Shown here in pieces: positions 1 through 64,000 of a stretch of 64,000 nt of DNA. The notes below the pieces were generated by a model that saw only the letters and a program-made list of their open reading frames with translations, made no database searches and was not told the DNA's origin. The translations under genes and the position numbers were made by a program. Numbering within the stretch: position 1 is the stretch's first letter; every line of letters starts with the position of its first letter. Source of the stretch: Streptomyces sp. NBC_00250 (GTDB taxonomy: Bacteria > Actinomycetota > Actinomycetes > Streptomycetales > Streptomycetaceae); the NCBI RefSeq assembly GCF_036192275.1, contig NZ_CP108088.1, forward strand, positions 5,705,501-5,769,500, written 5' to 3'.

Positions 1-1
1 G

Positions 2-991
2 GTGACGGCGCCCGCCGCCGCCTCCGGCACCACCGGCCAGTGGGAGATTCCGGTCGTACCGGACATCGCCGAGGTCGAGGGCGCCGAGCCGACGGAGGAG
101 CCGGGCGAGTTCGCCGCCTCGTCCGTCAGGCCCTACGCCGAGGCCCCGGCGACCCTGCCGGGCGGCGCCCCGGCGCCGTGGGCGCTTCCGGAGGAGCCGG
201 CCGCGCAGGCCGTCACCGAGACCGATGCGGCGGGCGACGGCGAGCCGGGCGCGAGCCCGGAGGCCGAGCAGACCGAGGCGGAGACGGAGGGCCCCGGCGA
301 GGAGCCGGGTGAGGAGCCGGGCGACGGTCCGGGTGAGCCCGACACGTCGGCCGCCGCCCACGAGGACCCCGCGCCCGCATCCGACCCGGCCTCCGGCCCG
401 AACCTCGCCGCCTCCACCGACAGCGACGAGCACCCCCACACCTCGTACACCCTGCGGGTCAACGGCGCCGACCGGCCCGTCACCGGCTCCTGGATCGGCG
501 AGTCGCTGCTCTACGTCCTGCGCGAGCGCCTCGGCCTCGCCGGGGCCAAGGACGGCTGCTCGCAGGGCGAGTGCGGCGCGTGCAACGTGCAGGTCGACGG
601 CCGGCTCGTCGCCTCCTGCCTGGTCCCCGCGGCGACCGCCGCCGGGAGCGAGGTGCGGACGGTCGAGGGCCTCGCGGTCGACGGGGAGCCCTCCGACGTG
701 CAGCGGGCGATGGCCAAGTGCGGAACCGTGCAGTGCGGCTTCTGCATCCCAGGCATGTGCATGACCGTGCACGACCTCCTGGAGGGCAACCACGCCCCCA
801 GCGAACTCGAGACCCGCCAGGCGCTCGCCGGCAACCTCTGCCGCTGCTCCGGCTACCGGGGCGTCCTCGAAGCCGTACGCGACGTCGTGTCCGAGCGCGA
901 GGCGAGCGCCGCGGCCGGCGCGGCCGAAGCCTCCGACGGGCCCCGTGTCCCGCACCAGATTCCCCACCCGCACGACGGAGGCATGGCGTGA
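2..991 (+). CDS. Xanthine dehydrogenase-type [2Fe-2S] subunit (5' partial)
   Basis: Electron-transfer subunit of a molybdenum hydroxylase (xanthine dehydrogenase/aldehyde oxidase family), passing electrons from the molybdenum site to FAD. The C-terminal half, from about residue 150, carries both iron-sulfur domains: a plant-ferredoxin cluster (CSQGECGAC, then C about 12 residues on) and the four-helix cluster (CGFCIPGMC ... CRCSGYRG). The first 145 residues are an acidic Pro/Glu/Ala-rich tail unlike the family's usual ~160-aa subunit. The first codon in the window is GTG at 2, but the frame is open to the edge and homologues I recall have still longer tails, so the true start is probably upstream. 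The stop overlaps the next gene's GTG (GTGA), indicating translational coupling to the catalytic subunit. Confidence 0.85.
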   Translation: MTAPAAASGTTGQWEIPVVPDIAEVEGAEPTEEPGEFAASSVRPYAEAPATLPGGAPAPWALPEEPAAQAVTETDAAGDGEPGASPEAEQTEAETEGPGEEPGEEPGDGPGEPDTSAAAHEDPAPASDPASGPNLAASTDSDEHPHTSYTLRVNGADRPVTGSWIGESLLYVLRERLGLAGAKDGCSQGECGACNVQVDGRLVASCLVPAATAAGSEVRTVEGLAVDGEPSDVQRAMAKCGTVQCGFCIPGMCMTVHDLLEGNHAPSELETRQALAGNLCRCSGYRGVLEAVRDVVSEREASAAAGAAEASDGPRVPHQIPHPHDGGMA

Positions 992-3312
992 GCGACGCGA
1001 TCACCGCCGTTCCCACGGTCCCGGCCCTGGACACCCCCGGGCCCCTCGGCCAGGAGCCGCCCGCGCGCGGCCTCGGCACCTCGCTCCCGCAGGCCGAGTC
1101 GCGGGCGAAGACCGAGGGCACCTTCCCGTACGCCTCCGACCTGTGGGCCGAGGGGCTGCTCTGGGCCGCGATCCTGCGCTCCCCGCACCCGCACGCGCGC
1201 ATCGTCTCCGTCGACACCAGCGCCGCCACCGCCATGCCGGGCGTACGGGCCGTGGTGACGGCCGCCGACGTGCCCGGCGCGGCGACGTACGGCCGCCGGG
1301 TCGCCGACCGCCCGGTGTTCGCCGCCGACCTGGTCCGGCACCACGGCGAGGCACTCGCCGCCGTGGCCGCCGACCACCCCGACACGGCCCGCCTGGCCGC
1401 CGCCGCGATCAGCGTCGAGTACGAGGTGCTCGACCCGGTCACGGACCCGGAGAAGGCGTTCGCTGCGGAGGCGCTGCACCCCGACGGAAACCTGATCCGG
1501 CACATTCCGCTCCGCTTCGGCGACCCGGAGGCGACGGGCGAGATCGTCGTCGAGGGCCTGTACCGGATCGGCCGCCAGGACCCCGCGCCGATCGGCGCGG
1601 AGGCGGGCCTCGCCGTACCGCGCCCCGACGGCGGGGTGGAGCTCTACACCGCCTCGACCGACCCGCACACCGACCGCGACCTGGCCGCCGCCTGCTTCGG
1701 CCTGCCGCCCGAGCAGGTCAAGCTGGTCGTCACCGGCGTCCCCGGCGCCACCGGCGACCGCGAGGACCCGGGCTTCCAGATCCCGCTGGGCCTGCTCGCG
1801 CTGCGTACCGGCTGCCCGGTCAAGCTCACCGCTACGCGCGAGGAATCCTTCCTCGGCCACGCCCACCGGCACCCCACCCTGCTGCGTTACCGGCACCACG
1901 CGGACGCGGAAGGGCGGCTGGTGAAGGTGGAGGCGCAGATCCTGCTCGACGCGGGCGCGTACGCCGACTCCTCGTCGGAGTCCCTCGCGGCGGCCGTGGC
2001 CTTCGCCTGCGGCCCGTACGTCGTCCCGCACGCCTTCGTCGAAGGCTGGGCGGTCCGTACGAACAACCCGCCGTCCGGTCATGTGCGGGGCGAGGGCGCG
2101 ATGCAGGTGTGCGCGGCGTACGAGGCGCAGATGGACAAACTGGCGTCGAAGCTGGGTGTCGACCCGGCGGAGCTGCGCATGCGGAACGTGATGTCGACCG
2201 GCGACATCCTCCCCACCGGCCAGACGGTCACGTGCCCGGCCCCGGTGGCCGAACTCCTCTCCGCCGTACGGGACTTCCCGCTGCCCCCGCTCCCCAAGGA
2301 CACCCCCGAGGGCGAGTGGCTGCTGCCCGGCGGCCCCGAGGGCGCGGGCGAACCCGGCGCGGTGCGGCGGGGCGTGGGCTACGCGCTGGGCATGGTGCAC
2401 ATGCTGGGCGCCGAAGGTGCGGACGAGGTGTCGACGGCGACCGTACGCGTCCAGGAGGGCGTGGCGACGGTCATCTGCTCGGCCGTGGACACCGGTTCGG
2501 GCTTCTCGACCCTCGCCCGCCAGATCGTGCAGGACACCCTCGGCATCGACGAGGTCCACGTGGCCCCCGTCGACACCGACCAGCCGCCGGCCGGACCCGC
2601 GGCACACGGCCGCCACACCTGGGTCTCCGGCGGGGCGGTGGAGCGGGCCGCGAAGATGGTCCGTACGCAGCTCCTCCAGCCGCTGGCCCACCAGTTCGGC
2701 ATGTCGACGGAGCTCCTCCAGATCACCGACGGCAAGATCACCTCGTACGACGGAGTCCTCTCGACGACCGTCACCGAGGCGATGGACGGCAAGGAACTCT
2801 GGGCCACCGCCCAGTGCCGCCCCCACCCGACCGAGCCGCTCGACGAGGCGGGCCAGGGCGACGCGTTCGTCGGCCTCGCGTTCTGCGCGATCCGCGCGGT
2901 GGTCGACGTGGACATCGAACTCGGCGCCGTACGCGTCGTGGAGATGGCCGTCGCCCAGGACGTCGGCCGCATCCTCAACCCCGCCCAGCTCGCCACCCGC
3001 ATCGAAGCGGGCGTCACCCAGGGCGTCGGCGCGGCCCTCACGGAGAACCTCCGCACCGCCCGCGGCCTGGTCCGGCACCCCGACTTCACCGGCTACGCAC
3101 TCCCGACATCCCTGGACGCCCCGGACATTCGCATCGTGAAACTCGTCGAAGAACGAGACGTCGTCGCCCCGTTCGGAGCGAAGGCCGCGAGCGCGATCCC
3201 GGTCGTCACCTCACCCGCCGCAGTGGCCTCAGCGGTGCGCGCCGCAACGGGCCGCCCGGTCAACCGCCTCCCGATCAGGCCCCAGGCAGCCGTCGCCGTG
3301 CCCAATTCGTAA
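988..3312 (+). CDS. Xanthine dehydrogenase-type molybdopterin-binding subunit
   Basis: Large molybdopterin-cytosine-dinucleotide-type subunit of a xanthine dehydrogenase-like hydroxylase, about 774 aa, consistent with the XdhB/CoxL family. The GTG at 988 overlaps the stop of the [2Fe-2S] gene. The N-terminal a/b hammerhead domain (ESRAKTEGTFPYASDL ... SPHPHARI) is followed by the molybdopterin-binding domains. Odd: the C-terminal segment that in active enzymes carries the catalytic Glu (typically KAVGEPP) reads FGAKAASAIPVV, with no Glu. The RGFGG-type loop reads RGEGAMQ. Function as purine hydroxylase is therefore inferred from family and operon only. A FAD subunit would be expected upstream, outside the window. 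Confidence 0.85.
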   Translation: MSDAITAVPTVPALDTPGPLGQEPPARGLGTSLPQAESRAKTEGTFPYASDLWAEGLLWAAILRSPHPHARIVSVDTSAATAMPGVRAVVTAADVPGAATYGRRVADRPVFAADLVRHHGEALAAVAADHPDTARLAAAAISVEYEVLDPVTDPEKAFAAEALHPDGNLIRHIPLRFGDPEATGEIVVEGLYRIGRQDPAPIGAEAGLAVPRPDGGVELYTASTDPHTDRDLAAACFGLPPEQVKLVVTGVPGATGDREDPGFQIPLGLLALRTGCPVKLTATREESFLGHAHRHPTLLRYRHHADAEGRLVKVEAQILLDAGAYADSSSESLAAAVAFACGPYVVPHAFVEGWAVRTNNPPSGHVRGEGAMQVCAAYEAQMDKLASKLGVDPAELRMRNVMSTGDILPTGQTVTCPAPVAELLSAVRDFPLPPLPKDTPEGEWLLPGGPEGAGEPGAVRRGVGYALGMVHMLGAEGADEVSTATVRVQEGVATVICSAVDTGSGFSTLARQIVQDTLGIDEVHVAPVDTDQPPAGPAAHGRHTWVSGGAVERAAKMVRTQLLQPLAHQFGMSTELLQITDGKITSYDGVLSTTVTEAMDGKELWATAQCRPHPTEPLDEAGQGDAFVGLAFCAIRAVVDVDIELGAVRVVEMAVAQDVGRILNPAQLATRIEAGVTQGVGAALTENLRTARGLVRHPDFTGYALPTSLDAPDIRIVKLVEERDVVAPFGAKAASAIPVVTSPAAVASAVRAATGRPVNRLPIRPQAAVAVPNS

Positions 3313-3442
3313 CCATGTGATGCCCGTTGCTTGTGCAACCCGGAGGTGCGCGTTGTCGTCCTTCCTGGCTACAGTGAACTTCTAGACTCGGTAGTAGACG
3401 TCACGTCACGTTGACGGTGGTTCACGGGGGAGGAGCGCGGGC

Positions 3443-3904
3443 ATGGAAGCCTACGTAGGCGGGGGCATGCGAACGCAGGCGGTGAAGTACAGCGCCGACT
3501 CCATGCAGAAGTTCAAGCTGCGCGTCGACGAGCTCATCGAGCAGCTCAACGGCTCCGACGCGAGTTCCGGCAAGTTGAAGTCGGATCCGGTGTCCCGCAC
3601 GCAGTTCGGCGGTGGCGGCGCGGCCTGGGGCGAGGCTCAGAACGCCTACGCGGCGTACGACGAGACCCTCGGGCGCCTGGTGGCACTCTCCGGTCTGCTC
3701 AAGGACTGCCTGGAAGGCCTCGGGATCGCGGTCGTCGCCTCCAAGAACGGCATGGAAGAGATGGACGACGACATCAAGCGCAAGATGATCGACATCCACC
3801 AGCGGACGTATGACGCCAAGGAGAAGGCGGACAAGGAAGCGGGCCGCGACACCGCGGCGGGCGGACAGGGCGACACGTCCGAAAGCGGCGGCTCCTTCCA
3901 GTAG
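3443..3904 (+). CDS. Helical WXG100-like protein, type VII secretion-associated
   Basis: 153-aa, mostly helical protein opening the T7SS-associated cluster. It has no signal peptide or membrane segment. The N-terminal two-thirds looks like a helical hairpin of the ESX-substrate kind (regularly spaced hydrophobics, FGGGGAAWGEAQNAY in the WXG position around residues 54-68) and the tail is charged and Gly/Ser-rich. The ATG start is set by a strong GGGGGAGGAGC ribosome site 9-10 bases upstream. The PPE-like gene follows after 44 bp on the same strand. The family is not recognised beyond 'T7SS-associated hypothetical'. A chaperone-like or co-secreted partner role is inference from neighbours. Confidence 0.7.
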   Translation: MEAYVGGGMRTQAVKYSADSMQKFKLRVDELIEQLNGSDASSGKLKSDPVSRTQFGGGGAAWGEAQNAYAAYDETLGRLVALSGLLKDCLEGLGIAVVASKNGMEEMDDDIKRKMIDIHQRTYDAKEKADKEAGRDTAAGGQGDTSESGGSFQ

Positions 3905-3948
3905 GGAGGCGCGGACAGAATTCCGGGGACACGGGGAAGAGGCGAGAG

Positions 3949-5457
3949 ATGAGGCCTGCAGAGGGCGGCGGAGGCGGCGGAACCAACTTCGCCGGCATGG
4001 AACACCAGCAGATGCTGGCATGGTTGGACGAGGCGAGCAGCTACTACGTCAGGGACGCTGCGGACCGGTTGAAGTCGGTCTCGGAGCAACTGGCCACGAT
4101 CGCCACCGACCTGCGCGTCAGCATGAAGAGCATGGACTGGGAGGGTGAGGCCGAGAAGGCCTTCGTCGAGTGGGCCACCGAAGTGGCCAACTCGACCACG
4201 CACCTCTCGGACTACAGCGAGCGCGGGGCCAGCCGGATGGCGGACAACGCCGCGGCGATCGCCTCGGCGCAGAGCGCGATGCCTCGCTACACCTCCCAGG
4301 CGAACGCCAAGGAGAACCTCGACGCAGCGCTGAAGTACCGCAACGACCCCGACTCGCAGACCATCGCCCGCAACGCGCGGAGCTCGATGGCCACCAGCGA
4401 CGACCCCGCGGCGATCGCGGCCAAGGAAGAGGCGAACAAGCAGGCTGCGGCGGCCGAGATGTACCGCCTCTCGGACACGTACAAGTGGTCGAGCTTCTAC
4501 ATGAAGAACGACCAGCCGCCGACCTTCCCGCCGCCGCCCGGGGCGTTCGTTCCCGAGGAGCGGGACGTCCGAGGGGGCGAGTCCACCTACATCGGTTCGC
4601 CCTCTCAGAGCGAGCGGCGTTCCACGGGTACGGACACGGGTACGTCGACGGTGGACACCACGCGTCCGCAGCAGGACACCCGCCCCGCTCAGGACACGAA
4701 CACGGTCCCGCCGAAGGGTGACCCCACCGGGCCGACGCACGTCGTACGCCCCGAGGTCCGGCCCGACGCCCCCGTGGACCTCGGCATCGACAGCGTCGAC
4801 ACCAAGACGCCGCCGACGACCGGACCGACGACGCAGACCCCCGGCTCTCCGCCGCCGATCACGAAGCCGGACGGCAGCACGCCTCCGTTCGTGACCACCG
4901 GCATGCCCCCGCTCCCCTCGAAGGGCGGCCCGGGGCTGCCGCCTCCCACCGGTCCCGTCACCGGCGGCATGCGCAACCCGATGAACCCCGGCGGACCGCG
5001 CGGCCTTCCGACGGGTCCCGGCCCGCTGGGCGGTACCCGTGAGGGCATCAGCGGCGGCAAGGCGGTGCCCCACACGGGGCGCCCCCAGACCGGCCTCCCG
5101 CGCAGCACGGTGATCGGCACCGAGCAGGGCGGACGGAACGGCATGGGCATGGGCCGCCCCATGGGCGGCGGCATGGGCGGCCCGATGGGCGGCATGGGCG
5201 CCGGACAGAACGGCATCACCGGCGGACGCCGTCTCGCCGGTGAGTCCGGCGGAGTCGTCGGAGGCAAGGCGCAGCGCGCCGGCGCCACCGGTGGCGCCGG
5301 ACGGCCCTTCACGCCCGGTGGCTCCGGCCTCGTGCGCGGAGGCTCGACGCAGGCCGGCGACCGCGAGGAAACGAACGGAGAGCGTCCCGACTACCTCGTC
5401 GAGGACGAGGAGACCTGGCAGCAGGGGCGCCGCGTGGCGCCGCCCGTCATCGACTGA
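3949..5457 (+). CDS. PPE/WXG-like T7SS substrate with Pro/Gly-rich tail
   Basis: 502-aa protein. Residues about 17-180 form a long helical domain with a WXG-like turn (MDWEGEAEKAFVEW) and repeated Ala-rich helices, as in PPE/EspB-type ESX substrates. Residues 180-500 are low-complexity, rich in Pro, Thr and Gly, including a Gly-Met stretch (GMGMGRP, GGGMGGP, GGMGAG) near residues 396-420, and end in an acidic segment. No Sec signal is present. The protease (mycosin) gene follows 17 bp later, the usual partner of ESX substrates. The domain assignment comes from pattern only. The disordered tail may be cell-wall spanning or a mycosin substrate (inference). Confidence 0.7.
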   Translation: MRPAEGGGGGGTNFAGMEHQQMLAWLDEASSYYVRDAADRLKSVSEQLATIATDLRVSMKSMDWEGEAEKAFVEWATEVANSTTHLSDYSERGASRMADNAAAIASAQSAMPRYTSQANAKENLDAALKYRNDPDSQTIARNARSSMATSDDPAAIAAKEEANKQAAAAEMYRLSDTYKWSSFYMKNDQPPTFPPPPGAFVPEERDVRGGESTYIGSPSQSERRSTGTDTGTSTVDTTRPQQDTRPAQDTNTVPPKGDPTGPTHVVRPEVRPDAPVDLGIDSVDTKTPPTTGPTTQTPGSPPPITKPDGSTPPFVTTGMPPLPSKGGPGLPPPTGPVTGGMRNPMNPGGPRGLPTGPGPLGGTREGISGGKAVPHTGRPQTGLPRSTVIGTEQGGRNGMGMGRPMGGGMGGPMGGMGAGQNGITGGRRLAGESGGVVGGKAQRAGATGGAGRPFTPGGSGLVRGGSTQAGDREETNGERPDYLVEDEETWQQGRRVAPPVID

Positions 5458-5474
5458 TCAGCGCGAGGAAGCAG

Positions 5475-6728
5475 ATGCGTACCAGCAGTATTCGTCGGAG
5501 CCGTGCCCGAGCCACCGCCTCGGCCGCCTTGGGGATGCTGCTGGTGGGCATCGCTTCCGTGCCCGCCCACGCGGAAGGCGTCCGCGCCCAGCAGTGGCAC
5601 CTCGACGCCTTCGGTGCCGAGGAGATCTGGCAGCACAGCACGGGCAAGGGCATCACCGTCGCAGTGATCGACTCCGGTGTGGAGAGGAACAACCCGGACC
5701 TCCGTGGCCAAGTGCTCCAAGGGAAGGACTTCGCGCCGGAGGAGAAGGGCGACCAGTTCACCGACTACATCGGCCACGGCACGGGGATGGCCGGCCTGAT
5801 CGCCGGTACCGGAGCAAGGGACGGCGGTAACGGGGCCTTCGGACTGGCTCCGGGCGCCAAGATCCTTCCGGTTCGTGTTCCCGGGCTCGAGGCGGGCGAC
5901 GGGAGCATGGCGGAGAGCGACAAGGAGTTCAACCGCGTCGTTCCGCCGGCGATCAAGTACGCGGCCGATTCCGGTGCCGAGGTCATCAGCATCTCGCTGG
6001 GCGCCACCGCCGGTTCCCAGGCACTCACCGACGCGGTGAAGTACGCGCTGGACAAGGGTTCTCTGGTCTTCGCCGCGGTCGGGAACAGCGCCGAGAAAGG
6101 CAATCAGACCGAGTACCCGGCAGCGACCCCCGGCGTCGTCGGTGTCGGTGCCGTCGACAACAAGGGCAAGCGCATCACGATGTCCCAGTTCGGCCCCCAG
6201 GTCGATCTGGTCGCCCCGGGGAAGGACACCGTGCACGCCTGCGGCGGCGGCACCGGCCTCTGCAAGTCCAGCGGTACCAGTGACGCCACCGCCCTCGCCT
6301 CCGCCTCCGCCGCGCTGCTCTGGGCGAAGCACCCCGACTGGACCAACAACCAGGTCCTGAAGGTCATGCTCAACACGATCGCCGGTCCCAAGGGGGCTGA
6401 GGAGCGCAGCGACTACATCGGCTTCGGTGCCGTCCGCCCGCTTCGTACCCTCAAGACGCCCGGCGATCCCGGCCCGGCCGATGTGCGGCCCATCGACGAC
6501 CTCACCGCGGCCGCACCCGAGACCGCGACGGCTACGCCCACGCCCACGGACCTGCCGTCGGCCGACCCGGCTCCCGCGGAGTCGTCCGCCGCGCCCGCCC
6601 CGGCTCCCCAGGCCGCCGCCACCGACGACGGCGGCAACACCGGCCTCTGGATCGGGCTCGGGATCGGCGCGGCCGTGCTGATCGGTGCCGCCGTCGCCGT
6701 ACCCGTACTCCGTTCACGGCGGAGCTGA
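5475..6728 (+). CDS. Mycosin (MycP-type) subtilisin-like serine protease
   Basis: 417-aa secreted, membrane-anchored S8 protease of the mycosin type that accompanies type VII secretion systems. The N-terminal signal peptide ends near AHA (residues 31-33). The catalytic triad is visible: Asp66 (AVIDSGV), His101 (GHGTGMAGL) and Ser269 (GTSDATALAS), with the oxyanion Asn204 (VGNSAEKG). A Pro/Ala-rich linker (about 345-385) precedes a single C-terminal transmembrane helix (WIGLGIGAAVLIGAAVAV) and RSRRS. The length is typical of mycosins. It sits 17 bp after the PPE-like gene. No other ESX membrane-core gene is in the window, so it may serve a core encoded elsewhere. Confidence 0.92.
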   Translation: MRTSSIRRSRARATASAALGMLLVGIASVPAHAEGVRAQQWHLDAFGAEEIWQHSTGKGITVAVIDSGVERNNPDLRGQVLQGKDFAPEEKGDQFTDYIGHGTGMAGLIAGTGARDGGNGAFGLAPGAKILPVRVPGLEAGDGSMAESDKEFNRVVPPAIKYAADSGAEVISISLGATAGSQALTDAVKYALDKGSLVFAAVGNSAEKGNQTEYPAATPGVVGVGAVDNKGKRITMSQFGPQVDLVAPGKDTVHACGGGTGLCKSSGTSDATALASASAALLWAKHPDWTNNQVLKVMLNTIAGPKGAEERSDYIGFGAVRPLRTLKTPGDPGPADVRPIDDLTAAAPETATATPTPTDLPSADPAPAESSAAPAPAPQAAATDDGGNTGLWIGLGIGAAVLIGAAVAVPVLRSRRS

Positions 6729-6775
6729 GCGCGACTCTGCCGGTGGACGTCCGTAACTCACTTATGAGGAAGTAG

Positions 6776-7189
6776 ATGTCGTTCGACGAGGAGTGGAGCC
6801 AGGTCCGCAGCGAGACTGCGGCGATGAGGCTCAATGGTGTGCCCGCCGAGCCCAGCGGGGGCGGTGCCAGTGACTACAAGGTGACGTCCGCCGAGCTCAA
6901 GGCGGTCGGCAACGAGGCGCAGGAGCTCTTCCACTGGTTCGAGCGGGACGCCTTCCACGCGGGCGCCCAGACCGACGCGGCCGGCAAGAGCCTGGACGGT
7001 GACGGCTTCCGGACCGGGTCGGCGATGTGGGCCATGTGGGACACCTGGCGGGAGCAGTGCGAGACGCTCCTCAGCGCGTGCGCGCACATCCACAACCACC
7101 TTGAGGACACCGTCATCAGCCACGCCAACCATGAAGAAGTACTGGTCACGAACTTCTCCATGTCCACGATCGACAAGCACTTCAACTGA
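6776..7189 (+). CDS. Small helical T7SS-associated protein (paralogue of the broken gene at 16128)
   Basis: 137-aa soluble helical protein beginning MSFDEEWSQVRSE, with a conserved middle (LDGDGFRTGSAMWAMWDTW) and a C-terminal helix rich in Cys/His (CETLLSACAHIHNHLE). It is clearly related to the frameshifted gene at 16128 (same MSF-[DE]-EW start, Gly-rich linker, and GF-x-TGSAM block). In related Streptomyces loci such proteins precede large T7SS-type proteins and lipoproteins, exactly the order here. Size and helical content fit an ESX-type partner or immunity/chaperone role, but no function is known to me. The gap to the next gene is 36 bp. Confidence 0.72.
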   Translation: MSFDEEWSQVRSETAAMRLNGVPAEPSGGGASDYKVTSAELKAVGNEAQELFHWFERDAFHAGAQTDAAGKSLDGDGFRTGSAMWAMWDTWREQCETLLSACAHIHNHLEDTVISHANHEEVLVTNFSMSTIDKHFN

Positions 7190-7225
7190 GCCGACGCGCC
7201 TGCCAGCGGCTGACGAGGGAAACAG

Positions 7226-9544
7226 ATGCTGAAGTTCGACCAGGTCCTCCACGCCCACCTCGGGAGCCTCAAGGAGGCGATAACGGGCTGGTCCGAGACG
7301 GTCACCAAGCTGGAGAAGGCCAAGGAGAAGGCGGAGACGGGCCTCCAGGGCAAGGCCGAGAAGGCCGACTGGAAGGGTGAGAACGCCGGCGTCACGCAGG
7401 CGTTTGTCCGGAAGACGGCCAAGGAGTTCGGCGACGCCCTGACCGAGGCGTCCAGCATCCGCAACATCCTGCGGGACGCGGAGACCGAGTTCCAGGCCGC
7501 GAAGACCGAGCTGGAGAGGCTGGTCGCGGAGGCGCCCGGCAAGGGCATCCGGATCGACCAGGACGGTGTCGTCAGCTATCTGATCCACCCCGACCGCCGG
7601 TCCAAGGACTACGACGGCCCCAAGCCGGAGCAGGCCGACTTCGAGGCGATGCGATCCGCGATCAAGGCCGCGATCACCCGCGCCGACGACGCCGACGACG
7701 TGGCCTCGCGGGCCCTGCGCACGCTTGTCGGCGGGGACAAGAACAACTTCTCCGGCACGAACTACGACTCCCTCAAGACCGCCTCCAAGGCCCAGGACGC
7801 CGAGGACGCGCACGCCGCCTACGAGCTGTACAAGAAGGGCGACGAGGCCACTCCGGAGGAGATCGACAAGCTCAACGCCCTCTTCAAGGCCAACCAGAAG
7901 GACCCCTACTTCGCCGAGAAGTTCGCCCTGGAGGTCGGACCGAAGGGCAGCATGGAGTACTGGGCGGACATGGGCGACCCGAGCGACGGCTCCCGCCTGG
8001 GCGTGGACCACCGGGACAAGCTCAAGGAGCTCCAGACGAACTGGAGTATGACGCTCGCCACCGCGACCCATTCCACGAGCCCCGAGATGGAGCAGTGGAA
8101 GGCCGACGTCATCAAGGCCGGCACCGAGCCGATCCAGACGCGCGGCACCAGCCCCTACGGCTTCCAGGTCATGAGCAACCTGCTGCGGGTCGGCGACTAC
8201 GACGACAAGTTCCTGAAGGACTACGGCAACGGACTCGTCGTCGCCGAGCGGAAGATGACCCACGACGGGGCCCTGCCCCCGGGCCGCGCCTGGCAGCAGA
8301 TGGGCGGCCAGCCGAGCCATCTGAACTGGCTGGGCGGCGACCTCGGCAAGGACCCGATGATCGGCTTCATGGAGGGCCTCGGGCACAACCCGAAGGCGTC
8401 CACGGAGTTCTTCAACAGCGACATCGACCTCACGCCCGAGAACAGCAAGGACAACAAGAAGCTCGACCCGTTCGACTACTTCTCCAAGGACCGCCAGTGG
8501 CCCGAGGAGCTGAACGACAAGGGCAACATGACGAAGGAGCCCGGCTACAACGCGCTGGGCCACGCCCTGGAGTCCGCGACCACCGGCCATCCGTACGACG
8601 CCGAGGCCGAGGGCCTCAAGGACGTGCGGACCAAGGAGAACGCGGAGGTCATGCAGAAGGTCCTGGAGCGGTACGGCAGCGACCCGAAGTACATGCACGA
8701 GCAGCCGGGCATCGACGACAGCCTGGGCAAGATGGGCGCCGCCTACATCGACGAGCTGAACCGCTCCCTGGAGACGGACAGCGACACGACGATGGAGGAG
8801 AAGACCAACTCCCCCTTCGGCAACAACGACGACAAGGGCAAGTCCCGCTTCGGCCCCGAGTTCGACACCGGGCTGCTGTTCAACCGCGGCGACACCGTCA
8901 ACTTCATGGGCATCGTCTCGCAGAGCGAGAGCGGACACGCCACGCTGTCGGCGGCCGAGACGCTGTACACGACGAGCGTCCTCGACCAGGTCGGCCCGAA
9001 GCCCGGAACCCCGTTCGACGAGCGGGACCTCACCGACGCGCGGACGACGCTGCGCATCGGGTCGGAGGCGCAGGGAATCATGGACGAGTCCCGCATGGCG
9101 CAGATCGACAAGGACTACGAGAAGGACTCCGAGGAGCACAAGAAGGCCGTCGGCAGGACCACCGAATGGGTCAAGTTCGGTGTGGGCGCGGTCGCGGCGG
9201 GCGGTGTCGTGGCCCTGACCGGTGGCGCCGGTGGCGTCCTCGTCCCGCTGGCCGCCGAGACGGTGGGCGGTGCCGTGACGACCTTCATCGGGATGGAGGC
9301 CGACGACATCGGGGAGAAGTACGAGAAGGACGAGATGCTCAAGAAGAAGTCGGACGACCTCAAGGACGAGGCGCTGGCCATGGGCAAGGAGAACTCGCTT
9401 CGACCCGGTATCGCCTACGCCAACGCGCCCGGCTGGAGCGAGAAGGACCGCAACTACCTCGACGAGACGCTCGTCGACTACGTTCGGGACGCACGCCTGC
9501 ACGCCCGGGACAACTCGCTCCCCGACCCGTACGAGAAGAAGTGA
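7226..9544 (+). CDS. Large WXG/LXG-like T7SS-associated protein (DUF6571-like)
   Basis: 772-aa protein. The N-terminal ~120 residues are a helical hairpin with a DWKGENAGV turn, similar to WXG-type domains. The middle is a long charged helical region, and near residues 650-690 lies a hydrophobic Gly/Ala/Val segment (FGVGAVAAGGVVAL ... VLVPLAAETVGGAV), the only candidate membrane-inserting part. The overall look recalls Streptomyces DUF6571-family proteins found in T7SS loci (recollection, not searched). No obvious nuclease, NADase or deaminase motif is seen at the C terminus. The stop overlaps the GTGA that begins the lipoprotein frame, so the two are coupled. A pore-forming or secreted effector role is speculative. 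Confidence 0.72.
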   Translation: MLKFDQVLHAHLGSLKEAITGWSETVTKLEKAKEKAETGLQGKAEKADWKGENAGVTQAFVRKTAKEFGDALTEASSIRNILRDAETEFQAAKTELERLVAEAPGKGIRIDQDGVVSYLIHPDRRSKDYDGPKPEQADFEAMRSAIKAAITRADDADDVASRALRTLVGGDKNNFSGTNYDSLKTASKAQDAEDAHAAYELYKKGDEATPEEIDKLNALFKANQKDPYFAEKFALEVGPKGSMEYWADMGDPSDGSRLGVDHRDKLKELQTNWSMTLATATHSTSPEMEQWKADVIKAGTEPIQTRGTSPYGFQVMSNLLRVGDYDDKFLKDYGNGLVVAERKMTHDGALPPGRAWQQMGGQPSHLNWLGGDLGKDPMIGFMEGLGHNPKASTEFFNSDIDLTPENSKDNKKLDPFDYFSKDRQWPEELNDKGNMTKEPGYNALGHALESATTGHPYDAEAEGLKDVRTKENAEVMQKVLERYGSDPKYMHEQPGIDDSLGKMGAAYIDELNRSLETDSDTTMEEKTNSPFGNNDDKGKSRFGPEFDTGLLFNRGDTVNFMGIVSQSESGHATLSAAETLYTTSVLDQVGPKPGTPFDERDLTDARTTLRIGSEAQGIMDESRMAQIDKDYEKDSEEHKKAVGRTTEWVKFGVGAVAAGGVVALTGGAGGVLVPLAAETVGGAVTTFIGMEADDIGEKYEKDEMLKKKSDDLKDEALAMGKENSLRPGIAYANAPGWSEKDRNYLDETLVDYVRDARLHARDNSLPDPYEKK

Positions 9545-9549
9545 CGTTC

Positions 9550-10230
9550 ATGAGGTCCGCGCTGGGAAGGATCGGGGTGGCCGCCGTCGCGGCCGCCCTC
9601 CTCACGAGCTGCTCCGGCGGCGACGGTGGGGACGCCACGAAGGAACCGGAGGGCCTGGCGGCGGCCGAGGTCTGCCGGGGCTTCGCGAAGGACGCCGCTG
9701 TCACGGCGGCGCTCAAGACGGCCACCGACAGTGAGCGTTTCCACGACGGCCTGTCGGCGTCCCAGCCGGACAAGGCCCTCGACCTCCTGCGGGACGCGAC
9801 CCGCGCGCCGCTGTCCGACTCCTACCGGCCGCAGCCGAGGCCGTACTGCAAGATCTGGCGCGTCGGGGACATCGACAAGGACCTCAAGATCGAACTGAGC
9901 CCGGCGTCCAAGGCCCCGGGGATGGACCCGGAGCTGCTCAAGAAGGTGACCCTCTACACCTCGGGCGCGCTGGCCTACTCGTCCTCGGGGCTGGGCAACG
10001 TCTACTTCTCCTGCGATCTCAAGGAGCCTGCCCACGACTTCGTCGTCGAGACGACGATCTGGGGCCCCGCGGGCATCCCGGACGCGGACCTGGAACAGCG
10101 GACGCGGCTGATCACGCTCGCCAACGCCGCGGCCCGGCAGGTCTCGGCGGAGCTGGGCTGCCAGGGAGACGAGCTGGCGACCGGGGTACCGAAGGCCATC
10201 CCGGCCACCTCATCCGCTCCGTCCTCCTGA
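9550..10230 (+). CDS. Secreted lipoprotein of the T7SS-associated module
   Basis: About 226-aa lipoprotein. The signal peptide ends in a lipobox (LLTSC, Cys at about residue 20), followed by a Gly/Asp linker and a soluble domain with four further Cys (VCRGF, YCKIW, FSCDL, LGCQG) that could form two disulfides. The start chosen is ATG 9550. An in-frame GTG at 9541 overlaps the upstream stop by four bases and could add three residues. The same Cys pattern recurs in the lipoprotein at 16528, so the two are distant paralogues in duplicated modules. The role is unknown. Membrane-tethered partner or immunity protein for the upstream gene is inference. Confidence 0.75.
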   Translation: MRSALGRIGVAAVAAALLTSCSGGDGGDATKEPEGLAAAEVCRGFAKDAAVTAALKTATDSERFHDGLSASQPDKALDLLRDATRAPLSDSYRPQPRPYCKIWRVGDIDKDLKIELSPASKAPGMDPELLKKVTLYTSGALAYSSSGLGNVYFSCDLKEPAHDFVVETTIWGPAGIPDADLEQRTRLITLANAAARQVSAELGCQGDELATGVPKAIPATSSAPSS

Positions 10231-10387
10231 CCAGGCCGCTCGATACGGGCCGGCGTCCTCGGAGCCGTCCTTCCGGCCGCATCCCTCGTACGGGGTGCGG
10301 TCGGCCGCACCATGGGGCCCGGCAGCGCCGCCGCCCGGCACGTCGCCGACGAGCCGGCTGCGCGGGCACCGGGCCCGGTGGAGTCCG

Positions 10388-12505
10388 CTACACCCCGTAC
10401 ACCGGCATCGCCGCGATCTGGCCCGCGCGGGAGATGAAGACGCGGTTACCGCCGCCCGCCAGCTGGTAGGAGCCCGCGCCCTCCATCTGCGTCGTGAAGA
10501 GGAGGTCGCCCGACACCTTGTGGATGACCTCGACGCGGTCCTCAAGGCCGTGGACCCAGACCGTCGTTCCCTGCACTGCCGGAGGGGTGATGGGATCGGC
10601 GGAGCGGCCGAAGCCGTCCAGGATTTTGGACCACTTCGAGTCCGGCGAGTGGAATTGCGGCATGGTGCCGAGGCGGTAGACGCCGTACTCCGCCACCGCG
10701 ATCACGTGTTCCCCGTCCACGGCCGGGGAGCCGAAGCCCGGTTCCCCGGGCTCCGCGCCCAGGGCTTCGTCCTCCCACAGGAAGTCGCCGCGGTCGAGGC
10801 GGCGGGCCATGAGGCTGTGACCGCCCAGGTAGGCGATGTTGTTCTCGCCGACCGCGGGGGCCTGGCCGTCGGTGCCCTGGCCCTTGATGTACCAGTCCGT
10901 CTCGCCGTTCTCCGTGTAGAGCGCGGCGACATAGCCGTCCCTGCCGTGGATCACGAGCCGCTTCCTTCCCACGGCGGCCTTCGCCGGACCGTTGTGGGAG
11001 CGGGGCGAGGTCATCGGGCGGGACCATGTCGTCGCGAGGGTCCAGGCATTGAGCGCGCGGAGTTCGTTGTCCTTCGTCACCAGGTAGACATGGGTGTCGT
11101 CGGCGGCGAGGAGGTCGTCGACATCGCTGCCGGTCTGCCAGACGGGGGCGCCGGTGGAGGCGACGAAGGCCTTCAGGCCGCCCTCCTTGTCGACACCCAC
11201 CACAAGCCGGTCGGCGACCGAGACGAAACCGGCGTCGGCGTCGACGTCCTTGGCCCGCCACCGCTCCTTCCCGTCCTTGACGGAGAGGGCGAGCAGACCG
11301 CCCATCTTCGCCTGCACGATCACCACGTCCCGTACCGGCAAGGGGAGTTCTCCCCCGGGCGCCGTCACGTCGAGCGGTCCCCACAGGGGCTTCGGGACCT
11401 GGCCCTGCTGGGTGTCGATGGCCGAGACGAACGCCGCTTCCGGGGTTGCCACGGCCGGCGGCACATCGGCGGTCGGTGACTTCGACTGCCCCTTCTCGCG
11501 GTTCAGCCACCACGCGCCCGCCCCGCCGGCCGTGCCCAGGACCGCCACGCCCACGGCCGCGCCGGTGAGGAAGCGGCGGCGGGACGGCGAGGAGGAGGGT
11601 GCGACGGTGTCCGCGGGTGCCGTCAGGCGCTTCGTGGCGGTCTCACGGCGCTTGATGTCCTCGGCGAGCGGGCCCTTGCGCCAGGCGCGGTCGGCGCCCT
11701 TGGGCGGGGCGAAGGCCTCCGCGACCTGCGGGGGCAGCGGGCGGTACGCCGGGTCCTTCGCCAGGCACGGCCCGATCAGCTCCTGGAGCTCCGGCGGCAC
11801 CAGGCTCAGGTCCGGGGTGCCGTGCACGACCTCGTACTGGACGGCCGACACGTGGGCGCCGTCGAAGGTCCGCCGGCCGCTCGCCGCGTACGCGAGGACC
11901 GCGCCGAGAGAGAAGACGTCCGAGGCCGGTCCGACCCGCTGTCCCAGGACCTGCTCGGGAGCCCCGTACCCGGGCGTGACCGGGATCTGGCCCGTCGTCG
12001 TGAGCGTGAGTCCGTGCTCGGGGCGCGCGATGCCGAAGTCGATGATCCGGGGGCCGGTGGAGGTGAGCACGATGTTCGCGGGCTTGAGGTCGCGGTGGAC
12101 GAGACCGGCCGCGTGGATGTCGTGCAGGGTGCGGGCGAGGTGGGCGGCGAGGGCGCGGACCGCCGGCACGTCCATCGGCCCGTACGCGCGGACGGCCTCG
12201 TCGAGCGTCGGACCGGCGAGGAACTCGGCGGCGATCCACGGCCGCCCGCCCTCGGTCTGCGCGCCGAGGACCCGGGCCACGCCGCCGCTGGTGACGGCCC
12301 GCGCCATGTCGGCCTCGCGTACGAAGCGCTGGGCGAGGTGCTGGTCGTGGGCGAGCTCGGGCCGCAGGACCTTGACGGCGGCGGGGGCCCCGTCACCGTC
12401 CCGGCCGACGTACACCTTGCCCATGCCGCCCTCGCCGAGGACGCCGAGCAGACGGTACGGGCCGAGCCGGAGCGGGTCGCCGGTGGCGAGGGGCTGCGTG
12501 GTCAC
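10388..12505 (-). CDS. Serine/threonine protein kinase with PQQ-like beta-propeller sensor
   Basis: 705-aa membrane kinase of the actinobacterial STPK/PknB type. The kinase domain spans residues about 17-270: glycine loop GEGGMG (24-29), Lys45 (AVKVL), catalytic loop HRDLKPAN (Asp139) and DFG (156-158) are all intact, so it should be active. A single transmembrane segment follows RRRFLTG near 300-330. The C-terminal ~350 residues show recurring Trp/Gly-Thr-Gly blades (GKERWRAKD, GAPVWQTG, GETDWYIKG) of a PQQ-type propeller that would sit outside the membrane. The GTG start at 12505 has a GGAG site 8 bases upstream. It is last in a three-kinase run on the minus strand, convergent to the T7SS genes. 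Confidence 0.9.
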   Translation of the reverse strand: MTTQPLATGDPLRLGPYRLLGVLGEGGMGKVYVGRDGDGAPAAVKVLRPELAHDQHLAQRFVREADMARAVTSGGVARVLGAQTEGGRPWIAAEFLAGPTLDEAVRAYGPMDVPAVRALAAHLARTLHDIHAAGLVHRDLKPANIVLTSTGPRIIDFGIARPEHGLTLTTTGQIPVTPGYGAPEQVLGQRVGPASDVFSLGAVLAYAASGRRTFDGAHVSAVQYEVVHGTPDLSLVPPELQELIGPCLAKDPAYRPLPPQVAEAFAPPKGADRAWRKGPLAEDIKRRETATKRLTAPADTVAPSSSPSRRRFLTGAAVGVAVLGTAGGAGAWWLNREKGQSKSPTADVPPAVATPEAAFVSAIDTQQGQVPKPLWGPLDVTAPGGELPLPVRDVVIVQAKMGGLLALSVKDGKERWRAKDVDADAGFVSVADRLVVGVDKEGGLKAFVASTGAPVWQTGSDVDDLLAADDTHVYLVTKDNELRALNAWTLATTWSRPMTSPRSHNGPAKAAVGRKRLVIHGRDGYVAALYTENGETDWYIKGQGTDGQAPAVGENNIAYLGGHSLMARRLDRGDFLWEDEALGAEPGEPGFGSPAVDGEHVIAVAEYGVYRLGTMPQFHSPDSKWSKILDGFGRSADPITPPAVQGTTVWVHGLEDRVEVIHKVSGDLLFTTQMEGAGSYQLAGGGNRVFISRAGQIAAMPVYGV

Positions 12506-12575
12506 GGGGTGTTCTCCGGATCGGGGGAAACGAGGGATGGGGCGAAGGACGGGGAGGGGGATGGGGACGAAGGAC

Positions 12576-12661
12576 GGGGTGAGGGACGGGGTGAGGGACG
12601 GGGTGAGGGACGGGGTGAGGGACGGGGGTGAAGGGCGGGGTGAGGGACGGGGGTGAAGGGC
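12576..12661. repeat. 12-bp G-rich minisatellite in the intergenic gap
   Basis: Four perfect tandem copies of a 12-mer (GGGGTGAGGGAC) run from 12576 to 12623, followed by a 13-bp variant, another perfect copy and a second 13-bp variant up to 12661. The array fills most of the 167-bp gap between the two kinase genes on the minus strand, upstream of the 12505 start. It is strongly strand-asymmetric (G on plus, C on minus), so minus-strand mRNA would carry a C-rich leader. Read in the kinase frame it encodes an uninterrupted Pro-Ser-Leu-Thr repeat with no stop, but the GTG at 12505 has the better ribosome site. Confidence 0.85.
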
Positions 12662-12672
12662 GGGGCCGGGGA

Positions 12673-14856
12673 TCAGGCGAAGGGGATGGCCACGACGGAC
12701 GTCGCCCCCGCCCCGATGATCCGGGTCCGTTCCTTGTCGACGACGTACCGGGTGGCCTCGGTGGCGAACACCCAGGCCGATCTGTGGGTCGTCACGTCGA
12801 TCGCGCTCAGCCCGCCCCGCACCGGGGCGTACACGTACTTGTCCCCGACCACGGGGACGGTGAAGTAGGAGGGGGTCAGCTCGCGGTCCGCGGGCCGCTC
12901 CGTCCAGTACGGCGTTCCCTTGTCGGCCCCGAGGGCCACGAGCCCCGGGGAGGTCCTGGACTCCTGCGCGTAGACGATGCCGCGTGCGACGGCCGGCAGA
13001 CCGAAGAACGTGGACCCGGAGCCGTGCTCCCAGGCGCTCTTGCCGTCCGTGAGGCGCAGGGCGCGGAGCCGGTTGCCACCGATGTACACGTGCCGCTCGT
13101 CGACCGCGAGCTCGCCGGGCCGGAAGCTCTGGGATTCCTTCAGGGCGATGCGGCGCTGCCAGAGCAGGCGGCCGGTGTTCAGCTCCCGCGCCTGGACGAC
13201 GAAGTATTTGAGGTCGCCGCTGTTCTTGCCGAGGATCAGCCGGTCGCCGACGACCTTGGAGATCCAGGGGCGGACGCCGTCCCACTCGTACGCCTGGCGC
13301 CATGCCTCCTTGCCCGCCCGGAGGTTGACGGCGATCAGGTGCCAGCCCTTCTCGTTCGCGTCCGAATCGATCTCCTTCTTGCCGCGCCGGGAGGCGGCGA
13401 AGAGCATTCCGCCGGAGGCGGCGAGGAGTGCGGTGCCCGAGTTCGTGCCGTCGAAGCCCTTGAGGACGATCAGCTTGGCCGCCTCCTTGCCGGTAGCGGG
13501 GGCGAGCGTACGGATCTTCAGGGCACCCGGACCTTCGTAGGTGCCGGCCGACGCGTAGAAGTTCGTGCCGTCGCTGACGATCTGGAACGGATCCAGGGCA
13601 TCGGACCAGAGTTCGAGGCCGTTCTCCGGGTTGAGGGCCCGGAAGGAGACGGTCTCGGCGAAGCCGACGGCATCGCCCGCGAGCAGCTGCACCGTCCGCT
13701 GCTCGCGATCGAGGGTCGACCCCTGCCACAGCGCCTTCGGCGATCCGTCGGCCGCAGTCGGGGCAGGGACGGCGGTGGGACCCGTGGGGGTGGGGGTGCC
13801 GCCGGTGGCCTGCGGGGTGTCCTCCGACCCCAGCCACGCCCAGAGGCCTCCGCCCGCCGCCGTGACACCGAGCAGGGCTCCGCCGCCCAGGGAGAACAGC
13901 CGTCGCCGCGAGAGCGGCGTGCTCGCCACGGTCTCCGCCACCGCCGACTCCGCCGGGGCGGGCAGGCGGCGGGGGGCGTGCAGCCAGATGTCGGTCGCGC
14001 GGCGGGCGATGTCGGTGAGGAGCAGCGGCGGGAGGTGGTCGGCGAACTCGCCGTGGCCGTCGTGGAGGTGGTCGACCAGGACGCCGGTCGTGGGGCGGGC
14101 CGCCGGGTCCTTGGACAGGCAGGCCGTCAGGAGCGGGAGCAGTGCTTCCGGTACGCCGGTGAGGTCGGGGTCGGCGTAGCGGACGCGGTAGAGGAGGTCG
14201 GCGGCGGAGCCCGTACCGAAGGGGCCGTGGCCGGTGGCGGCGAAGACGAGGACGCCGGCGAGCGCGAACACGTCGCCCGCGGGCGGGTGTTCCTGGCCGC
14301 TCGCCTGTTCCGGCGACATGAAGGCGGGTGTGCCGGCCGCCGCTCCCGTACGCGTGAGGTGGTCGTCGCCGGCCGCGCGGGCGATACCGAAGTCGATGAT
14401 CTTCGGGCCGTAGGCGGTGACGAGGACGTTCGAGGGCTTGAGGTCGCGGTGGACCACGTCCGAGGAGTGCAGCTGGGCGAGCGCCCCGGCGAGCGCGGCA
14501 CCGAGGGCGCGGACGGTCGGCTCGGGGAGCGGGCCGCCGAGCGCCACGGCGTCGTCGAGCGGCGGGCCGAGGACGTACTCGGTGGCCAGCCACGGCGTCT
14601 CGGCCAACGGGTCGGCGTCGACGACGGCCGCACCGTGCCGGGCGCCGATGATCCGCGCCGCGTCCGTCTCCAGACGGAAACGGGCACGGAACGCGGGGTC
14701 GGTGGCGAGCCGCGCGTGCACGGTCTTCAGCGCGACGGTACGCCCGCCGGGGGTGCGCGCCAGATAGACCGTGCCCATGCCGCCGGAGCCGAGGCGGGCG
14801 AGGAGACGGTACGTGGCGACGGCGGCCGGGTCGTCGTGGGTCAGGGGCGACAGCAT
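12673..14856 (-). CDS. Serine/threonine protein kinase with PQQ-like beta-propeller sensor
   Basis: 727-aa paralogue of the neighbouring kinase. Kinase domain at residues about 16-270 with GSGGMG (23-28), Lys44 (VALKTV), HRDLKPSN (Asp138) and DFGIAR (Asp155) intact. A juxtamembrane Arg-rich stretch (LSRRRLFSL) precedes one transmembrane helix near 320-345, then a Pro/Thr linker and an extracytoplasmic propeller-like domain with repeated Trp-containing blades (GLELWSDA, KEAWRQAYEWDG, GRLLWQRR, KSAWEHGSG). ATG start at 14856, with 56 bp to the upstream pseudokinase on the same strand, suggesting a shared transcript. The sensed ligand is unknown. Proximity to T7SS-associated genes suggests, but does not prove, regulation of that system. 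Confidence 0.9.
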   Translation of the reverse strand: MLSPLTHDDPAAVATYRLLARLGSGGMGTVYLARTPGGRTVALKTVHARLATDPAFRARFRLETDAARIIGARHGAAVVDADPLAETPWLATEYVLGPPLDDAVALGGPLPEPTVRALGAALAGALAQLHSSDVVHRDLKPSNVLVTAYGPKIIDFGIARAAGDDHLTRTGAAAGTPAFMSPEQASGQEHPPAGDVFALAGVLVFAATGHGPFGTGSAADLLYRVRYADPDLTGVPEALLPLLTACLSKDPAARPTTGVLVDHLHDGHGEFADHLPPLLLTDIARRATDIWLHAPRRLPAPAESAVAETVASTPLSRRRLFSLGGGALLGVTAAGGGLWAWLGSEDTPQATGGTPTPTGPTAVPAPTAADGSPKALWQGSTLDREQRTVQLLAGDAVGFAETVSFRALNPENGLELWSDALDPFQIVSDGTNFYASAGTYEGPGALKIRTLAPATGKEAAKLIVLKGFDGTNSGTALLAASGGMLFAASRRGKKEIDSDANEKGWHLIAVNLRAGKEAWRQAYEWDGVRPWISKVVGDRLILGKNSGDLKYFVVQARELNTGRLLWQRRIALKESQSFRPGELAVDERHVYIGGNRLRALRLTDGKSAWEHGSGSTFFGLPAVARGIVYAQESRTSPGLVALGADKGTPYWTERPADRELTPSYFTVPVVGDKYVYAPVRGGLSAIDVTTHRSAWVFATEATRYVVDKERTRIIGAGATSVVAIPFA

Positions 14857-14912
14857 GGGATGAGGTCCGTCAGGTCCGGGGGCGTATGGAAGGGCGGGCT
14901 GTGGCGGGGGGA

Positions 14913-15818
14913 TCAGACCCGGGCCGGCGCGGGGAGTTCCGCGGCGAGGAGTTCCGAGGACTGGCGGGCCAGTGCGGCGACCACCCGGCCCGGCAGCCAG
15001 CCCGGGGCGAGGAGGGAACCGGCCGAGTTCAGGACCGTGCCGTGCGTCGAGGGCGGGGCGAGGGCGGTCATCAGGGCGGCGGCCGTGGGCCGGTCGGCCG
15101 GGTCGCGGGCCAGACAGGAGGCGAGCACCGGGCGCAGGGCGGGCGGGAGTTCGTCCCGCTCGGGCACGGTGTGCCCGGTGGCGGCGTACGCGAGGACGGC
15201 GCCGAGCGCGAAGACGTCACCCGGCGGACGCGGCCGGCCTCCCGAGGCCTGCTCGGGTGCGAGGGCGCCCGGGTCGAGGCCGGGCAGGCCGGTGCGCCGC
15301 TCGCCGTCGGCCGAGGCGGCCCGTACCGCGCCGAAGCAGGTCAGCCGGGGGCCGTCCGCGGTGAGCAGGACGGCGGCGGGGGAGACCCCGGCGTGGGTGA
15401 GGCCCTGGCCGTGCGCGGCGCCCAGCGCCTCGGCGAGGGCGGCGCCGACGGCCCGGACGGTGGTCTCGGGCAGCGGACCGCCGTGGACGGCGAGGGCGAC
15501 GGGGAGCGGGAGCGCCGGGACGTAGGGGCTCGCGTACCAGGGGGCCTCGCCGGGGCCGGCCACGCCCGTCACCGGAGCGATCCAGGGTCCGAGGAGGTGA
15601 CGGGCGGCGCCGGCCTCCACGGCGAACCGGGCGGGATCGGTGCCGGGCAGCGGGGCGCTGAGCAGCACGGTGTGCTCGCCGTCCTCGCTGCGGGCCACGA
15701 ACCGGCGGCAGGGCAGGGCGGAGTGGGGCGGATCGAGGCGGGTGATCAGCCGGTACGGTCCGATCCGTCGCGCCGATTCCTGCCGCGCGGATTCCTGCTG
15801 TGTGCGCGACTGTTCCAC
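14913..15818 (-). CDS. Pseudokinase of the STPK family
   Basis: About 301-aa protein with the fold signature of the adjacent kinases but degenerate catalytic motifs. No glycine loop is recognisable, the VAIK lysine position reads TVLLSAP, the HRDLKPxN loop reads THAGVSPAAV (no catalytic Asp) and DFG is CFG. C-lobe landmarks remain (LAPEQASG for APE, GDVFALGAVLAYAATG for DxWSLG, and DPADRPTA). There is no transmembrane helix or sensor domain; it ends after a short Ala-rich tail. Start chosen at GTG 15818, which has a GGGGGG run 8 bases upstream. In-frame alternatives are GTG 15845 or farther upstream. It is first in the minus-strand kinase run and probably binds or scaffolds rather than phosphorylates (inference). 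Confidence 0.82.
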   Translation of the reverse strand: MEQSRTQQESARQESARRIGPYRLITRLDPPHSALPCRRFVARSEDGEHTVLLSAPLPGTDPARFAVEAGAARHLLGPWIAPVTGVAGPGEAPWYASPYVPALPLPVALAVHGGPLPETTVRAVGAALAEALGAAHGQGLTHAGVSPAAVLLTADGPRLTCFGAVRAASADGERRTGLPGLDPGALAPEQASGGRPRPPGDVFALGAVLAYAATGHTVPERDELPPALRPVLASCLARDPADRPTAAALMTALAPPSTHGTVLNSAGSLLAPGWLPGRVVAALARQSSELLAAELPAPARV

Positions 15819-16127
15819 CGTTCGTGCCCCCCGTCTTTCGTGCACCCCGTGGTGACGGGGGCGGGACGAGCCTACCGAGAGGCGGGTGGGGAGCTGTGCC
15901 CGGGAGGTGCGGGGAGCGGGGCCCGGATGCGTGGTGGTCCGGGAAGTCCGGGCTGTCCCGGTTGCGAAGGCGAAGTAGGCATGCGGACATCGTGAAGATC
16001 TCGGGGGTGTCCGTGATTCCCGGTGAGCAGTGCTCGAACGCTCACCCGGAGTACTACGATCGCGATGTTTCCGTGGGAACAGAACTTGCTGAGGCGAAGC
16101 CGGAACGATCACGTCACGGGGGAGAGC

Positions 16128-16531
16128 ATGTCGTTCGAACAGGAGTGGGCGACGGTACGGTCCACGTCCACGGCCGAGGTGAGCATGAGGCTCAACCAGG
16201 TCGCCCCCGAGCCGGGTGGCGGTGGCGGCGGCAACGCCGACCTCAGCGTCGACCAGGACAAGCTCGGAGCCATCGGCAGCGCCGCCTACGCGCTGCACGG
16301 CCGGCTGGTCAAGGACGGGAACCACGCGCGTACGAACACGACGGAAGCGGCGACGGGCATGTCCAGCCACGGCTTCCTCACCGGGTCCGCGATGTCCACC
16401 GTGCAGGAGAAGCCACTCGTGAGGCGTACATCGCGATCCTGCACTCCGTGAGCCTTGCGGTGGTGAAGGAACTCGGCTGCGAGAACAACGCCGGACTTCC
16501 CGAGAAGCCGGTTCTCACGGAGAAGAAGTGA
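16128..16531 (+). pseudogene. Frameshifted paralogue of the small T7SS-associated protein
   Basis: Starts at ATG 16128 behind GGGGGAGAG and reads MSFEQEWATVRS ... GFLTGSAMSTVQEK, parallel to the intact 137-aa protein at 6776. In this frame translation then runs off into unrelated sequence and stops at 16451 (107 aa). The expected C-terminal helix (TREAYIAILHSVSLAVVKELG) is present in another frame from about 16415 and ends at 16531. Restoring one base near 16411-16415 would give 134 aa, matching the paralogue. The downstream lipoprotein's GTG overlaps the stop of this second frame (GTGA), showing that the shifted frame was the native one. It could be a real one-base deletion, a sequencing error or programmed shifting. 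Confidence 0.75.
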
Positions 16532-17193
16532 AGCGGAAGATGCGAAGAATCCTGAGCGCGGCGGTCGTTGTGCTTCTCGCCGTCTCGGCGTGTTCCGGAG
16601 GCGGGGACACCGGTAAGGCCTCCGACGCGGCGGACGTGGAGCACTCGGCGGCTCTCAAGTCCTGCCAGGAGGTGTTCGGTGTGGCCGGCGTCGACGCGGT
16701 GCGGGCCGAGTTCGGTGGCGGGTTTCGGGCGTTCGGGCGTTCGCCGGCCGGGATGCGGGACGCCATGGTCGTGGAGGCGCGTGGTTGGAGCGCCGTTGGG
16801 GACGATCTTCGGCGTACCACCTATCACCCGTGCGAGATGGAGGGCGGAGCGGGCGCGGCTCGGGTCACCGGCACCGTCGGGTGGTCGATGTACGACATCG
16901 ACTCCGTGGGCTCCGGCGACGGCAGGCTTCGGTGGCGCACCGTCGCGGACGGGGTCCACGTGGCCTCCCGCCCCGACGCCTGGGGTACGCCGCTCGTCGT
17001 GCCCTGCACCGTCCCGGGCGCCGCCGCCGGCCAGGGTCGCGAGCTGCCGCTCCAGGTCGCGGTGAAGGACGAGGGCCGGAAGGCGGACTCGGCCGTGTCG
17101 ACGGAGCAGTTCCTGAAGGCCCTCGCCGAGAACACGCGTCGGCTTCTCGGCTGTAGGGAGACGGTGTCCGTCCCTGCTGATCTGCTCCCGTGA
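16528..17193 (+). CDS. Secreted lipoprotein, second T7SS-associated module
   Basis: 221-aa lipoprotein starting at GTG 16528 inside the stop of the preceding frame. The basic N terminus (KRKMRR) and hydrophobic core end in lipobox AVSAC, then a Gly/Asp linker. The soluble domain keeps four Cys (KSCQE, HPCEM, VPCTV, LGCRE) at spacings like those of the lipoprotein at 9550, so both belong to one divergent family. No enzymatic motif is visible. It depends on translational coupling to the frameshifted upstream gene, so its expression may be lowered if the frameshift is real. Confidence 0.75.
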   Translation: MKRKMRRILSAAVVVLLAVSACSGGGDTGKASDAADVEHSAALKSCQEVFGVAGVDAVRAEFGGGFRAFGRSPAGMRDAMVVEARGWSAVGDDLRRTTYHPCEMEGGAGAARVTGTVGWSMYDIDSVGSGDGRLRWRTVADGVHVASRPDAWGTPLVVPCTVPGAAAGQGRELPLQVAVKDEGRKADSAVSTEQFLKALAENTRRLLGCRETVSVPADLLP

Positions 17194-17211
17194 CGCGCGC
17201 GGCCTCCGCCA

Positions 17212-17433
17212 TCAGTCCTCCGCCGTCTCCGACATCGCCGGCGGGGACAGCCGGGACAGGAGCACCACCGTCGCGCGGGTGATCAGCGCCGCGAGGAGGA
17301 TCGTGCCAAGGCCCTCGATCCGGAGGTCGCCGATCTTCGGGCCCGGCCAGACGATGGCGACGATGGGACGGCCGGCGTGCTCGTGCCGGCCGATCGAGAC
17401 GGAAACCGAGCCGGGCGAACGAAAGGGCGGCAC
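17212..17433 (-). CDS. Doubtful small hypothetical protein
   Basis: A 73-codon GTG-initiated frame with one hydrophobic stretch (LGTILLAALITRATVVLLSRL) preceded by a soluble part (HEHAGRPIVAIVWPGPKIGDL) that looks more protein-like than a random shadow. Against it, the start lies inside a strong hairpin terminator, no clear ribosome site is present, and no family is recognised. It could be a remnant gene or chance. Confidence 0.3.
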   Translation of the reverse strand: MPPFRSPGSVSVSIGRHEHAGRPIVAIVWPGPKIGDLRIEGLGTILLAALITRATVVLLSRLSPPAMSETAED

Positions 17434-17455
17434 CCTGTGAGGGGTGCCGCCCTTT
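17422..17455 (-). terminator. Intrinsic terminator downstream of tRNA-Cys
   Basis: Near-perfect 12-13 bp inverted repeat (AAAGGGCGGCACC / GGGTGCCGCCCTTTT) around a CTGTGAG loop, flanked by T runs on both strands. It lies 21 bp beyond the 3' end of the minus-strand tRNA-Cys and could also stop plus-strand reading from the lipoprotein gene. Confidence 0.8.
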
Positions 17456-17476
17456 TCTTCTGCCTGGTCAAGGCGC

Positions 17477-17551
17477 TGGAGACCGTGGCGGGAATTGAAC
17501 CCACGTAACTCGCTTTGCAGGCGAGCCCCTCAACCACTCGGGCACACGGTC
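17477..17551 (-). tRNA. tRNA-Cys (GCA anticodon)
   Basis: 75-nt cloverleaf on the minus strand. Acceptor stem GACCGTG/CACGGTC is perfect, discriminator U73 is followed by an encoded CCA, anticodon stem CTCGC/GCGAG has loop CTGCAAA (GCA at 34-36), and the T arm contains GGTTCAATTCC. U73 and GCA are the expected cysteine identity elements. It is transcribed toward the terminator at 17422-17455. Confidence 0.95.
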
Positions 17552-17753
17552 ATGTGGTGCAACGAGTACGACCGTAGGCGGGGGCCGGGAGGGGCTCAAG
17601 GGGTTCCGGGGTCGTGCCATGTGACTGCAACGGTGCTGCCACACCGCGTTCACAGTCCTGCGGCCGTCGGGCGTCCGTCGTACGTCCAAGGGCTGAGCCG
17701 TACTGGGACTCCTGACAGGGGTCATTTGCCTCTTCACCTCTTACTCTGGGGGA

Positions 17754-19262
17754 ATGAGCGCCCTCGAACCCAGCGACACCGACGTCGCCCCAAGCCCCGG
17801 ACCCCTTGCCCCGCGCGACGCCGACACCGTCGTCGACGCCTTCGACGGCGTCGACTCCAAGGGGTCCGTCCTCGACCCGGCCCACCGGGCGCTCAGCATC
17901 GGCATCGTCTCCGTCGTCCTGCTCATCGCCTTCGAGGCCACCGCCGTCGGCACCGCCATGCCCGTCGCCGCCCGCGAGCTGAACGGCATCCCCCTCTACG
18001 CCTTCGCCTTCTCCGCCTACTTCACCACCAGCCTCTTCGCCATGGTCCTGGCCGGGCAGTGGTCCGACCGCGGCGGGCCGCTCGCCCCCCTCACCGCCGG
18101 CATCAGCGCCTTCGCCGCCGGGCTGCTGCTCTCCGGGACCGCCGGTGCCATGTGGCTGTTCATCCTCGGCCGGGCCGTCCAGGGCCTCGGCGGAGGGCTG
18201 GTCATCGTCGCGCTGTACGTGATCGTCGGCCGGGCCTACGCCGAGCACCTCAGACCGGCGATCATGGCCGCGTTCGCCGCGAGCTGGGTCGTCCCCTCCG
18301 TCGTCGGGCCGCTCGCCGCCGGAACGATCACCGAGCACCTCGGCTGGCGCTGGGTCTTCGTCGGCATCCCCGCCCTCGTCGTCTTCCCGCTGGCCCTCGC
18401 CCTCCCCGCGATACGCCGCACCGCCTCCGGCCCCGCCGACCCCACCGCGCCCCTCGCCCCCTGGGACCGGCGCCGGATCCGGCTCGCGCTCGGCATCTCG
18501 GCGGGCGCGGCGCTCCTCCAGTACGCGGGTCAGGAGCTGCGCTGGCTCTCCCTGGCCCCGGCGGCCGCGGGCGCCGCGCTCCTCGTGCCCGCCGTCCGCG
18601 GGCTCCTTCCGCACGGCACCTACCGGGCGGCCCGTGGCCTGCCGTCCGTCGTCCTGCTCCGCGGCATCGCCGCGGGTGCCTTCATCGCGGCCGAGTCCTT
18701 CGTGCCGCTGATGCTGGTCACCCAGCGTGGCCTGAGCCCCACCCTGGCCGGACTCTCCCTCGCCGCGGGCGGCCTCACCTGGGCGCTCGGCTCCTGGATC
18801 CAGGCCCGGCCGTGGACGGAGCCGTACCGGGAACGGCTCGTGGTCCTCGGCATGGTCCTGGTCGCGCTTGCCATCGCGGCGGCGCCGACCGTGCTGATCC
18901 CGGCGGTGCCGGTGTGGGTGCTCGCCGTGGCCTGGAGCCTCGGCTGCCTCGGCATGGGGGCCGTGATCGCCTCGACGAGCGTGCTGCTCATGAAGCTCTC
19001 CGCGCCCGAGGAGGTCGGCGCGAACTCGGCCGCCCTGCAGATCTCCGACGGCCTCTCCAACGTCCTGCTCCTCGCGGCGGGCGGCGCGGCCTTCGCGGCG
19101 CTCGGCGGCGGCGCGGTCGGCCACGCGGTCACGTCCTCCGCGGCCACGGGCTCCCACCCGGGGGCCTTCGCGGCGGTCTTCCTGCCGATGGCGGGGGTCG
19201 CGGCGGTGGGCGCGTGGGTGGCGACCCGGCTGCACGCGGAGAAGGCGCAGGCACGGGCGTAG
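17754..19262 (+). CDS. MFS transporter, DHA2-like drug exporter
   Basis: 502-aa major facilitator. After a 45-residue acidic cytoplasmic tail come 12 or more hydrophobic helices. The motif-A region reads GQWSDRGGPL between TM2 and TM3, and the antiporter motif C-like segment SWVVPSVVGPLAAG sits in TM5, typical of drug/H+ exporters. The ATG follows GGGGGA almost directly, so a very short leader or weak site is likely. No regulator is adjacent and the substrate is unknown. The gene lies between tRNA-Cys and a repeat-rich gap. Confidence 0.85.
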   Translation: MSALEPSDTDVAPSPGPLAPRDADTVVDAFDGVDSKGSVLDPAHRALSIGIVSVVLLIAFEATAVGTAMPVAARELNGIPLYAFAFSAYFTTSLFAMVLAGQWSDRGGPLAPLTAGISAFAAGLLLSGTAGAMWLFILGRAVQGLGGGLVIVALYVIVGRAYAEHLRPAIMAAFAASWVVPSVVGPLAAGTITEHLGWRWVFVGIPALVVFPLALALPAIRRTASGPADPTAPLAPWDRRRIRLALGISAGAALLQYAGQELRWLSLAPAAAGAALLVPAVRGLLPHGTYRAARGLPSVVLLRGIAAGAFIAAESFVPLMLVTQRGLSPTLAGLSLAAGGLTWALGSWIQARPWTEPYRERLVVLGMVLVALAIAAAPTVLIPAVPVWVLAVAWSLGCLGMGAVIASTSVLLMKLSAPEEVGANSAALQISDGLSNVLLLAAGGAAFAALGGGAVGHAVTSSAATGSHPGAFAAVFLPMAGVAAVGAWVATRLHAEKAQARA

Positions 19263-19270
19263 GACTGCAC

Positions 19271-19355
19271 GCGGGCCGGGCGGGGTGCGGGGGCGTACGC
19301 GGGCCAGGCGGGGTGCAGGGGTGTACGCGGGCCAGGCGGGGGCGTAGGGGTGCAC
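19271..19355. repeat. Three 28-29 bp imperfect tandem repeats
   Basis: Units at 19271-19298, 19299-19326 and 19327-19355 share a GCGGGCCAGGCGGGG core and end in GTAC/GCAC. Decayed copies of the same G-rich words continue to about 19440. The array fills the 300-bp gap between the MFS gene and the toxin-antitoxin pair. No gene is supported in this gap. Confidence 0.75.
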
Positions 19356-19562
19356 GCGGCAGGCGTCGGGCGCAGGGCTGTGGCTGCAAGCAGGGCGGCG
19401 CGGGCGCAGGGGTGTGCGGCGGGGCCCGGACCACGGTGGCTGGCCCGTGTGCCCGCCGCCCGCCGCCCGCCGCACACCGGCCCGGTGCGGAGGCCCCGGG
19501 ACCGCCGGCCAGGGCCCGTAAAGCCGTCGCGGCCCGTGTGCCCGCCTGCGTACTCTCGCGCC

Positions 19563-19751
19563 ATGCGTGACATGACCCTTCCGGTCGGCGACGGGTTCGC
19601 CGACCTCGCCGACGCCCGGGGCGTCACCCCCGAGGAGCTCGCAGAGCAGGCCCTCGACCGGTTCCTGGTCGTCGAGACCTCCTTCGTACGGCAGCAGGCC
19701 ATGCGCCTCGCCCTGCGGCACCAGTCCCTCCTGAGGAGGCTCGGCGAATGA
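19563..19751 (+). CDS. Antitoxin of a Doc/Fic toxin-antitoxin pair
   Basis: 62-aa protein directly preceding the Doc-like toxin and overlapping it by ATGA. The sequence (DGFADLADARGVTPEELAEQALDRFL) resembles a short ribbon-helix-helix or Phd-like DNA-binding segment followed by a basic helical tail (MRLALRHQSLLRRLGE) that would bind the toxin. Function is assigned from size, order and coupling, as no clear family motif is seen. It probably neutralises the toxin and represses the pair. Confidence 0.7.
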   Translation: MRDMTLPVGDGFADLADARGVTPEELAEQALDRFLVVETSFVRQQAMRLALRHQSLLRRLGE

Positions 19752-20140
19752 CCACGCGTGCGACCACTCGGTTCCTGACCGTCGCGGAGGTCGAGGTGAT
19801 CGCCCGGATCGCCTTCACCGGCGAGGGCCTGCCCGAGCTGCGGGCCCCCGGGCTCCTGGAGTCCGCCGTGCACCGGCCGAGGGCCCGGATGTTCGGCGAG
19901 AGCGCGTACACCGACCTCTGGGAGCAGGCGGCCGTGCTGCTTCACGCGCTCGCCGCCAACCACCCCTTCGTCGACGGGAACAAGCGCGCCGCCTGGCTCT
20001 CCGCGGCGACCTTCCTCGCCGTGAACGGAGTCGATCTCGTCGATGTCGACCAGGACCGGGCATACGCGCTGGTCATCGATGTCGCGGCCGGCACCGAGGT
20101 GGACATTTCCGGCATTGCGCAGCGGCTGCGGGAGCTGTGA
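19748..20140 (+). CDS. doc: Doc-family (Fic fold) toxin, death-on-curing
   Basis: 130-aa Fic/Doc protein. The catalytic loop reads HPFVDGNKRAA (residues about 77-87), matching the HxFx[D/E]xNKR signature that binds nucleotide phosphates. Upstream sequence (LTVAEVEVIARIAF ... LLESAVHRP) fits Doc-type N termini. Doc proteins phosphorylate EF-Tu, halting translation, but the substrate here is not proven. It is the second gene of a two-gene operon, coupled to the antitoxin by an ATGA overlap. The flanking G-rich repeats and small size suggest an accessory insertion. Confidence 0.85.
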   Translation: MTTRATTRFLTVAEVEVIARIAFTGEGLPELRAPGLLESAVHRPRARMFGESAYTDLWEQAAVLLHALAANHPFVDGNKRAAWLSAATFLAVNGVDLVDVDQDRAYALVIDVAAGTEVDISGIAQRLREL

Positions 20141-20249
20141 GGACTCTCTCAAGCGGCCTCGCCACACCCTCGCCGAGGGTGGGGCGAGGCACCCGCACCG
20201 GTAAGGTGGCCCGGTTGTCATATCTGGACGAGCGTCGAACCCGGAGATC

Positions 20250-22043
20250 GTGACTACTACCACCACCACCTCCTCCCATCACCTTTCTCCCGCCTTCCCC
20301 GGCCGGGCCCCATGGGGTACCGCCGGCAAGCTGCGAGCCTGGCAGCAGGGCGCCATGGAGAGGTACCTCCAGGAGCAGCCCCGTGACTTCCTCGCCGTCG
20401 CCACCCCCGGCGCCGGCAAGACGACCTTCGCCCTGACCCTCGCGTCCTGGCTGCTGCACCACCACGTCGTGCAGCAGATCACCGTCGTCGCGCCCACCGA
20501 GCACCTCAAGAAGCAGTGGGCCGCCGCAGCCGCGCGGATAGGCATCAAGCTGGACCCGGACTACAGCGCCGGGCCGCTCAGCAAGGAGTACGACGGGGTC
20601 GCCATCACCTACGCCGGTGTCGGCGTCCGCCCGATGCTCCACCGCAACCGCTGCGAGCAGCGCAAGACCCTCGTCATCCTCGACGAGATCCACCACGCCG
20701 GAGACTCCAAGTCCTGGGGCGAGGCCTGCCTTGAGGCCTTCGAGCCCGCCACCCGGCGGCTCGCGCTCACCGGCACCCCCTTCCGCTCCGACACCAACCC
20801 CATCCCCTTCGTCACGTACGAGGAGGGGAACGACGGCATCCGGCGGTCCTCCGCCGACTACACGTACGGCTACGGGAACGCCCTCGGCGACGGCGTCGTC
20901 CGGCCCGTCATCTTCCTCTCCTACAGCGGCAACATGCGCTGGCGCACCAAGGCCGGCGACGAGATCGCCGCCCGCCTCGGCGAGCCGATGACGAAGGACG
21001 CCGTCTCGCAGGCCTGGCGCACCGCCCTGGACGCGAAGGGCGACTGGATGCCGAACGTCCTCCGGGCCGCCGACCAGCGGCTCACCGAGGTCCGGAAGTC
21101 CATCCCCGACGCGGGCGGGCTCGTCATCGCCTCCGACCAGGACTCGGCCCGCTCGTACGCCAAGCTGATCCGAGAGATCACCGGCACCAAGGCCACCGTC
21201 GTCCTCTCCGACGACACCGGCGCCTCGAACCGCATCGACGAGTTCAGCGAGAACAACGACCGCTGGATGGTCGCCGTCCGCATGGTGTCCGAGGGCGTCG
21301 ACGTACCCCGTCTCTCCGTGGGCGTGTACGCGACGACGATCTCGACCCCGCTCTTCTTCGCGCAGGCCGTCGGCCGTTTCGTGCGTTCGCGCAGGCGCGG
21401 CGAGACCGCCTCCGTGTTCCTTCCCACGATCCCCAGCCTCCTCGGTTTCGCCAACGAGATGGAGGTCGAGCGGGACCACGTCCTCGACAAGCCCAAGAAG
21501 CAGGGCGAGGAGGACCCGTACGCCGAGTCCGAGAAGGAACTCGCCGAGGCCGAGCGGCAGCAGGACGAGGACACCGGCGAGCAGGACATGCTGCCCTTCG
21601 AGGCGCTGGAGTCCGACGCCGTCTTCGACCGCGTCCTCTACAACAGCGCCGAGTTCGGCATGCAGGCCCACCCCGGCAGCGCGGAGGAGCAGGACTACCT
21701 CGGCATCCCGGGCCTCCTCGAACCCGACCAGGTCCAGCTGCTCCTCCAGAAGCGCCAGGCCCGGCAGATCGCGCACAGCCGCAAGAAGCCGGACGACGAG
21801 GCGGATCTGCTCGAACTTCCCGCCGAGCGGCGCCCTGTCGTTTCCCACAAGGAGCTCCTGGAGCTGCGCAAGCAGCTCAACACCATGGTCGGCGCGTACG
21901 TCCACCAGACCGGCAAGCCCCACGGCGTGATCCACACGGAGCTGCGCCGGGTGTGCGGCGGGCCGCCGAGCGCGGAGGCCACCGCCGGCCAGATCCGGGA
22001 ACGGATCAAGAAGGTGCAGGAGTGGGCCACCCGGATGCGGTGA
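20250..22043 (+). CDS. SF2 DEAD/DEAH-box helicase
   Basis: 597-aa superfamily 2 ATPase. Motif I is TPGAGKTT (residues about 53-60), motif II is DEIH (VILDEIHHAG), motif III is LTGTPFR and motif VI is QAVGRFVRSRR, giving a complete two-RecA-domain helicase core. The C-terminal ~150 residues are charged and helical. The start is GTG 20250, only a few bases after GGAG, followed by a Thr run. The specific role is unknown; many actinobacteria carry this standalone helicase. It ends before a strong hairpin terminator. Confidence 0.88.
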   Translation: MTTTTTTSSHHLSPAFPGRAPWGTAGKLRAWQQGAMERYLQEQPRDFLAVATPGAGKTTFALTLASWLLHHHVVQQITVVAPTEHLKKQWAAAAARIGIKLDPDYSAGPLSKEYDGVAITYAGVGVRPMLHRNRCEQRKTLVILDEIHHAGDSKSWGEACLEAFEPATRRLALTGTPFRSDTNPIPFVTYEEGNDGIRRSSADYTYGYGNALGDGVVRPVIFLSYSGNMRWRTKAGDEIAARLGEPMTKDAVSQAWRTALDAKGDWMPNVLRAADQRLTEVRKSIPDAGGLVIASDQDSARSYAKLIREITGTKATVVLSDDTGASNRIDEFSENNDRWMVAVRMVSEGVDVPRLSVGVYATTISTPLFFAQAVGRFVRSRRRGETASVFLPTIPSLLGFANEMEVERDHVLDKPKKQGEEDPYAESEKELAEAERQQDEDTGEQDMLPFEALESDAVFDRVLYNSAEFGMQAHPGSAEEQDYLGIPGLLEPDQVQLLLQKRQARQIAHSRKKPDDEADLLELPAERRPVVSHKELLELRKQLNTMVGAYVHQTGKPHGVIHTELRRVCGGPPSAEATAGQIRERIKKVQEWATRMR

Positions 22044-22061
22044 CCCGTCGGAGGAACAGCT

Positions 22062-22093
22062 GAGGCCCGTACGACGGCGTTCGTACGGGCCTC
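22062..22093 (+). terminator. Hairpin terminator after the helicase gene
   Basis: Perfect 13-bp stem (GAGGCCCGTACGA / TCGTACGGGCCTC) with a CGGCGT loop, 18 bp beyond the helicase stop. There is no T tract, which is common for actinomycete terminators. Confidence 0.7.
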
Positions 22094-22477
22094 ACTCGTC
22101 CCACCGCGGCGGAACCGGTGAAGGAACGGCGGCGGGACCGGCGTCGGAGACCGGCCCCCACGGTCGGCCTCCGGGCACCTCCACGCTACGTGCACGACAA
22201 AGCCGATCTTGTCCGCCAAAGTCCCGCGTCCGACCGACGAAGGTCCCGAACCGTCTCTATACGGTCGCCGACGCCCGGATTCTGGACGAGGTCTTCCGCT
22301 GAGCGGAGCGGGTCGCTACTGTCCCGGCTCAAAAGCAATCGCCCCGTGGCAGCGCCGCCGCGGAGCGCAGCCGGTGTACCCCTTCCTGCCGGCGGCCTCT
22401 GACGTGCGTCGCCGACGGGACCGGTGACGCAACCCCGTGAGAGTCCCGCCGCCACTCACTCCGAAGGAGAGGGCGTC
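22094..22477. other. 384-bp gap without a supported gene
   Basis: Between the helicase terminator and the IclR start. Short frames here lack ribosome sites and protein-like composition. It should hold the IclR promoter. No operator could be recognised. Confidence 0.5.
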
Positions 22478-23119
22478 GTGACCGCGGAGACCTCCCAGAC
22501 GCTCGACCGGGGACTCAGAGTCCTCAAACTGCTCGCCGACACCGACCACGGCCTGACCGTCACCGAGTTGTCCAACAAACTCGGTGTCAACCGGACCGTC
22601 GTCTACCGGCTGCTCGCCACCCTGGAGCAGCACGCCCTCGTCCGCCGCGACCTCGGCGGGCGTGCCCGCGTCGGCCTCGGCGTGCTCCGGCTCGGCCGCC
22701 AGGTCCACCCCCTGGTCCGGGAGGCCGCGCTGCCCGCGCTGCGCTCCCTCGCCGAGGACATCGGGGCGACGGCCCATCTGACGCTGGTCGACGGCGCGGA
22801 GGCGCTCGCGGTCGCGGTCGTCGAACCGACCTGGACCGACTACCACGTCGCCTACCGGGCCGGCTTCCGTCACCCGCTCGACCGGGGCGCGGCCGGCCGC
22901 GCCATCCTCGCCGCCCGCCAGGGCGGTCTCATCGAACCGGGCTTCACGCTCACCCACGGCGAACTTGAGGCGGGCGCCAGCGGTGCGGCCGCGCCTCTCG
23001 TCGGCGTCACGGGCGTGGAAGGCAGCGTCGGCGTCGTGATGCTCGCGGACGCGGTCCCGGAGCGGGTCGGGCCGCGGGTGGTGGACGCGGCTCGGGAGGT
23101 CGCCGACGCGTTGCGCTAG
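22478..23119 (+). CDS. IclR-family transcriptional regulator
   Basis: 213-aa regulator. The N-terminal winged helix-turn-helix (TLDRGLRVLKLLAD ... LTVTELSNKLGVNRTVVYRLLATLEQHALV) is followed by the IclR effector domain (AHLTLVDGAEALAVAVVEP ... DRGAAGRAILAA). GTG 22478 was chosen because AAGGAGAG lies 6-7 bases upstream; an in-frame GTG at 22424 would add 18 residues but lacks a site. The length is slightly short for the family (about 240-260). Its stop overlaps the stop of the convergent HTH gene by three bases. No metabolic operon is adjacent, so the target is unknown. Confidence 0.88.
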   Translation: MTAETSQTLDRGLRVLKLLADTDHGLTVTELSNKLGVNRTVVYRLLATLEQHALVRRDLGGRARVGLGVLRLGRQVHPLVREAALPALRSLAEDIGATAHLTLVDGAEALAVAVVEPTWTDYHVAYRAGFRHPLDRGAAGRAILAARQGGLIEPGFTLTHGELEAGASGAAAPLVGVTGVEGSVGVVMLADAVPERVGPRVVDAAREVADALR

Positions 23120-24195
23120 GGCGCGCGGCTCACCCGGTCACTGCCCTGAGGGCGGTTTTCGGTGTGTCGGTGCCGCCCTGGGGGTGTCGTGCCCGCCCTC
23201 CCCGGACTCCGTCCGGGGGGTGCCTCCACCGCCCCGGCGGAACGCATGCCCACCACCAGGGCCCCCAGGGGGGTCTGTTCGTGGTGGACCGATCTCCCTG
23301 TTCTCGTCGTGGTGATCAGGCCTGCTGTCCGGAGGGCCGCCGCGTGGGCCGAGGCCGTCGCGTTGCTCGTGCCGGTGAGGCGGGCCAGGTCCGTCGTCGT
23401 GCGGGGTTCTTCCGCCAGGGCGTGCAGCACGGCGGTCCTCGTGCGGCCCAGGACCGCCGCCAGGCCCTCTCCCCGGGGTTCCGGGGTGAGAGGCAGGCCC
23501 TCGCCCGCCGGGTAGGTGACGACCACCGGGCGGTCCGGCAGGTCCTGGACCAGTGGGCCGCCCCGCCAGTGGAAGGTCGGCAGCAGGACCAGGCCCCGCC
23601 CGCCGAGCCGGATCTCACGGCCCGCCGGGTCTGTCGGCCACTCCCAGGCCCCGTCGCGCAGCCGTGAGCCCGGGGCCACCGCCGTCAGGGCGGCGGCGAG
23701 GCCCCGCTCGGCGGCCGTCAGCGCGTACCGGGTGAACTCCGCCCGGTGCAGGTCCTGGACCAGCGGCCACACCGGCGCGAGGACCGTCTCGTACGCCGCC
23801 CGCTGGGCCCGGTCGAGGGTTCCCCAGGCCTCGGCGTCCCCGGCGTGCAGGGCCCGGATCCACGGCGGGACGGTGCCCTGTCCCGCGTACACCCGTGCCA
23901 GCTCGGACCGTACGACCTCCGGCCGCGCCGACCGCATCAGCGCGAAGCCCTCCTCCCGTGTCTCGCCGAGGACGTCGAGGAAGTACGGGGCCGTCCCGCC
24001 CGGCGCCAGCTCCGCGAGCGGCTCGGCCGCCGCCGGCAGGGCCCGCAGGAGCCTGCCCCGCCAGCGGCCGAAGAGCAGCCCCTCGTGCGGGGCGCCCAGC
24101 ATCAGCAGTGCCGCGTGCAGCTCGGGCACGGGAGAGGGGCGGCGCGCGAGCCGTACCCGGGTCAAGTCGTCCGCCGTGAAACGGATGCGGAGCAC
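23116..24195 (-). CDS. ArsR-like winged-helix transcriptional regulator
   Basis: About 359-aa protein with an uncharacterised N-terminal domain (LRIRFTADDLTRVRLA ... PELHAALLML) and a C-terminal ArsR-type helix-turn-helix around residues 255-320 (RTAVLHALAEEPRTTTDLARLTGTSNATASAHAAALRTAGLI). This layout is common in Streptomyces repressors of unknown ligand. GTG 24195 begins the VLRIRF start typical of this group. It is divergent from the alpha/beta hydrolase gene 75 bp away, which it may regulate (inference). The 3' end runs into the IclR gene's stop codon. Confidence 0.82.
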   Translation of the reverse strand: MLRIRFTADDLTRVRLARRPSPVPELHAALLMLGAPHEGLLFGRWRGRLLRALPAAAEPLAELAPGGTAPYFLDVLGETREEGFALMRSARPEVVRSELARVYAGQGTVPPWIRALHAGDAEAWGTLDRAQRAAYETVLAPVWPLVQDLHRAEFTRYALTAAERGLAAALTAVAPGSRLRDGAWEWPTDPAGREIRLGGRGLVLLPTFHWRGGPLVQDLPDRPVVVTYPAGEGLPLTPEPRGEGLAAVLGRTRTAVLHALAEEPRTTTDLARLTGTSNATASAHAAALRTAGLITTTRTGRSVHHEQTPLGALVVGMRSAGAVEAPPGRSPGRAGTTPPGRHRHTENRPQGSDRVSRAP

Positions 24196-24270
24196 CGCAC
24201 ACCCCCCCGTCTGTCGCCAGCCTTTCGGGCAGGGCCGTAACGTTCGCTCCGGCGTTCTGCCGCTCCCAGG

Positions 24271-25428
24271 ATGACGCCCATGACACCCGACCACGCACCC
24301 GCCCGCCGCACCGTGGCCAAGGGAGCCCTCGCCGGGGCCGCCGCCCTGCTGCTCGGCGCCGCGCCCGCCCCCGCCGCCTCCGCCTCCGCCCCGGCCGTCC
24401 CCTCCGGTGCGCGAAGCCTCCGACTGCCCGCGCCCACCGGCCCGTACGCCGTCGGCGCCACCGTCCGGCACCTCGTCGACTCCTCCCGCAACGACCCGTG
24501 GGAACCCGCGATCGGCGTACGGGAGCTGATGGTCACCGTGCTGCGGCCGACCGCCGCCGGCCGGGGCTTCCCGCGCATGCCCCAGCTCACCCCCGGTGCC
24601 GCCGAGGCGTTCACCGTCCTCGCCCCCCTCGTCCGCCCGCGGCTGCCGGCCGCCGGAGTCGACTGGGCGGCCACCCTCACCCACGCCCGGACCGGCGCAC
24701 CGCCCCTGCCCGGCCGCCGCCCGGTGCTGCTCCACAGCCCCGGCGGCGGGGACTCCCGCGCCATGGGCAGCTCCCTCGCGATCGACCTCGCCTCGCACGG
24801 CTGGACCGTCGTCACCGTCGACCACCCCGGCGACGCGTCCGAGGTGGAGTTCCCCGACGGGCGGCCGGGACGCGAGCGGGTCCGCACCACCGTGCTCCGC
24901 CCGGACCTGGACGCCGGGACCTTCCGCACCATGATCGACACCCGGGTCGCCGACCTCCGCTTCGTCCTCGACGCCCTCCGCCTCGACCGGGTCGGGCTCT
25001 ACGGGCACTCCGCCGGCGGCACCGCCGTCGCCCAGGCGCTCCACGAGGACCCGAGGGTCGCCGCCGCCGTGAACCTGGAGGGGTACCTGGACCGGATGGA
25101 CGGCGCGCTCCTCCCGGTGGCCCGCGAGGGCACGGACCGGCCGTTGCTCCTCGCCGGTACCGACGGCTTCCGCGACGACCGGCTCGACCGCTCCTGGTCG
25201 GCGCTGCTCGCGCACGGCGGTCCCGTCGCCCGCCGGGAGCTCGCCGACAGCGACCACTGGGTCTTCACCGACTACGCGGCCCTCGTCCCGCAGCTCCAGG
25301 CCGCCGGTCTGACGACCGCCGCAGGGCGTGCCGAGATGGTCGGCACCGTCGACCCCCGGGTCTCGGTGCCCGCCGTCCGCAAGCTCGTACGGTCCTTCTT
25401 CGCCCGCCACCTGCCCGTGCCCCGGTAG
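24271..25428 (+). CDS. Exported alpha/beta hydrolase
   Basis: 385-aa secreted hydrolase. The N terminus has twin Arg (ARRTVAKGALAG) and an Ala-rich hydrophobic core, so Sec or Tat export is plausible. The nucleophile elbow is GHSAGG near residue 245, an oxyanion-like HSPGGGD lies near 153, and candidate acid/base residues are Asp in LLLAGTDGF and His in DSDHWVFTD. The layout resembles the platelet-activating-factor acetylhydrolase/dienelactone hydrolase-like group. The substrate is unknown. It is transcribed away from the HTH regulator, its probable controller. Confidence 0.82.
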   Translation: MTPMTPDHAPARRTVAKGALAGAAALLLGAAPAPAASASAPAVPSGARSLRLPAPTGPYAVGATVRHLVDSSRNDPWEPAIGVRELMVTVLRPTAAGRGFPRMPQLTPGAAEAFTVLAPLVRPRLPAAGVDWAATLTHARTGAPPLPGRRPVLLHSPGGGDSRAMGSSLAIDLASHGWTVVTVDHPGDASEVEFPDGRPGRERVRTTVLRPDLDAGTFRTMIDTRVADLRFVLDALRLDRVGLYGHSAGGTAVAQALHEDPRVAAAVNLEGYLDRMDGALLPVAREGTDRPLLLAGTDGFRDDRLDRSWSALLAHGGPVARRELADSDHWVFTDYAALVPQLQAAGLTTAAGRAEMVGTVDPRVSVPAVRKLVRSFFARHLPVPR

Positions 25429-25468
25429 CTCGGGTGTCCCGGGAGACGCGCCCCAGTAGATTGGGGGC

Positions 25469-26263
25469 GTGCTCTCCAGTCTCTCCCGTCCCCGTGCTCT
25501 CGCGCTCTGCGCCCTGCCCGTCGCCGCCCTCTTCGCCGTCGTCGGCCTCGCGCCGCTGCCCTATGCCATCGCGCAGCCCGGCACGACCGCCGACGTGCTC
25601 GGCAAGGACAAGGGGCGGGAGATCATCACGATCACCGGCGCCCCGGTCCGGCCCACCGAGGGGCAGCTGCGGATGACGACGATCGTCGCGACCGGGCCGT
25701 CCACGGACGTGGACTTCGGGGACGTGGCCGACGCCTGGTTCCGTACCGACCGGGCCGTCCTGCCGCACGACTCCGTCTACCCCGCGGGGAAGTCCGACGC
25801 CGAGATCGAGAAGCACAACCTCGGCCAGATGAAGGAGTCGCAGGACTCGGCCACCCTCGCCGCCCTCGACTACCTCAAGATGGACCCCGAGAAGGTGAAG
25901 GTGACCCTGCACCTCGCCGACATCGGCGGGCCCAGCGCCGGGCTGCTCTTCTCCCTCGGCATCGTCGAGAAACTCGCGGGCGACGGTTCCGGCGGTGACC
26001 TCACCGGCGGCCGGATCGTCGCCGGTACGGGCACGATCGACGCGGACGGCACGGTCGGCGCCGTCGGCGGGGTCTCCCTGAAGACCCAGGCGGCCGCCCG
26101 CGACGGGGCCACCGTCTTCCTGGTACCGAAGGCCGAGTGCTCGGACGCCGAGGCCGAGCTGCCGAAGGGCCTGCGGCTCATCCCCGTCACCGCGCTCAGC
26201 GACGCGGCGGCGTCCCTGCGGGCCCTGGAACAGGGGCAGGAGTCGAAGGTTCCGGCTTGCTGA
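25469..26263 (+). CDS. Membrane-anchored Lon-like (S16) peptidase, YlbL-type
   Basis: 264-aa protein with an N-terminal membrane anchor (residues about 7-35) and a C-terminal S16 protease domain. The catalytic dyad is visible: Ser in GGPSAGLLFSL (about residue 156) and Lys in GGVSLKTQAA (about 200). YlbL-type proteins usually carry a PDZ domain between anchor and protease and are ~340 aa. This one is shorter and the PDZ is not evident. GTG start 25469. The last 68 bp overlap the 3' end of the convergent MFS gene. Confidence 0.83.
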   Translation: MLSSLSRPRALALCALPVAALFAVVGLAPLPYAIAQPGTTADVLGKDKGREIITITGAPVRPTEGQLRMTTIVATGPSTDVDFGDVADAWFRTDRAVLPHDSVYPAGKSDAEIEKHNLGQMKESQDSATLAALDYLKMDPEKVKVTLHLADIGGPSAGLLFSLGIVEKLAGDGSGGDLTGGRIVAGTGTIDADGTVGAVGGVSLKTQAAARDGATVFLVPKAECSDAEAELPKGLRLIPVTALSDAAASLRALEQGQESKVPAC

Positions 26264-27548
26264 CGGCCGTACCGCGCGCGGCGGCGGCCGGCGGGGCGTC
26301 CATTCCCCGCCAGGAGGGGAACACCAGTGGCGAGAGGCCGGCCAGGAAGTACACCCCGCCCACCGTGAGCAGCGCCGTGGTGAGCCCCGTGCTCTCCACC
26401 AGGAATCCGGCGGCGAGTCCGCCGAGCGGGGCGGTGAGCAGCACCGAGGCGGTGCTGGCGCCGCCGACACGACTGCGCAGTTCCTCCGGGACCGTCTCGT
26501 AGAAGACCGTGGTGAGGATGGGGTTCAGCACTCCCGCCCCCAGCCCGCCGAGGGCCATCGCCACGAGCAGCGGCGCGGTGGTGTCGGTCAAGGCCGCGGT
26601 CACATAGGCGGGGGCGCCGGTGAGCAGGAACCCGACGGCGAAGACCCGTCGGCGCGGGAAGCGGTGGCCGACGGCCCCGTAGCCGAGCGCCCCGAGGAGG
26701 GCGCAGCCGCCGGAGACGGCGACGAGCAGGCCGAGCGAGCCCGAACCGCCGAGGTCCTCCCGGGCGTGGAGCGGGAGGAGGACGGAACTCCAGCTCTGTG
26801 CCAGACCGTTGGTCGTCATCACCGCGAAGTTGATGCCGAGCAGCAGTCGGGTGCGCAGCAGGAACGCGTAGCCCTCGCGCAGGTCGGCCCGGTAGGCCGC
26901 CGCGGAGAGCGGTGGGGCTCCCCGCAGGGGTTCGGCGGAGGGGATGCCGCGCAGGCCGGCGAGGACGAGGAGCGCGGAGGCGGCGAACGTCACGGCGTCG
27001 ACGTACAGCACGGTGTCGGCGCCGATGAACGCCACGAGGAGGCCCGCGAGGGCGGCGCCGGTCATACGGGCGCCGCGCGAGACGGCGTCGTAGAGGCTGG
27101 CGGCGCGGGAGAGCGGGGTGCCGGCGCGGCGGGCCAGGTCGGGGATGAGGACGTTGCGCGCGGTCTCGCCGGGCGCGTGGAAGAGGCCGGTGACGGCCAT
27201 CAGGGCGCACAGCATCCAGAACTGCAGAAGTCCGGCCCGGTTGAGCAGCGGGATCGCGGCGAGCGCGACGGCGCAGACGAGGTCCGAGACGACGGAGACC
27301 CGGCGTCGCCCGATCCGGTCGATCACCGGACCGCCGGCGATCGCGGAGACCAGGACTGGCAGGGCCGCGCAGAAGGCGACGAGCCCGGCCTTGCCGGGGC
27401 TTCCCGTGGTGTCGAGCGCGAACCACGGGACGCCGATGAGCGTGAGTGAATTTCCGGTGATCGATACGGCGTTGGCGGCCAGGACGGTCGCCAGGGGGAT
27501 CCGGTCCCTCTTCGCCGTACCCGCTTCGTGTCCCCCCGGAGCGGTCAT
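26196..27548 (-). CDS. MFS efflux transporter (MefA-like)
   Basis: 450-aa, 12-helix major facilitator. The N-terminal AANAVSITGNSLTLIGVPWFALDTTGSP and GGPVIDRIGRRRVSV (motif A) are characteristic of macrolide-efflux-type transporters. It is last in a minus-strand operon after an ArsR regulator and a 64-aa protein; its ATG overlaps the small gene's stop (ATGA). The final 68 bp overlap the convergent S16 peptidase gene. The operon is probably induced by a compound sensed by the regulator. The substrate is unknown. Confidence 0.87.
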   Translation of the reverse strand: MTAPGGHEAGTAKRDRIPLATVLAANAVSITGNSLTLIGVPWFALDTTGSPGKAGLVAFCAALPVLVSAIAGGPVIDRIGRRRVSVVSDLVCAVALAAIPLLNRAGLLQFWMLCALMAVTGLFHAPGETARNVLIPDLARRAGTPLSRAASLYDAVSRGARMTGAALAGLLVAFIGADTVLYVDAVTFAASALLVLAGLRGIPSAEPLRGAPPLSAAAYRADLREGYAFLLRTRLLLGINFAVMTTNGLAQSWSSVLLPLHAREDLGGSGSLGLLVAVSGGCALLGALGYGAVGHRFPRRRVFAVGFLLTGAPAYVTAALTDTTAPLLVAMALGGLGAGVLNPILTTVFYETVPEELRSRVGGASTASVLLTAPLGGLAAGFLVESTGLTTALLTVGGVYFLAGLSPLVFPSWRGMDAPPAAAARGTAVSKPEPSTPAPVPGPAGTPPRR

Positions 27549-27739
27549 GCGGCCAGGGTGACCGGGCGACGGTCCGCGGGTGTGGCCAGGCGCAGGCCCA
27601 GCTCGACGAGCCTCCAGCCGAGCTGGACGCGGAGGGCGGGGGCGAGGGGGCGAGGTGCGGTGGCGGTGGCGGCGGCGGCCTCGCGGTGGAGTTCGGCGGC
27701 GTGCAGCTGATGGAGCTGGAGGTGAATGTCGGCGTGCAT
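27545..27739 (-). CDS. Small protein coupled to the MFS gene
   Basis: 64-aa, His/Leu/Ala-rich (MHADIHLQLHQLHAAELHREAA), fully soluble. It lies 19 bp after the ArsR gene and overlaps the MFS start by ATGA, so it is translated as part of the efflux operon. No family is known to me. The position suggests a role in coupling translation or assisting the transporter (inference). Confidence 0.65.
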   Translation of the reverse strand: MHADIHLQLHQLHAAELHREAAAATATAPRPLAPALRVQLGWRLVELGLRLATPADRRPVTLAA

Positions 27740-27758
27740 GACTCCGTGGTTCCTTCCG

Positions 27759-28340
27759 TCAGTTCTCGTGCTGCGGGAACGCGTGCAGATGGATCCGTAC
27801 GCGCTCGGCGTCGGGCGCGTCGGCCTCCTCGATGTCCCGGTAGCTCGCGATGAGGGCGTGCATCCTCTTGTCGAGCTCGCGGAGTTTCTCGGGGGACAGG
27901 CGCAGGGTGAAGTCGCTCATGTCGGACACGCCGAGCCAGGCGTCGCCCCAGTCGTGCCGGGTGCCGAGGTAGGTGCTCAGCTCCTGGGTGTGGATCGTCG
28001 CGATCTCGTGGACGTAGAGGTCGAGGGCGCCGCGGACCTCGGGGTCCGGGTTCCGGGAGAGCGTCTCGTCGACGGTCACGCCCTGCTGGCCGGCCTTCCA
28101 CCACCGCTCACGTCCCTTGCCCCTCGTCGGGTCGTCCTCGACGAAGCCGTGGGCGGCGAGCTGGCGCAGGTGGTAGCTGGTCGCACCACTGGACTCGCCG
28201 AGGCGCTCCGCCAGTTGGGAGGCGGTGGCGGGGCCGTGACTGCGCAGGGCGCGCAGCAGCTGGATGCGGAGGGGGTGGGCGAGTCCACGCAGGGTGCGCG
28301 GGTCCAGGGAGCGGGTCGGGAAGGCTTCGGGCTCGGGCAT
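27759..28340 (-). CDS. ArsR-family transcriptional regulator of the efflux operon
   Basis: 193-aa regulator. The N-terminal winged helix (LDPRTLRGLAHPLRIQLLRAL ... TASQLAERLGESSGATSYHLRQLAAHGFVEDD) is followed by a helical C-terminal effector/dimer domain that includes a WW pair (RERWWKAGQQG). ATG 28340 was selected because the upstream extension (MQPYART) lies at the edge of the operator. First gene of the operon regulator, 64-aa protein, MFS exporter. A perfect 19-bp inverted repeat with four TTGCA boxes begins 17 bp upstream and is the evident autoregulatory operator. Confidence 0.87.
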   Translation of the reverse strand: MPEPEAFPTRSLDPRTLRGLAHPLRIQLLRALRSHGPATASQLAERLGESSGATSYHLRQLAAHGFVEDDPTRGKGRERWWKAGQQGVTVDETLSRNPDPEVRGALDLYVHEIATIHTQELSTYLGTRHDWGDAWLGVSDMSDFTLRLSPEKLRELDKRMHALIASYRDIEEADAPDAERVRIHLHAFPQHEN

Positions 28341-28355
28341 GGTCCGAGCGTAGGG

Positions 28356-28403
28356 TTGCAAAGGAGTAGTTGCAAGGGGTTCTTTGCAACTACTCCTTTG
28401 CAG
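28356..28403. promoter_or_regulatory. Palindromic operator with four TTGCA boxes at exact 14-bp spacing
   Basis: TTGCAA occurs at 28356, 28370 and 28384 and TTGCAG at 28398, each exactly 14 bp apart. The whole forms a perfect 19-bp inverted repeat (28357-28375 with 28384-28402) around an 8-bp spacer. It sits just upstream of the ArsR-family start at 28340. Boxes 14 bp apart alternate on opposite faces of the helix (about 1.3 turns). Confidence 0.8.
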
Positions 28404-28432
28404 TCACTTCTTTGGGTCGGCTCGGCTGCCCG

Positions 28433-28504
28433 TGTGCCGCTACTCCTGTGTCGCTGCTCCGGTGCCGCCTGCTCCTGTGCCGCTACTCCTGTGCCGCCTG
28501 CTCC
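28433..28504. repeat. Five 14-15 bp tandem repeats
   Basis: Units at 28433, 28447, 28461, 28476 and 28490 share the form TGTGCCGCTACTCC or TGTGCCGCCTGCTCC. The array ends inside the 3' end of the Lrp gene, encoding its last residues. The unit matches the operator's 14-mer TTTGCAACTACTCC at most positions. Confidence 0.75.
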
Positions 28505-28950
28505 ACCAGCGGGATGATCCGCAGCGGCACCGGGTTCTCCATCACGATCGCCGTCGACGCCCGCATGATCCCCTCGAACGCCACCACCTTGTCGATCACC
28601 CGCTGGAGGTCCGCGTTCGAGCGGGCGACGAGGCGGCAGAGCATGTCGCCGTGGCCCGTCGTCGTGTGCAGTTCCAGCACCTCGGGCACGGTCGCCAGGT
28701 GCCCCCGTACGTCCGCGCCCTGCCCCTGCTTGATCTCCAGCGTCGCGAACGCCGTCACCGGATAGCCGAGCGCCGCCGGGTCCACCTGCGGCCCGAAACC
28801 CCTGATCACCCCACTCGCCTGGAGCCGGTCGAGCCGCGCCTGGACCGTGCCGCGCGCCACCCCGAGCCGCCGGGAGGCCTCCAGGACCCCGATGCGCGGC
28901 TCGCGCGCGAGGAGCGTGATGAGCCGGCCGTCCAAATGATCGATCGCCAC
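28483..28950 (-). CDS. Lrp/AsnC-family regulator, divergent from hppD
   Basis: 155-aa leucine-responsive-type regulator. The N-terminal HTH (IDHLDGRLITLLAREPRIGVLEASRRLGVARGTVQARLDRL) is followed by the RAM/AsnC effector domain (VTAFATLEIKQGQ ... HTTTGHGDMLCRLVARS). GTG 28950 was chosen since GGGGAG lies 6 bases upstream; an ATG at 28992 in the same frame has no site and would add 14 residues. Divergent from hppD with a 121-bp intergenic region, so it probably controls tyrosine/4-hydroxyphenylpyruvate catabolism in response to an amino acid. The 3' end is built from 14-15 bp tandem repeats. Confidence 0.88.
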   Translation of the reverse strand: MAIDHLDGRLITLLAREPRIGVLEASRRLGVARGTVQARLDRLQASGVIRGFGPQVDPAALGYPVTAFATLEIKQGQGADVRGHLATVPEVLELHTTTGHGDMLCRLVARSNADLQRVIDKVVAFEGIMRASTAIVMENPVPLRIIPLVEQAAQE

Positions 28951-29017
28951 AGCGGTCTCCCCATGGTCAGGATGTACAAGTCGCACGGCCATACTCGCCC
29001 GTCGCTGTGCAACATGA

Positions 29018-30217
<1,200 letters not shown>

Positions 30218-30225
30218 CCGCCGTC

Positions 30226-30249
30226 GTGAGGGGGCCGGTGCCCCCTCAC
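30226..30249 (+). terminator. Hairpin terminator after hppD
   Basis: Perfect 10-bp stem (GTGAGGGGGC / GCCCCCTCAC) with CGGT loop, 8 bp beyond the hppD stop. Confidence 0.7.
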
Positions 30250-30389
30250 CAGCCCCGTTGTGCCTGGGGCCGCACCCGCATGCGCACCGCGCTGTCGGTG
30301 CGGGTCCAGGCACAAGGCGGGGGCGCATGGGCCGGCGGGCTCCGGCCCACGCGGGGGGTGGGCCGGGGTGCCGTCCAGCCGCGTGCGCG

Positions 30390-31856
30390 CTACCCCAGCG
30401 CGGGCTTCGTCGCCTGCGCGGGCTTCTCCGGCTTCGTGGGCTTCGCCGGAGTGCCCGACGCCTCCTCCCGCGCCTTCTCCGGCTCCGGGCGGAGTTCCTG
30501 CGGGAGTTCGTCCGAGGGCTCGCCCAGGGCCGCCACCGCCTTCGTCGCCTTCGGCGCGAGCAGTGGCGAGAAGTGCGGGTTGATCCGCAGCGCCTCCGTC
30601 AGGTGGCGGCGGGCCGGGCCGCGTTCCTCCAGGGCCCGCTCGATCTCGCCCCGGTGGTACGAGAACAGCGCGCTCCGCAGGCCCTCCTCCGTGGCCAGCT
30701 TCGCGTACCCCAGCGCCTCCGCGGTCCTGCCCGACCGGTACAGAGCCCACCCCAGCGCGTCCGCCGCCCGCACCGAGCGGTGCCCACGCGCCCACTCCGC
30801 CCGCATCCGGGTCACCGCCGCCGCGGCGTTGCCGTGATCCGCGTCGAGCAGCGCCAGGGTCACCTCGGCCCCCGCCCACGTGCCCGTCCGCAGCCGCTCG
30901 TACAGCGCCCGGGCGTCCCCGTCCAGGCCCAGCGACTCGGACAGCTCGCCCGCCTCCAGGACGTACTCCGGCAGCGGCAGCCGGGCCAGCGCGGCCCGCC
31001 AGTCCCGCAGCGCCTCGTCGGTGCGACCGAGCGCCGTGAGGGCCCGCGCCCGGCCCGCGAGCGAGGGCCCGTGGTCCCGTACGAGCGCGAGCGCCGACCC
31101 GTACCGCGCGAGCGCCTCGTCCGGCTCGCCCCGCTCCCACGCCAGGTCCCCGAGCCGCGCCTGCGAGGCCGCCTTGTCCGCGTCCGTCACCGCGAGCGCC
31201 ACCGCGTCGAGGGCCGCCGCGTCGGCGTCCTCGCGCCAGCCCCGGTCGCGGAACGTCTGCGCGGCCCTGGCCCGCACCACCGCGCCCGTGTGGAGCCCCT
31301 GCAGGGTCTCCATCGCCTTCTGGGCCGCCTTGTACTCCCCGAGACCGTTGTACGCGTCCATCAGGACCGGGTACGCGGGCCAGCGGCGCGGATCCGCCTT
31401 GCGGACCTTCTCGCCCCACTCCTTGGCCGACTTCCAGTCGCCGCGCGCCCCCGCGAGCGCCGCGAGCCCCAGCTGCGCGTCCGGATTGCCCTTCGCCGCG
31501 GGCCGTTCGGCGAGGGAGCGCCGCAGCGCCCGCTCGGCCCGCGGATAGTCCCGTACGTCGCCCAGGCGCGCACCCCGCTGCGTGTACGCCGCGCCGAGCT
31601 CCGCCCAGGACACCTCGTCGTCCGGGTGGGCCCGCAGCCACTCCTCCCGGTCCGTGATCAGCGCGGCCAGGTCCGGGAGCGAGGCCTGCGCGCCCGCGTG
31701 GGCCGCGATCGCCGCCCGCTCCGCCGGACCGGGCGGGCGCGGCGGCCCCTGGCCGACGAGCTCGGGGAGGTACAGCAGTGCCGTCGCCGCGAGCACCGCG
31801 CCCACTCCGGCCGCCAGGACCGTCCTCGACACGTTCTGCGTCTTCATGGCGCTCAC
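30390..31856 (-). CDS. Membrane-anchored TPR-repeat protein
   Basis: 488-aa protein. One N-terminal transmembrane helix (residues about 10-30) is followed by an extracytoplasmic or cytoplasmic array of tetratricopeptide-like helical pairs (AELGAAYTQRGARLG, AQLGLAALAGARGDW, RLGDLAWERGEPDEAL, LGWALYRSGRTAEAL) through residue ~430 and a Lys/Pro/Ala-rich tail. TPR proteins mediate protein assembly; no partner is evident. GTG 31856 or ATG 31847 could start it. Neither has a strong site. Divergent from the FAD oxidase gene. Confidence 0.8.
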   Translation of the reverse strand: MSAMKTQNVSRTVLAAGVGAVLAATALLYLPELVGQGPPRPPGPAERAAIAAHAGAQASLPDLAALITDREEWLRAHPDDEVSWAELGAAYTQRGARLGDVRDYPRAERALRRSLAERPAAKGNPDAQLGLAALAGARGDWKSAKEWGEKVRKADPRRWPAYPVLMDAYNGLGEYKAAQKAMETLQGLHTGAVVRARAAQTFRDRGWREDADAAALDAVALAVTDADKAASQARLGDLAWERGEPDEALARYGSALALVRDHGPSLAGRARALTALGRTDEALRDWRAALARLPLPEYVLEAGELSESLGLDGDARALYERLRTGTWAGAEVTLALLDADHGNAAAAVTRMRAEWARGHRSVRAADALGWALYRSGRTAEALGYAKLATEEGLRSALFSYHRGEIERALEERGPARRHLTEALRINPHFSPLLAPKATKAVAALGEPSDELPQELRPEPEKAREEASGTPAKPTKPEKPAQATKPALG

Positions 31857-31945
31857 TGTGCGCCCGCCCGCACCTGTACGAAGAGCACACGAAGCGCCTG
31901 CCCCGGCGGGTTCACACCGATGGCCCCGGGTGCCACGCTGGACGC

Positions 31946-33313
31946 ATGGACGATCTTCTGACGCGGCTGCGCGCCGGGCTCCCCGCCGAGGCGCTGCTCA
32001 CCGATCCGGACGTGACCGCCTCCTACTCGAACGACATGGCGAGCTTCTGCGAGGCGGGCGCCCCCGCGGTCGTCGTGCTCCCGCGCACCGTCGAACAGGT
32101 GCAGCACGTCATGCGCACCGCGACGGAACTCCGTGTCCCCGTCGTCCCCCAGGGAGCCCGCACGGGCCTCTCCGGCGGCGCCAACGCCTCCGAGGGCTGC
32201 ATCGTGCTCTCCCTGGTCAAGATGGACCGCATCCTGGAGATCAACCCGGTCGACCGGATCGCCGTCGTCGAACCGGGCGTCGTCAACGCCGTGCTGTCAC
32301 GTGCCGTCGGCGAACACGGCCTCTACTACCCGCCGGACCCGTCCAGCTGGGAGACGTGCACCATCGGCGGGAACATCGGCACGGCCTCCGGCGGCCTGTG
32401 CTGTGTGAAGTACGGGGTGACGGCCGAGTACGTCCTCGGTCTCGACGTCGTCCTCGCCGACGGCCGTCTCCTGACCACCGGCCGCCGCACCGCCAAGGGC
32501 GTCGCCGGCTATGACCTGACCAGGCTCTTCGTCGGATCGGAGGGCAGCCTCGGCATCGTCGTCAAGGCCGTGCTCTCGCTCCGGCCGCAGCCTCCGGCGC
32601 AGCTCGCGCTCGCCGCCGAGTTCCCCTCCGCGGCCGCCGCCTGCGCGGCCGTCTGCGCGATCATGGAGCGCGGCCACACCCCGTCGCTGCTCGAACTCAT
32701 GGACCGCACCACCGTCCAGGCCGTCAACACACTGGCGCGCATGGGTCTGCCCGACACCACCGAGGCGCTGCTCCTGTGTGCCTTCGACACTCCGGACCCG
32801 GCCGCCGATCTGGCCGCCGTGGGGGAGCTGTGCGTGGCGGCGGGCGCCACCGAGGTCGTCCCGGCCGCGGACGCGGCCGAGTCCGAACTCCTCCTCCAGG
32901 CGCGCCGGCTCTCCCTCACGGCCCTGGAGACGATCAAGCCCGCGACGATGATCGACGACGTGTGCGTGCCGCGGACGCGGCTCGCCGAGATGCTCGACGG
33001 CACGGCGGCCGTCGCGGAGAAGTACGACCTCACCATCGGGGTCTGCGCGCACGCCGGCGACGGGAACACCCATCCCGTCGTCTGCTTCGACCACCACGAC
33101 GAGGACGAGTCCCGGCGCGCGCGGGAGTCTTTCGACGAGATCATGGCGCTCGGGCTGGCGCTCGGCGGCACGATCACCGGCGAGCACGGAGTGGGCGTGC
33201 TGAAGAAGGAATGGCTGGCACGGGAGCTGGGACCGGTCGGTCTGGAGCTCCAGCGCGGGATCAAGGCCACGTTCGACCCGTTGGGGCTGCTCAACCCCGG
33301 AAAGCTGTTCTGA
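31946..33313 (+). CDS. FAD-linked oxidase, GlcD/D-lactate dehydrogenase-like
   Basis: 455-aa flavoprotein of the glycolate oxidase GlcD / D-2-hydroxyacid dehydrogenase family. The N-terminal PCMH-type FAD domain shows PVVPQGARTGLSGGA (about residues 69-83) and GGNIGTASGG (about 142-151). The C-terminal cap contains the metal/substrate motif CAHAGDGNTHP and ends with GEHGVGVLKK ... LNPGKLF, classical for the family. It probably oxidises a 2-hydroxyacid such as D-lactate or glycolate; the exact substrate cannot be read from sequence. It lies between the TPR gene and ssgG. Confidence 0.9.
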   Translation: MDDLLTRLRAGLPAEALLTDPDVTASYSNDMASFCEAGAPAVVVLPRTVEQVQHVMRTATELRVPVVPQGARTGLSGGANASEGCIVLSLVKMDRILEINPVDRIAVVEPGVVNAVLSRAVGEHGLYYPPDPSSWETCTIGGNIGTASGGLCCVKYGVTAEYVLGLDVVLADGRLLTTGRRTAKGVAGYDLTRLFVGSEGSLGIVVKAVLSLRPQPPAQLALAAEFPSAAAACAAVCAIMERGHTPSLLELMDRTTVQAVNTLARMGLPDTTEALLLCAFDTPDPAADLAAVGELCVAAGATEVVPAADAAESELLLQARRLSLTALETIKPATMIDDVCVPRTRLAEMLDGTAAVAEKYDLTIGVCAHAGDGNTHPVVCFDHHDEDESRRARESFDEIMALGLALGGTITGEHGVGVLKKEWLARELGPVGLELQRGIKATFDPLGLLNPGKLF

Positions 33314-33342
33314 CGTTCGTACGGACCGGTCCGGTACGGGGC

Positions 33343-33834
33343 TCACAGCTCGCCGTCCTGCGACTCGTCCGACGGCCAGGGGTCGCGCAGCCACAGGTCG
33401 TCGGCGATCACGGTGGTCGCCAGGAGTTCGGTGAGTCCGTCGTCGATGCCGAGCCGCTCGGACTCGGTGCCCGGCGGCACCGCGCGCAGGGTCCGCTCCA
33501 GCCAGGCGGACACCTGCGCGGAGGGGGCTTCGAGGAGGGCGTCGCCGTCGGGGGAGGAGAGCGCCATCAGGATGACGCTGCGGCCGTCGACCTTGGTGGG
33601 CCAGATCCGCACGTCACCGTGCCCGCACGCGCGGAACACGCCCTCGACGAGGAGTTCGCGCGCGAACGTCCAGTTGACCGGGTGGTCCGTGCCGATGTGG
33701 AAGGTGATGTGGACGGCGTACGGGTCGTCGGTGCGGTAGGCGAGCCGGGCGGGGACGGGGACGGCGCGCTCGGGCGAGAGCACCAGCTTCAGTTCCAGCT
33801 CGCGCTCGACGGTGGTGTTGTCGGTGTTCTGCAT
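33343..33834 (-). CDS. ssgG: SsgA-family sporulation/cell division regulator (SsgG-like)
   Basis: 163-aa SsgA-like protein, a family restricted to morphologically complex actinomycetes that positions FtsZ rings and septum-wall synthesis during sporulation. Family hallmarks: VPARLAYRTDDPYAVHITFH, WTFARELLVEGV, GDVRIWPT and ALSSPDGDALLEAP. It has a longer acidic C-terminal tail (DLWLRDPWPSDESQDGEL) than SsgB. The ssgG assignment rests on position next to the FAD oxidase and hppD, as I recall for S. coelicolor ssgG; other SALPs share these motifs. Confidence 0.85.
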   Translation of the reverse strand: MQNTDNTTVERELELKLVLSPERAVPVPARLAYRTDDPYAVHITFHIGTDHPVNWTFARELLVEGVFRACGHGDVRIWPTKVDGRSVILMALSSPDGDALLEAPSAQVSAWLERTLRAVPPGTESERLGIDDGLTELLATTVIADDLWLRDPWPSDESQDGEL

Positions 33835-34156
33835 GGTCGTACTCCCTCTCGCGGACCGGCCCCGTGCGGGCCTTCACAGGGAGAGAGCGGGGCGCCCACA
33901 CTTCATTACGCGACTTCGGGAAGTTTTTTCGGGAAGTTTTTCCGGGCCGGATGAAGAGCCGGATCACGGGCCGGATGTACCGGCCCGAACATCACTGGGA
34001 GTGACCAGTTCCGGTACGCGTCCCCCCGAAGGCGGGCTTTCTCGCGGGCTCTTTGTTCCCTCGGGGACGTTCTTCGTTACTGTCCTCCTTGGGCGCGGCA
34101 CGCCCGGCACGCGGCCGTGCGGATCAAAGGCGTTGTGACTGAACGGAGTCGGGGCA
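33835..34156. promoter_or_regulatory. 322-bp divergent intergenic region, ssgG / RDD gene
   Basis: No gene is supported. It contains a near-exact 14-bp direct repeat (CGGGAAGTTTTTT, 33917 and 33930) with T runs that stand out in this GC-rich genome, followed by several CCGGATGA/CCGGATCA/CCGGATGT words. It must contain promoters for both flanking genes; none could be assigned to a sigma factor with confidence. Confidence 0.45.
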
Positions 34157-35713
34157 GTGGCTACTCCTCCTGGAGGCGGCGGAGAGGTACCGCAGGCGGG
34201 GTACTACCCGGACCCGTCCATTCCCGGGTACATCCGGTACTGGAACGGGGGCGCCTGGGTTCCCGGTACGAGCAGGCCCGCCCCCACGGACGGTGAGGTT
34301 CCGCCGCATCCGCCGGCCTCGGCCATCCCGGCCGGCCCGATCCTGGCCTCCGGCCCGGCCCCCGCACCGGTCGTCGCGCAGCACCACGAGCCGCACGAGC
34401 AGCAGTACCAGCCCGTGCAGCACCACGAGCAGCAGCAGCCGCACCACGACCAGCAGCAGCACCAGCTGCAGCACGACCAGCACCAGCACCAGCAGCAGCA
34501 CCACGAGCCGCAGCAGCCCCGGCCCGATCTCCAGGCGCAGCCCGTCACGGAGCTCGAACCCGTGCGCCCCGTCGCCTCCCTGCCGGCCCGGGCCCAGCCG
34601 CCCGCCATCGCGCCCGTCCCCGCACCCGCACCCGTCCCCGCCGTGGAGGAGACCGGGCCCGTCTTCTTCGACGAGGAGCCGGTCGCCGCGGAACCCGCCT
34701 CCGCCTGGCAGGCGGACACCTCCCGCCAGACCGGCTTCGGCGGCGACCTCGACCAGAAGGTCTCCTGGGGCGCGCCGCAGGCCCCCGACCCGCGTACCCC
34801 CGCGGACTGGCCGGTCGCCGGTGCGAGCGAGCCCGCCGAGGCGCGGTCCGCCGCCCCGGCGGCGGACCCCCGGGCGACCGGGGGAGCGGCGCGTCTCGGC
34901 GGGATGCCCGTCACGCGGATCCCCACGCCCGCCCCGGCCCCTCAGCAACCCCAGCCGACTCCGCGGGCCCCTCGGCCCCAGCCCGCCGCCCAGCCGGCCC
35001 CAGAGCCCACGGCAGCCGCCCCCGCTCCCGTGCACCAGGCACCCGCTCCGGCCCCCGCGCCGGCGACGCCCGCCTGGGCCCAGCAGCCCCAGGCGCAGGC
35101 GCAACAGCCCCAGGCGCAACAGCCCCAGCCGCAGGCACAACAGCCCCAGCCCCAGGAGCAGCAGCAGCCCGTCGTCCCCTGGAAGCCGCCCGTCGACGAC
35201 CTGTTCGTCCAGGCGGCCCGCGCGCAGGCCTCCGCGCGCCCCGCCGGGCTCGGCAGGCGGCTGCTCGCCCGGCTGATCGACACCGTCGTCCTGGGCGCGC
35301 TCGTCGGCGCCGCCGCCTTCCCGTTCGTGACCGCCGCCCTCGACCACATCAACGGCAAGATCGAGGCGGCCAAGCAGTCCGGGGTCACCGTTCAGGTCTG
35401 GCTGCTCGACGGCACGACCTCCGTCCAGTTCGGCATCGTGCTGGCCGCGCTGTTCGTCATCGGCGTCCTGTACGAGGTGCTGCCCACCGTCAAGTGGGGC
35501 CGCACCCTCGGCAAGAAGCTGTGCGGTATCGAGGTGCGGGACATCGAGGCGCACCAGCCGCCGAGGTTCGGGGCGGCCCTGCGCCGCTGGCTCGTCTACA
35601 GCGTCCTGGGGCTCCTGGCCATCGGCGTCCTCAACGTCCTGTGGTGCCTGTTCGACCGTCCCTGGCGTCAGTGCTGGCACGACAAGGCCGCCCGTACCTT
35701 CGTGGCGCGCTGA
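34157..35713 (+). CDS. RDD-family membrane protein with DUF2510-like N terminus and Gln/His-rich linker
   Basis: 518 aa. Residues about 15-40 (AGYYPDPSIPGYIRYWNGGAWV) form a DUF2510-like tryptophan motif. Residues ~75-125 are an extreme Gln/His stretch (about half His or Gln). A long Pro/Ala/Gln low-complexity linker follows to about residue 350. The C-terminal 150 residues are an RDD domain (GLGRRLLARLIDTVVLG ... RTLGKKLCGIEVRD) with three transmembrane helices and the conserved R-D-D residues. GTG start. The function of RDD proteins is unsettled (ion or solute transport suggested). A second RDD gene follows 90 bp downstream. Confidence 0.82.
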   Translation: MATPPGGGGEVPQAGYYPDPSIPGYIRYWNGGAWVPGTSRPAPTDGEVPPHPPASAIPAGPILASGPAPAPVVAQHHEPHEQQYQPVQHHEQQQPHHDQQQHQLQHDQHQHQQQHHEPQQPRPDLQAQPVTELEPVRPVASLPARAQPPAIAPVPAPAPVPAVEETGPVFFDEEPVAAEPASAWQADTSRQTGFGGDLDQKVSWGAPQAPDPRTPADWPVAGASEPAEARSAAPAADPRATGGAARLGGMPVTRIPTPAPAPQQPQPTPRAPRPQPAAQPAPEPTAAAPAPVHQAPAPAPAPATPAWAQQPQAQAQQPQAQQPQPQAQQPQPQEQQQPVVPWKPPVDDLFVQAARAQASARPAGLGRRLLARLIDTVVLGALVGAAAFPFVTAALDHINGKIEAAKQSGVTVQVWLLDGTTSVQFGIVLAALFVIGVLYEVLPTVKWGRTLGKKLCGIEVRDIEAHQPPRFGAALRRWLVYSVLGLLAIGVLNVLWCLFDRPWRQCWHDKAARTFVAR

Positions 35714-35803
35714 CCTTAGAAGGGCTGACGGGACCCCCTAGGGGGTCCCCCGAACGGGCGGTGATTCCTTGCGGGGGCGCCGCACCCGGGATGCACTGCC
35801 CCC

Positions 35804-36559
35804 ATGAGCACCGACCAGCCGCCGTCCGGCCAGCCGCCCGAGGAGGACCCGTTCCTCAAGAGGCCGCAGGAGCCCCCGCCGCCCTCCGCGGGCCAGCCGC
35901 CACCGTCGGGTCCGCCGCCGGAGGGGCCTCCTCCGGGAGACCCCCCGCCCGGGAGTCCGTACGGTCCCTCGGGGGGTTCCCCGTACGGCCCCTCGGGCGG
36001 TTCCCCGTACGACAACGTGCCGCCGCCCCCGCCTCCGTACGGCGGCTACGGTGCCGGCTACGGCGGGACCGATCCGCTCTCCGGGATGCCGCCGCTCGCC
36101 GAGTCCGGGAAGCGCATCATCGCCCGCGTCATCGACTGGCTGATCATCGCGATCCCGCTGGCGATCATCGGCATCCCGTTCGACATCTACTCGCGGGCGA
36201 CCAGGGACGGCAACGACTTCGGCGACACGGTCAACAGCCTCAACGGCGGGAGCCAGCTGGTCTTCCAGCTGATCACGATCGTCGCGTACGTCGCCTACGA
36301 CACGGTGATGGTGGCCAAGAACGGCCAGACCCTCGGCAAGAAGTGGATGAAGCTGCGGGTCGCGATGCTCAACGACGGCTCGACGCCCCCGATGAGCCAG
36401 TCGCTGCTGCGCGCGATCGTGCTCTGGCTGCCCGCGCTGATCTGCTGCGCCTGCCTGTGGCCGCTGCTGATCCTGATCCTGATCCTGGTCGACAAGCCCT
36501 ACAAGCAGGGTCTGCACGACAAGGCGGCGAAGACGGTGGTGGTCTCCGTCCCGCAGTGA
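35804..36559 (+). CDS. RDD-family membrane protein
   Basis: 251 aa: Pro/Gly/Tyr-rich cytoplasmic tail (residues 1-95, with repeated GSPYGPSGG) followed by an RDD domain, GKRIIARVIDWLIIAIPLAIIG ... GQTLGKKWMKLRV, with three or four hydrophobic helices and Cys-rich IVLWLPALICCACLWPLL. It is a tandem partner of the preceding RDD gene and probably part of the same operon, though 90 bp separate them. Substrate unknown. Confidence 0.83.
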   Translation: MSTDQPPSGQPPEEDPFLKRPQEPPPPSAGQPPPSGPPPEGPPPGDPPPGSPYGPSGGSPYGPSGGSPYDNVPPPPPPYGGYGAGYGGTDPLSGMPPLAESGKRIIARVIDWLIIAIPLAIIGIPFDIYSRATRDGNDFGDTVNSLNGGSQLVFQLITIVAYVAYDTVMVAKNGQTLGKKWMKLRVAMLNDGSTPPMSQSLLRAIVLWLPALICCACLWPLLILILILVDKPYKQGLHDKAAKTVVVSVPQ

Positions 36560-36568
36560 CGGAGCCGG

Positions 36569-36865
36569 CTACGAACCGGTCCGGGTATCGGCCCCCACGC
36601 CCACGCGTGCGGCCGTTGCCCGGACCTCTTCGTGCACGGCGGGTGCCGGAGTCGGCGCCGGAGCAGGAGTCGGTGCGGTGGTCTTGACGGCCGCGGTCCG
36701 CACCGGCATCGTCACCGCCACGAGCAGTCCGAGCAGCAGGCCGGCGAGGCTGATCACCGTGATCCCGAGCGTGGTCGTCGTACCGGAGAGCAGCAGGAGG
36801 GCGACGGTCGCGAGGACGACGGTGGCCGAACCGTAGGCGAGCTGCGCGGCGTTCGGACGCTGCAT
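36569..36865 (-). CDS. Small two-helix membrane protein
   Basis: 98 aa with two transmembrane helices (LAYGSATVVLATVALLLL and LGITVISLAGLLLGLLVAV) and a Pro/Ala/Thr-rich tail. ATG 36865 was chosen from the hydrophobic onset; an in-frame extension to 36964 lacks a membrane-protein look. Convergent with the RDD gene, 9 bp apart. No family recognised. Confidence 0.7.
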   Translation of the reverse strand: MQRPNAAQLAYGSATVVLATVALLLLSGTTTTLGITVISLAGLLLGLLVAVTMPVRTAAVKTTAPTPAPAPTPAPAVHEEVRATAARVGVGADTRTGS

Positions 36866-37224
36866 GACAAATACCGCCCTCTCAGGACAATGGTCCGGCT
36901 CTATGACAGGAATGCCCGAGCGGACCAAACGTAAGCGTGACCTAACCCACGGTGCCGGGTGCACGGGGGGCGCACGGAGTCATCCGGGCGGGCAAGTGCC
37001 GCCGTCAATGCGCCTGTTGGGGTCGCAGAGGCAGCCGGGGAGGGACTGCAAAGTGTCCGATAATCGAAATCTCGCTCCCACATAGTGCACTTGGTATGTG
37101 CAAGTCAAGATCTGTCTTTTCTTGTCTCCCTCCGGTCGAATGTCGTCACTTGTGACGCGCGACCCCGCCGGACGGACACCCCACCTTCGGTCCGAGAGCG
37201 CGGGCGCCGGGGAGGACATATCAA
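36866..37224. promoter_or_regulatory. 359-bp divergent intergenic region upstream of the M6 protease
   Basis: No gene is supported; frames here lack ribosome sites. AT-richer patches near 37060-37125 (including GATAATCGAAATC and a pyrimidine-rich TCTGTCTTTTCTTGTC) probably carry the protease promoter. A GGAGGA ribosome site lies 9 bp before GTG 37225. Confidence 0.4.
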
Positions 37225-39663
37225 GTGACCAACAGACGACGGGCGATCAGAGCGTCCGCAGTCGTCGTAGCGCTCGCGGCCACCGCCGCCACCGCCTCGA
37301 CCTTCACCACCGCCTGGGCCGACAATCACGGCAGCGTGACGTCGGCCGATGTCCGTCACGACCCGGCGCCCGGCGCCGGGATCGACAAGACGGCCGTCGA
37401 CCACGACCTCGAGGGCCCGTTCAGCGAGCAGCAGGAGCAGCAGCGCAAGGCTGCCCTGGAGCAGGTGCTGAGCGGCGAGTCGAAGGTGGAGCGCCGAGGC
37501 GGCTCCCAGGTGGTCAAGCTCGACGACAAGAAGTTCGTCGAGCTGGGCCGCGAGAAGACCGACAAGATCTTCACGATCCTCGTCGAGTTCGGCGACAAGG
37601 TGGACAACACCACCCTCGTCGACCGCGCCGACGACGACACGACCGAGCCGAAGCCGAAGTTCGGCGGCACGCCCGGTCCCCTGCACAACCAGATAGCCCA
37701 GCCCGACCGTTCCCAGGACAACTCCACGGAATGGCAGGCGGACTACAACCAGAAGCACTTCCAGGACCTGTACTTCGGCACCGGCAAGGACGCCAAGGGA
37801 CAGCCCAAGCAGTCGCTGAAGACCTACTACGAGAAGACCTCGTCCGGCCGTTACTCGGTCGACGGCGGCGTCTCCGACTGGGTCAAGGTCGAGTACAACG
37901 AGGCCCGTTACGGCTCGAACTACTGCGGCAACAGCAACTGCGCCAACGTCTGGGACGCGGTTCGCGACGGCGTCACCGCCTTCGTCGCCGACCAGAAGGC
38001 CAAGGGTCGCACCGACGCCCAGATCAAGGCCGACATGGCCCAGTACGACCTCTGGGACCGGTACGACTTCGACGGCGACGGCAACTTCAACGAGCCCGAC
38101 GGGTACATCGACCACTTCCAGATCGTCCACGCGGGCGAGGACGAGTCGGCGGGCGGCGGCGCCCAGGCGAGCGACGCCCTGTGGGCCCACCGCTGGTACG
38201 CCTACGGCACCAACGCGGGCAAGACCGGCCCGGCGAACAACAAGGCCGGCGGCACGCAGATCGGTGACTCCGGCATCTGGGTCGGCGACTACACGATGCA
38301 GCCGGAGAACGGCGGCCTCGGCGTCTTCGCGCACGAGTACGGCCACGACCTCGGTCTGCCGGACCTGTACGACACCTCCGGTGCCAAGGGTGCCGAGAAC
38401 TCGACCGGCTTCTGGTCGCTCATGTCCTCGGGTTCCTGGCTCGGCCGCGGCAAGGACGCCATCGGCGACCTGCCCGGCGACATGAACGCCTGGGACAAGC
38501 TCCAGCTCGGCTGGCTGAACTACACCAAGGTCGCCAACGAGGGCCGGAAGTGGAACTCCACCCACAAGCTGGGTGTGGCCGAGTACAACACCAAGAACCC
38601 CCAGGCGCTCCTCGTCGAGCTGCCGAAGAAGGCCGTCACCACCGATGTCGTCGCTCCCGCCGAGGGTGCCACGCAGTGGTGGAGCAACATGGGTGACGAC
38701 CTCAAGAACACCCTGACCCGCTCCGTCGACCTGACGGGCAAGACGTCTGCCTCCCTGAACCTCAAGGGCTGGTACGACATCGAGCTCGACTACGACTACC
38801 TCTACACCGAGGTGTCGACCGACGGTGGCGCCAACTGGACGGCCCTGGACGGCACCGCCGACGGCAAGCCGCTTCCGCGTGACGCGAGCGGCGCCCCGGC
38901 GCTGACCGACGTCTCGGGCGCCCACAAGGAGCTCGTCTACGGCCTCAACGCCTACGCGGGCAAGAAGTTCGACCTCCGCTTCCGCTACCAGACGGACGGC
39001 GGCGCCGGCGGCAAGGGCTTCACGGCCGACGCCATCACGCTGACCGCCGACGGTGCCACCGTCTTCTCGGACAACGCCGAGAACGGTGACAACGGCTGGG
39101 CGGCCAAGGGCTTCTCGCGGGTCGGCAAGGGCTTCACGAAGGAGTACGAGCAGTACTACATCGCGGAGAACCGCCAGTACGTCTCGTACGACGCCACCCT
39201 CAAGGTCGGCCCGTACAACTTCGGGTTCACCGGTGACAAGGCGAGCTGGGTCGAGCACTACCCGTACCAGAACGGTCTGCTCATCTGGAAGTGGGACCTC
39301 TCCCAGAAGGACAACAACACCGCGGTCCACCCGGGCCAGGGTCTGATCCTTCCGGTCGACTCCCACCCGACCCCGCTGAAGTTCAAGGACGGCAGCCTGA
39401 TGCGCAACCGCGTCCAGGCCTACGACTCCACCTTCGGCACCTACCGGACCGACAGCCTCCTGCTCCACAAGGCCGATGTCGCTGCCTTCGTCCCGTCGCT
39501 GCCGGGCAACCCGGTCTTCGACGACCGCAAGGGCACGTACTGGCTCCAGGAGACGGCGCGCGCCGGTGTCCAGGTAACTGACACCAACACCAAGATCCAG
39601 GTCGTCAAGGAGCCGAAGAACGGCGAGACGATCACGGTTCGCGTGGGTCCGTCCACGAAGTAA
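37225..39663 (+). CDS. Secreted immune inhibitor A-type metalloprotease (M6)
   Basis: 812-aa secreted zinc metalloprotease. Sec signal peptide with ADNHG after residue 33, a propeptide (about 34-120), then the catalytic domain with HEYGHDLGLPD (His370, Glu371, His374, an HExxH-x8-D/H site) and a YDFDGDGNFNEPDGYIDH calcium-binding-like loop about 80 residues before it. C-terminal beta-rich domains (jelly-roll/MAM-like DLTGKTSASLNLKGWYDIE) complete the InhA layout. M6 proteases degrade host or environmental proteins. GTG start with GGAGGA. Transcription ends at a strong hairpin downstream. Confidence 0.92.
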   Translation: MTNRRRAIRASAVVVALAATAATASTFTTAWADNHGSVTSADVRHDPAPGAGIDKTAVDHDLEGPFSEQQEQQRKAALEQVLSGESKVERRGGSQVVKLDDKKFVELGREKTDKIFTILVEFGDKVDNTTLVDRADDDTTEPKPKFGGTPGPLHNQIAQPDRSQDNSTEWQADYNQKHFQDLYFGTGKDAKGQPKQSLKTYYEKTSSGRYSVDGGVSDWVKVEYNEARYGSNYCGNSNCANVWDAVRDGVTAFVADQKAKGRTDAQIKADMAQYDLWDRYDFDGDGNFNEPDGYIDHFQIVHAGEDESAGGGAQASDALWAHRWYAYGTNAGKTGPANNKAGGTQIGDSGIWVGDYTMQPENGGLGVFAHEYGHDLGLPDLYDTSGAKGAENSTGFWSLMSSGSWLGRGKDAIGDLPGDMNAWDKLQLGWLNYTKVANEGRKWNSTHKLGVAEYNTKNPQALLVELPKKAVTTDVVAPAEGATQWWSNMGDDLKNTLTRSVDLTGKTSASLNLKGWYDIELDYDYLYTEVSTDGGANWTALDGTADGKPLPRDASGAPALTDVSGAHKELVYGLNAYAGKKFDLRFRYQTDGGAGGKGFTADAITLTADGATVFSDNAENGDNGWAAKGFSRVGKGFTKEYEQYYIAENRQYVSYDATLKVGPYNFGFTGDKASWVEHYPYQNGLLIWKWDLSQKDNNTAVHPGQGLILPVDSHPTPLKFKDGSLMRNRVQAYDSTFGTYRTDSLLLHKADVAAFVPSLPGNPVFDDRKGTYWLQETARAGVQVTDTNTKIQVVKEPKNGETITVRVGPSTK

Positions 39664-39686
39664 TCGGTAAAACTGCAGGTCAAATC

Positions 39687-39727
39687 ATGATCGGCCGTCG
39701 CCCTCTAGCGGGCGGCGGCCGATCGTG
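39687..39727 (+). terminator. Hairpin terminator after the M6 protease
   Basis: 15-bp stem (GATCGGCCGTCGCCC / GGGCGGCGGCCGATC, one T/G pair) with a TCTAGC loop, followed by GTGTTT. Confidence 0.78.
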
Positions 39728-39795
39728 TTTAGGTGCGTCTGACAGTTCAGACCGATGTTCTTATTGACAGTCGATCCACGGGGGAGTGGTTCCGC

Positions 39796-40107
39796 ATGCC
39801 CAACGGAGGGTTCTGCAAGTTGCCGGGAGGCAGCGTGGTCGTCGCCATAGGGCTGCCCAGCCCGGCCCGCGACGGCGCCAGCGTCCGCTTCCTGGTCCAC
39901 GCCGCGAACCGTGCCCGCGCCCTGACCCGGCTGCGGAACCTCGGGCTGCGGGCGGTCTACCTCCGCGGGAACAGCGAGCCGCCCACCCCGGACGAGATCA
40001 CGGCCGTCCTGCACCACCCGGACGGCCTGCTGTGGAGATCCGCCCCGGGCGCCGCCCAGGAGCTCTGGCACCCCGTACGGTCCCTCCCCAAGGAACCGGC
40101 GGCCTGA
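39796..40107 (+). CDS. Conserved hypothetical protein
   Basis: 103 aa, start ATG 39796 behind GGGGGAG (9-base spacer); an in-frame GTG at 39733 is possible. Small a/b-looking protein (GSVVVAIGLPSPARDGASVRFLVHAANRARALTRLRNLGL ... DEITAVLHHPDGLLWR) with no signal peptide or membrane segment. I recognise it only as a Streptomyces-conserved type of unknown role. It stands alone between a terminator and the NAD-salvage genes. Confidence 0.7.
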   Translation: MPNGGFCKLPGGSVVVAIGLPSPARDGASVRFLVHAANRARALTRLRNLGLRAVYLRGNSEPPTPDEITAVLHHPDGLLWRSAPGAAQELWHPVRSLPKEPAA

Positions 40108-40177
40108 TCCGCACGGAGGCGCTCAGGCGACCACGGGCTTGCCGGGACGCTCGGGCGACCGGGCCTCGCCGGGACGC

Positions 40178-40777
40178 TCAGGCCACCACGGGCTTGCCGG
40201 TCAGCTCCACGCCCGCCGTCCGCAGTTCCTCCAGGGCCCGGTCCGTCGTCTCCTTCGCGACGCCGGCCGTCAGTTCGAGCAGCACATGGGTCCGGAAGCC
40301 CTCACGGGCCGCGTCCAGGGCCGTCGCCCGGACGCAGTGGTCGGTGGCGATGCCCACCACGTCGACCTCGGTGACGTTCCGCTCCCGCAGCCACTCCGCG
40401 AGCGTCCGCCCGTTCTCGTCGCGCCCCTCGAAGCCGCTGTACGCCGCGTCGTACGCGCCCTTGTCGAAGACCGCGTCGATCGCCCCGCTGGCGACGGCCG
40501 GTGCGAAGTTCGGGTGGAAGCCGACCCCCTCGGTACCGGCCACGCAGTGCACCGGCCAGGAGCTGACGTAGTCGGGCTCCTCGCCGGCCGGCGCGAAGTG
40601 CGCCCCCGGGTCGACATGGTGGTCGCGGGTGGCGACCACGTGCCGGTAGGAGGTGCCCGCCGTCTGGCCGACCAGGTCGGTGATGGCGGCGGCGACGTCC
40701 GCGCCGCCGGTCACCGCGAGGCTGCCGCCCTCGCAGAAGTCGTTCTGAACGTCCACAACGATCAATGCGCGGTGCAT
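40178..40777 (-). CDS. pncA: Nicotinamidase
   Basis: 199-aa isochorismatase-fold amidase converting nicotinamide to nicotinate in NAD salvage. Catalytic triad visible: Asp9 (VVDVQNDF), Lys in VFDKGAYDAAYSGF and Cys in GIATDHCVRATA. Metal-binding histidines lie in TRDHHVDPGAHF. Start ATG 40777. It follows pncB on the same strand (103 bp), giving a two-step salvage unit nicotinamide -> nicotinate -> nicotinate mononucleotide. Confidence 0.95.
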   Translation of the reverse strand: MHRALIVVDVQNDFCEGGSLAVTGGADVAAAITDLVGQTAGTSYRHVVATRDHHVDPGAHFAPAGEEPDYVSSWPVHCVAGTEGVGFHPNFAPAVASGAIDAVFDKGAYDAAYSGFEGRDENGRTLAEWLRERNVTEVDVVGIATDHCVRATALDAAREGFRTHVLLELTAGVAKETTDRALEELRTAGVELTGKPVVA

Positions 40778-40880
40778 GGCGGGTGTCCTTAGCGCGTCGG
40801 GGAGGGGTGGGATCGAGCCTAGAGACTCAGCCCGCCCACCGGGAGGGGGCGGGTCCGGTCTCCATGGGCCCCACGGGGCC

Positions 40881-42209
40881 CTACAGGTACTCCGTCGGCA
40901 GCACCGGCTCGCCGCGGGAGAGCTGGATCGCCGACATCGGCAGCCCCGCGCGGGCCGCGATGTGCCGGGCCCTCGCAGCCTCCAGGGGCTCCCGGGCCAC
41001 CACGTCACCACCCTTGACCAGCTCGACCAGGAGCTGGTGGTCGGCGAGCTCCGGCGGGACCGGGCCGGTGCCCAGGACCTCCGCCTCGGCGACCCCGTAC
41101 GCGTCGGGCCGGCGCGCCGCCCACTTGCGCCCGCCGACCGAGGCCTTTCCGCCGAGCGACTTCTTGGCGACCGGGGTGAGCGGCGCCCTGAGGTCGGCGG
41201 AGGAGGCCCGTGCGACCAGCTTGTAGACCATGGAGCAGGTCGGGTGACCGCTGCCGGTGACCAGCTGCGTGCCCACCCCGTACGCGTCGACCGGGGCCGC
41301 CGCGAGGGAGGCGATGGCGTACTCGTCGAGGTCCGAGGTGACGACGATCTTCGTGTCCCGCGCGCCCAGCTCGTCGAGCTGCTGCCGTACCCGGTGGGCG
41401 ACGAGCAGCAGGTCGCCGGAGTCGATCCGGACGGCCCCCAGCTCGGGCCCCGCGACCTCGACGGCGGTACGGACGGCCTCGGCCACGTCGTAGGTGTCGA
41501 CGAGCAGGGTCGTACCCCGTCCGAGGCTCTCGACCTGGGCCTGGAAGGCGTCCCGCTCGCTGTCGTGGAGGAGGGTGAAGGCGTGGGCGGAGGTGCCGAC
41601 GGTCGGGATGCCGTAACGGAAGCCGGCCGCGAGGTCCGAGGTGGAGTCGAAGCCGCCGACGTAGGCGGCGCGGCTGGCGGCGACGGCCGCCAGCTCGTGG
41701 GTGCGCCGGGCGCCCATCTCGATCAGGCGGCGCCCGCCGGCCGCGGCCGACATGCGGGAGGCCGCGGCGGCGATGGCCGAGTCGTGGTTGAGGATGGAGA
41801 GGATCACCGTCTCCAGGAGCACGCACTCGGCGAAGGAGCCCTCGACGCGCAGCACGGGCGAGCCGGGGAAGTACACCTCGCCCTCGGGGTAGCCCCAGAT
41901 GTCGCCGGAGAAGCGGTAGCGGGCCAGCCATTCGAGGGTCGGCTCGTCGACGATGCCGCGCTCGCGCAGGAAGCCCAGGACGGCGGGGTCGAACCGGAAG
42001 TTCTCGACGGCGTCCAGGACCCGGCCGACGCCCGCGAGGACGCCGTAGCGCCTGCCCTCGGGCAGCCGCCGGGTGAAGACCTCGAAGACCGAGCGACGGT
42101 CGGCGGTGCCGCCCCGGAGGGCCGCCTGGAGCATGGTCAGTTCGTACTGATCGGTGAAGAGCGCGGTCGACGGCACGTCCACCGGCAGCCCAAGGTCCGC
42201 AGCGTTCAT
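40881..42209 (-). CDS. pncB: Nicotinate phosphoribosyltransferase
   Basis: 442-aa enzyme making nicotinate mononucleotide from nicotinate and PRPP. Family landmarks: FTDQYELTMLQAALRGGTADRRSVFEVFTRRLP at the N terminus, LETVILSILNHDSAIA, GFDSTSDLAAGFRYGIPTVGTSAHAF and VRIDSGDLLLVAHRVRQQLDE. Length is standard. ATG 42209; divergent from clpS, 146 bp away. Cooperates with PncA downstream. Confidence 0.95.
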   Translation of the reverse strand: MNAADLGLPVDVPSTALFTDQYELTMLQAALRGGTADRRSVFEVFTRRLPEGRRYGVLAGVGRVLDAVENFRFDPAVLGFLRERGIVDEPTLEWLARYRFSGDIWGYPEGEVYFPGSPVLRVEGSFAECVLLETVILSILNHDSAIAAAASRMSAAAGGRRLIEMGARRTHELAAVAASRAAYVGGFDSTSDLAAGFRYGIPTVGTSAHAFTLLHDSERDAFQAQVESLGRGTTLLVDTYDVAEAVRTAVEVAGPELGAVRIDSGDLLLVAHRVRQQLDELGARDTKIVVTSDLDEYAIASLAAAPVDAYGVGTQLVTGSGHPTCSMVYKLVARASSADLRAPLTPVAKKSLGGKASVGGRKWAARRPDAYGVAEAEVLGTGPVPPELADHQLLVELVKGGDVVAREPLEAARARHIAARAGLPMSAIQLSRGEPVLPTEYL

Positions 42210-42355
42210 GTCAGCGATGCTAGCGCAGAAATCGTCAAAGTGACGAATAGGGGTGGAGGTGCGCGCCCGATCGTGGGCCGAGCGGGTGGTCCGTCCATGG
42301 GCAGGGGGGTGACCCGTTTGTGCGACGGGGGCCCCGGGGTGGCAGCATGGGGTGA

Positions 42356-42661
42356 GTGAGCGTCGCGCCTATTGAGATCGAACGTACGGAATCGGCCGAG
42401 GAGGTCTCCGCGGTCGTCGAACCGGACGTGCCCTGGGTGACCCTCGTGCACAACGATCCGGTCAACCTGATGAGCTACGTGACCTACGTCTTCCAGGCGT
42501 ACTTCGGCTACTCCAAGGACAAGGCGCACAAACTGATGCTCGACGTGCACCACAAGGGCCGCGCGGTGGTCTCCAGCGGAACCCGTGAGGAGATGGAGCG
42601 CGACGTGCAGGCCATGCACGGCTACGGCCTCTGGGCGACCCTCACCCAGGACCGCGGCTGA
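42356..42661 (+). CDS. clpS: ATP-dependent Clp protease adaptor ClpS
   Basis: 101-aa N-end-rule adaptor that delivers substrates to ClpC/ClpA. Core motif [45 protein letters not shown] matches ClpS, including the N-degron pocket (NDPVN, M, H). GTG start. Stop overlaps the next ATG (TGATG), so coupled to the DUF2017 gene, an arrangement conserved in actinobacteria. Confidence 0.96.
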
Positions 42662-43242
42662 TGGCCGGCCGCTTCGAGAACCTGCCCGGCGGCGGCGCCG
42701 CCGTCGCCCTCGACGACGTCGAGATCTCCATCCTCCGCTCCCTCGCCGTCCAGCTCATGGAGCTGATCGGACCGGGCGAGGAGCCCGCCAAGGACGCCGA
42801 CCCGCTGGCCGCGCTCTTCGCCGAGGGCCCGAGCAAGCCGCCGTCCGACCCCGCCCTCAAGCGCCTCTTCCCCGACGCGTACGGGGACGACAGCGAGGAG
42901 CTGCGCGCCGCCGCCTCCGACTTCCGCCGCTACACCGAGAACGACCTGCGGGCCCGCAAGCGCGAGGACGCTCTCGTCGTGGTGCGCGCCCTGGACGCGC
43001 TCTCCGCCGACGCGGCGGGCGAGGGCGGTGCGGTCCTGAAGCTGACCCCGGACGAGTCCCGGGCCTGGCTCGGCGCGCTCAACGACCTGCGCCTGACGAT
43101 CGGGACCCGTCTGGAGGTCACGGACGAGGAGGGCGAGCAGCTGTACCGGCTGCCGGACTCCGACCCGCGCAAGCCGATGGTGATGGCGTACCTCTGGCTG
43201 GGGGCGCTCCAGGAGTCCCTCGTCGAGACCCTGATGTCGTAA
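42661..43242 (+). CDS. DUF2017 family protein
   Basis: 193-aa soluble helical protein, coupled to clpS by stop-start overlap. DUF2017-type sequence: FENLPGGGAAVALDDVEISILRSLAVQLMELI, a Pro/Asp-rich middle, then WLGALNDLRLTIGTRLEV and AYLWLGALQESLVETL. Function unknown; the constant clpS linkage in actinobacteria suggests a proteolysis-related role (inference). Followed by a nested hairpin. Confidence 0.88.
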   Translation: MAGRFENLPGGGAAVALDDVEISILRSLAVQLMELIGPGEEPAKDADPLAALFAEGPSKPPSDPALKRLFPDAYGDDSEELRAAASDFRRYTENDLRARKREDALVVVRALDALSADAAGEGGAVLKLTPDESRAWLGALNDLRLTIGTRLEVTDEEGEQLYRLPDSDPRKPMVMAYLWLGALQESLVETLMS

Positions 43243-43297
43243 CCCGGCTCGCCAGGGACACCCTCCGCGGCACCCCTTCTTCGCGGGATGTTCGCTC

Positions 43298-43345
43298 AGC
43301 GGACGCTCAAATCCGGATAACGAATGCGTTATCAGAGCGTCCGCT
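43298..43345 (+). terminator. Nested inverted repeat after the clpS operon
   Basis: Outer 11-bp arms (AGCGGACGCTC / GAGCGTCCGCT) enclose an inner 7-bp palindrome (GATAACG AATG CGTTATC). A TTT follows. It is most easily a terminator for clpS-DUF2017; the symmetric inner GATAAC element could instead be a protein site for the permease 240 bp downstream. Confidence 0.6.
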
Positions 43346-43588
43346 TTGCCGTCTTGCGCCCCGTTCGCCTGGCGATTTTCGTGACGTGCGCCACACGCAA
43401 CTCCCTCGATCACGTCCCACCCCGTGATAAATCTTCACGACCGCTCGGGGACGCCACCCCTGTTCCCGAGGGCGCTTTGACCGGCTGATCGCCGGTAGCA
43501 CTCCATCCACATCCGGGGGGATCAGGATCTGATCCGCGGCAGACGCACTCGCAGTCGCGCGGATCAGCATGGAGAAAGGCGCACCACC

Positions 43589-45016
43589 ATGACCTCTGTG
43601 CAGGTCGACAAGCAGCACGACGGCACCGACGGGGCCGTGGACGGCGGCGAGGGCTACCAGCGTGGCCTCGGCGCCCGGCAGATCCAGATGATCGCGATCG
43701 GCGGCGCCATCGGCACCGGCCTCTTCCTCGGCGCCGGCAAGGCCATCGCCAAGGCGGGACCCAGCCTGATCCTCGCGTACGCCATCGCGGGCCTGGTCAT
43801 CTTCTTCATCATGCGCGCCCTGGGCGAGCTCCTCATGTACCGCCCCGTGTCCGGCTCCTTCGCGGAGTACGCACGGGAGTTCGTCGGCCCGTTCTGGGGC
43901 TTCGTGACCGGCTGGACGTACTGGCTCTTCTGGGTCGTCACCGGCATCACCGAAGTCACCGCCGCGGCCACCTATATGACGTACTGGTGGGACATCCCGC
44001 AGTGGATCTCCGCGCTGGTCTTCACGTTCGTCCTCTACGGCGCCAACCTGATCTCCGTGAAGCTCTTCGGTGAGCTGGAGTTCTGGTTCTCCATGGTCAA
44101 GGTCACCGCCATCATCGGCATGATCCTGATCTGCGCCGGCATCCTCACCATCGGCTTCTCCGACGCCGGCGACACCGCCTCCGTGACCCACCTGTGGGAC
44201 CAGGGCGGCTTCTTCCCCACCGGCATCGGCAACACGCTGATGACCCTGCAGATCGTCATGTTCGCCTTCCTCGCCGTCGAGCTGGTCGGCGTCACCGCCG
44301 GCGAGTCCAAGGACCCGAAGACCGTCCTGCCCAAGGCCATCAACACCGTGCCGTGGCGCATCGCCGTCTTCTACGTCGGCGCGCTGATCATGATCCTGTC
44401 GGTCGTCCCGTGGACCGAGTTCAAGCCGGGCGTCTCCCCGTTCGTCGCCGCCTTCGAGAAGATGGGCCTCGGCGTCGGCGCCGCCATCGTCAACTTCGTG
44501 GTGCTGACGGCCGCCCTGTCCTCCTGCAACTCGGGCATGTACTCCACCGGCCGCATGCTGCGCGACCTCGCGCTCAACGGCCAGGGCCCGAAGGTCTTCA
44601 CCAAGCTCACCAAGAGCGGCACCCCGCTCCTCGGCCTGACCTTCTCGGCCTCGCTGATGCTCGTCGGCGTCTGGATCAACTACGTCGCCCCGGGCAAGGC
44701 CTTCGAGTACGTCGTCTCCTTCGCCACCATCTCCGGCATGTGGGCCTGGATCATGATCCTGGTCTGCCAGATCCGCTACCGGGCCAAGGCCAACCGCGGC
44801 GAGCTCCCCGAGTCCACCTTCAAGGCCCCGGGCGCCCCGTACACCAGCTGGTTCGCGCTCGCCTTCATCATCATGGTCATCGTGATGATGGGCATCGACG
44901 AGGGCGCACGGGTCTCGCTGTACGCCGCCCCGGTCTGGGGTCTGATCCTCGGCGTCTCCTACCTGGTCCTGAAGTCCCGCAACCCCGAGGGCGCCGCCTT
45001 CGCCAAGCGGTCCTGA
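43589..45016 (+). CDS. Amino acid permease, APC superfamily (AAT family)
   Basis: 475-aa permease with 12 helices. The first helix carries the substrate motif IGGAIGTGLFLGAGKAI and TM3 the conserved GFVTGWTYWLFWVVTGITEVTA; ELEFWFSMVKVTAIIGMI and VGVTAGESKDPKTVLPKAIN are AAT-family signatures (CycA/GabP/AnsP/ProY group). Likely proton symport of a neutral amino acid or GABA; specificity not readable. ATG 43589. The 346-bp gap upstream, apart from the nested hairpin, holds no gene. A hairpin terminator follows. Confidence 0.9.
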   Translation: MTSVQVDKQHDGTDGAVDGGEGYQRGLGARQIQMIAIGGAIGTGLFLGAGKAIAKAGPSLILAYAIAGLVIFFIMRALGELLMYRPVSGSFAEYAREFVGPFWGFVTGWTYWLFWVVTGITEVTAAATYMTYWWDIPQWISALVFTFVLYGANLISVKLFGELEFWFSMVKVTAIIGMILICAGILTIGFSDAGDTASVTHLWDQGGFFPTGIGNTLMTLQIVMFAFLAVELVGVTAGESKDPKTVLPKAINTVPWRIAVFYVGALIMILSVVPWTEFKPGVSPFVAAFEKMGLGVGAAIVNFVVLTAALSSCNSGMYSTGRMLRDLALNGQGPKVFTKLTKSGTPLLGLTFSASLMLVGVWINYVAPGKAFEYVVSFATISGMWAWIMILVCQIRYRAKANRGELPESTFKAPGAPYTSWFALAFIIMVIVMMGIDEGARVSLYAAPVWGLILGVSYLVLKSRNPEGAAFAKRS

Positions 45017-45083
45017 CAGGTCCCCGCGAGCGGTCGCCGCAGGTCGTCCCCAAGCGGCCCTGACCTCGATCGTCTCGGCATTC

Positions 45084-45120
45084 GGGCCGTTCCGTACCAC
45101 TCCCCGGTACGGGACGGCCC
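45084..45120 (+). terminator. Hairpin terminator after the permease
   Basis: 15-bp stem (GGGCCGTTCCGTACC / GGTACGGGACGGCCC, one wobble) with ACTCCCC loop, 20 bp before the mec start. Confidence 0.7.
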
Positions 45121-45139
45121 GTCCGCTTATCCTGTCGGC

Positions 45140-45568
45140 ATGCTGACCATCACCCGGGCCCTGTACGACCAGATCGTGGAGCACTCCCGCGCGGACCACC
45201 CCGACGAGGCCTGCGGCGTGGTCGCGGGTCCGGCCGGCACCGGGCGCCCCGAGCGCTTCATCCCGATGCTCAACGCCGCCCGCTCGCCCACGTTCTACGA
45301 GTTCGACTCCGCGGACCTGCTCAAGCTCTACCGGGAGATGGACGACCGGGACGAAGAGCCCGTCATCGTCTACCACTCGCACACCGCGACCGAGGCCTAC
45401 CCGTCCCGCACGGACATCTCGTACGCGAACGAGCCCCAGGCCCACTACGTCCTGGTCTCCACCGCCGACAGCGACGGCGCGGGCCCCTTCCAGTTCCGCT
45501 CCTTCACCATCGTCGAGGGCGTCGTGACGGAGGAAGAGGTCAAGGTCGTCGAGGAGTACGACGCCTGA
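45140..45568 (+). CDS. mec: JAMM/MPN+ zinc metalloprotease Mec (CysO-cysteine peptidase)
   Basis: 142-aa M67-family peptidase with a perfect JAMM site: Glu in DEACGVVAG and HSHTATEAYPSRTD (His79, His81, Ser89, Asp92; H-x-H-x7-S-x2-D). In Mycobacterium tuberculosis the homologue releases cysteine from the CysO-cysteine adduct made by CysM. Here cysO and cysM lie 3.3 kb downstream, separated by a cobalamin importer. Because CysO here ends GGMV, this enzyme may also remove the terminal MV (inference). It is followed at once by the cobalamin riboswitch. Confidence 0.9.
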   Translation: MLTITRALYDQIVEHSRADHPDEACGVVAGPAGTGRPERFIPMLNAARSPTFYEFDSADLLKLYREMDDRDEEPVIVYHSHTATEAYPSRTDISYANEPQAHYVLVSTADSDGAGPFQFRSFTIVEGVVTEEEVKVVEEYDA

Positions 45569-45638
45569 GACACTGGCCGGGACCAAGGGAGCGTCTCGTC
45601 GGTCAGGCCGGGCTCGCCCCGACCGACAAGACACCCCC

Positions 45639-45772
45639 GGGCGGCAGGACCCAGGAAGCCGGTGCGAATCCGGCACGGTCCCGCCACTGTGACCAGCGCC
45701 TCCGGGAGCTGGGAGCCAGGAACTGACCTGCCGCCTCTTCACCACCGATCGGGGACGTGGAAATCCCCGGAG
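45639..45772 (+). promoter_or_regulatory. Cobalamin (AdoCbl) riboswitch
   Basis: The conserved core is visible: GGAAGCCGGTGCGAATCCGGCACGG, then CCCGCCACTGTGA, then GGGAGCCAGGAACTGACC. P1 pairs GGCGGCAGG (45640-) with CCTGCCGCC (45727-45735). Downstream, GGGGA/TCCCC (45751-45767) forms a hairpin abutting the GGAGGAGG ribosome site of the binding-protein gene, a likely translation switch. It represses the importer when cobalamin is plentiful. Confidence 0.93.
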
Positions 45773-45785
45773 GAGGCACTCCGCC

Positions 45786-46760
45786 ATGACCTGGCCCCGC
45801 CGTACCCTGCTGCCCGCCGCCGCCCTGCTCCCGCTCCTCGCCGCCTGCTCCACGGCCCCCGAGAAGCCGGCCCCCGCCGCGAAGCCCGCACCGGGATTCC
45901 CGTACACCGTCTCCAACTGCGGTGTGAAGACGACGTACCAGGCCCCGCCACAGCGCGCGGTCACCATGAACCAGCACGTCACCGAGGTCATGCTCGCCCT
46001 CGGCCTGGAGAAGTCCCTCGTCGGCACCGCCTACCTCGACGACGCGATCCTCCCCGCGTACAAGAAGGCGTACGACTCCGTCCCCGTCCTCGCGAAGGAG
46101 TACCCCTCCAAGGAGGCCCTGCTCGCCGCGAACCCCGACTTCGTGTACGGCGGATACTCCTCCGCCTTCGCCGAGAAGGACGGCCGCAGCCGCGACGACC
46201 TGAAGCGCGCGGGCATCGACACCCGACTCAACACCGAGTACTGCCCGTCCGGTTCGGCCTCCGTCGACGACCTCTACCGCGAAGTCCGCGAGACCGGCCG
46301 GACGTTCGGCGTCGCCGACCGGGCCGAGACCTGGATCCGCGAGGCGCGCGGGACCGTCGCCGCCGCCGAGAAGCGCCTCAAGGACGCCGCACCCGTCTCC
46401 GTCTTCGTCTACGACAGCGGCGACAAGACCGCCTTCACCGCCGGCGGGAAGGGCATCGGCAACGAGCTCATCACCCGCGCCGGCGGCCGCAACGTCTTCG
46501 CCGACCTCGACAAGTCCTTCGGCGACGCCACCTGGGAACAGGTCGTCGCCCGCAAGCCCGAGGTCGTCGTCATCTACGACTACGGCTCCACCACCGTCGA
46601 ACAGAAGAAGAAGCGGCTCCTCGACGACCCGGCGCTGAAGGACGTCCCCGCGATCAAGAACCGCCGGTTCGCCGTCATGCCGCTCTCCGACACCGTCCTC
46701 GGCGTCCGCGTCCCCGCCGCCGTCGACAAGCTGGCCGCCCAGCTCCACCCGACCCGATGA
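45786..46760 (+). CDS. btuF: Cobalamin ABC transporter substrate-binding lipoprotein (BtuF-like)
   Basis: 324-aa TroA/FecB-fold periplasmic-binding lipoprotein: signal peptide with lipobox LLAAC (Cys about 21), two lobes joined by a long helix. Recognition segments: RAVTMNQHVTEVMLALGLEKSLVGTAY, LLAANPDFVYGG and the C-terminal FAVMPLSDTVLGVRVPAAVDKLA. Located directly after the cobalamin riboswitch, so cobalamin or cobinamide is the probable ligand, though FecB-fold proteins also bind siderophores. The stop overlaps the permease ATG (ATGA). Confidence 0.88.
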   Translation: MTWPRRTLLPAAALLPLLAACSTAPEKPAPAAKPAPGFPYTVSNCGVKTTYQAPPQRAVTMNQHVTEVMLALGLEKSLVGTAYLDDAILPAYKKAYDSVPVLAKEYPSKEALLAANPDFVYGGYSSAFAEKDGRSRDDLKRAGIDTRLNTEYCPSGSASVDDLYREVRETGRTFGVADRAETWIREARGTVAAAEKRLKDAAPVSVFVYDSGDKTAFTAGGKGIGNELITRAGGRNVFADLDKSFGDATWEQVVARKPEVVVIYDYGSTTVEQKKKRLLDDPALKDVPAIKNRRFAVMPLSDTVLGVRVPAAVDKLAAQLHPTR

Positions 46761-47848
46761 GCGTGGCCCTCCGCGAGACCGGGACCCGGACCCCCGTCCG
46801 GGCCCCGGCCCCCGCACGCCCCCTCCGGTACGTCCTGGTCGTCGCCGGACTGATCCTCGCCCTCGCCGCCGCCGCGACCGCCTCGCTCGCCCTCGGCTCC
46901 GTCCGCATCCCGCCCGGCCAGGTCCTCGACGCCCTCACCGGGCGGGCCGGGCCCTCCCCGTACCGGACGATCGTCCTCGACGTACGGCTGCCCCGCGTCC
47001 TGCTCGGCGCGGTCGTCGGCGCAGGACTCGCCGTCGTCGGCGCCGTCCTCCAGGCCCTCGTCCGCAACCGGCTCGCCGACCCCTTCCTCCTCGGGATCTC
47101 CTCCGGCGCCTCCGCCGGAGCCGTCCTCGTCCTGGTCGTGGGCGGCGGAGCCGGCCTGGTCGGAGGAGTGACCACCACCCTCGCCCTGCCCGCCGGGGCC
47201 TTCGTGGGCGCCCTGCTCTCCCTCGTCCTCGTCTACGGGCTCGCGCGCCGCGGCGGCACCCTGACCAGCACCCGGCTCGTGCTCGCCGGGGTCGCCGTCT
47301 CCTACATCCTGTCCGCGCTCGCCACCCTGCTCCTGGTCGTCGCAGGACGCCCCGAACAGTTCCAGGAGGCCATGTACTGGTCCCTCGGCGGCCTCGGCAG
47401 CGCCCGCTGGGACACCCTGGCCCTGCCCGCCGCCGTCCTGGCCCTCGGCGTCGGCGTCCTCCTCACCCTCGCCCGCCCGCTCGACCTGCTCCTCGTCGGC
47501 GAGGAGCAGGCCACCGTCCTCGGCCTCGACACCGCCCGCTTCCGCGCCGCCGTCTTCGTCCTGGCCTCCCTCGTCACCGCCGTCATGGTCGCCGCCAGCG
47601 GAGCCGTCGGCTTCGTCGGCCTGATGGCCCCGCACGCCGCCCGGCTCGCCGTCGGCGCCCCGCACCGCCGGCTCCTCCCCGTCGCCGCGCTCGGCGGAGC
47701 GCTCGCCCTGGTCCTCGCCGACCTCGGCGCCCGGACCGTCGCCGCACCCCAGGACATTCCCGTCGGCGTCCTCACCGCGCTCACCGGCGGCCCGTTCCTC
47801 CTCTGGCTGATGCGCCGCCGCCCGGGCTCGGAAGGAGCGGCCCTGTGA
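46757..47848 (+). CDS. btuC: Cobalamin ABC transporter permease (BtuC/FecCD)
   Basis: 363-aa FecCD-family permease with about ten transmembrane helices. Motifs: VRLPRVLLGAVVGAGLAVVGAVLQALVRNRLADPFLLGISSGAS and the coupling region GAVGFVGLMAPHAARLAVG. Starts inside the stop of the binding-protein gene and ends in the GTGA of the ATPase gene, so the three are translated as one unit under the riboswitch. Confidence 0.92.
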   Translation: MSVALRETGTRTPVRAPAPARPLRYVLVVAGLILALAAAATASLALGSVRIPPGQVLDALTGRAGPSPYRTIVLDVRLPRVLLGAVVGAGLAVVGAVLQALVRNRLADPFLLGISSGASAGAVLVLVVGGGAGLVGGVTTTLALPAGAFVGALLSLVLVYGLARRGGTLTSTRLVLAGVAVSYILSALATLLLVVAGRPEQFQEAMYWSLGGLGSARWDTLALPAAVLALGVGVLLTLARPLDLLLVGEEQATVLGLDTARFRAAVFVLASLVTAVMVAASGAVGFVGLMAPHAARLAVGAPHRRLLPVAALGGALALVLADLGARTVAAPQDIPVGVLTALTGGPFLLWLMRRRPGSEGAAL

Positions 47849-48630
47849 CCGAACTGCGCCTGCGGGGCCTCTCGTACGAGAACAGGCTCCGCTCCGTCGA
47901 CCTCACCGTCCGCCCCGGCGAGACCGTCGGCCTCATCGGCCCCAACGGCAGCGGCAAGACCACCCTCCTGCGCTGCGTCTACGGCACCCTCGCCCCCACC
48001 GCCGGACAGGCTCTCCTCGACGGCGACGACCTCCACACCCTCGGCCCCAAGGCCCGCGCCCGCCGCGTCGCCACCGTCCCCCAGGACAGCGCCGTCGAGT
48101 TCGAACTCACCGTCGGCGAACTCGTCGCCCTCGGGCGCTCCCCGCACAAACGGTTCTGGGAGGGCGACACCGGCGCCGACCGGGAGCGCGCCGGGGCCGC
48201 CCTCGCCCGCGTCGGCCTCGCGGACCTCGCCGACCGCCCGTACCCCACCCTCTCCGGCGGCGAACGCCAACGCGCCCTCGTCGCCCGCGCCCTCGTCCAG
48301 GACCCGGCCCTGCTCGTCCTCGACGAACCCACCAACCACCTGGACATCCGCCACCAGCTCGACGTCCTCTCCCTCGTCCGCACCCTGGGCACCACCAACC
48401 TGCTCGCCCTCCACGACCTCAACCTGGCGGGGGCGTACTGCGACCGGATCTACGTCCTGGAGCGAGGAAGGCTCGTCACCGGCGGCACCCCCGGCGAGGT
48501 CCTCACCCCCGCCCTCCTGGAGGCGGTCTACGGGGTGGACGCCGAGGTCATCCCGCATCCGAGGACCGGCAGCCCGACCGTCCTCTACCAGCACCGTCCG
48601 GCAGGCGGTCAGGAACCATCCACCATGTGA
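47845..48630 (+). CDS. btuD: Cobalamin ABC transporter ATPase (BtuD-like)
   Basis: 261-aa ABC ATPase: Walker A GPNGSGKTT (about 32-40), Q-loop VPQDSAVEF, signature LSGGERQR, Walker B LLVLDEPTNHLD and switch His in LALHDLN. Most like FecE/BtuD importers. Start GTG in the upstream stop. Last gene of the btuFCD-type operon; only 44 bp separate it from the leader peptide of cysO. Confidence 0.93.
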   Translation: MTELRLRGLSYENRLRSVDLTVRPGETVGLIGPNGSGKTTLLRCVYGTLAPTAGQALLDGDDLHTLGPKARARRVATVPQDSAVEFELTVGELVALGRSPHKRFWEGDTGADRERAGAALARVGLADLADRPYPTLSGGERQRALVARALVQDPALLVLDEPTNHLDIRHQLDVLSLVRTLGTTNLLALHDLNLAGAYCDRIYVLERGRLVTGGTPGEVLTPALLEAVYGVDAEVIPHPRTGSPTVLYQHRPAGGQEPSTM

Positions 48631-48674
48631 GATCACATTCCGAAACCCGGACCGGGAATCGATACGATGAGCCC

Positions 48675-50118
<1,444 letters not shown>

Positions 50119-50166
50119 GCCCTCACCCCCGCTGCCCGAACCCGCACCACCCGGCCCCGCGGCACG

Positions 50167-50652
50167 CTAGCGCGCGAGATGGCGGACCTGGTCCCAGACG
50201 ACCGGGTCCGCCATCCCCGCTTTCCGCCGGAAATCCGAGACCGGCACCTCGCGCAGCTCGTCCGTCTCCAGAAAGCTCGGCCGCCCCTGCGCGTCGCCCA
50301 CCGCACCCGGCGGCAGCGCGATCACACCCGGCCGCTCGTCGTGGTACTTGCTGGTGATCTTGGCGACGAGCGCGCTCTTCCCCCGTACGGACAGCACCAG
50401 GCAGGGCCGGTCCTTCGAACCGGGACCGTCCTCGAAGGGCACGTCCGCCCACCAGATCTCGGCGGCGTGCGGCAACCGCGACGGAGCCTTCCGCGGCCCG
50501 GTGGGCCGACCGGGCGGCCGGGTCGGCGGCCGGGTCCGTCCCGACGGGCGTCCCGACGAGCGCCGCGACGACCGCCGCCACCCGTCGGCGAGCGCCACGA
50601 CCAGCGCGATCACCACGACCGCGACCAGCGCGGGCCACCACGACGTGTCCAT
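50167..50652 (-). CDS. Membrane-anchored PemK/MazF-like protein
   Basis: 161-aa. N-terminal transmembrane helix (WWPALVAVVVIALVVALA), then an Arg/Pro/Ser-rich linker (residues ~25-60) and a C-terminal PemK/MazF-like domain (EIWWADVPFEDGPGSKDRPCLVLSVRG ... VAKITSKYHDERPGVIALP ... LREVPVSDFRRKAG). MazF toxins cut mRNA; the core motif order is retained (RPCLVL strand, ITS, E-T-DEL). No antitoxin gene precedes or follows it. The tether would place it at the membrane, facing the cytoplasm. Actual toxicity is not shown. Confidence 0.75.
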   Translation of the reverse strand: MDTSWWPALVAVVVIALVVALADGWRRSSRRSSGRPSGRTRPPTRPPGRPTGPRKAPSRLPHAAEIWWADVPFEDGPGSKDRPCLVLSVRGKSALVAKITSKYHDERPGVIALPPGAVGDAQGRPSFLETDELREVPVSDFRRKAGMADPVVWDQVRHLAR

Positions 50653-50855
50653 ACCTCAAGACGGTACCGGCGCGCGGCTCACTCCGCCGCAACGGCCCGC
50701 CATCCATCCGAACCGGTGACAGAGCCCGTGAGTTCGCCCACAACGGGCCACCACGAAGGAGCGACAGGCCCTGGAGCGCCTTACGCTCGACAGACCGCAC
50801 AGCCTCCCCCTTCCTCAGCGCGCTTTCCGTATCCGTCCACGGAGGTTCCCGCTCC

Positions 50856-51608
50856 ATGAAGCTCACCGTCGTCGGCTGCTCCGGGTCGTTCCCGTCCGCG
50901 GATTCGGCCTGTTCGAGCTACCTCGTCGAGGCCGACGGCTTCCGGCTGCTCCTCGACATGGGCAACGGCGCCCTGGGCGAGCTGCAGCGACACATCGGTC
51001 TGTACGACCTCGACGCGATCTTCCTCAGCCATCTGCACGCCGACCACTGCATCGACATGTGCGGGTACTTCGTCGCCCGCTACTACCGGCACGAGGGCGG
51101 CCGCTGCGACGCGATCCCCGTCTACGCGCCGGAGGGCGCCGAGCAGCGTCTGACCACGGCGTACGCGGACACCCCGTCCCCCACCTCGATGAGCGAGGTC
51201 TTCGACTTCCGCACCCTGAAGTCGGAGGCCTTCGAGATCGGCCCGTTCTCCGTCCGTACGGAGAAGGTGTGCCACCCGGTCGAGGCGTACGGCATCCGGG
51301 TCGAGCACAACGGCCGCTCGCTCACGTACTCCGGGGACACCGGGGTCTGCGAGTCGCTGCACAAGCTCGCCGAGGGCACCGACCTCTTCCTCTGCGAGGC
51401 CTCCTTCACCCACGGCAAGGAGGACATCCCGGCCCTCCACCTCAACGGCCGGGAGGCTGGGGCGGAGGCCGCCCGCTCGTCGGCGGGCCGGCTCGTCCTC
51501 ACCCACATCCCGCCGTGGACGGACGGCGAGCAGAACCTGGCGGACGCGCGCCAGGTGTACTCGGGCCCGTCCGAGCTGGCGAGGCCGGGCGCGGTCTACG
51601 AGATCTGA
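50856..51608 (+). CDS. MBL-fold hydrolase (ribonuclease Z-like)
   Basis: 250-aa metallo-beta-lactamase-fold protein. Metal motif HLHADHCIDM (His-x-His-x-Asp-His), further ligands in VCHPVEAYG, YSGDTGVCE and LTHIPPW. The opening KLTVVGCSGSFPSADSACSSYLVEADGFRLLLDMGNG is typical of single-domain actinobacterial MBL hydrolases of the RNase Z/phosphonate type. The substrate cannot be assigned. Downstream 17-bp hairpin separates it from nagE2. Confidence 0.88.
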   Translation: MKLTVVGCSGSFPSADSACSSYLVEADGFRLLLDMGNGALGELQRHIGLYDLDAIFLSHLHADHCIDMCGYFVARYYRHEGGRCDAIPVYAPEGAEQRLTTAYADTPSPTSMSEVFDFRTLKSEAFEIGPFSVRTEKVCHPVEAYGIRVEHNGRSLTYSGDTGVCESLHKLAEGTDLFLCEASFTHGKEDIPALHLNGREAGAEAARSSAGRLVLTHIPPWTDGEQNLADARQVYSGPSELARPGAVYEI

Positions 51609-51625
51609 GACTCTCCTCCGACAAC

Positions 51626-51665
51626 GGGAAGGGCCCCGGAACCATGCGGTTCCGGGGCCCTTCCG
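51626..51665. terminator. Bidirectional hairpin terminator
   Basis: Perfect 17-bp stem (GGAAGGGCCCCGGAACC / GGTTCCGGGGCCCTTCC) with ATGC loop, lying between the convergent MBL-hydrolase and nagE2 genes; can serve both. Confidence 0.85.
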
Positions 51666-51681
51666 TGCTGCGGGACGAGGC

Positions 51682-52947
51682 TCACGCCTTGGTGAGGTCC
51701 TCGATCTCGGCCTCGGGCTCGCGGCCCGGGGTGGCGAGGTTGAACTTGGTGATCGCGAAGCGGAAGACCACGTAGTAGATCGCCGCGAAGACGAGACCGA
51801 TCGGGATGATCAGCCAGGGCTTGGAGGCGTACGTCCAGTTCAGGAAGTAGTCCAGAGCACCCGCGGAGAAGGTGAAGCCGTGGTGCACGCCGAGGGCCGA
51901 GGTGATGACCATCGAGGCGGCGGTGAGCACCGCGTGGATCACGTACAGCAGGGGCGCCAGGAACATGAACGCGAACTCGATGGGCTCGGTGATGCCCGTG
52001 ACGAAGGAGGTCAGGGCGAGCGAGAACATCATGCCGCCGACGACCTTGCGGCGCTCGGGGCGGGCGGCGTGGGTGATCGCGAGGGCGACGGCCGGGAGCG
52101 CGAACATCATGATCGGGAAGAAGCCGGACATGAACTGACCGGCGGACGGGTCACCGTGGAAGAAGCGCGGCAGGTCGCCGTGCCAGACGGCACCGGAGGA
52201 GTCGGTGAAGGTGCCGATCTCCTGCCAGGCGACGGTGTTCACGAACTGGTGCATGCCGACCGGGAGCAGACCGCGGTTGATGGCGCCGAAGATGCCGGAG
52301 CCGAGGGCGCCGAGGCTGGTCATCCAGTTGCCGAAGTCGGTGATCAGGTTGCCGACGGGCTCCCAGAGGAGGCCGAAGAGAACACCCATGACGGTGCCGA
52401 CGAAGGCCATGAGGATCGGGACGAGACGGCGGCCGTTGAAGAAGCCGAGCCAGTCGACCAGCTTGGTGCGGTGGAACCGCTGCCAGACGACGGCGCCGAG
52501 CAGACCCATGATGATGCCGCCGAAGACCTTGGGGTCGTTGTACGTCGCGGCGACGTCGACACCCTTGTTCGCGGTCGTGTTGACGACGGCCTCGCTGACC
52601 GGGAACGCCTTGAGGACGCTCGAGTAGACGAGGAAGCCGACAAGGGCGGCGAGGGCGGTGGAGCCGTCGGCCTTCTTGGCGAAGCCGATCGCGATGCCGA
52701 CGCAGAACAGCAGCGGCATGTTGGCGAAGACCGCGTCTCCGGCGGAGGCGAAGACCGTGGCGACCTTGCCCCAGCCGAGGCCGTCGGCGCCGAAGACGTC
52801 GGGCTGGCCGAGACGGAGCAAGATACCCGCGGCCGGCAGAACGGCGATCGGCAGCTGCAGGCTGCGACCGACCTTCTGCAGGCCCTGGAACAGGCCGGAT
52901 CCGCGCTTCTTCGCGGGAGCGGCGGCCTGGGCGGTGGCCGTACTCAT
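51682..52947 (-). CDS. nagE2: N-acetylglucosamine PTS permease EIIC (NagE2-type)
   Basis: 421-aa EIIC of the PTS glucose/GlcNAc family with about 10 helices. Motifs: LFQGLQKVGRSLQLPIAVLPAAGILLRLG, KLVDWLGFFNGRRLVPIL and VTGITEPIEFAFMFLAPLLYVIHAVL. It imports and, with EIIB, phosphorylates GlcNAc. ATG 52947 has GGAGG 6-7 bases upstream; an extension to 52968 lacks a site. Three dre-like sites lie 75-120 bp upstream, so control by DasR is expected. The S. coelicolor gene at this position is nagE2 (recollection). Confidence 0.93.
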   Translation of the reverse strand: MSTATAQAAAPAKKRGSGLFQGLQKVGRSLQLPIAVLPAAGILLRLGQPDVFGADGLGWGKVATVFASAGDAVFANMPLLFCVGIAIGFAKKADGSTALAALVGFLVYSSVLKAFPVSEAVVNTTANKGVDVAATYNDPKVFGGIIMGLLGAVVWQRFHRTKLVDWLGFFNGRRLVPILMAFVGTVMGVLFGLLWEPVGNLITDFGNWMTSLGALGSGIFGAINRGLLPVGMHQFVNTVAWQEIGTFTDSSGAVWHGDLPRFFHGDPSAGQFMSGFFPIMMFALPAVALAITHAARPERRKVVGGMMFSLALTSFVTGITEPIEFAFMFLAPLLYVIHAVLTAASMVITSALGVHHGFTFSAGALDYFLNWTYASKPWLIIPIGLVFAAIYYVVFRFAITKFNLATPGREPEAEIEDLTKA

Positions 52948-53021
52948 CAACTTCCTCCAGTAAGGCAAGGCGCCGCCAGAGGACAGTGGAAAGGGGGGAC
53001 GGCGACGTCTCGTGGAACGCG

Positions 53022-53067
53022 GTGGTCTGGACCGCGTGGTCTACACCAATGAGTGGTGTAGACCAGT
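53022..53067. promoter_or_regulatory. Cluster of three DasR operator (dre)-like sites upstream of nagE2
   Basis: dre core is TGGTCTAGACCA. Site C (53054-53065, TGGTGTAGACCA) and site B (53037-53048, TGGTCTACACCA) each differ by one base; site A (53023-53034, TGGTCTGGACCG) by two. Site starts are 14 and 17 bp apart. All lie 75-120 bp upstream of the nagE2 start. Confidence 0.85.
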
Positions 53068-53139
53068 TGTAGCACGTGAGACTTAGATAAGGAACCTGCG
53101 AATTTTGTGTGCTCAGCCATAGCTGGAAATGCACGACAT

Positions 53140-53172
53140 AAGGCCCCCGGACCGTCAGGTCCAGGGGCCTTT
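53140..53172 (-). terminator. Hairpin terminator after nagE1
   Basis: 14-bp stem AAGGCCCCCGGACC / GGTCCAGGGGCCTT, one mismatch, GTCA loop. Located beyond the nagE1 stop, before the nagE2 promoter region. Confidence 0.72.
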
Positions 53173-53235
53173 CGCGGGTCTTACGGGAGGGGCGAAAGCC
53201 TCGAAACGGTCAGGCTCTGCAGGGTGACCGCAGCG

Positions 53236-54534
53236 CTACTTGACGTTCTCCCGCTCCATCTCGTCCCCGACCTCGTCCGGCTCGCGGCCGGGCGTCTGGA
53301 GATTGAACTTGGTGATCGCGAACCGGAAGATCGCGTAGTAGACGACCGCGAACGCGAGACCGATCGGGATGATCAGCCACGGCTTCGTCGCGAGGCCCCA
53401 GTTGATCACGTAGTCGATCAGACCTGCCGAGAAGCTGAAGCCGTCCTTCACGCCGAGTGCCCAGGTCACGGCCATCGACACACCCGTGAGGACGGCGTGG
53501 ACCGCGAAGAGCAGCGGGGCGATGAAGAGGAACGAGTACTCGATCGGCTCGGTGATGCCGGTGACGAACGAGGTCAGCGCGACCGACAGCATCATGCCGC
53601 CGACCTCCTTGCGCCGGTGCGGCTTGGCACAGTGGGTGATCGCCAGCGCGGCCGCCGGAAGCGCGAACATCATGATCGGGAAGAAGCCCGTCAGGAACTG
53701 GCCGGCGTTCGGGTCGCCCGCGAGGAACATGGGGATGTCGCCGTGGACCGTCGTACCGTCCGGCTTCTCGTACGTGCCGAACTGGAACCAGATCGGCACG
53801 TTCAGGAACTGGTGCAGGCCGATGACGAGCAGCGCCCGGTTCGCCAGACCGAAGATGCCCGAACCCCACGAGCCGAGTCCGACCAGCCAGTCGCTGAAGT
53901 TCTCCAGGGCGTCACCGATCGGCGGCCAGATCCACAGGCACAGCGCGGCGAACGCGATCGCCACGAACGTCATGATGATCGGGACCAGGCGGCGGCCGTT
54001 GAAGAAGCCCAGCCAGTCGACCAGCTTCGTCCGGTGGTACCGCTGCCACAGGTACGCGGTGAGCAGACCCATGACGATGCCGCCGAAGACACCCGGATTC
54101 TGGTACGTGTAGCCCGCGAAGGAGTCGTCGACGGCGAGGCAGCCGCCGCTGATGTCCTTCGTCCCCGCCGGGCAGTCCTTCGGGAACTGGCGCAGCACGT
54201 TGAAGTAGACGAGGAAGCCGACGACCGCCGCGAGCGCGGTCGAACCGTCGGACTTCTTCGCCATGCCGATCGCGACACCGATGCAGAACAGCAGGGGCAG
54301 GCCGAGGTTGCCGTCGAGGAGCGCGCCACCGGCGCCCGCCATCACCTTGGCGACGTTGTCCCAGCCGAGACCCTCCGCGCCGAAGACGTCCGGCTGCCCG
54401 AGCCGGTTGATGATGCCCGCGGCCGGCAGGACGGCGATGGGGAGCTGGAGGCTGCGCCCCATCTTCTGGAGTCCCTGGAAGAGCCCGCCCCACACGGACT
54501 GCTTCGGCCGCGCCGGGGCGCTTTCCGTACTCAT
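53236..54534 (-). CDS. nagE1: N-acetylglucosamine PTS permease EIIC (NagE1-type)
   Basis: 432-aa paralogue of the neighbouring EIIC, sharing LQLPIAVLPAAGI, WLGFFNGRRLVPI and VTGITEPIEYSFLFIAPLLF. It differs by an insert with two Cys (RQFPKDCPAGTKDISGGCLAVDDSF, about residues 125-150) that could form an extracytoplasmic disulfide. ATG 54534 with GGGAGG upstream. A dre site lies 48 bp upstream in the nagE1/nagF divergent region. Transported sugar is inferred as GlcNAc from context. Confidence 0.92.
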   Translation of the reverse strand: MSTESAPARPKQSVWGGLFQGLQKMGRSLQLPIAVLPAAGIINRLGQPDVFGAEGLGWDNVAKVMAGAGGALLDGNLGLPLLFCIGVAIGMAKKSDGSTALAAVVGFLVYFNVLRQFPKDCPAGTKDISGGCLAVDDSFAGYTYQNPGVFGGIVMGLLTAYLWQRYHRTKLVDWLGFFNGRRLVPIIMTFVAIAFAALCLWIWPPIGDALENFSDWLVGLGSWGSGIFGLANRALLVIGLHQFLNVPIWFQFGTYEKPDGTTVHGDIPMFLAGDPNAGQFLTGFFPIMMFALPAAALAITHCAKPHRRKEVGGMMLSVALTSFVTGITEPIEYSFLFIAPLLFAVHAVLTGVSMAVTWALGVKDGFSFSAGLIDYVINWGLATKPWLIIPIGLAFAVVYYAIFRFAITKFNLQTPGREPDEVGDEMERENVK

Positions 54535-54581
54535 CGGCGTCCTCCCTGCCCGGAACGACCCGGGTCCGCATCTCGTTGCAC

Positions 54582-54597
54582 ACTGGTGTAGACCAGT
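54582..54597. promoter_or_regulatory. DasR operator (dre) between nagE1 and nagF
   Basis: 16-bp palindrome ACTGGTGTAGACCAGT with one difference from the core TGGTCTAGACCA. It serves nagE1 (48 bp) and possibly the divergent nagF (172 bp). Confidence 0.88.
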
Positions 54598-54769
54598 TGC
54601 GATAGGCTCCGGGAGCCCACTGAGGACAGGCCGCCGGTGATCGTCATCATTCGGCAGAACGGCGGCACTTGCCCGCATAGTTGGGCCAACCGTGGGTTAC
54701 CGTGACAAAGCGGACCACAGGTGCGCCGAGATTCGCGTGCGCGCGAACGGAACGGACAGGGAGAAACAC

Positions 54770-55003
54770 ATGGCCAGCAAGGCTGAGAAGATCGTCGCCG
54801 GGCTCGGCGGCATCGAGAACATCGAAGAGGTCGAAGGCTGCATCACCCGCCTGCGCACCGAGGTCGTGGACCCGTCCAAGGTCGACGAGGCCGCCCTCAA
54901 GGCCGCCGGCGCCCACGGCGTCGTCAAGATGGGCACCGCGATCCAGGTCGTCATCGGCACCGACGCCGACCCGATCGCCGCCGACATCGAAGACATGATG
55001 TAA
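54770..55003 (+). CDS. nagF: GlcNAc PTS phosphocarrier EIIB (NagF)
   Basis: 77-aa EIIB domain protein. The phosphorylated cysteine is Cys24 in VEGCITRLRTEV, followed by KAAGAHGVVKMG and VVIGTDADPIAADI, all PTS-GlcNAc EIIB signatures. It takes phosphate from EIIA and passes it to GlcNAc moving through NagE2/NagE1. ATG 54770 follows GGGAGAAAC. Divergent from nagE1; terminator hairpin 16 bp downstream. Confidence 0.95.
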   Translation: MASKAEKIVAGLGGIENIEEVEGCITRLRTEVVDPSKVDEAALKAAGAHGVVKMGTAIQVVIGTDADPIAADIEDMM

Positions 55004-55019
55004 GCAGCCGCATCAGCTG

Positions 55020-55051
55020 AAGGGCCCGTTCCGGCAGGGGAACGGGCCCTT
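55020..55051 (+). terminator. Hairpin terminator after nagF
   Basis: 13-bp perfect stem AAGGGCCCGTTCC / GGAACGGGCCCTT, loop GGCAGG, followed by T and C. Confidence 0.78.
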
Positions 55052-55065
55052 CGTCATGCCGCCAC

Positions 55066-55171
55066 CAGAGGAACGGCCCCGCACGACAACGGCAACGGGC
55101 CCCGGACCACAACGGCAACGGGCCCCGCACTGCAACGGAAACGGGCCCCTCACCACCACGGGAACGGCCCC
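55066..55171. repeat. Imperfect 23-bp tandem repeats upstream of rph
   Basis: Units at 55085-55107, 55108-55130 and 55131-55153 share ACAACGGCAACGGGCCCCG. Truncated units flank them on both sides (55066-55084, 55154-55171). The GGGAACGG...CCC words echo the arms of the nagF terminator just before. The array lies in the 195-bp gap, 27 bp before the rph start. Confidence 0.75.
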
Positions 55172-55198
55172 CTCCCCGTATCCCGCTAGGCTCGTCCC

Positions 55199-55930
<732 letters not shown>

Positions 55931-56022
55931 CCCCGCACTGCGTCCTGACGGGCGGGCCCGTACGGATAAGCTCCGTGCGCCCGTCCGTCGTTCGCATGTA
56001 CGCATCTGGGGGAGGACCCGCC

Positions 56023-56403
56023 TTGAAGCGCCGTCTCGCACTCGCCGTGGCCACGGCCGCCGCACTCACCACCGTCCTGAGCGGCTGCGGAGCCCTCGAC
56101 AAAGCAATGGACTGCGTCAAGACCGCCGACGCGATAGCCACCTCGGTGAGCAACCTTCAGCAGGCGGTCTCCAACGCCTCGAACGACGCCACCCAGATCG
56201 AGGAGTCCCTCGACTCCATCTCCACGGAACTGGGCAACCTCAAGAACACCACGGACAACGCCGACCTCTCCAAGGCGGTCGACGACCTCACCAAGGGCGT
56301 CGACACCGTCCGCACCGCGGTGAAGAACGGCGACACCACGCCGGACATCACGCCCATCACCGACGCGGCCACCGAGATCGGCAAGGTCTGCACCCCGGGA
56401 TAA
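56023..56403 (+). CDS. Lipoprotein with coiled-coil helix
   Basis: About 126-aa lipoprotein: basic start (KRRLA), hydrophobic core and lipobox LSGC near residue 22. The mature part has two Cys at its ends (MDCVK, KVCTPG) and regular heptads (VSNLQQAVSNASNDATQIEESLDSISTELGNLKN) indicating a coiled coil. Start chosen at TTG 56023 with GGGGGAGGAC 7-9 bases upstream; ATG 55996 is in frame but has no site and would displace the signal peptide. Sits between rph and rdgB. Function unknown. Confidence 0.78.
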   Translation: MKRRLALAVATAAALTTVLSGCGALDKAMDCVKTADAIATSVSNLQQAVSNASNDATQIEESLDSISTELGNLKNTTDNADLSKAVDDLTKGVDTVRTAVKNGDTTPDITPITDAATEIGKVCTPG

Positions 56404-56411
56404 TCGGTGGC

Positions 56412-57014
56412 ATGACCCGACTGATCCTCGCCACCCGCAACCCGGGCAAGATCACCGAACTTCACGCGATCCTCGCCGACGCAGGTCTCGACCTGGAACT
56501 CGTCGGCGCGGACGCGTACCCGGAGATCCCCGACGTCAAGGAAACCGGCGTCACCTTCGCCGAGAACGCCCTGCTGAAGGCCCACGCCCTGGCCCAGGCC
56601 ACCGGCCTGCCGGCCGTGGCCGACGACTCCGGCCTCTGCGTCGACGTCCTGAACGGCGCCCCCGGCATCTTCTCCGCCCGCTGGTCGGGCGCCCACGGCG
56701 ACGACCGAGCCAACCTGAACCTCCTCCTGGCCCAACTGTCCGACATCGCGGACGAACACCGAGGCGCCCACTTCGCCTGCGCCGCGGCGCTGGCGCTGCC
56801 CGACGGCACGGAGAGGGTGGTGGAAGGCCGCATGGAGGGTGTGCTGCGCCACACCCCGAAGGGCACGAACGGCTTCGGCTACGACCCGATCCTCCAGCCG
56901 AACGGCCACGAGGTGACCTGCGCCGAACTGACCCCGTCGCAGAAGAACGCGATCAGCCACCGCGGCAAGGCGTTCCGCGCCTTGGTGCCGGTGGTGAAGG
57001 AACTGCTGGGCTGA
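56412..57014 (+). CDS. rdgB: XTP/dITP diphosphatase (HAM1-like)
   Basis: 200-aa pyrophosphatase that clears non-canonical purine nucleotides (dITP, XTP). Motifs: ILATRNPGKITEL, VKETGVTFAENALLKAHALAQATGLPAVADDSGLCVDVLNGAPGIFSARWSG, GTNGFGYDPIL and SHRGKAFRAL. ATG 56412, 8 bp after the lipoprotein stop. Last gene before a terminator and the UAG-anticodon tRNA. Confidence 0.97.
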   Translation: MTRLILATRNPGKITELHAILADAGLDLELVGADAYPEIPDVKETGVTFAENALLKAHALAQATGLPAVADDSGLCVDVLNGAPGIFSARWSGAHGDDRANLNLLLAQLSDIADEHRGAHFACAAALALPDGTERVVEGRMEGVLRHTPKGTNGFGYDPILQPNGHEVTCAELTPSQKNAISHRGKAFRALVPVVKELLG

Positions 57015-57030
57015 GGCACCCGCATGCGAA

Positions 57031-57060
57031 CGGCCCAGCGCCACTCAGGGCGCTGGGCCG
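57031..57060 (+). terminator. Hairpin terminator after rdgB
   Basis: 12-bp perfect stem CGGCCCAGCGCC / GGCGCTGGGCCG with ACTCAG loop, followed by TCGT. May also stop the minus-strand tRNA transcript. Confidence 0.8.
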
Positions 57061-57068
57061 TCGTACGG

Positions 57069-57141
57069 TACGCCCGGTCGGATTCGAACCGACAGACACG
57101 ACCACCTAAAGATCGCCGCTCAGCCCTTGGCGTACGGGCGC
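57069..57141 (-). tRNA. Class I tRNA-like gene with UAG anticodon
   Basis: 73-nt cloverleaf on the minus strand: acceptor GCGCCCG/CGGGCGT (pair 1-72 is G-U), D arm with 3-bp stem CGC/GCG, anticodon stem CGATC/GGTCG with loop TTTAGGT (UAG at 34-36), 5-nt variable loop TGTCT, perfect T stem GTCGG/CCGAC with TTCGAAT, and discriminator A. No CCA is encoded (ACCG follows). UAG would read CUA (Leu), but leucine tRNAs are class II with long variable arms, and this one is class I. It lies 12 bp after the stop of the HNH gene on the same strand. Confidence 0.72.
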
Positions 57142-57153
57142 GTACTCGATCCC

Positions 57154-57816
57154 TTACTTTACCCGCCGTCCTCCCCGGCACCAGGTGTCGGTCGTCGCAT
57201 GGCAGTTGGGACAGAGCAGCCGCAGGTTCTCGCGCCGGTCGTCGCTCCAGTCGCCGCTGATGTGGTCGACCTCAAGGGTCATCGGCTTGCCGAGCCATTC
57301 AGGGCCGATGCCGCACCGTGCGCACTTCTCGGGCACGCCCACCTCGCTCAGCGCGCGACGCAGCAGATGGGTTCTTGTCCGTCGCGTTCCGTGGTGCCGG
57401 ATGAGGATGTCGTCGGCTCGTCTGACCGGCGTCGGCCCAGGCCGTCCCCGCTGGTGTGCCTGACCCAGGAAATGGGAGGTACTGACACCGTCCTCCGCCG
57501 TCCACAGACGGAAGAGCGTGCGCATGTGCCCGCTGGGCTCCAGTCCCAGGGCACGCAGGGCGCTCGCCACAGAGGTCGCCCCTTGGACCGCGTACCGCAG
57601 GTCTTCTTCTGTCGGGCGCGGCGGTTGCCCACCGCGCCTCTGACGGTGGGGAAAGTGCGAGACGTCGATGCGGTAGTGGGCGAAGCGCCTCAGCAGGTGG
57701 CGTCCCAGATTGTCGTACGGCTGCGTGCCCAGGAAGACGATGACCTCGCCGAGGTCCGAGCAGCGTGCTGCCGCCTCCGCCAGCAGCTCACGGGTGTAGC
57801 GCACGCCGGTCGTCAT
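57154..57816 (-). CDS. HNH endonuclease family protein (second of pair)
   Basis: 220-aa protein. N-terminal helical DNA-binding-like repeats (YTRELLAEAAARCSDLGEVIVFLG ... YRIDVSHFP) lead to a C-terminal HNH/Cys4 domain: CARCG (two Cys), LEVDHISGDWSDDRRENLRLLCPNCHATT (His, Asn, two Cys). ATG 57816 with GGGGAGGA; start overlaps the upstream paralogue's stop (ATGA). Family activity is metal-dependent DNA cleavage; whether these act as homing, restriction or repair enzymes is unknown. A tRNA-like gene follows 12 bp after the stop. Confidence 0.85.
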   Translation of the reverse strand: MTTGVRYTRELLAEAAARCSDLGEVIVFLGTQPYDNLGRHLLRRFAHYRIDVSHFPHRQRRGGQPPRPTEEDLRYAVQGATSVASALRALGLEPSGHMRTLFRLWTAEDGVSTSHFLGQAHQRGRPGPTPVRRADDILIRHHGTRRTRTHLLRRALSEVGVPEKCARCGIGPEWLGKPMTLEVDHISGDWSDDRRENLRLLCPNCHATTDTWCRGGRRVK

Positions 57817-58454
57817 CGAGTCCTCCCCTTTGCGCGCCCCCGATAACTGTCCGTCGTCGAGTGGCAGTTCGGGCACAGAAATCGCAGGTTCTCGATCCTG
57901 TTGTTCCGCCAGTCCCCGTCGATGTGATCGATTTCCAGGGGGAGCGGTTGGCCCAGCCAGACGGCCTGGTTGCCGCACAGGACACAGTGCTGGGGTACTC
58001 CGGACTCCGTCATCGCCCATGCGATCCGCTCATGCGGGATGCGCCGGGTTCTCGGGCCGGTCTGCTCGACGAGTAGCACCTCGGGAGTCCGGCGTCCTCG
58101 GGTCTTGCCGCGCCGAGACGGACGGCGGAAGTGTGATGTGTCGATCCCGTAGGCCTTGACGCGGCGGCTGATGTGCGTGTGCTGGCCACCCACGATCTCC
58201 ACTCCCAGCCGGCGCAGCACCTCGCACATGTTCGTGGAAGCCGCCACGGCCTCAGCCAGGACTTCCTTCGTCCACCGTGTCCCCTCCCGCTCGAAGTGCG
58301 AGATGTCCACCCCCAGCTTCCGCATCCGCTCCCGCACGTACCTCCGCGTCGGACTCCTCGGATCCACCCCCAACCGCTCCAGCGCCTCCGTCAGCGTCCG
58401 CGCCCCCCGCGTCGCCGCCTCCAGTCGCTCCCTCGTGTACGCGCTCGTCCCCAT
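57813..58454 (-). CDS. HNH endonuclease family protein (first of pair)
   Basis: 213-aa paralogue of the next gene, with the same plan: repeated YTRERLEAATRGARTLTEALERLGV / WTKEVLAEAVAASTNMCEVLRRLGV modules at the N terminus (homeodomain-like) and C-terminal CVLCG ... LEIDHIDGDWRNNRIENLRFLCPNCHSTT, retaining His, Asn, His-type residues and four Cys. ATG 58454. The pair overlap by four bases, pointing to tandem duplication and co-translation. No methylase or recognition subunit is nearby. Confidence 0.86.
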   Translation of the reverse strand: MGTSAYTRERLEAATRGARTLTEALERLGVDPRSPTRRYVRERMRKLGVDISHFEREGTRWTKEVLAEAVAASTNMCEVLRRLGVEIVGGQHTHISRRVKAYGIDTSHFRRPSRRGKTRGRRTPEVLLVEQTGPRTRRIPHERIAWAMTESGVPQHCVLCGNQAVWLGQPLPLEIDHIDGDWRNNRIENLRFLCPNCHSTTDSYRGRAKGRTR

Positions 58455-58534
58455 CGCGTCCCCTCCCCAGTACGGATCCCGTACGTACTAACGACCCGAA
58501 TATCGGACGGTCACGTCATATCGCGTACGAAAAA

Positions 58535-58577
58535 CGGAACGGCCCGCACCGCCCTTTCGGGGGTGCGGGCCGTTCCG
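58535..58577. terminator. Hairpin terminator between bcp and the HNH operon
   Basis: 16-bp perfect stem CGGAACGGCCCGCACC / GGTGCGGGCCGTTCCG with GCCCTTTCGGG loop. On the minus strand it lies just beyond bcp and upstream of the HNH genes. Confidence 0.82.
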
Positions 58578-58587
58578 GAGGGAGACG

Positions 58588-59061
58588 TCAGGCCTCGACG
58601 CCCAGGTCCCTGATGATCTTGGCCACGTGGCCCGTCGCCTTCACGTTGTAGAAGGCGTGCTCCACCTTGCCGTCCTCGTCCACGACGACCGTCGAGCGGA
58701 TCACGCCCGTCACCACCTTGCCGTACAGCTTCTTCTCGCCGAAGGCGCCGTACGCCTCCAGGGTCTCCTTCGACGGGTCGCCGACCAGCGTGACCTTCAG
58801 GTTCTCCTTCTCGCGGAACTTCGCCAGCTTCTCCGGCTTGTCCGGGGAGACGCCGATGACGTCGTAGCCCGCCGCCGCGAGCACGTCCAGGTTGTCCGTG
58901 AAGTCGCAGGCCTGCTTCGTGCAGCCGGGGGTCAGCGCGGCCGGGTAGAAGTAGACGATGACCTTGCGGCCCTTGTGGTCCGCGAGGGAGACCTCGTTGC
59001 CGTCCGCGTCGGGCAGGGTGAAGGCGGGGGCGGTGTCGCCGGGCTGCAGTCGCTCGCTCAT
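58588..59061 (-). CDS. bcp: Thioredoxin-dependent thiol peroxidase (peroxiredoxin Q)
   Basis: 157-aa peroxiredoxin of the BCP/PrxQ type that reduces hydroperoxides. Peroxidatic Cys47 in FYPAALTPGCTKQACDFTD, resolving Cys52 five residues on, as in atypical two-Cys PrxQ. The usual FYPKxxTPGCT Lys is Ala. Further motifs: VIGVSPDKPEKLAKFREKENL and STVVVDEDGKV. ATG 59061. Downstream terminator separates it from the HNH genes. Confidence 0.95.
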   Translation of the reverse strand: MSERLQPGDTAPAFTLPDADGNEVSLADHKGRKVIVYFYPAALTPGCTKQACDFTDNLDVLAAAGYDVIGVSPDKPEKLAKFREKENLKVTLVGDPSKETLEAYGAFGEKKLYGKVVTGVIRSTVVVDEDGKVEHAFYNVKATGHVAKIIRDLGVEA

Positions 59062-59208
59062 GGCTCTCCTCGGGATGGTTCGCGTACGCGTTCAGAGCCT
59101 AATGGGGGTCTGGGACGACCCGAAGGCGACAGAACTGACAGACTGTCCACAAGGACCGATCAACGACCGGATCACGACCACCCGGATCACGACTACGGAG
59201 GCAGCGCG

Positions 59209-59529
59209 GTGTCGGATGCCAGGACCCCTGCGCAGATCGAGGCGGACATCGTCCGCCGGCGCGAGCAGCTCGCCGTCACTCTCGACGAGATCGGCATTCG
59301 GATGCACCCGAAGACGATCATCGGGGACGCGAAGGCCAAGGTCGCCTCGACGGTCGACCAGACCGCGGGACGCGCCTTCGTCGCCGTCAACCGGGTCGTC
59401 TCGGATGTGAAGGCACGTTTCACCCACGCGGACGGCGCCCCCCGACTGGAGCGCGTGGTTCCGGCGGCCCTCGTCGCCGTCGCGGTCGTCGGGCTGCTCG
59501 CCGCGTCCTCCCGCAAGGGCAAGGGATGA
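59209..59529 (+). CDS. DUF3618 protein, small membrane protein
   Basis: 106 aa. The N-terminal DUF3618 signature (DARTPAQIEADIVRRREQLAVTLDEI) and an amphipathic helix lead to one C-terminal transmembrane helix (VVPAALVAVAVVGLLAA) and SSRKGKG. GTG 59209 with GGAGG 7 bases upstream. Conserved in actinobacteria; function unknown, often near peroxiredoxin or GroES-like genes as here. Confidence 0.85.
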   Translation: MSDARTPAQIEADIVRRREQLAVTLDEIGIRMHPKTIIGDAKAKVASTVDQTAGRAFVAVNRVVSDVKARFTHADGAPRLERVVPAALVAVAVVGLLAASSRKGKG

Positions 59530-59575
59530 CCCCTCGCCGCCCCGGGTGCCGTAACCGGGCAGGTAGGTTCACTCC

Positions 59576-59914
59576 GTGAGCGAGAACACGCACGACAAGC
59601 TGCCCATCCGGATGCTCCACGACCGCGTCCTGGTCCGCACCGACTCCCCGGAGGGGGAGCGGCGCTCCGGCGGCGGCATCCTGATTCCGGCGACTGCCGC
59701 GGTCGGCCGTCGCCTGGCCTGGGCCGAGGTGGTCGCGGTCGGTCAGAACGTCCGTACCGTCGAGATCGGCGACCGGGTGCTGTACGACCCCGAGGACCGC
59801 GCCGAGGTCGAGGTGCGGGGTGTCGCGTACGTCCTGATGCGGGAGCGCGACCTGCACGCGGTGGCCGCGGACCGGTTCCAGGGGACGACGGATTCGACCG
59901 GGCTGTATCTCTGA
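59576..59914 (+). CDS. GroES-family co-chaperonin-like protein
   Basis: 112-aa GroES fold: PIRMLHDRVLVRTDSPEGERRSGGGILIPATAAVGRRLAWAEVVAVGQNVRTVEIGDRVLYDPEDRAEVEVRGVAYVLMRERDLHAV follows the GroES strand pattern including the mobile-loop region (SGGGILIP). It is a divergent paralogue, not the canonical groES (no groEL next to it). GTG 59576. Followed by a perfect 36-bp palindrome terminator. Confidence 0.88.
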   Translation: MSENTHDKLPIRMLHDRVLVRTDSPEGERRSGGGILIPATAAVGRRLAWAEVVAVGQNVRTVEIGDRVLYDPEDRAEVEVRGVAYVLMRERDLHAVAADRFQGTTDSTGLYL

Positions 59915-59927
59915 CCCCATGTGCCTC

Positions 59928-59975
59928 GGTAGGCCCTGGTGACCATGGTCACCAGGGCCTACCGCCGTTTTTTGC
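59928..59975 (+). terminator. 36-bp perfect palindrome plus T6 terminator
   Basis: 59928-59963 is a perfect 18+18 palindrome (GGTAGGCCCTGGTGACCA and its complement), followed by GCCG and six T. A classic intrinsic terminator, rare with a full T tract in this GC range. It isolates the GroES-like gene from the riboswitch that begins 10 bp later. Confidence 0.88.
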
Positions 59976-59985
59976 TAGCCTGGAG

Positions 59986-60034
59986 ACACCCGACGAGACG
60001 CGCCGTACCGGGATCCCGACAAGACGACGCACCC
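59986..60034 (+). promoter_or_regulatory. Guanidine-III (ykkC-III) riboswitch
   Basis: The conserved string CCCGACGAG-A-CGCGCCGTACC-GGGATCCC-GACAAGACGACGC matches the guanidine-III pseudoknot: CGACGAG and GACAAGACG are the ligand-pocket segments. It lies 33 bp upstream of the SMR exporter ATG, so it should turn on export when guanidine accumulates, probably by freeing the ribosome site CGGAGG (60051-60056). Confidence 0.9.
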
Positions 60035-60066
60035 CTGTTGTTCCGTCTCGCGGAGGTGTTGTCGTC

Positions 60067-60387
60067 ATGGCCTGGGTTCTTCTTGTCGTCGCGGGTCTGC
60101 TGGAAGTCGGCTGGTCGATCGGGATGAAGTACACCGACGGCTTCACGCGGCTCTGGCCGAGCGTGTTCACCGGCGCCGGGATCATCGCTTCCATGGTGCT
60201 GCTGTCGCACGCGGCCAAGACGCTGCCCATCGGTACGGCGTACGGCGTGTGGGTGGGCATCGGCGCGGCCGGTGCGGCGGTGCTCGGCATGGTGGTCCTC
60301 GGTGAGCCGGCGACCGCCGCCCGGATCTTCTTCGTGTGTCTGCTGCTCGTCGCCGTGGTGGGTCTCAAGGCGACGTCCGGTCACTGA
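60067..60387 (+). CDS. sugE: SMR-family guanidinium exporter (SugE/Gdx)
   Basis: 106-aa four-helix small multidrug resistance protein. The conserved Glu13 is in LLEVGWSIGMKYTDGF, and IGTAYGVWVGIGAAGAAVLGMVVLGE matches the SugE/Gdx subtype. With the guanidine-III riboswitch upstream, guanidinium-proton antiport is the expected role. ATG 60067 with GGAGG about 10 bases upstream. Its last seven bases overlap the convergent penicillin-binding protein gene. Confidence 0.95.
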   Translation: MAWVLLVVAGLLEVGWSIGMKYTDGFTRLWPSVFTGAGIIASMVLLSHAAKTLPIGTAYGVWVGIGAAGAAVLGMVVLGEPATAARIFFVCLLLVAVVGLKATSGH

Positions 60388-62594
60388 CGTACGGCACTCG
60401 GGGCGGGCCCGGGGCTGCGTGGCGCCGCTCCCGGGCCCGCCTCGCCCAGTTCGTACGACTCCTCAGGAGTCTCAGAGACCTCAGAGGCCTCAGGGGCCGC
60501 AGGGACATCAGAGGCATCGGGGGCGGCAGGGACGTCGGGCATCGGCGGGAGCGGCGGCAGCCGCTCCGCCCCCGGCATCACCTGGAGTTCGAAGTCCCGC
60601 GGCGCCGTTCCCGCCAGGGCCTCCCGGGTGAACCGGGCCCAGATCTCGGCGGGCTCCCCGCCCCCGTTGATCCGGGGCTGTCCGAGGGCTCCGTACAGGG
60701 GCTCCTGCCGGCCCGACTCGGGGTCCTGGCCCATCATCGCGACGACCGTGGCGAGTTCCGGCGTGTAGCCGGCGAACCAGGCGGCCTTGTCGTCCTCCGC
60801 GGTGCCGGTCTTGCCGGCGGCGGGGCGTCCGGCGGCCTGCGCGGCCGTTCCCGTGCCCGTCTCGACGACGCTCCGCAGGATGGACGTGGTGGTGTCGGCG
60901 GCCTCCCGGCTCACCGCCTGACGGGCCTCGGCAGCCGGCACTTCCAGCTCCTGGCCGTCCCTGCTGAGGCTCTCGACGAGGGTGTACGTGCCGTGCCGGC
61001 CGTGCGCGGCGAGGGTCGCGTACGCCGTGGCCATGTCCAGGACGCTGGCCGTGGCGGGGCCGAGCGCGATGGAGGGGGAGGCGGTGAGGTCGGGGGTGGC
61101 GTGGGGCAGGCCGAGGGCGATCGCGGTGCGGCGTACGTGGCCGGGGCCGACGTCGACGGCCATCTGGGCGTACACGGCGTTCACGGACAGGTCGGTGGCG
61201 GTGCCGACGGCGATCTCGCCGTAGCTCTCGTCGTCCTCGTTGGCGGGGTCGTACGGGTTGCCGTTCCAGCCTTCGACCGGGCGCCGGTTGTTCCCGTCGT
61301 ACACCGTGTACGGGGTGATGGGTTCGCCGTGCTGGGTCTGTGCCCCCCTCTGGACGGCGGCGGTGAAGACGAAGGGTTTGAAGGTGGAGCCGACCTGGTA
61401 GTCGCGGCGGGTGGCGTTGTTGACGTACTGCTGGGTGTAGTCGACGCCGCCGTACATGGCGAGGACCTTGCCGTTCGCCGGGTCGACGGCCGCCGCTCCG
61501 ACCCGTACGAACCGGTCGGCGGGGGCGCCCGCCGGGTCGAGGCGGGTCATGACGCGCTCTTCGACGGCTTGGACGAGCGCGTCCTGTTTGGCGGGTTCGA
61601 GGGTGGTGGTGATGCGGAAGCCGCCGCCGGCGAGGGTCTTCTCGTCGACGACGCCGTGGTCGGTGAGGTACTCCTCGACGGCCTGGACGAGGTAGCCGCG
61701 CTGTCCGGAGAGGCCGGTGGCGGGGCGGGCGGTCTGGGGGGTGGGGAAGCGCGCGGCGGCACGTGCGGCGGGGGTGAGCCGGCGCTCGGTGACCATGCCG
61801 TCGAGGACGTAGTGCCAGCGGGCGACGGCCTTGGCGCGGTTCTCGGGGTGGGTGGTGACGTCGTAGGCGCTGGGGGCTTTGAGGAGGGAGGCGAGGTACG
61901 CGCCCTCGGCGGTGTCGAGTTCCTCGACGTCCTTGCCGTAGTAGGCGCGGGCGGCGGCCTGGATGCCGTACGCGTTGCGTCCGAAGTAACTGGTGTTCAG
62001 GTAGCCCTGGAGGATCTCCTCCTTGCTCTTCTCGCGGCCGAGCTTGATCGCGATGAAGAACTCCTTCGCCTTGCGGGTGAGGGTCTGCTCCTGGCCCAGG
62101 TAGTAGTTCTTGACGTACTGCTGGGTGATGGTGGAGCCGGACTGGCGGCCCTTGCCGGTGACGGTGTTCCAGGCGGCGCGGACCATCGCCTTGGGGTCGA
62201 CGGCGCGCGAGCTGTGGAAGTCGCGGTCCTCGGCGGCGAGGACGGCCTGCCGGACGGTGAGGGGGACGCGGTCGAGACGTACGTTCTCGCGGTTGACCTC
62301 GCCGTCGCGGGCGAGGGGGCTGCCGTCCCGGTAGAGGTAGACGTTGGACTGGGCGAGGGCGGCGGCGTTGGCGGGCGGGATCTCCACCAGGAGGTAGCCG
62401 GCGGCGAAGGCGCCGGCGAGGAGCAGGGTGCCGAGGAGCAGGAGTCCGAAGAGGGTGCGCAGGACGCGGCGGGGACGGCGGCGTTTGGGCGCGGGGGGTG
62501 GGGGCGTTCCGAGGGTAGGGTCCCTCGGTTCCCAGCCCGGCGTGCGGGCCGGCCGGGGGGCGTCGGAGTCGCTCGTACCGGAGGAAGGGGGCAT
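60381..62594 (-). CDS. Class A penicillin-binding protein (bifunctional PBP1)
   Basis: 737-aa peptidoglycan synthase. Pro/Arg-rich cytoplasmic tail, transmembrane helix (residues about 45-70), GT51 glycosyltransferase domain (VLAAEDRDFHSSRAVDPKAM, GSTITQQYVKNYYLG, EILQGYLNTSYFGRNAYGI), and transpeptidase with SxxK (STFKPF), SxN (SVNAVY) and KTGT (AGKTGTAEDDKAAWFAGYTPEL). The C terminus is Pro/Glu/Ala-rich. Complete catalytic motifs. ATG 62594; 3' end overlaps sugE by seven bases. Confidence 0.95.
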   Translation of the reverse strand: MPPSSGTSDSDAPRPARTPGWEPRDPTLGTPPPPAPKRRRPRRVLRTLFGLLLLGTLLLAGAFAAGYLLVEIPPANAAALAQSNVYLYRDGSPLARDGEVNRENVRLDRVPLTVRQAVLAAEDRDFHSSRAVDPKAMVRAAWNTVTGKGRQSGSTITQQYVKNYYLGQEQTLTRKAKEFFIAIKLGREKSKEEILQGYLNTSYFGRNAYGIQAAARAYYGKDVEELDTAEGAYLASLLKAPSAYDVTTHPENRAKAVARWHYVLDGMVTERRLTPAARAAARFPTPQTARPATGLSGQRGYLVQAVEEYLTDHGVVDEKTLAGGGFRITTTLEPAKQDALVQAVEERVMTRLDPAGAPADRFVRVGAAAVDPANGKVLAMYGGVDYTQQYVNNATRRDYQVGSTFKPFVFTAAVQRGAQTQHGEPITPYTVYDGNNRRPVEGWNGNPYDPANEDDESYGEIAVGTATDLSVNAVYAQMAVDVGPGHVRRTAIALGLPHATPDLTASPSIALGPATASVLDMATAYATLAAHGRHGTYTLVESLSRDGQELEVPAAEARQAVSREAADTTTSILRSVVETGTGTAAQAAGRPAAGKTGTAEDDKAAWFAGYTPELATVVAMMGQDPESGRQEPLYGALGQPRINGGGEPAEIWARFTREALAGTAPRDFELQVMPGAERLPPLPPMPDVPAAPDASDVPAAPEASEVSETPEESYELGEAGPGAAPRSPGPAPSAVRQ

Positions 62595-62796
62595 GGCAAC
62601 TCATATTGCCCCCAAGGTGACGAAACTCCCGAATGCGACCCGAAGGTGACGGGAAATCCGGTCGCGGGTGGCGGGCCCACCTCGCTAGGGTCGTGCGCTT
62701 CGGCATTTTTCAGTTCTTTACGGATCGCGCACGTCACGGATTGCTCATGTCACGGACTGTGCTTGTCGCGGACTGTGCGTACGGGGAAGGAGCGGC

Positions 62797-63600
62797 ATGC
62801 TGCGGCTGTACGCGACGGTGGCCGCGGGCGGCTTCCGGCGTCATGCCACCTATCGGGTGGCGACGGCGGCGGGTGTGTTCACGAACACCGTCTTCGGCTT
62901 CATCCTGTCGTACACGTACATCGCCCTCTGGGACGAGAGGCCGCAGCTCGGCGGCTACTCCATGGACGACGCGCTCGCCTACGTATGGATCGGGCAGGCG
63001 CTGATCACGGTCTGCGGGATGATGGGCGGCGGCTTCGAGGACGAGCTGATCGAGCGGATCAGGACCGGGGACATCGCGGTCGACCTGTACCGCCCCGCCG
63101 ACCTCCAGGCCTGGTGGTTCTCGGCCAACCTGGGCCGGGCCGCCTTCCAGTTGCTCGGCAGGGGAGTCGTCCCGATGGCGGTCGGCTGGCTGGCCTTCCG
63201 TTTCACGCTGCCGGCCGGGCCGGGCTCCTGGCTCGCCTTCCTGGTGGCCGTGGCGCTGGGCTCCACGGTCAGTTTCGCGATCTGGTACGTGGTGGCGATG
63301 AGCGCGTTCTGGCTGATGGACGGTCAGGGAGCGGTCCAGGTGGCCTGGCTGGGCGGCCTGTTCTTCTCGGGGATGCTGCTCCCGCTGAACGTCTTCCCGG
63401 GCGCACTCGGCGAGGTCGCGCGGGTGCTGCCGTGGGCGTCACTGCTCCAGGTGCCGGCCGATGTGTACCTGGGGAAGTACGAGGGCTGGGGCCTTGCGGG
63501 GGCGTACGCCTTCCAGTGCTGCTGGGCACTGGTGCTGTTCGGCGCGGGACGGGCGGTGCAGGCGGCGGCGACGCGGAAGGTGGTGGTGCAGGGTGGCTGA
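62797..63600 (+). CDS. ABC-2-type transporter permease
   Basis: 267-aa membrane protein with six hydrophobic helices, ABC-2 family (DUF990-like): MLRLYATVAAGGFRRHATYRVATAAGVFTNTVFGFILSYTY, then GGYSMDDALAYVWIGQAL and DLYRPADLQAWWFS. ATG 62797 after GGAAGGAGC. Its stop overlaps the next permease's GTG (TGA within GTGGCTGA). Two tandem permeases plus an ATPase, expected beyond the window, would form one exporter. Confidence 0.88.
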   Translation: MLRLYATVAAGGFRRHATYRVATAAGVFTNTVFGFILSYTYIALWDERPQLGGYSMDDALAYVWIGQALITVCGMMGGGFEDELIERIRTGDIAVDLYRPADLQAWWFSANLGRAAFQLLGRGVVPMAVGWLAFRFTLPAGPGSWLAFLVAVALGSTVSFAIWYVVAMSAFWLMDGQGAVQVAWLGGLFFSGMLLPLNVFPGALGEVARVLPWASLLQVPADVYLGKYEGWGLAGAYAFQCCWALVLFGAGRAVQAAATRKVVVQGG

Positions 63601-64000
63601 GGTGACGCGCACCAGCGTGGGATCCGAGGGGGGATCGGGGGGCGGGTCCGAGGTTGGATCCAACCCGGGATCCAACCCCGGATTGGATCCTGGATCCAAC
63701 CCGGGATTGAACCCTGGATCCAATTCAGGATTCAGGATTGGATCCAACATCCTGGGCGACTCCTGGCGGACGTACCGCATGGTCGCGGGCATGTGGATCC
63801 GATCCACGATGACGTACCGCGCGTCCTTCGCGCTCACGCTGGTCACCAGCTTCTGCGTCACCTTCTTCGACTTCGTCGTCATCCTCCTGATGTTCGGTCA
63901 GGTGGAGGGCCTGGGCGGCTTCGCGTTCGCGGAGGTCGCGCTCCTGTACGGGACCGCGGGGACGGCGTTCGGGATCGCGGATCTGACGATGGGATCGCTG
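63593..64000 (+). CDS. ABC-2-type transporter permease (3' partial)
   Basis: 136 residues are visible before the window ends. The frame opens at GTG 63593, overlapping the upstream stop. Residues about 9-51 are a Gly/Ser/Asn/Pro repeat (GSNPGSNPGLDPGSNPGLNPGSNSG) encoded by a GGATCC-rich array. Then a normal permease opens: ILGDSWRTYRMVAGMWIRSTMTYRASFALTLVTSFCVTFFDFVVILLMF ... VALLYGTAGTAF, paired with the preceding gene. The repeat tail is unusual for this family; an internal start at ATG near 63778 is an alternative. Confidence 0.82.
   Translation, partial: MAEVTRTSVGSEGGSGGGSEVGSNPGSNPGLDPGSNPGLNPGSNSGFRIGSNILGDSWRTYRMVAGMWIRSTMTYRASFALTLVTSFCVTFFDFVVILLMFGQVEGLGGFAFAEVALLYGTAGTAFGIADLTMGSL
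63620..63745. repeat. GGATCC-rich minisatellite in a permease gene
   Basis: Seven GGATCC (BamHI) sites fall within 126 bp, at 63620, 63656, 63668, 63685, 63692, 63716 and 63740, embedded in variants of GGATCCAACCCGGGATT. The array is in frame and encodes GSNPG repeats. Its lower GC stands out from the flanking gene. Confidence 0.88.

Follow-up and report, generated by a model that had tools for sequence, protein, structure and literature searches.

We examined a tRNA gene in the 9.27-Mb genome of Streptomyces sp. NBC_00250 (G000), within a 64,000-nt stretch referred to here as the window (Table 1). The gene carries the anticodon UAG and is flanked by two conserved genes, which we take to be bcp and rdgB. 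Two HNH nuclease genes, here named HNH a and HNH b, occupy the space between bcp and the tRNA. As the original prediction had stated, the tRNA starts 12 bp after the stop of HNH a, on the same strand and in line with both nuclease genes; HNH b in turn shares 4 bases with the start of HNH a. The two proteins share approximately 39% identity, and both matched the Pfam HNH domain above the cut-off, the search for HNH a having been run on the longer frame of the mechanical ORF list, which has an earlier in-frame start. The translation of HNH a, read by eye, contains both CxxC motifs and the catalytic DH...N...H motif that is expected, together with the HNH domain, of a homing nuclease of this type. 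No sigma-70-like promoter was found between window positions 57000 and 59200. One hairpin with a T run scored as terminator-like; it lies between bcp and HNH b (window 58537-58554, minus strand) and would separate bcp from the HNH-tRNA unit. The inverted repeat between the tRNA and rdgB is without a T run and was not called by the terminator scan, and is possibly a shared terminator. The HNH genes and the tRNA are presumably co-transcribed. Further upstream, the window holds a guanidine-III riboswitch (59964-60033, plus strand; RF01763, 48.3 bits, over the gathering score) just ahead of a small membrane-protein ORF (60067-60387), presumably a guanidine exporter of the SMR type.

Table 1. Features of the tRNA-Leu(UAG) locus (window positions) and of the second class I locus (chromosome positions).
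Feature	Position	Strand	Basis
Class I tRNA-Leu(UAG), type IA, only UAG tRNA found in the genome	57069..57141	-	ARAGORN, RF00005
HNH nuclease a, next to the tRNA, subtype alpha (our label), 220 aa when counted from the ATG at 57816	57154..57816	-	
HNH nuclease b, 213 aa	57813..58454	-	
Exchangeable block (proposed cassette), all between the bcp and rdgB ends	57015..58587	-	Comparison with relatives
GC-rich inverted repeat between tRNA and rdgB	57030..57061		Read by eye
rdgB-like gene, conserved flank 3' of the tRNA, convergent	56412..57014	+	
bcp-like peroxiredoxin gene, conserved upstream flank, same strand as HNH genes and tRNA	58588..59061	-	
Second class I tRNA-Leu(CAA)	G000:C1:6789009-6789081	-	
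LAGLIDADG-like gene, 259 aa, 108 bp downstream of tRNA-Leu(CAA)	G000:C1:6788121-6788900	-	

ARAGORN, run on the window, called a tRNA-Leu(tag) on the minus strand at 57067-57141, and the Rfam model RF00005 matched 57141..57069 with 42.3 bits (gathering score 29). This is the lowest-scoring of the 70 RF00005 matches in the genome, yet well above the cut-off. The class I form, the UAG anticodon, the variable loop of 5 nt and the G-U first pair that had been read from the sequence were confirmed. The predicted body length of 73 nt also held; the claim of pairing throughout did not, as C13 and A22 are mismatched, leaving effectively three pairs in the D stem, and U30.G40 and G1.U72 are wobble pairs. 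The anticodon loop reads UUUAGGU, and CCA is not encoded. The long variable arm of canonical bacterial class II tRNA-Leu is absent, and the molecule combines a leucine anticodon with the discriminator A73, as expected of a tRNA-Leu. DNA matching of the locus covered 21 of 150 genus genomes, this one included, and a tRNA with UAG was kept at 20 of these 21 loci, again including this genome. Changes in the anticodon stem among relatives were compensated (alignment by eye), and the tertiary pair 15-48 co-varied between two class I types of Streptomyces, being G-C in all 27 members of type IB and A-U in 16 of 20 members of type IA, with C.U or U.U in the remaining four. Half of the type IA members (10/20) carry G1.U72 and the other ten G1-C72, and A73 was kept in all rows of the tRNA-Leu(UAG) alignment. 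The UAG tRNA is real and not a product of chance. The T arm is nearly identical between type IB and many class II genes.

The genome census with RF00005 typed 69 of its 70 matches, the remaining one being Gly-like by eye. The leucine tRNAs comprise class II genes for CAG, GAG (three copies) and UAA, and class I genes for CAA and UAG. This class I pair represents the only tRNAs of the genome with C13.A22 and C12-G23; its class II tRNA-Leu genes have G13.A22. Across 34 distinct class I UAG sequences, phage sequences included, the 13.22 position was C.A in 33 and G.A in one; in four of the 33, an additional 5' T in the tRNA call probably displaced the numbering. Three odd, lower-scoring tRNA-like genes were seen elsewhere on the chromosome (G000:C1:812521-812592, 3390462-3390532 and 4462193-4462264), which ARAGORN listed as Pro(cgg), Val(gac) and one untyped gene.

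A pattern search designed for the spacing of both tRNA classes detected no other UAG tRNA in the genome, which speaks against a missed class II UAG gene. Under standard decoding rules, anticodons CAG and GAG do not read CUA. We reject the earlier proposal of an orphan, since no second UAG tRNA was found and the gene occupies the position at which the genus carries its tRNA-Leu(UAG); a decoy for the nucleases, likewise suggested, would be an unlikely role for the sole reader of a sense codon. Nor does it look like an accessory phage tRNA, which would lie in a prophage or tRNA array and beside a host gene for the same codon; this one is the sole UAG tRNA found and lies at a core locus. To see how CUA is used, we aligned 800-kb portions of this genome and of a relative bearing a class II tRNA-Leu(UAG) (G136), using open frames filtered by GC3 and codon-position divergence. 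CUA was rare (32 of 103,090 codons) and, in this small sample, aligned to leucine in 12 of 14 positions; the corresponding values in the same run were 85% for CUC, 82% for CUU and 82% for UUG. Other filters gave 5/7 (strict), 6/8 and 11/13, and no residue other than leucine occurred more than once at aligned CUA positions. By these alignments, CUA still behaves as a leucine codon, and neither its reassignment nor the recoding tRNA of the original prediction is supported. We regard the UAG tRNA as a working and, as far as found, the only tRNA-Leu for CUA. It would be leucylated by the single leucyl-tRNA synthetase (LeuRS), and its gene is presumably essential. No genome with a second LeuRS above the cut-off was seen in a genus listing that ran below that cut-off, and no LeuRS column separated the tRNA classes, the best difference being 0.45 at an I/V column; we thus saw neither a second LeuRS nor diagnostic LeuRS residues. 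Acceptance of the tRNA without a long arm is plausible by analogy, since in the passages cited A73 is described as crucial for E. coli tRNA-Leu and the long arm is not, and mitochondrial LeuRS charges tRNA-Leu lacking the long arm (PMC9976931).

We surveyed 150 genomes assigned to the same genus, here called Streptomyces relatives. Pattern searching found a UAG tRNA in 110 of them: 45 had class I only (20 IA and 25 IB), 65 had class II only, and none had both. For the other 40, a looser search indicated a class II tRNA with C32 in most of the genomes listed (by eye) and type IB in G072. In other rdgB-bcp intervals, where the original prediction had proposed to search, the same locus holds either a class I or a class II tRNA-Leu(UAG). 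From these searches we assembled 82 loci, one per genome, the class II members being those returned by the pattern searches and not a random set; rdgB adjoined the tRNA in 77 of the 82 (exceptions G032, G073, G089, G113 and G120). Outside the genus, ARAGORN confirmed a class I tRNA-Leu(UAG) in four of 384 other genomes of the phylum, and two further matches were tRNA-like. When mapped on a LeuRS tree of 40 genomes, types IA and IB and class II required 18 changes, compared with a mean of 18.7 after shuffling (as low in 86 of 200 shuffles), and the well-supported branches alone forced at least 11 changes for class II. On this tree the tRNA forms are scattered. Class II is probably the older state, judging from its prevalence. 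That a phage-style class I tRNA-Leu stands here in place of the class II tRNA-Leu(UAG), and is the only CUA reader detected, is a firm conclusion.

Comparison of relatives delimited the DNA that differs along with the tRNA. In four pairs, homology of the flanks extended as far as the bcp and rdgB ends, and the intervening block differed. For instance, G118 (type IB, with HNH) and G136 (class II, no HNH) share 95.5-97.7% and 96.8% identity in the flanks, and the distance from the bcp end to the tRNA start is 1467 bp in G118 and 43 bp in G136. The pairs G007/G049, G016/G003 and G000/G098 showed a like exchange, with 84-89% identity near the block. In the four HNH-less relatives compared, the block measured approximately 140-170 bp and contained only a class II tRNA-Leu(UAG). 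The HNH genes are hence present or absent at one site between homologous flanks, a pattern expected of homing nucleases. Five other pairs with inserts on both sides had less clean block ends, which counts against the homing reading, and in G100/G005, G134/G074 and G124/G099 the similarity on the rdgB side started inside the 3' half of the tRNA. In the compared loci, rdgB ended approximately 15-95 bp from the tRNA.

HNH-less loci were not uniform. Among 20 of class II, bcp ended 39-247 bp from the tRNA in 14, and six (G035, G045, G053, G059, G113 and G120) had neither HNH nor bcp within 1.5 kb; of four HNH-less class I loci, one had bcp at 116 bp and three (G002, G021 and G051) had neither. In these nine genomes the bcp-rdgB interval holds some other insert. 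Ten HNH-less loci contain other or unread upstream DNA, which slightly lowers our confidence in homing. At HNH-less class II loci, G136 and others, bcp often ends only approximately 40-100 bp before the tRNA, and the tRNA at such loci may depend on read-through from bcp.

We then related the HNH genes, sought within 1.5 kb upstream of the tRNA, to the tRNA class. Four non-Streptomyces genomes were left out of this table, and G073, with only 42 bp of upstream sequence, was dropped from the class II count. An HNH gene was present at 43 of 47 class I loci versus 14 of 34 class II loci (Fisher p 1.2e-6, uncorrected for kinship). Across 11 independent pairs on the LeuRS tree, a mean of 5.8 differed the same way, 0.0 the opposite way and 5.2 not at all (median p 0.031), with four genomes of no known HNH state left out and G005 counted as HNH-bearing on a 13-residue remnant. 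The rdgB tree, from which five genomes without rdgB beside the tRNA were omitted, gave only four supported independent pairs, which did not favor a link between class I and HNH presence (0.6 same, 1.3 opposite).

The kind of HNH gene also followed the kind of tRNA. Based on C-terminal motifs, we named three HNH subtypes, alpha, beta and gamma. Type IA loci carried alpha in 14 cases, beta in two, another form in one and none in three; type IB loci carried beta in 19, alpha in five, gamma in one, another form in one and none in one; and class II loci (G073 included) carried gamma in eight, alpha in five, beta in none, another form in one and no HNH in 21. The match is not strict, as IA with beta (2/20), IB with alpha (5/27) and class I without a visible HNH (4/47) all occur, which counts against homing. 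An HNH tree required 13 changes of tRNA type, compared with 24.5 after shuffling and a value as low in 0 of 200 shuffles, although it rests on few columns and has many unresolved forks; HNH sequences that were interrupted by a stop, had a short domain or came from loci lacking rdgB, plus one more, were left out. For the same genomes, the rdgB tree required 21 changes (shuffled 24.8; as low in 6 of 200). Among class II alleles, an anticodon arm altered from the commonest one was seen in 11 of 14 with HNH and in six of 21 without (p 0.006, uncorrected). The HNH gene appeared truncated or broken by eye in G004, G054, G014 and G083 and was reduced to the remnant mentioned above in G005, with the tRNA intact in each case; such decay beside an intact tRNA is as expected for a homing gene after fixation. 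Gaps between HNH and tRNA ranged from -2 to 69 bp in Streptomyces. In this genome, no relative of HNH b was found elsewhere, no HNH or LAGLIDADG relatives were found near other tRNAs (31 tRNA stretches), and 800 kb around the locus contained only the two HNH genes themselves.

A tblastn search with HNH a yielded 213 phage records. From the best 25 we examined 14 phage HNH relatives with 29-45% identity, several of them closely related to one another. Twelve of the 14 genes end between 21 bp inside and 1 bp before a tRNA gene. Nine of these tRNAs are tRNA-Leu, eight of the nine with UAG and two on the opposite strand. Class I tRNAs with C13.A22 were present in five (the related Ounavirinae Maleficent, EcSzw-2, PC79-13 and SP22, as well as phiPsa347), the tRNA-Leu of phage PPSC2 is class I with G.A, and D69 (a Vibrio phage), Atu_ph07 and an uncultured phage have class II tRNA-Leu. 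The non-leucine tRNAs beside phage HNH genes were Glu (GodonK) and Gly (Dorin, V45v66). Streptomyces phages Cursive and EGole contain an HNH relative with no adjoining tRNA, an observation that counts against homing. In a separate search, the annotated HNH homing endonuclease of Salmonella phage Arash was seen to overlap a tRNA-Leu by 10 bp. The HNH family further matched PHROG 10822, 'HNH endonuclease' (E 4e-57), and a 'homing endonuclease' domain in PADLOC. Class I tRNA-Leu genes with the anticodons UAG, CAA and UAA, most of them with C13.A22, occur in phages whose hosts differ widely. Judged from these sequences, this looks like a phage form of tRNA-Leu. A plasmid origin was rejected, with no plasmid match for the UAG tRNA and one weak match for HNH b. 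Neither HNH b nor the LAGLIDADG-like protein of the second class I locus had a sequence match among solved structures.

On balance, we think it somewhat more probable than not that an HNH and phage-type tRNA-Leu cassette has replaced the resident gene by intronless homing, bringing its own resistant rescue copy. The class I tRNA and the adjoining upstream HNH genes would move together as one cassette, and the HNH products are most likely free-standing homing endonucleases. Their cuts would fall in the tRNA-Leu(UAG) region of cassette-free chromosomes, and repair through the bcp and rdgB flanks would copy in the HNH genes together with a different tRNA allele, one different enough to escape cutting. 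The target is essential in this scheme, and the cassette must therefore bring a working replacement; the odd tRNA would be that rescue copy. Later the HNH gene would decay or be lost, and the odd tRNA would stay. This scheme predicts that the nucleases cut DNA and home and that the resident allele resists them; according to the cited passage of PMC10448857, sequence data by themselves are often not enough to decide whether a nuclease gene is a homing gene. Homing would explain the essential target, the matched HNH-tRNA pairs, the exchange of blocks and the decay of the nuclease genes. More tentatively, and with slightly more doubt than belief, the locus may be viewed as a naturally occurring 'cleave and rescue' gene drive directed at an essential tRNA gene: the HNH nuclease would destroy the resident tRNA-Leu(UAG) gene and provide an uncuttable class I tRNA-Leu in its place, leaving Streptomyces genomes dependent on a phage-style tRNA wherever CUA occurs. 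The original prediction was partly supported as a whole: a phage-type tRNA is what we found, the link to the HNH genes was borne out as meaningful, and the 'target for the nucleases' comes close to our preferred reading, with the modification that the targets would be other alleles of the tRNA gene, attacked at the DNA level.

The main rival to homing is that a class I CUA reader spread by ordinary homologous recombination at a locus that happens to collect HNH genes of other use, for example in defense, so that HNH and tRNA types match only through being a few bases apart. Block exchange and the scattered distribution also fit this explanation, and the imperfect matching of types and the loci with other inserts instead of HNH speak for it, as do weak PADLOC matches to Zorya ZorE HNH domains. 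Only the HNH-domain stretches matched the ZorE2 models, and no partner genes were present in the interval, which does not fit an anti-phage defense nuclease. Mere proximity also sits poorly with the behavior of rdgB, which ends nearby on the other side of the tRNA and tracks its type less well (21 versus 13 changes), with the same HNH family abutting tRNA-Leu in unrelated phages, and with the lack of an HNH relative elsewhere in this genome. We consider this rival less likely than homing. An RNA arms race, in which class I alleles are kept for escaping tRNA-cleaving toxins or phage defenses and the HNH genes are incidental, would suit the class I tRNA-Leu genes for UAG, CAA and UAA in large tRNA-rich phages, and Septu is described as cutting the variable loop of tRNA-Tyr (PMC13096335); it leaves both the HNH/tRNA type matching and the phage HNH-tRNA adjacency unexplained and appears improbable. 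Ambiguity of CUA through a class I tRNA that receives another amino acid, always or in part, is very improbable: a class I body with a leucine anticodon and a Streptomyces group reported with a mistranslating ProRSx/tRNA pair (PMC9437257) could suggest it, but CUA aligned to leucine in 12 of 14 positions, no genome appeared twice over the LeuRS cut-off in a listing that extended below it, C13.A22 with C12-G23 is limited in this genome to the two class I tRNAs with leucine anticodons, and A73 is kept in all rows of the tRNA-Leu(UAG) alignment.

The second class I tRNA-Leu gene of the genome is tRNA-Leu(CAA). This locus also alternates between class I and class II in Streptomyces, and the gene downstream encodes a protein in which two LAGLIDADG-like motifs were recognized by eye and whose Pfam LAGLIDADG_3 score falls slightly short of the cut-off (21.6 versus 22.5 bits). 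Both class-switching tRNA-Leu loci thus appear to carry homing-type nuclease genes, of different families. Among tRNA-Leu(CAA) genes, 12 of 18 in class I form and 15 of 16 in class II form had a relative of the LAGLIDADG-like gene next to them, in some cases a fragment; the presence of these relatives does not follow tRNA class in the expected direction, which counts against homing.

Several known systems resemble parts of the proposed mechanism. In phage T4, the free-standing homing nuclease SegB lies beside tRNA genes and drives the preferred inheritance of the tRNA gene region, and SegF and SegG are described as targeting the neighboring genes 56 and 32, respectively (PMC2988022). SegB is, however, a GIY-YIG and not an HNH enzyme and acts between co-infecting phages (PMC2988022), whereas the Streptomyces locus is on a bacterial chromosome, concerns the sole reader of a codon and involves a change of tRNA class, with cleavage being only predicted. 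The cited parts of two studies of mycobacterial tRNA arrays describe one cluster that holds both a class I tRNA-Leu(TAG) and an HNH gene, propose horizontal transfer and suggest a role of HNH in tRNA diversity; there, the short-loop tRNA-Leu is an accessory beside the normal class II tRNA, whereas in Streptomyces it replaces the latter (PMC6582537, PMC5966550). The tRNA arrays of phages (Ounavirinae, Otagovirus, GodonK, Dorin and others) have a homologous HNH gene at a tRNA, often a class I tRNA-Leu(UAG), but these tRNAs are accessory in phage genomes, and the HNH-tRNA spacing extends from -2 to 69 bp in Streptomyces. Mitochondrial tRNA-Leu without the long arm is likewise leucylated, with A73 and A14 being important; that case involves an organellar LeuRS, whereas here a bacterial LeuRS would serve class II tRNAs too (PMC9976931, in the passages cited). 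In yeast mitochondria, a similarly non-standard UAG tRNA, tRNA-Thr(UAG), replaces tRNA-Leu(UAG); according to the cited section, the CUN codons were reassigned (PMC7609411), whereas CUA in Streptomyces still behaves as leucine. In the literature searched, which included few subscription papers, we came across no bacterium described as reading a codon solely with a class I tRNA-Leu, and cytosolic tRNA-Leu is described as class II in the cited part of PMC9976931.

A single genus in which one locus alternates between class I and class II tRNAs for one codon, apparently served by a single LeuRS, represents a natural test of how LeuRS recognizes its tRNA. In Streptomyces, the reading of UUA is regulated by bldA, and the reading of the rare CUA might be regulated as well. 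If the HNH genes indeed drive the exchange, the locus would be a case of homing aimed at an essential bacterial tRNA gene, and phage-style tRNAs could in this way become indispensable to the bacteria that carry them.
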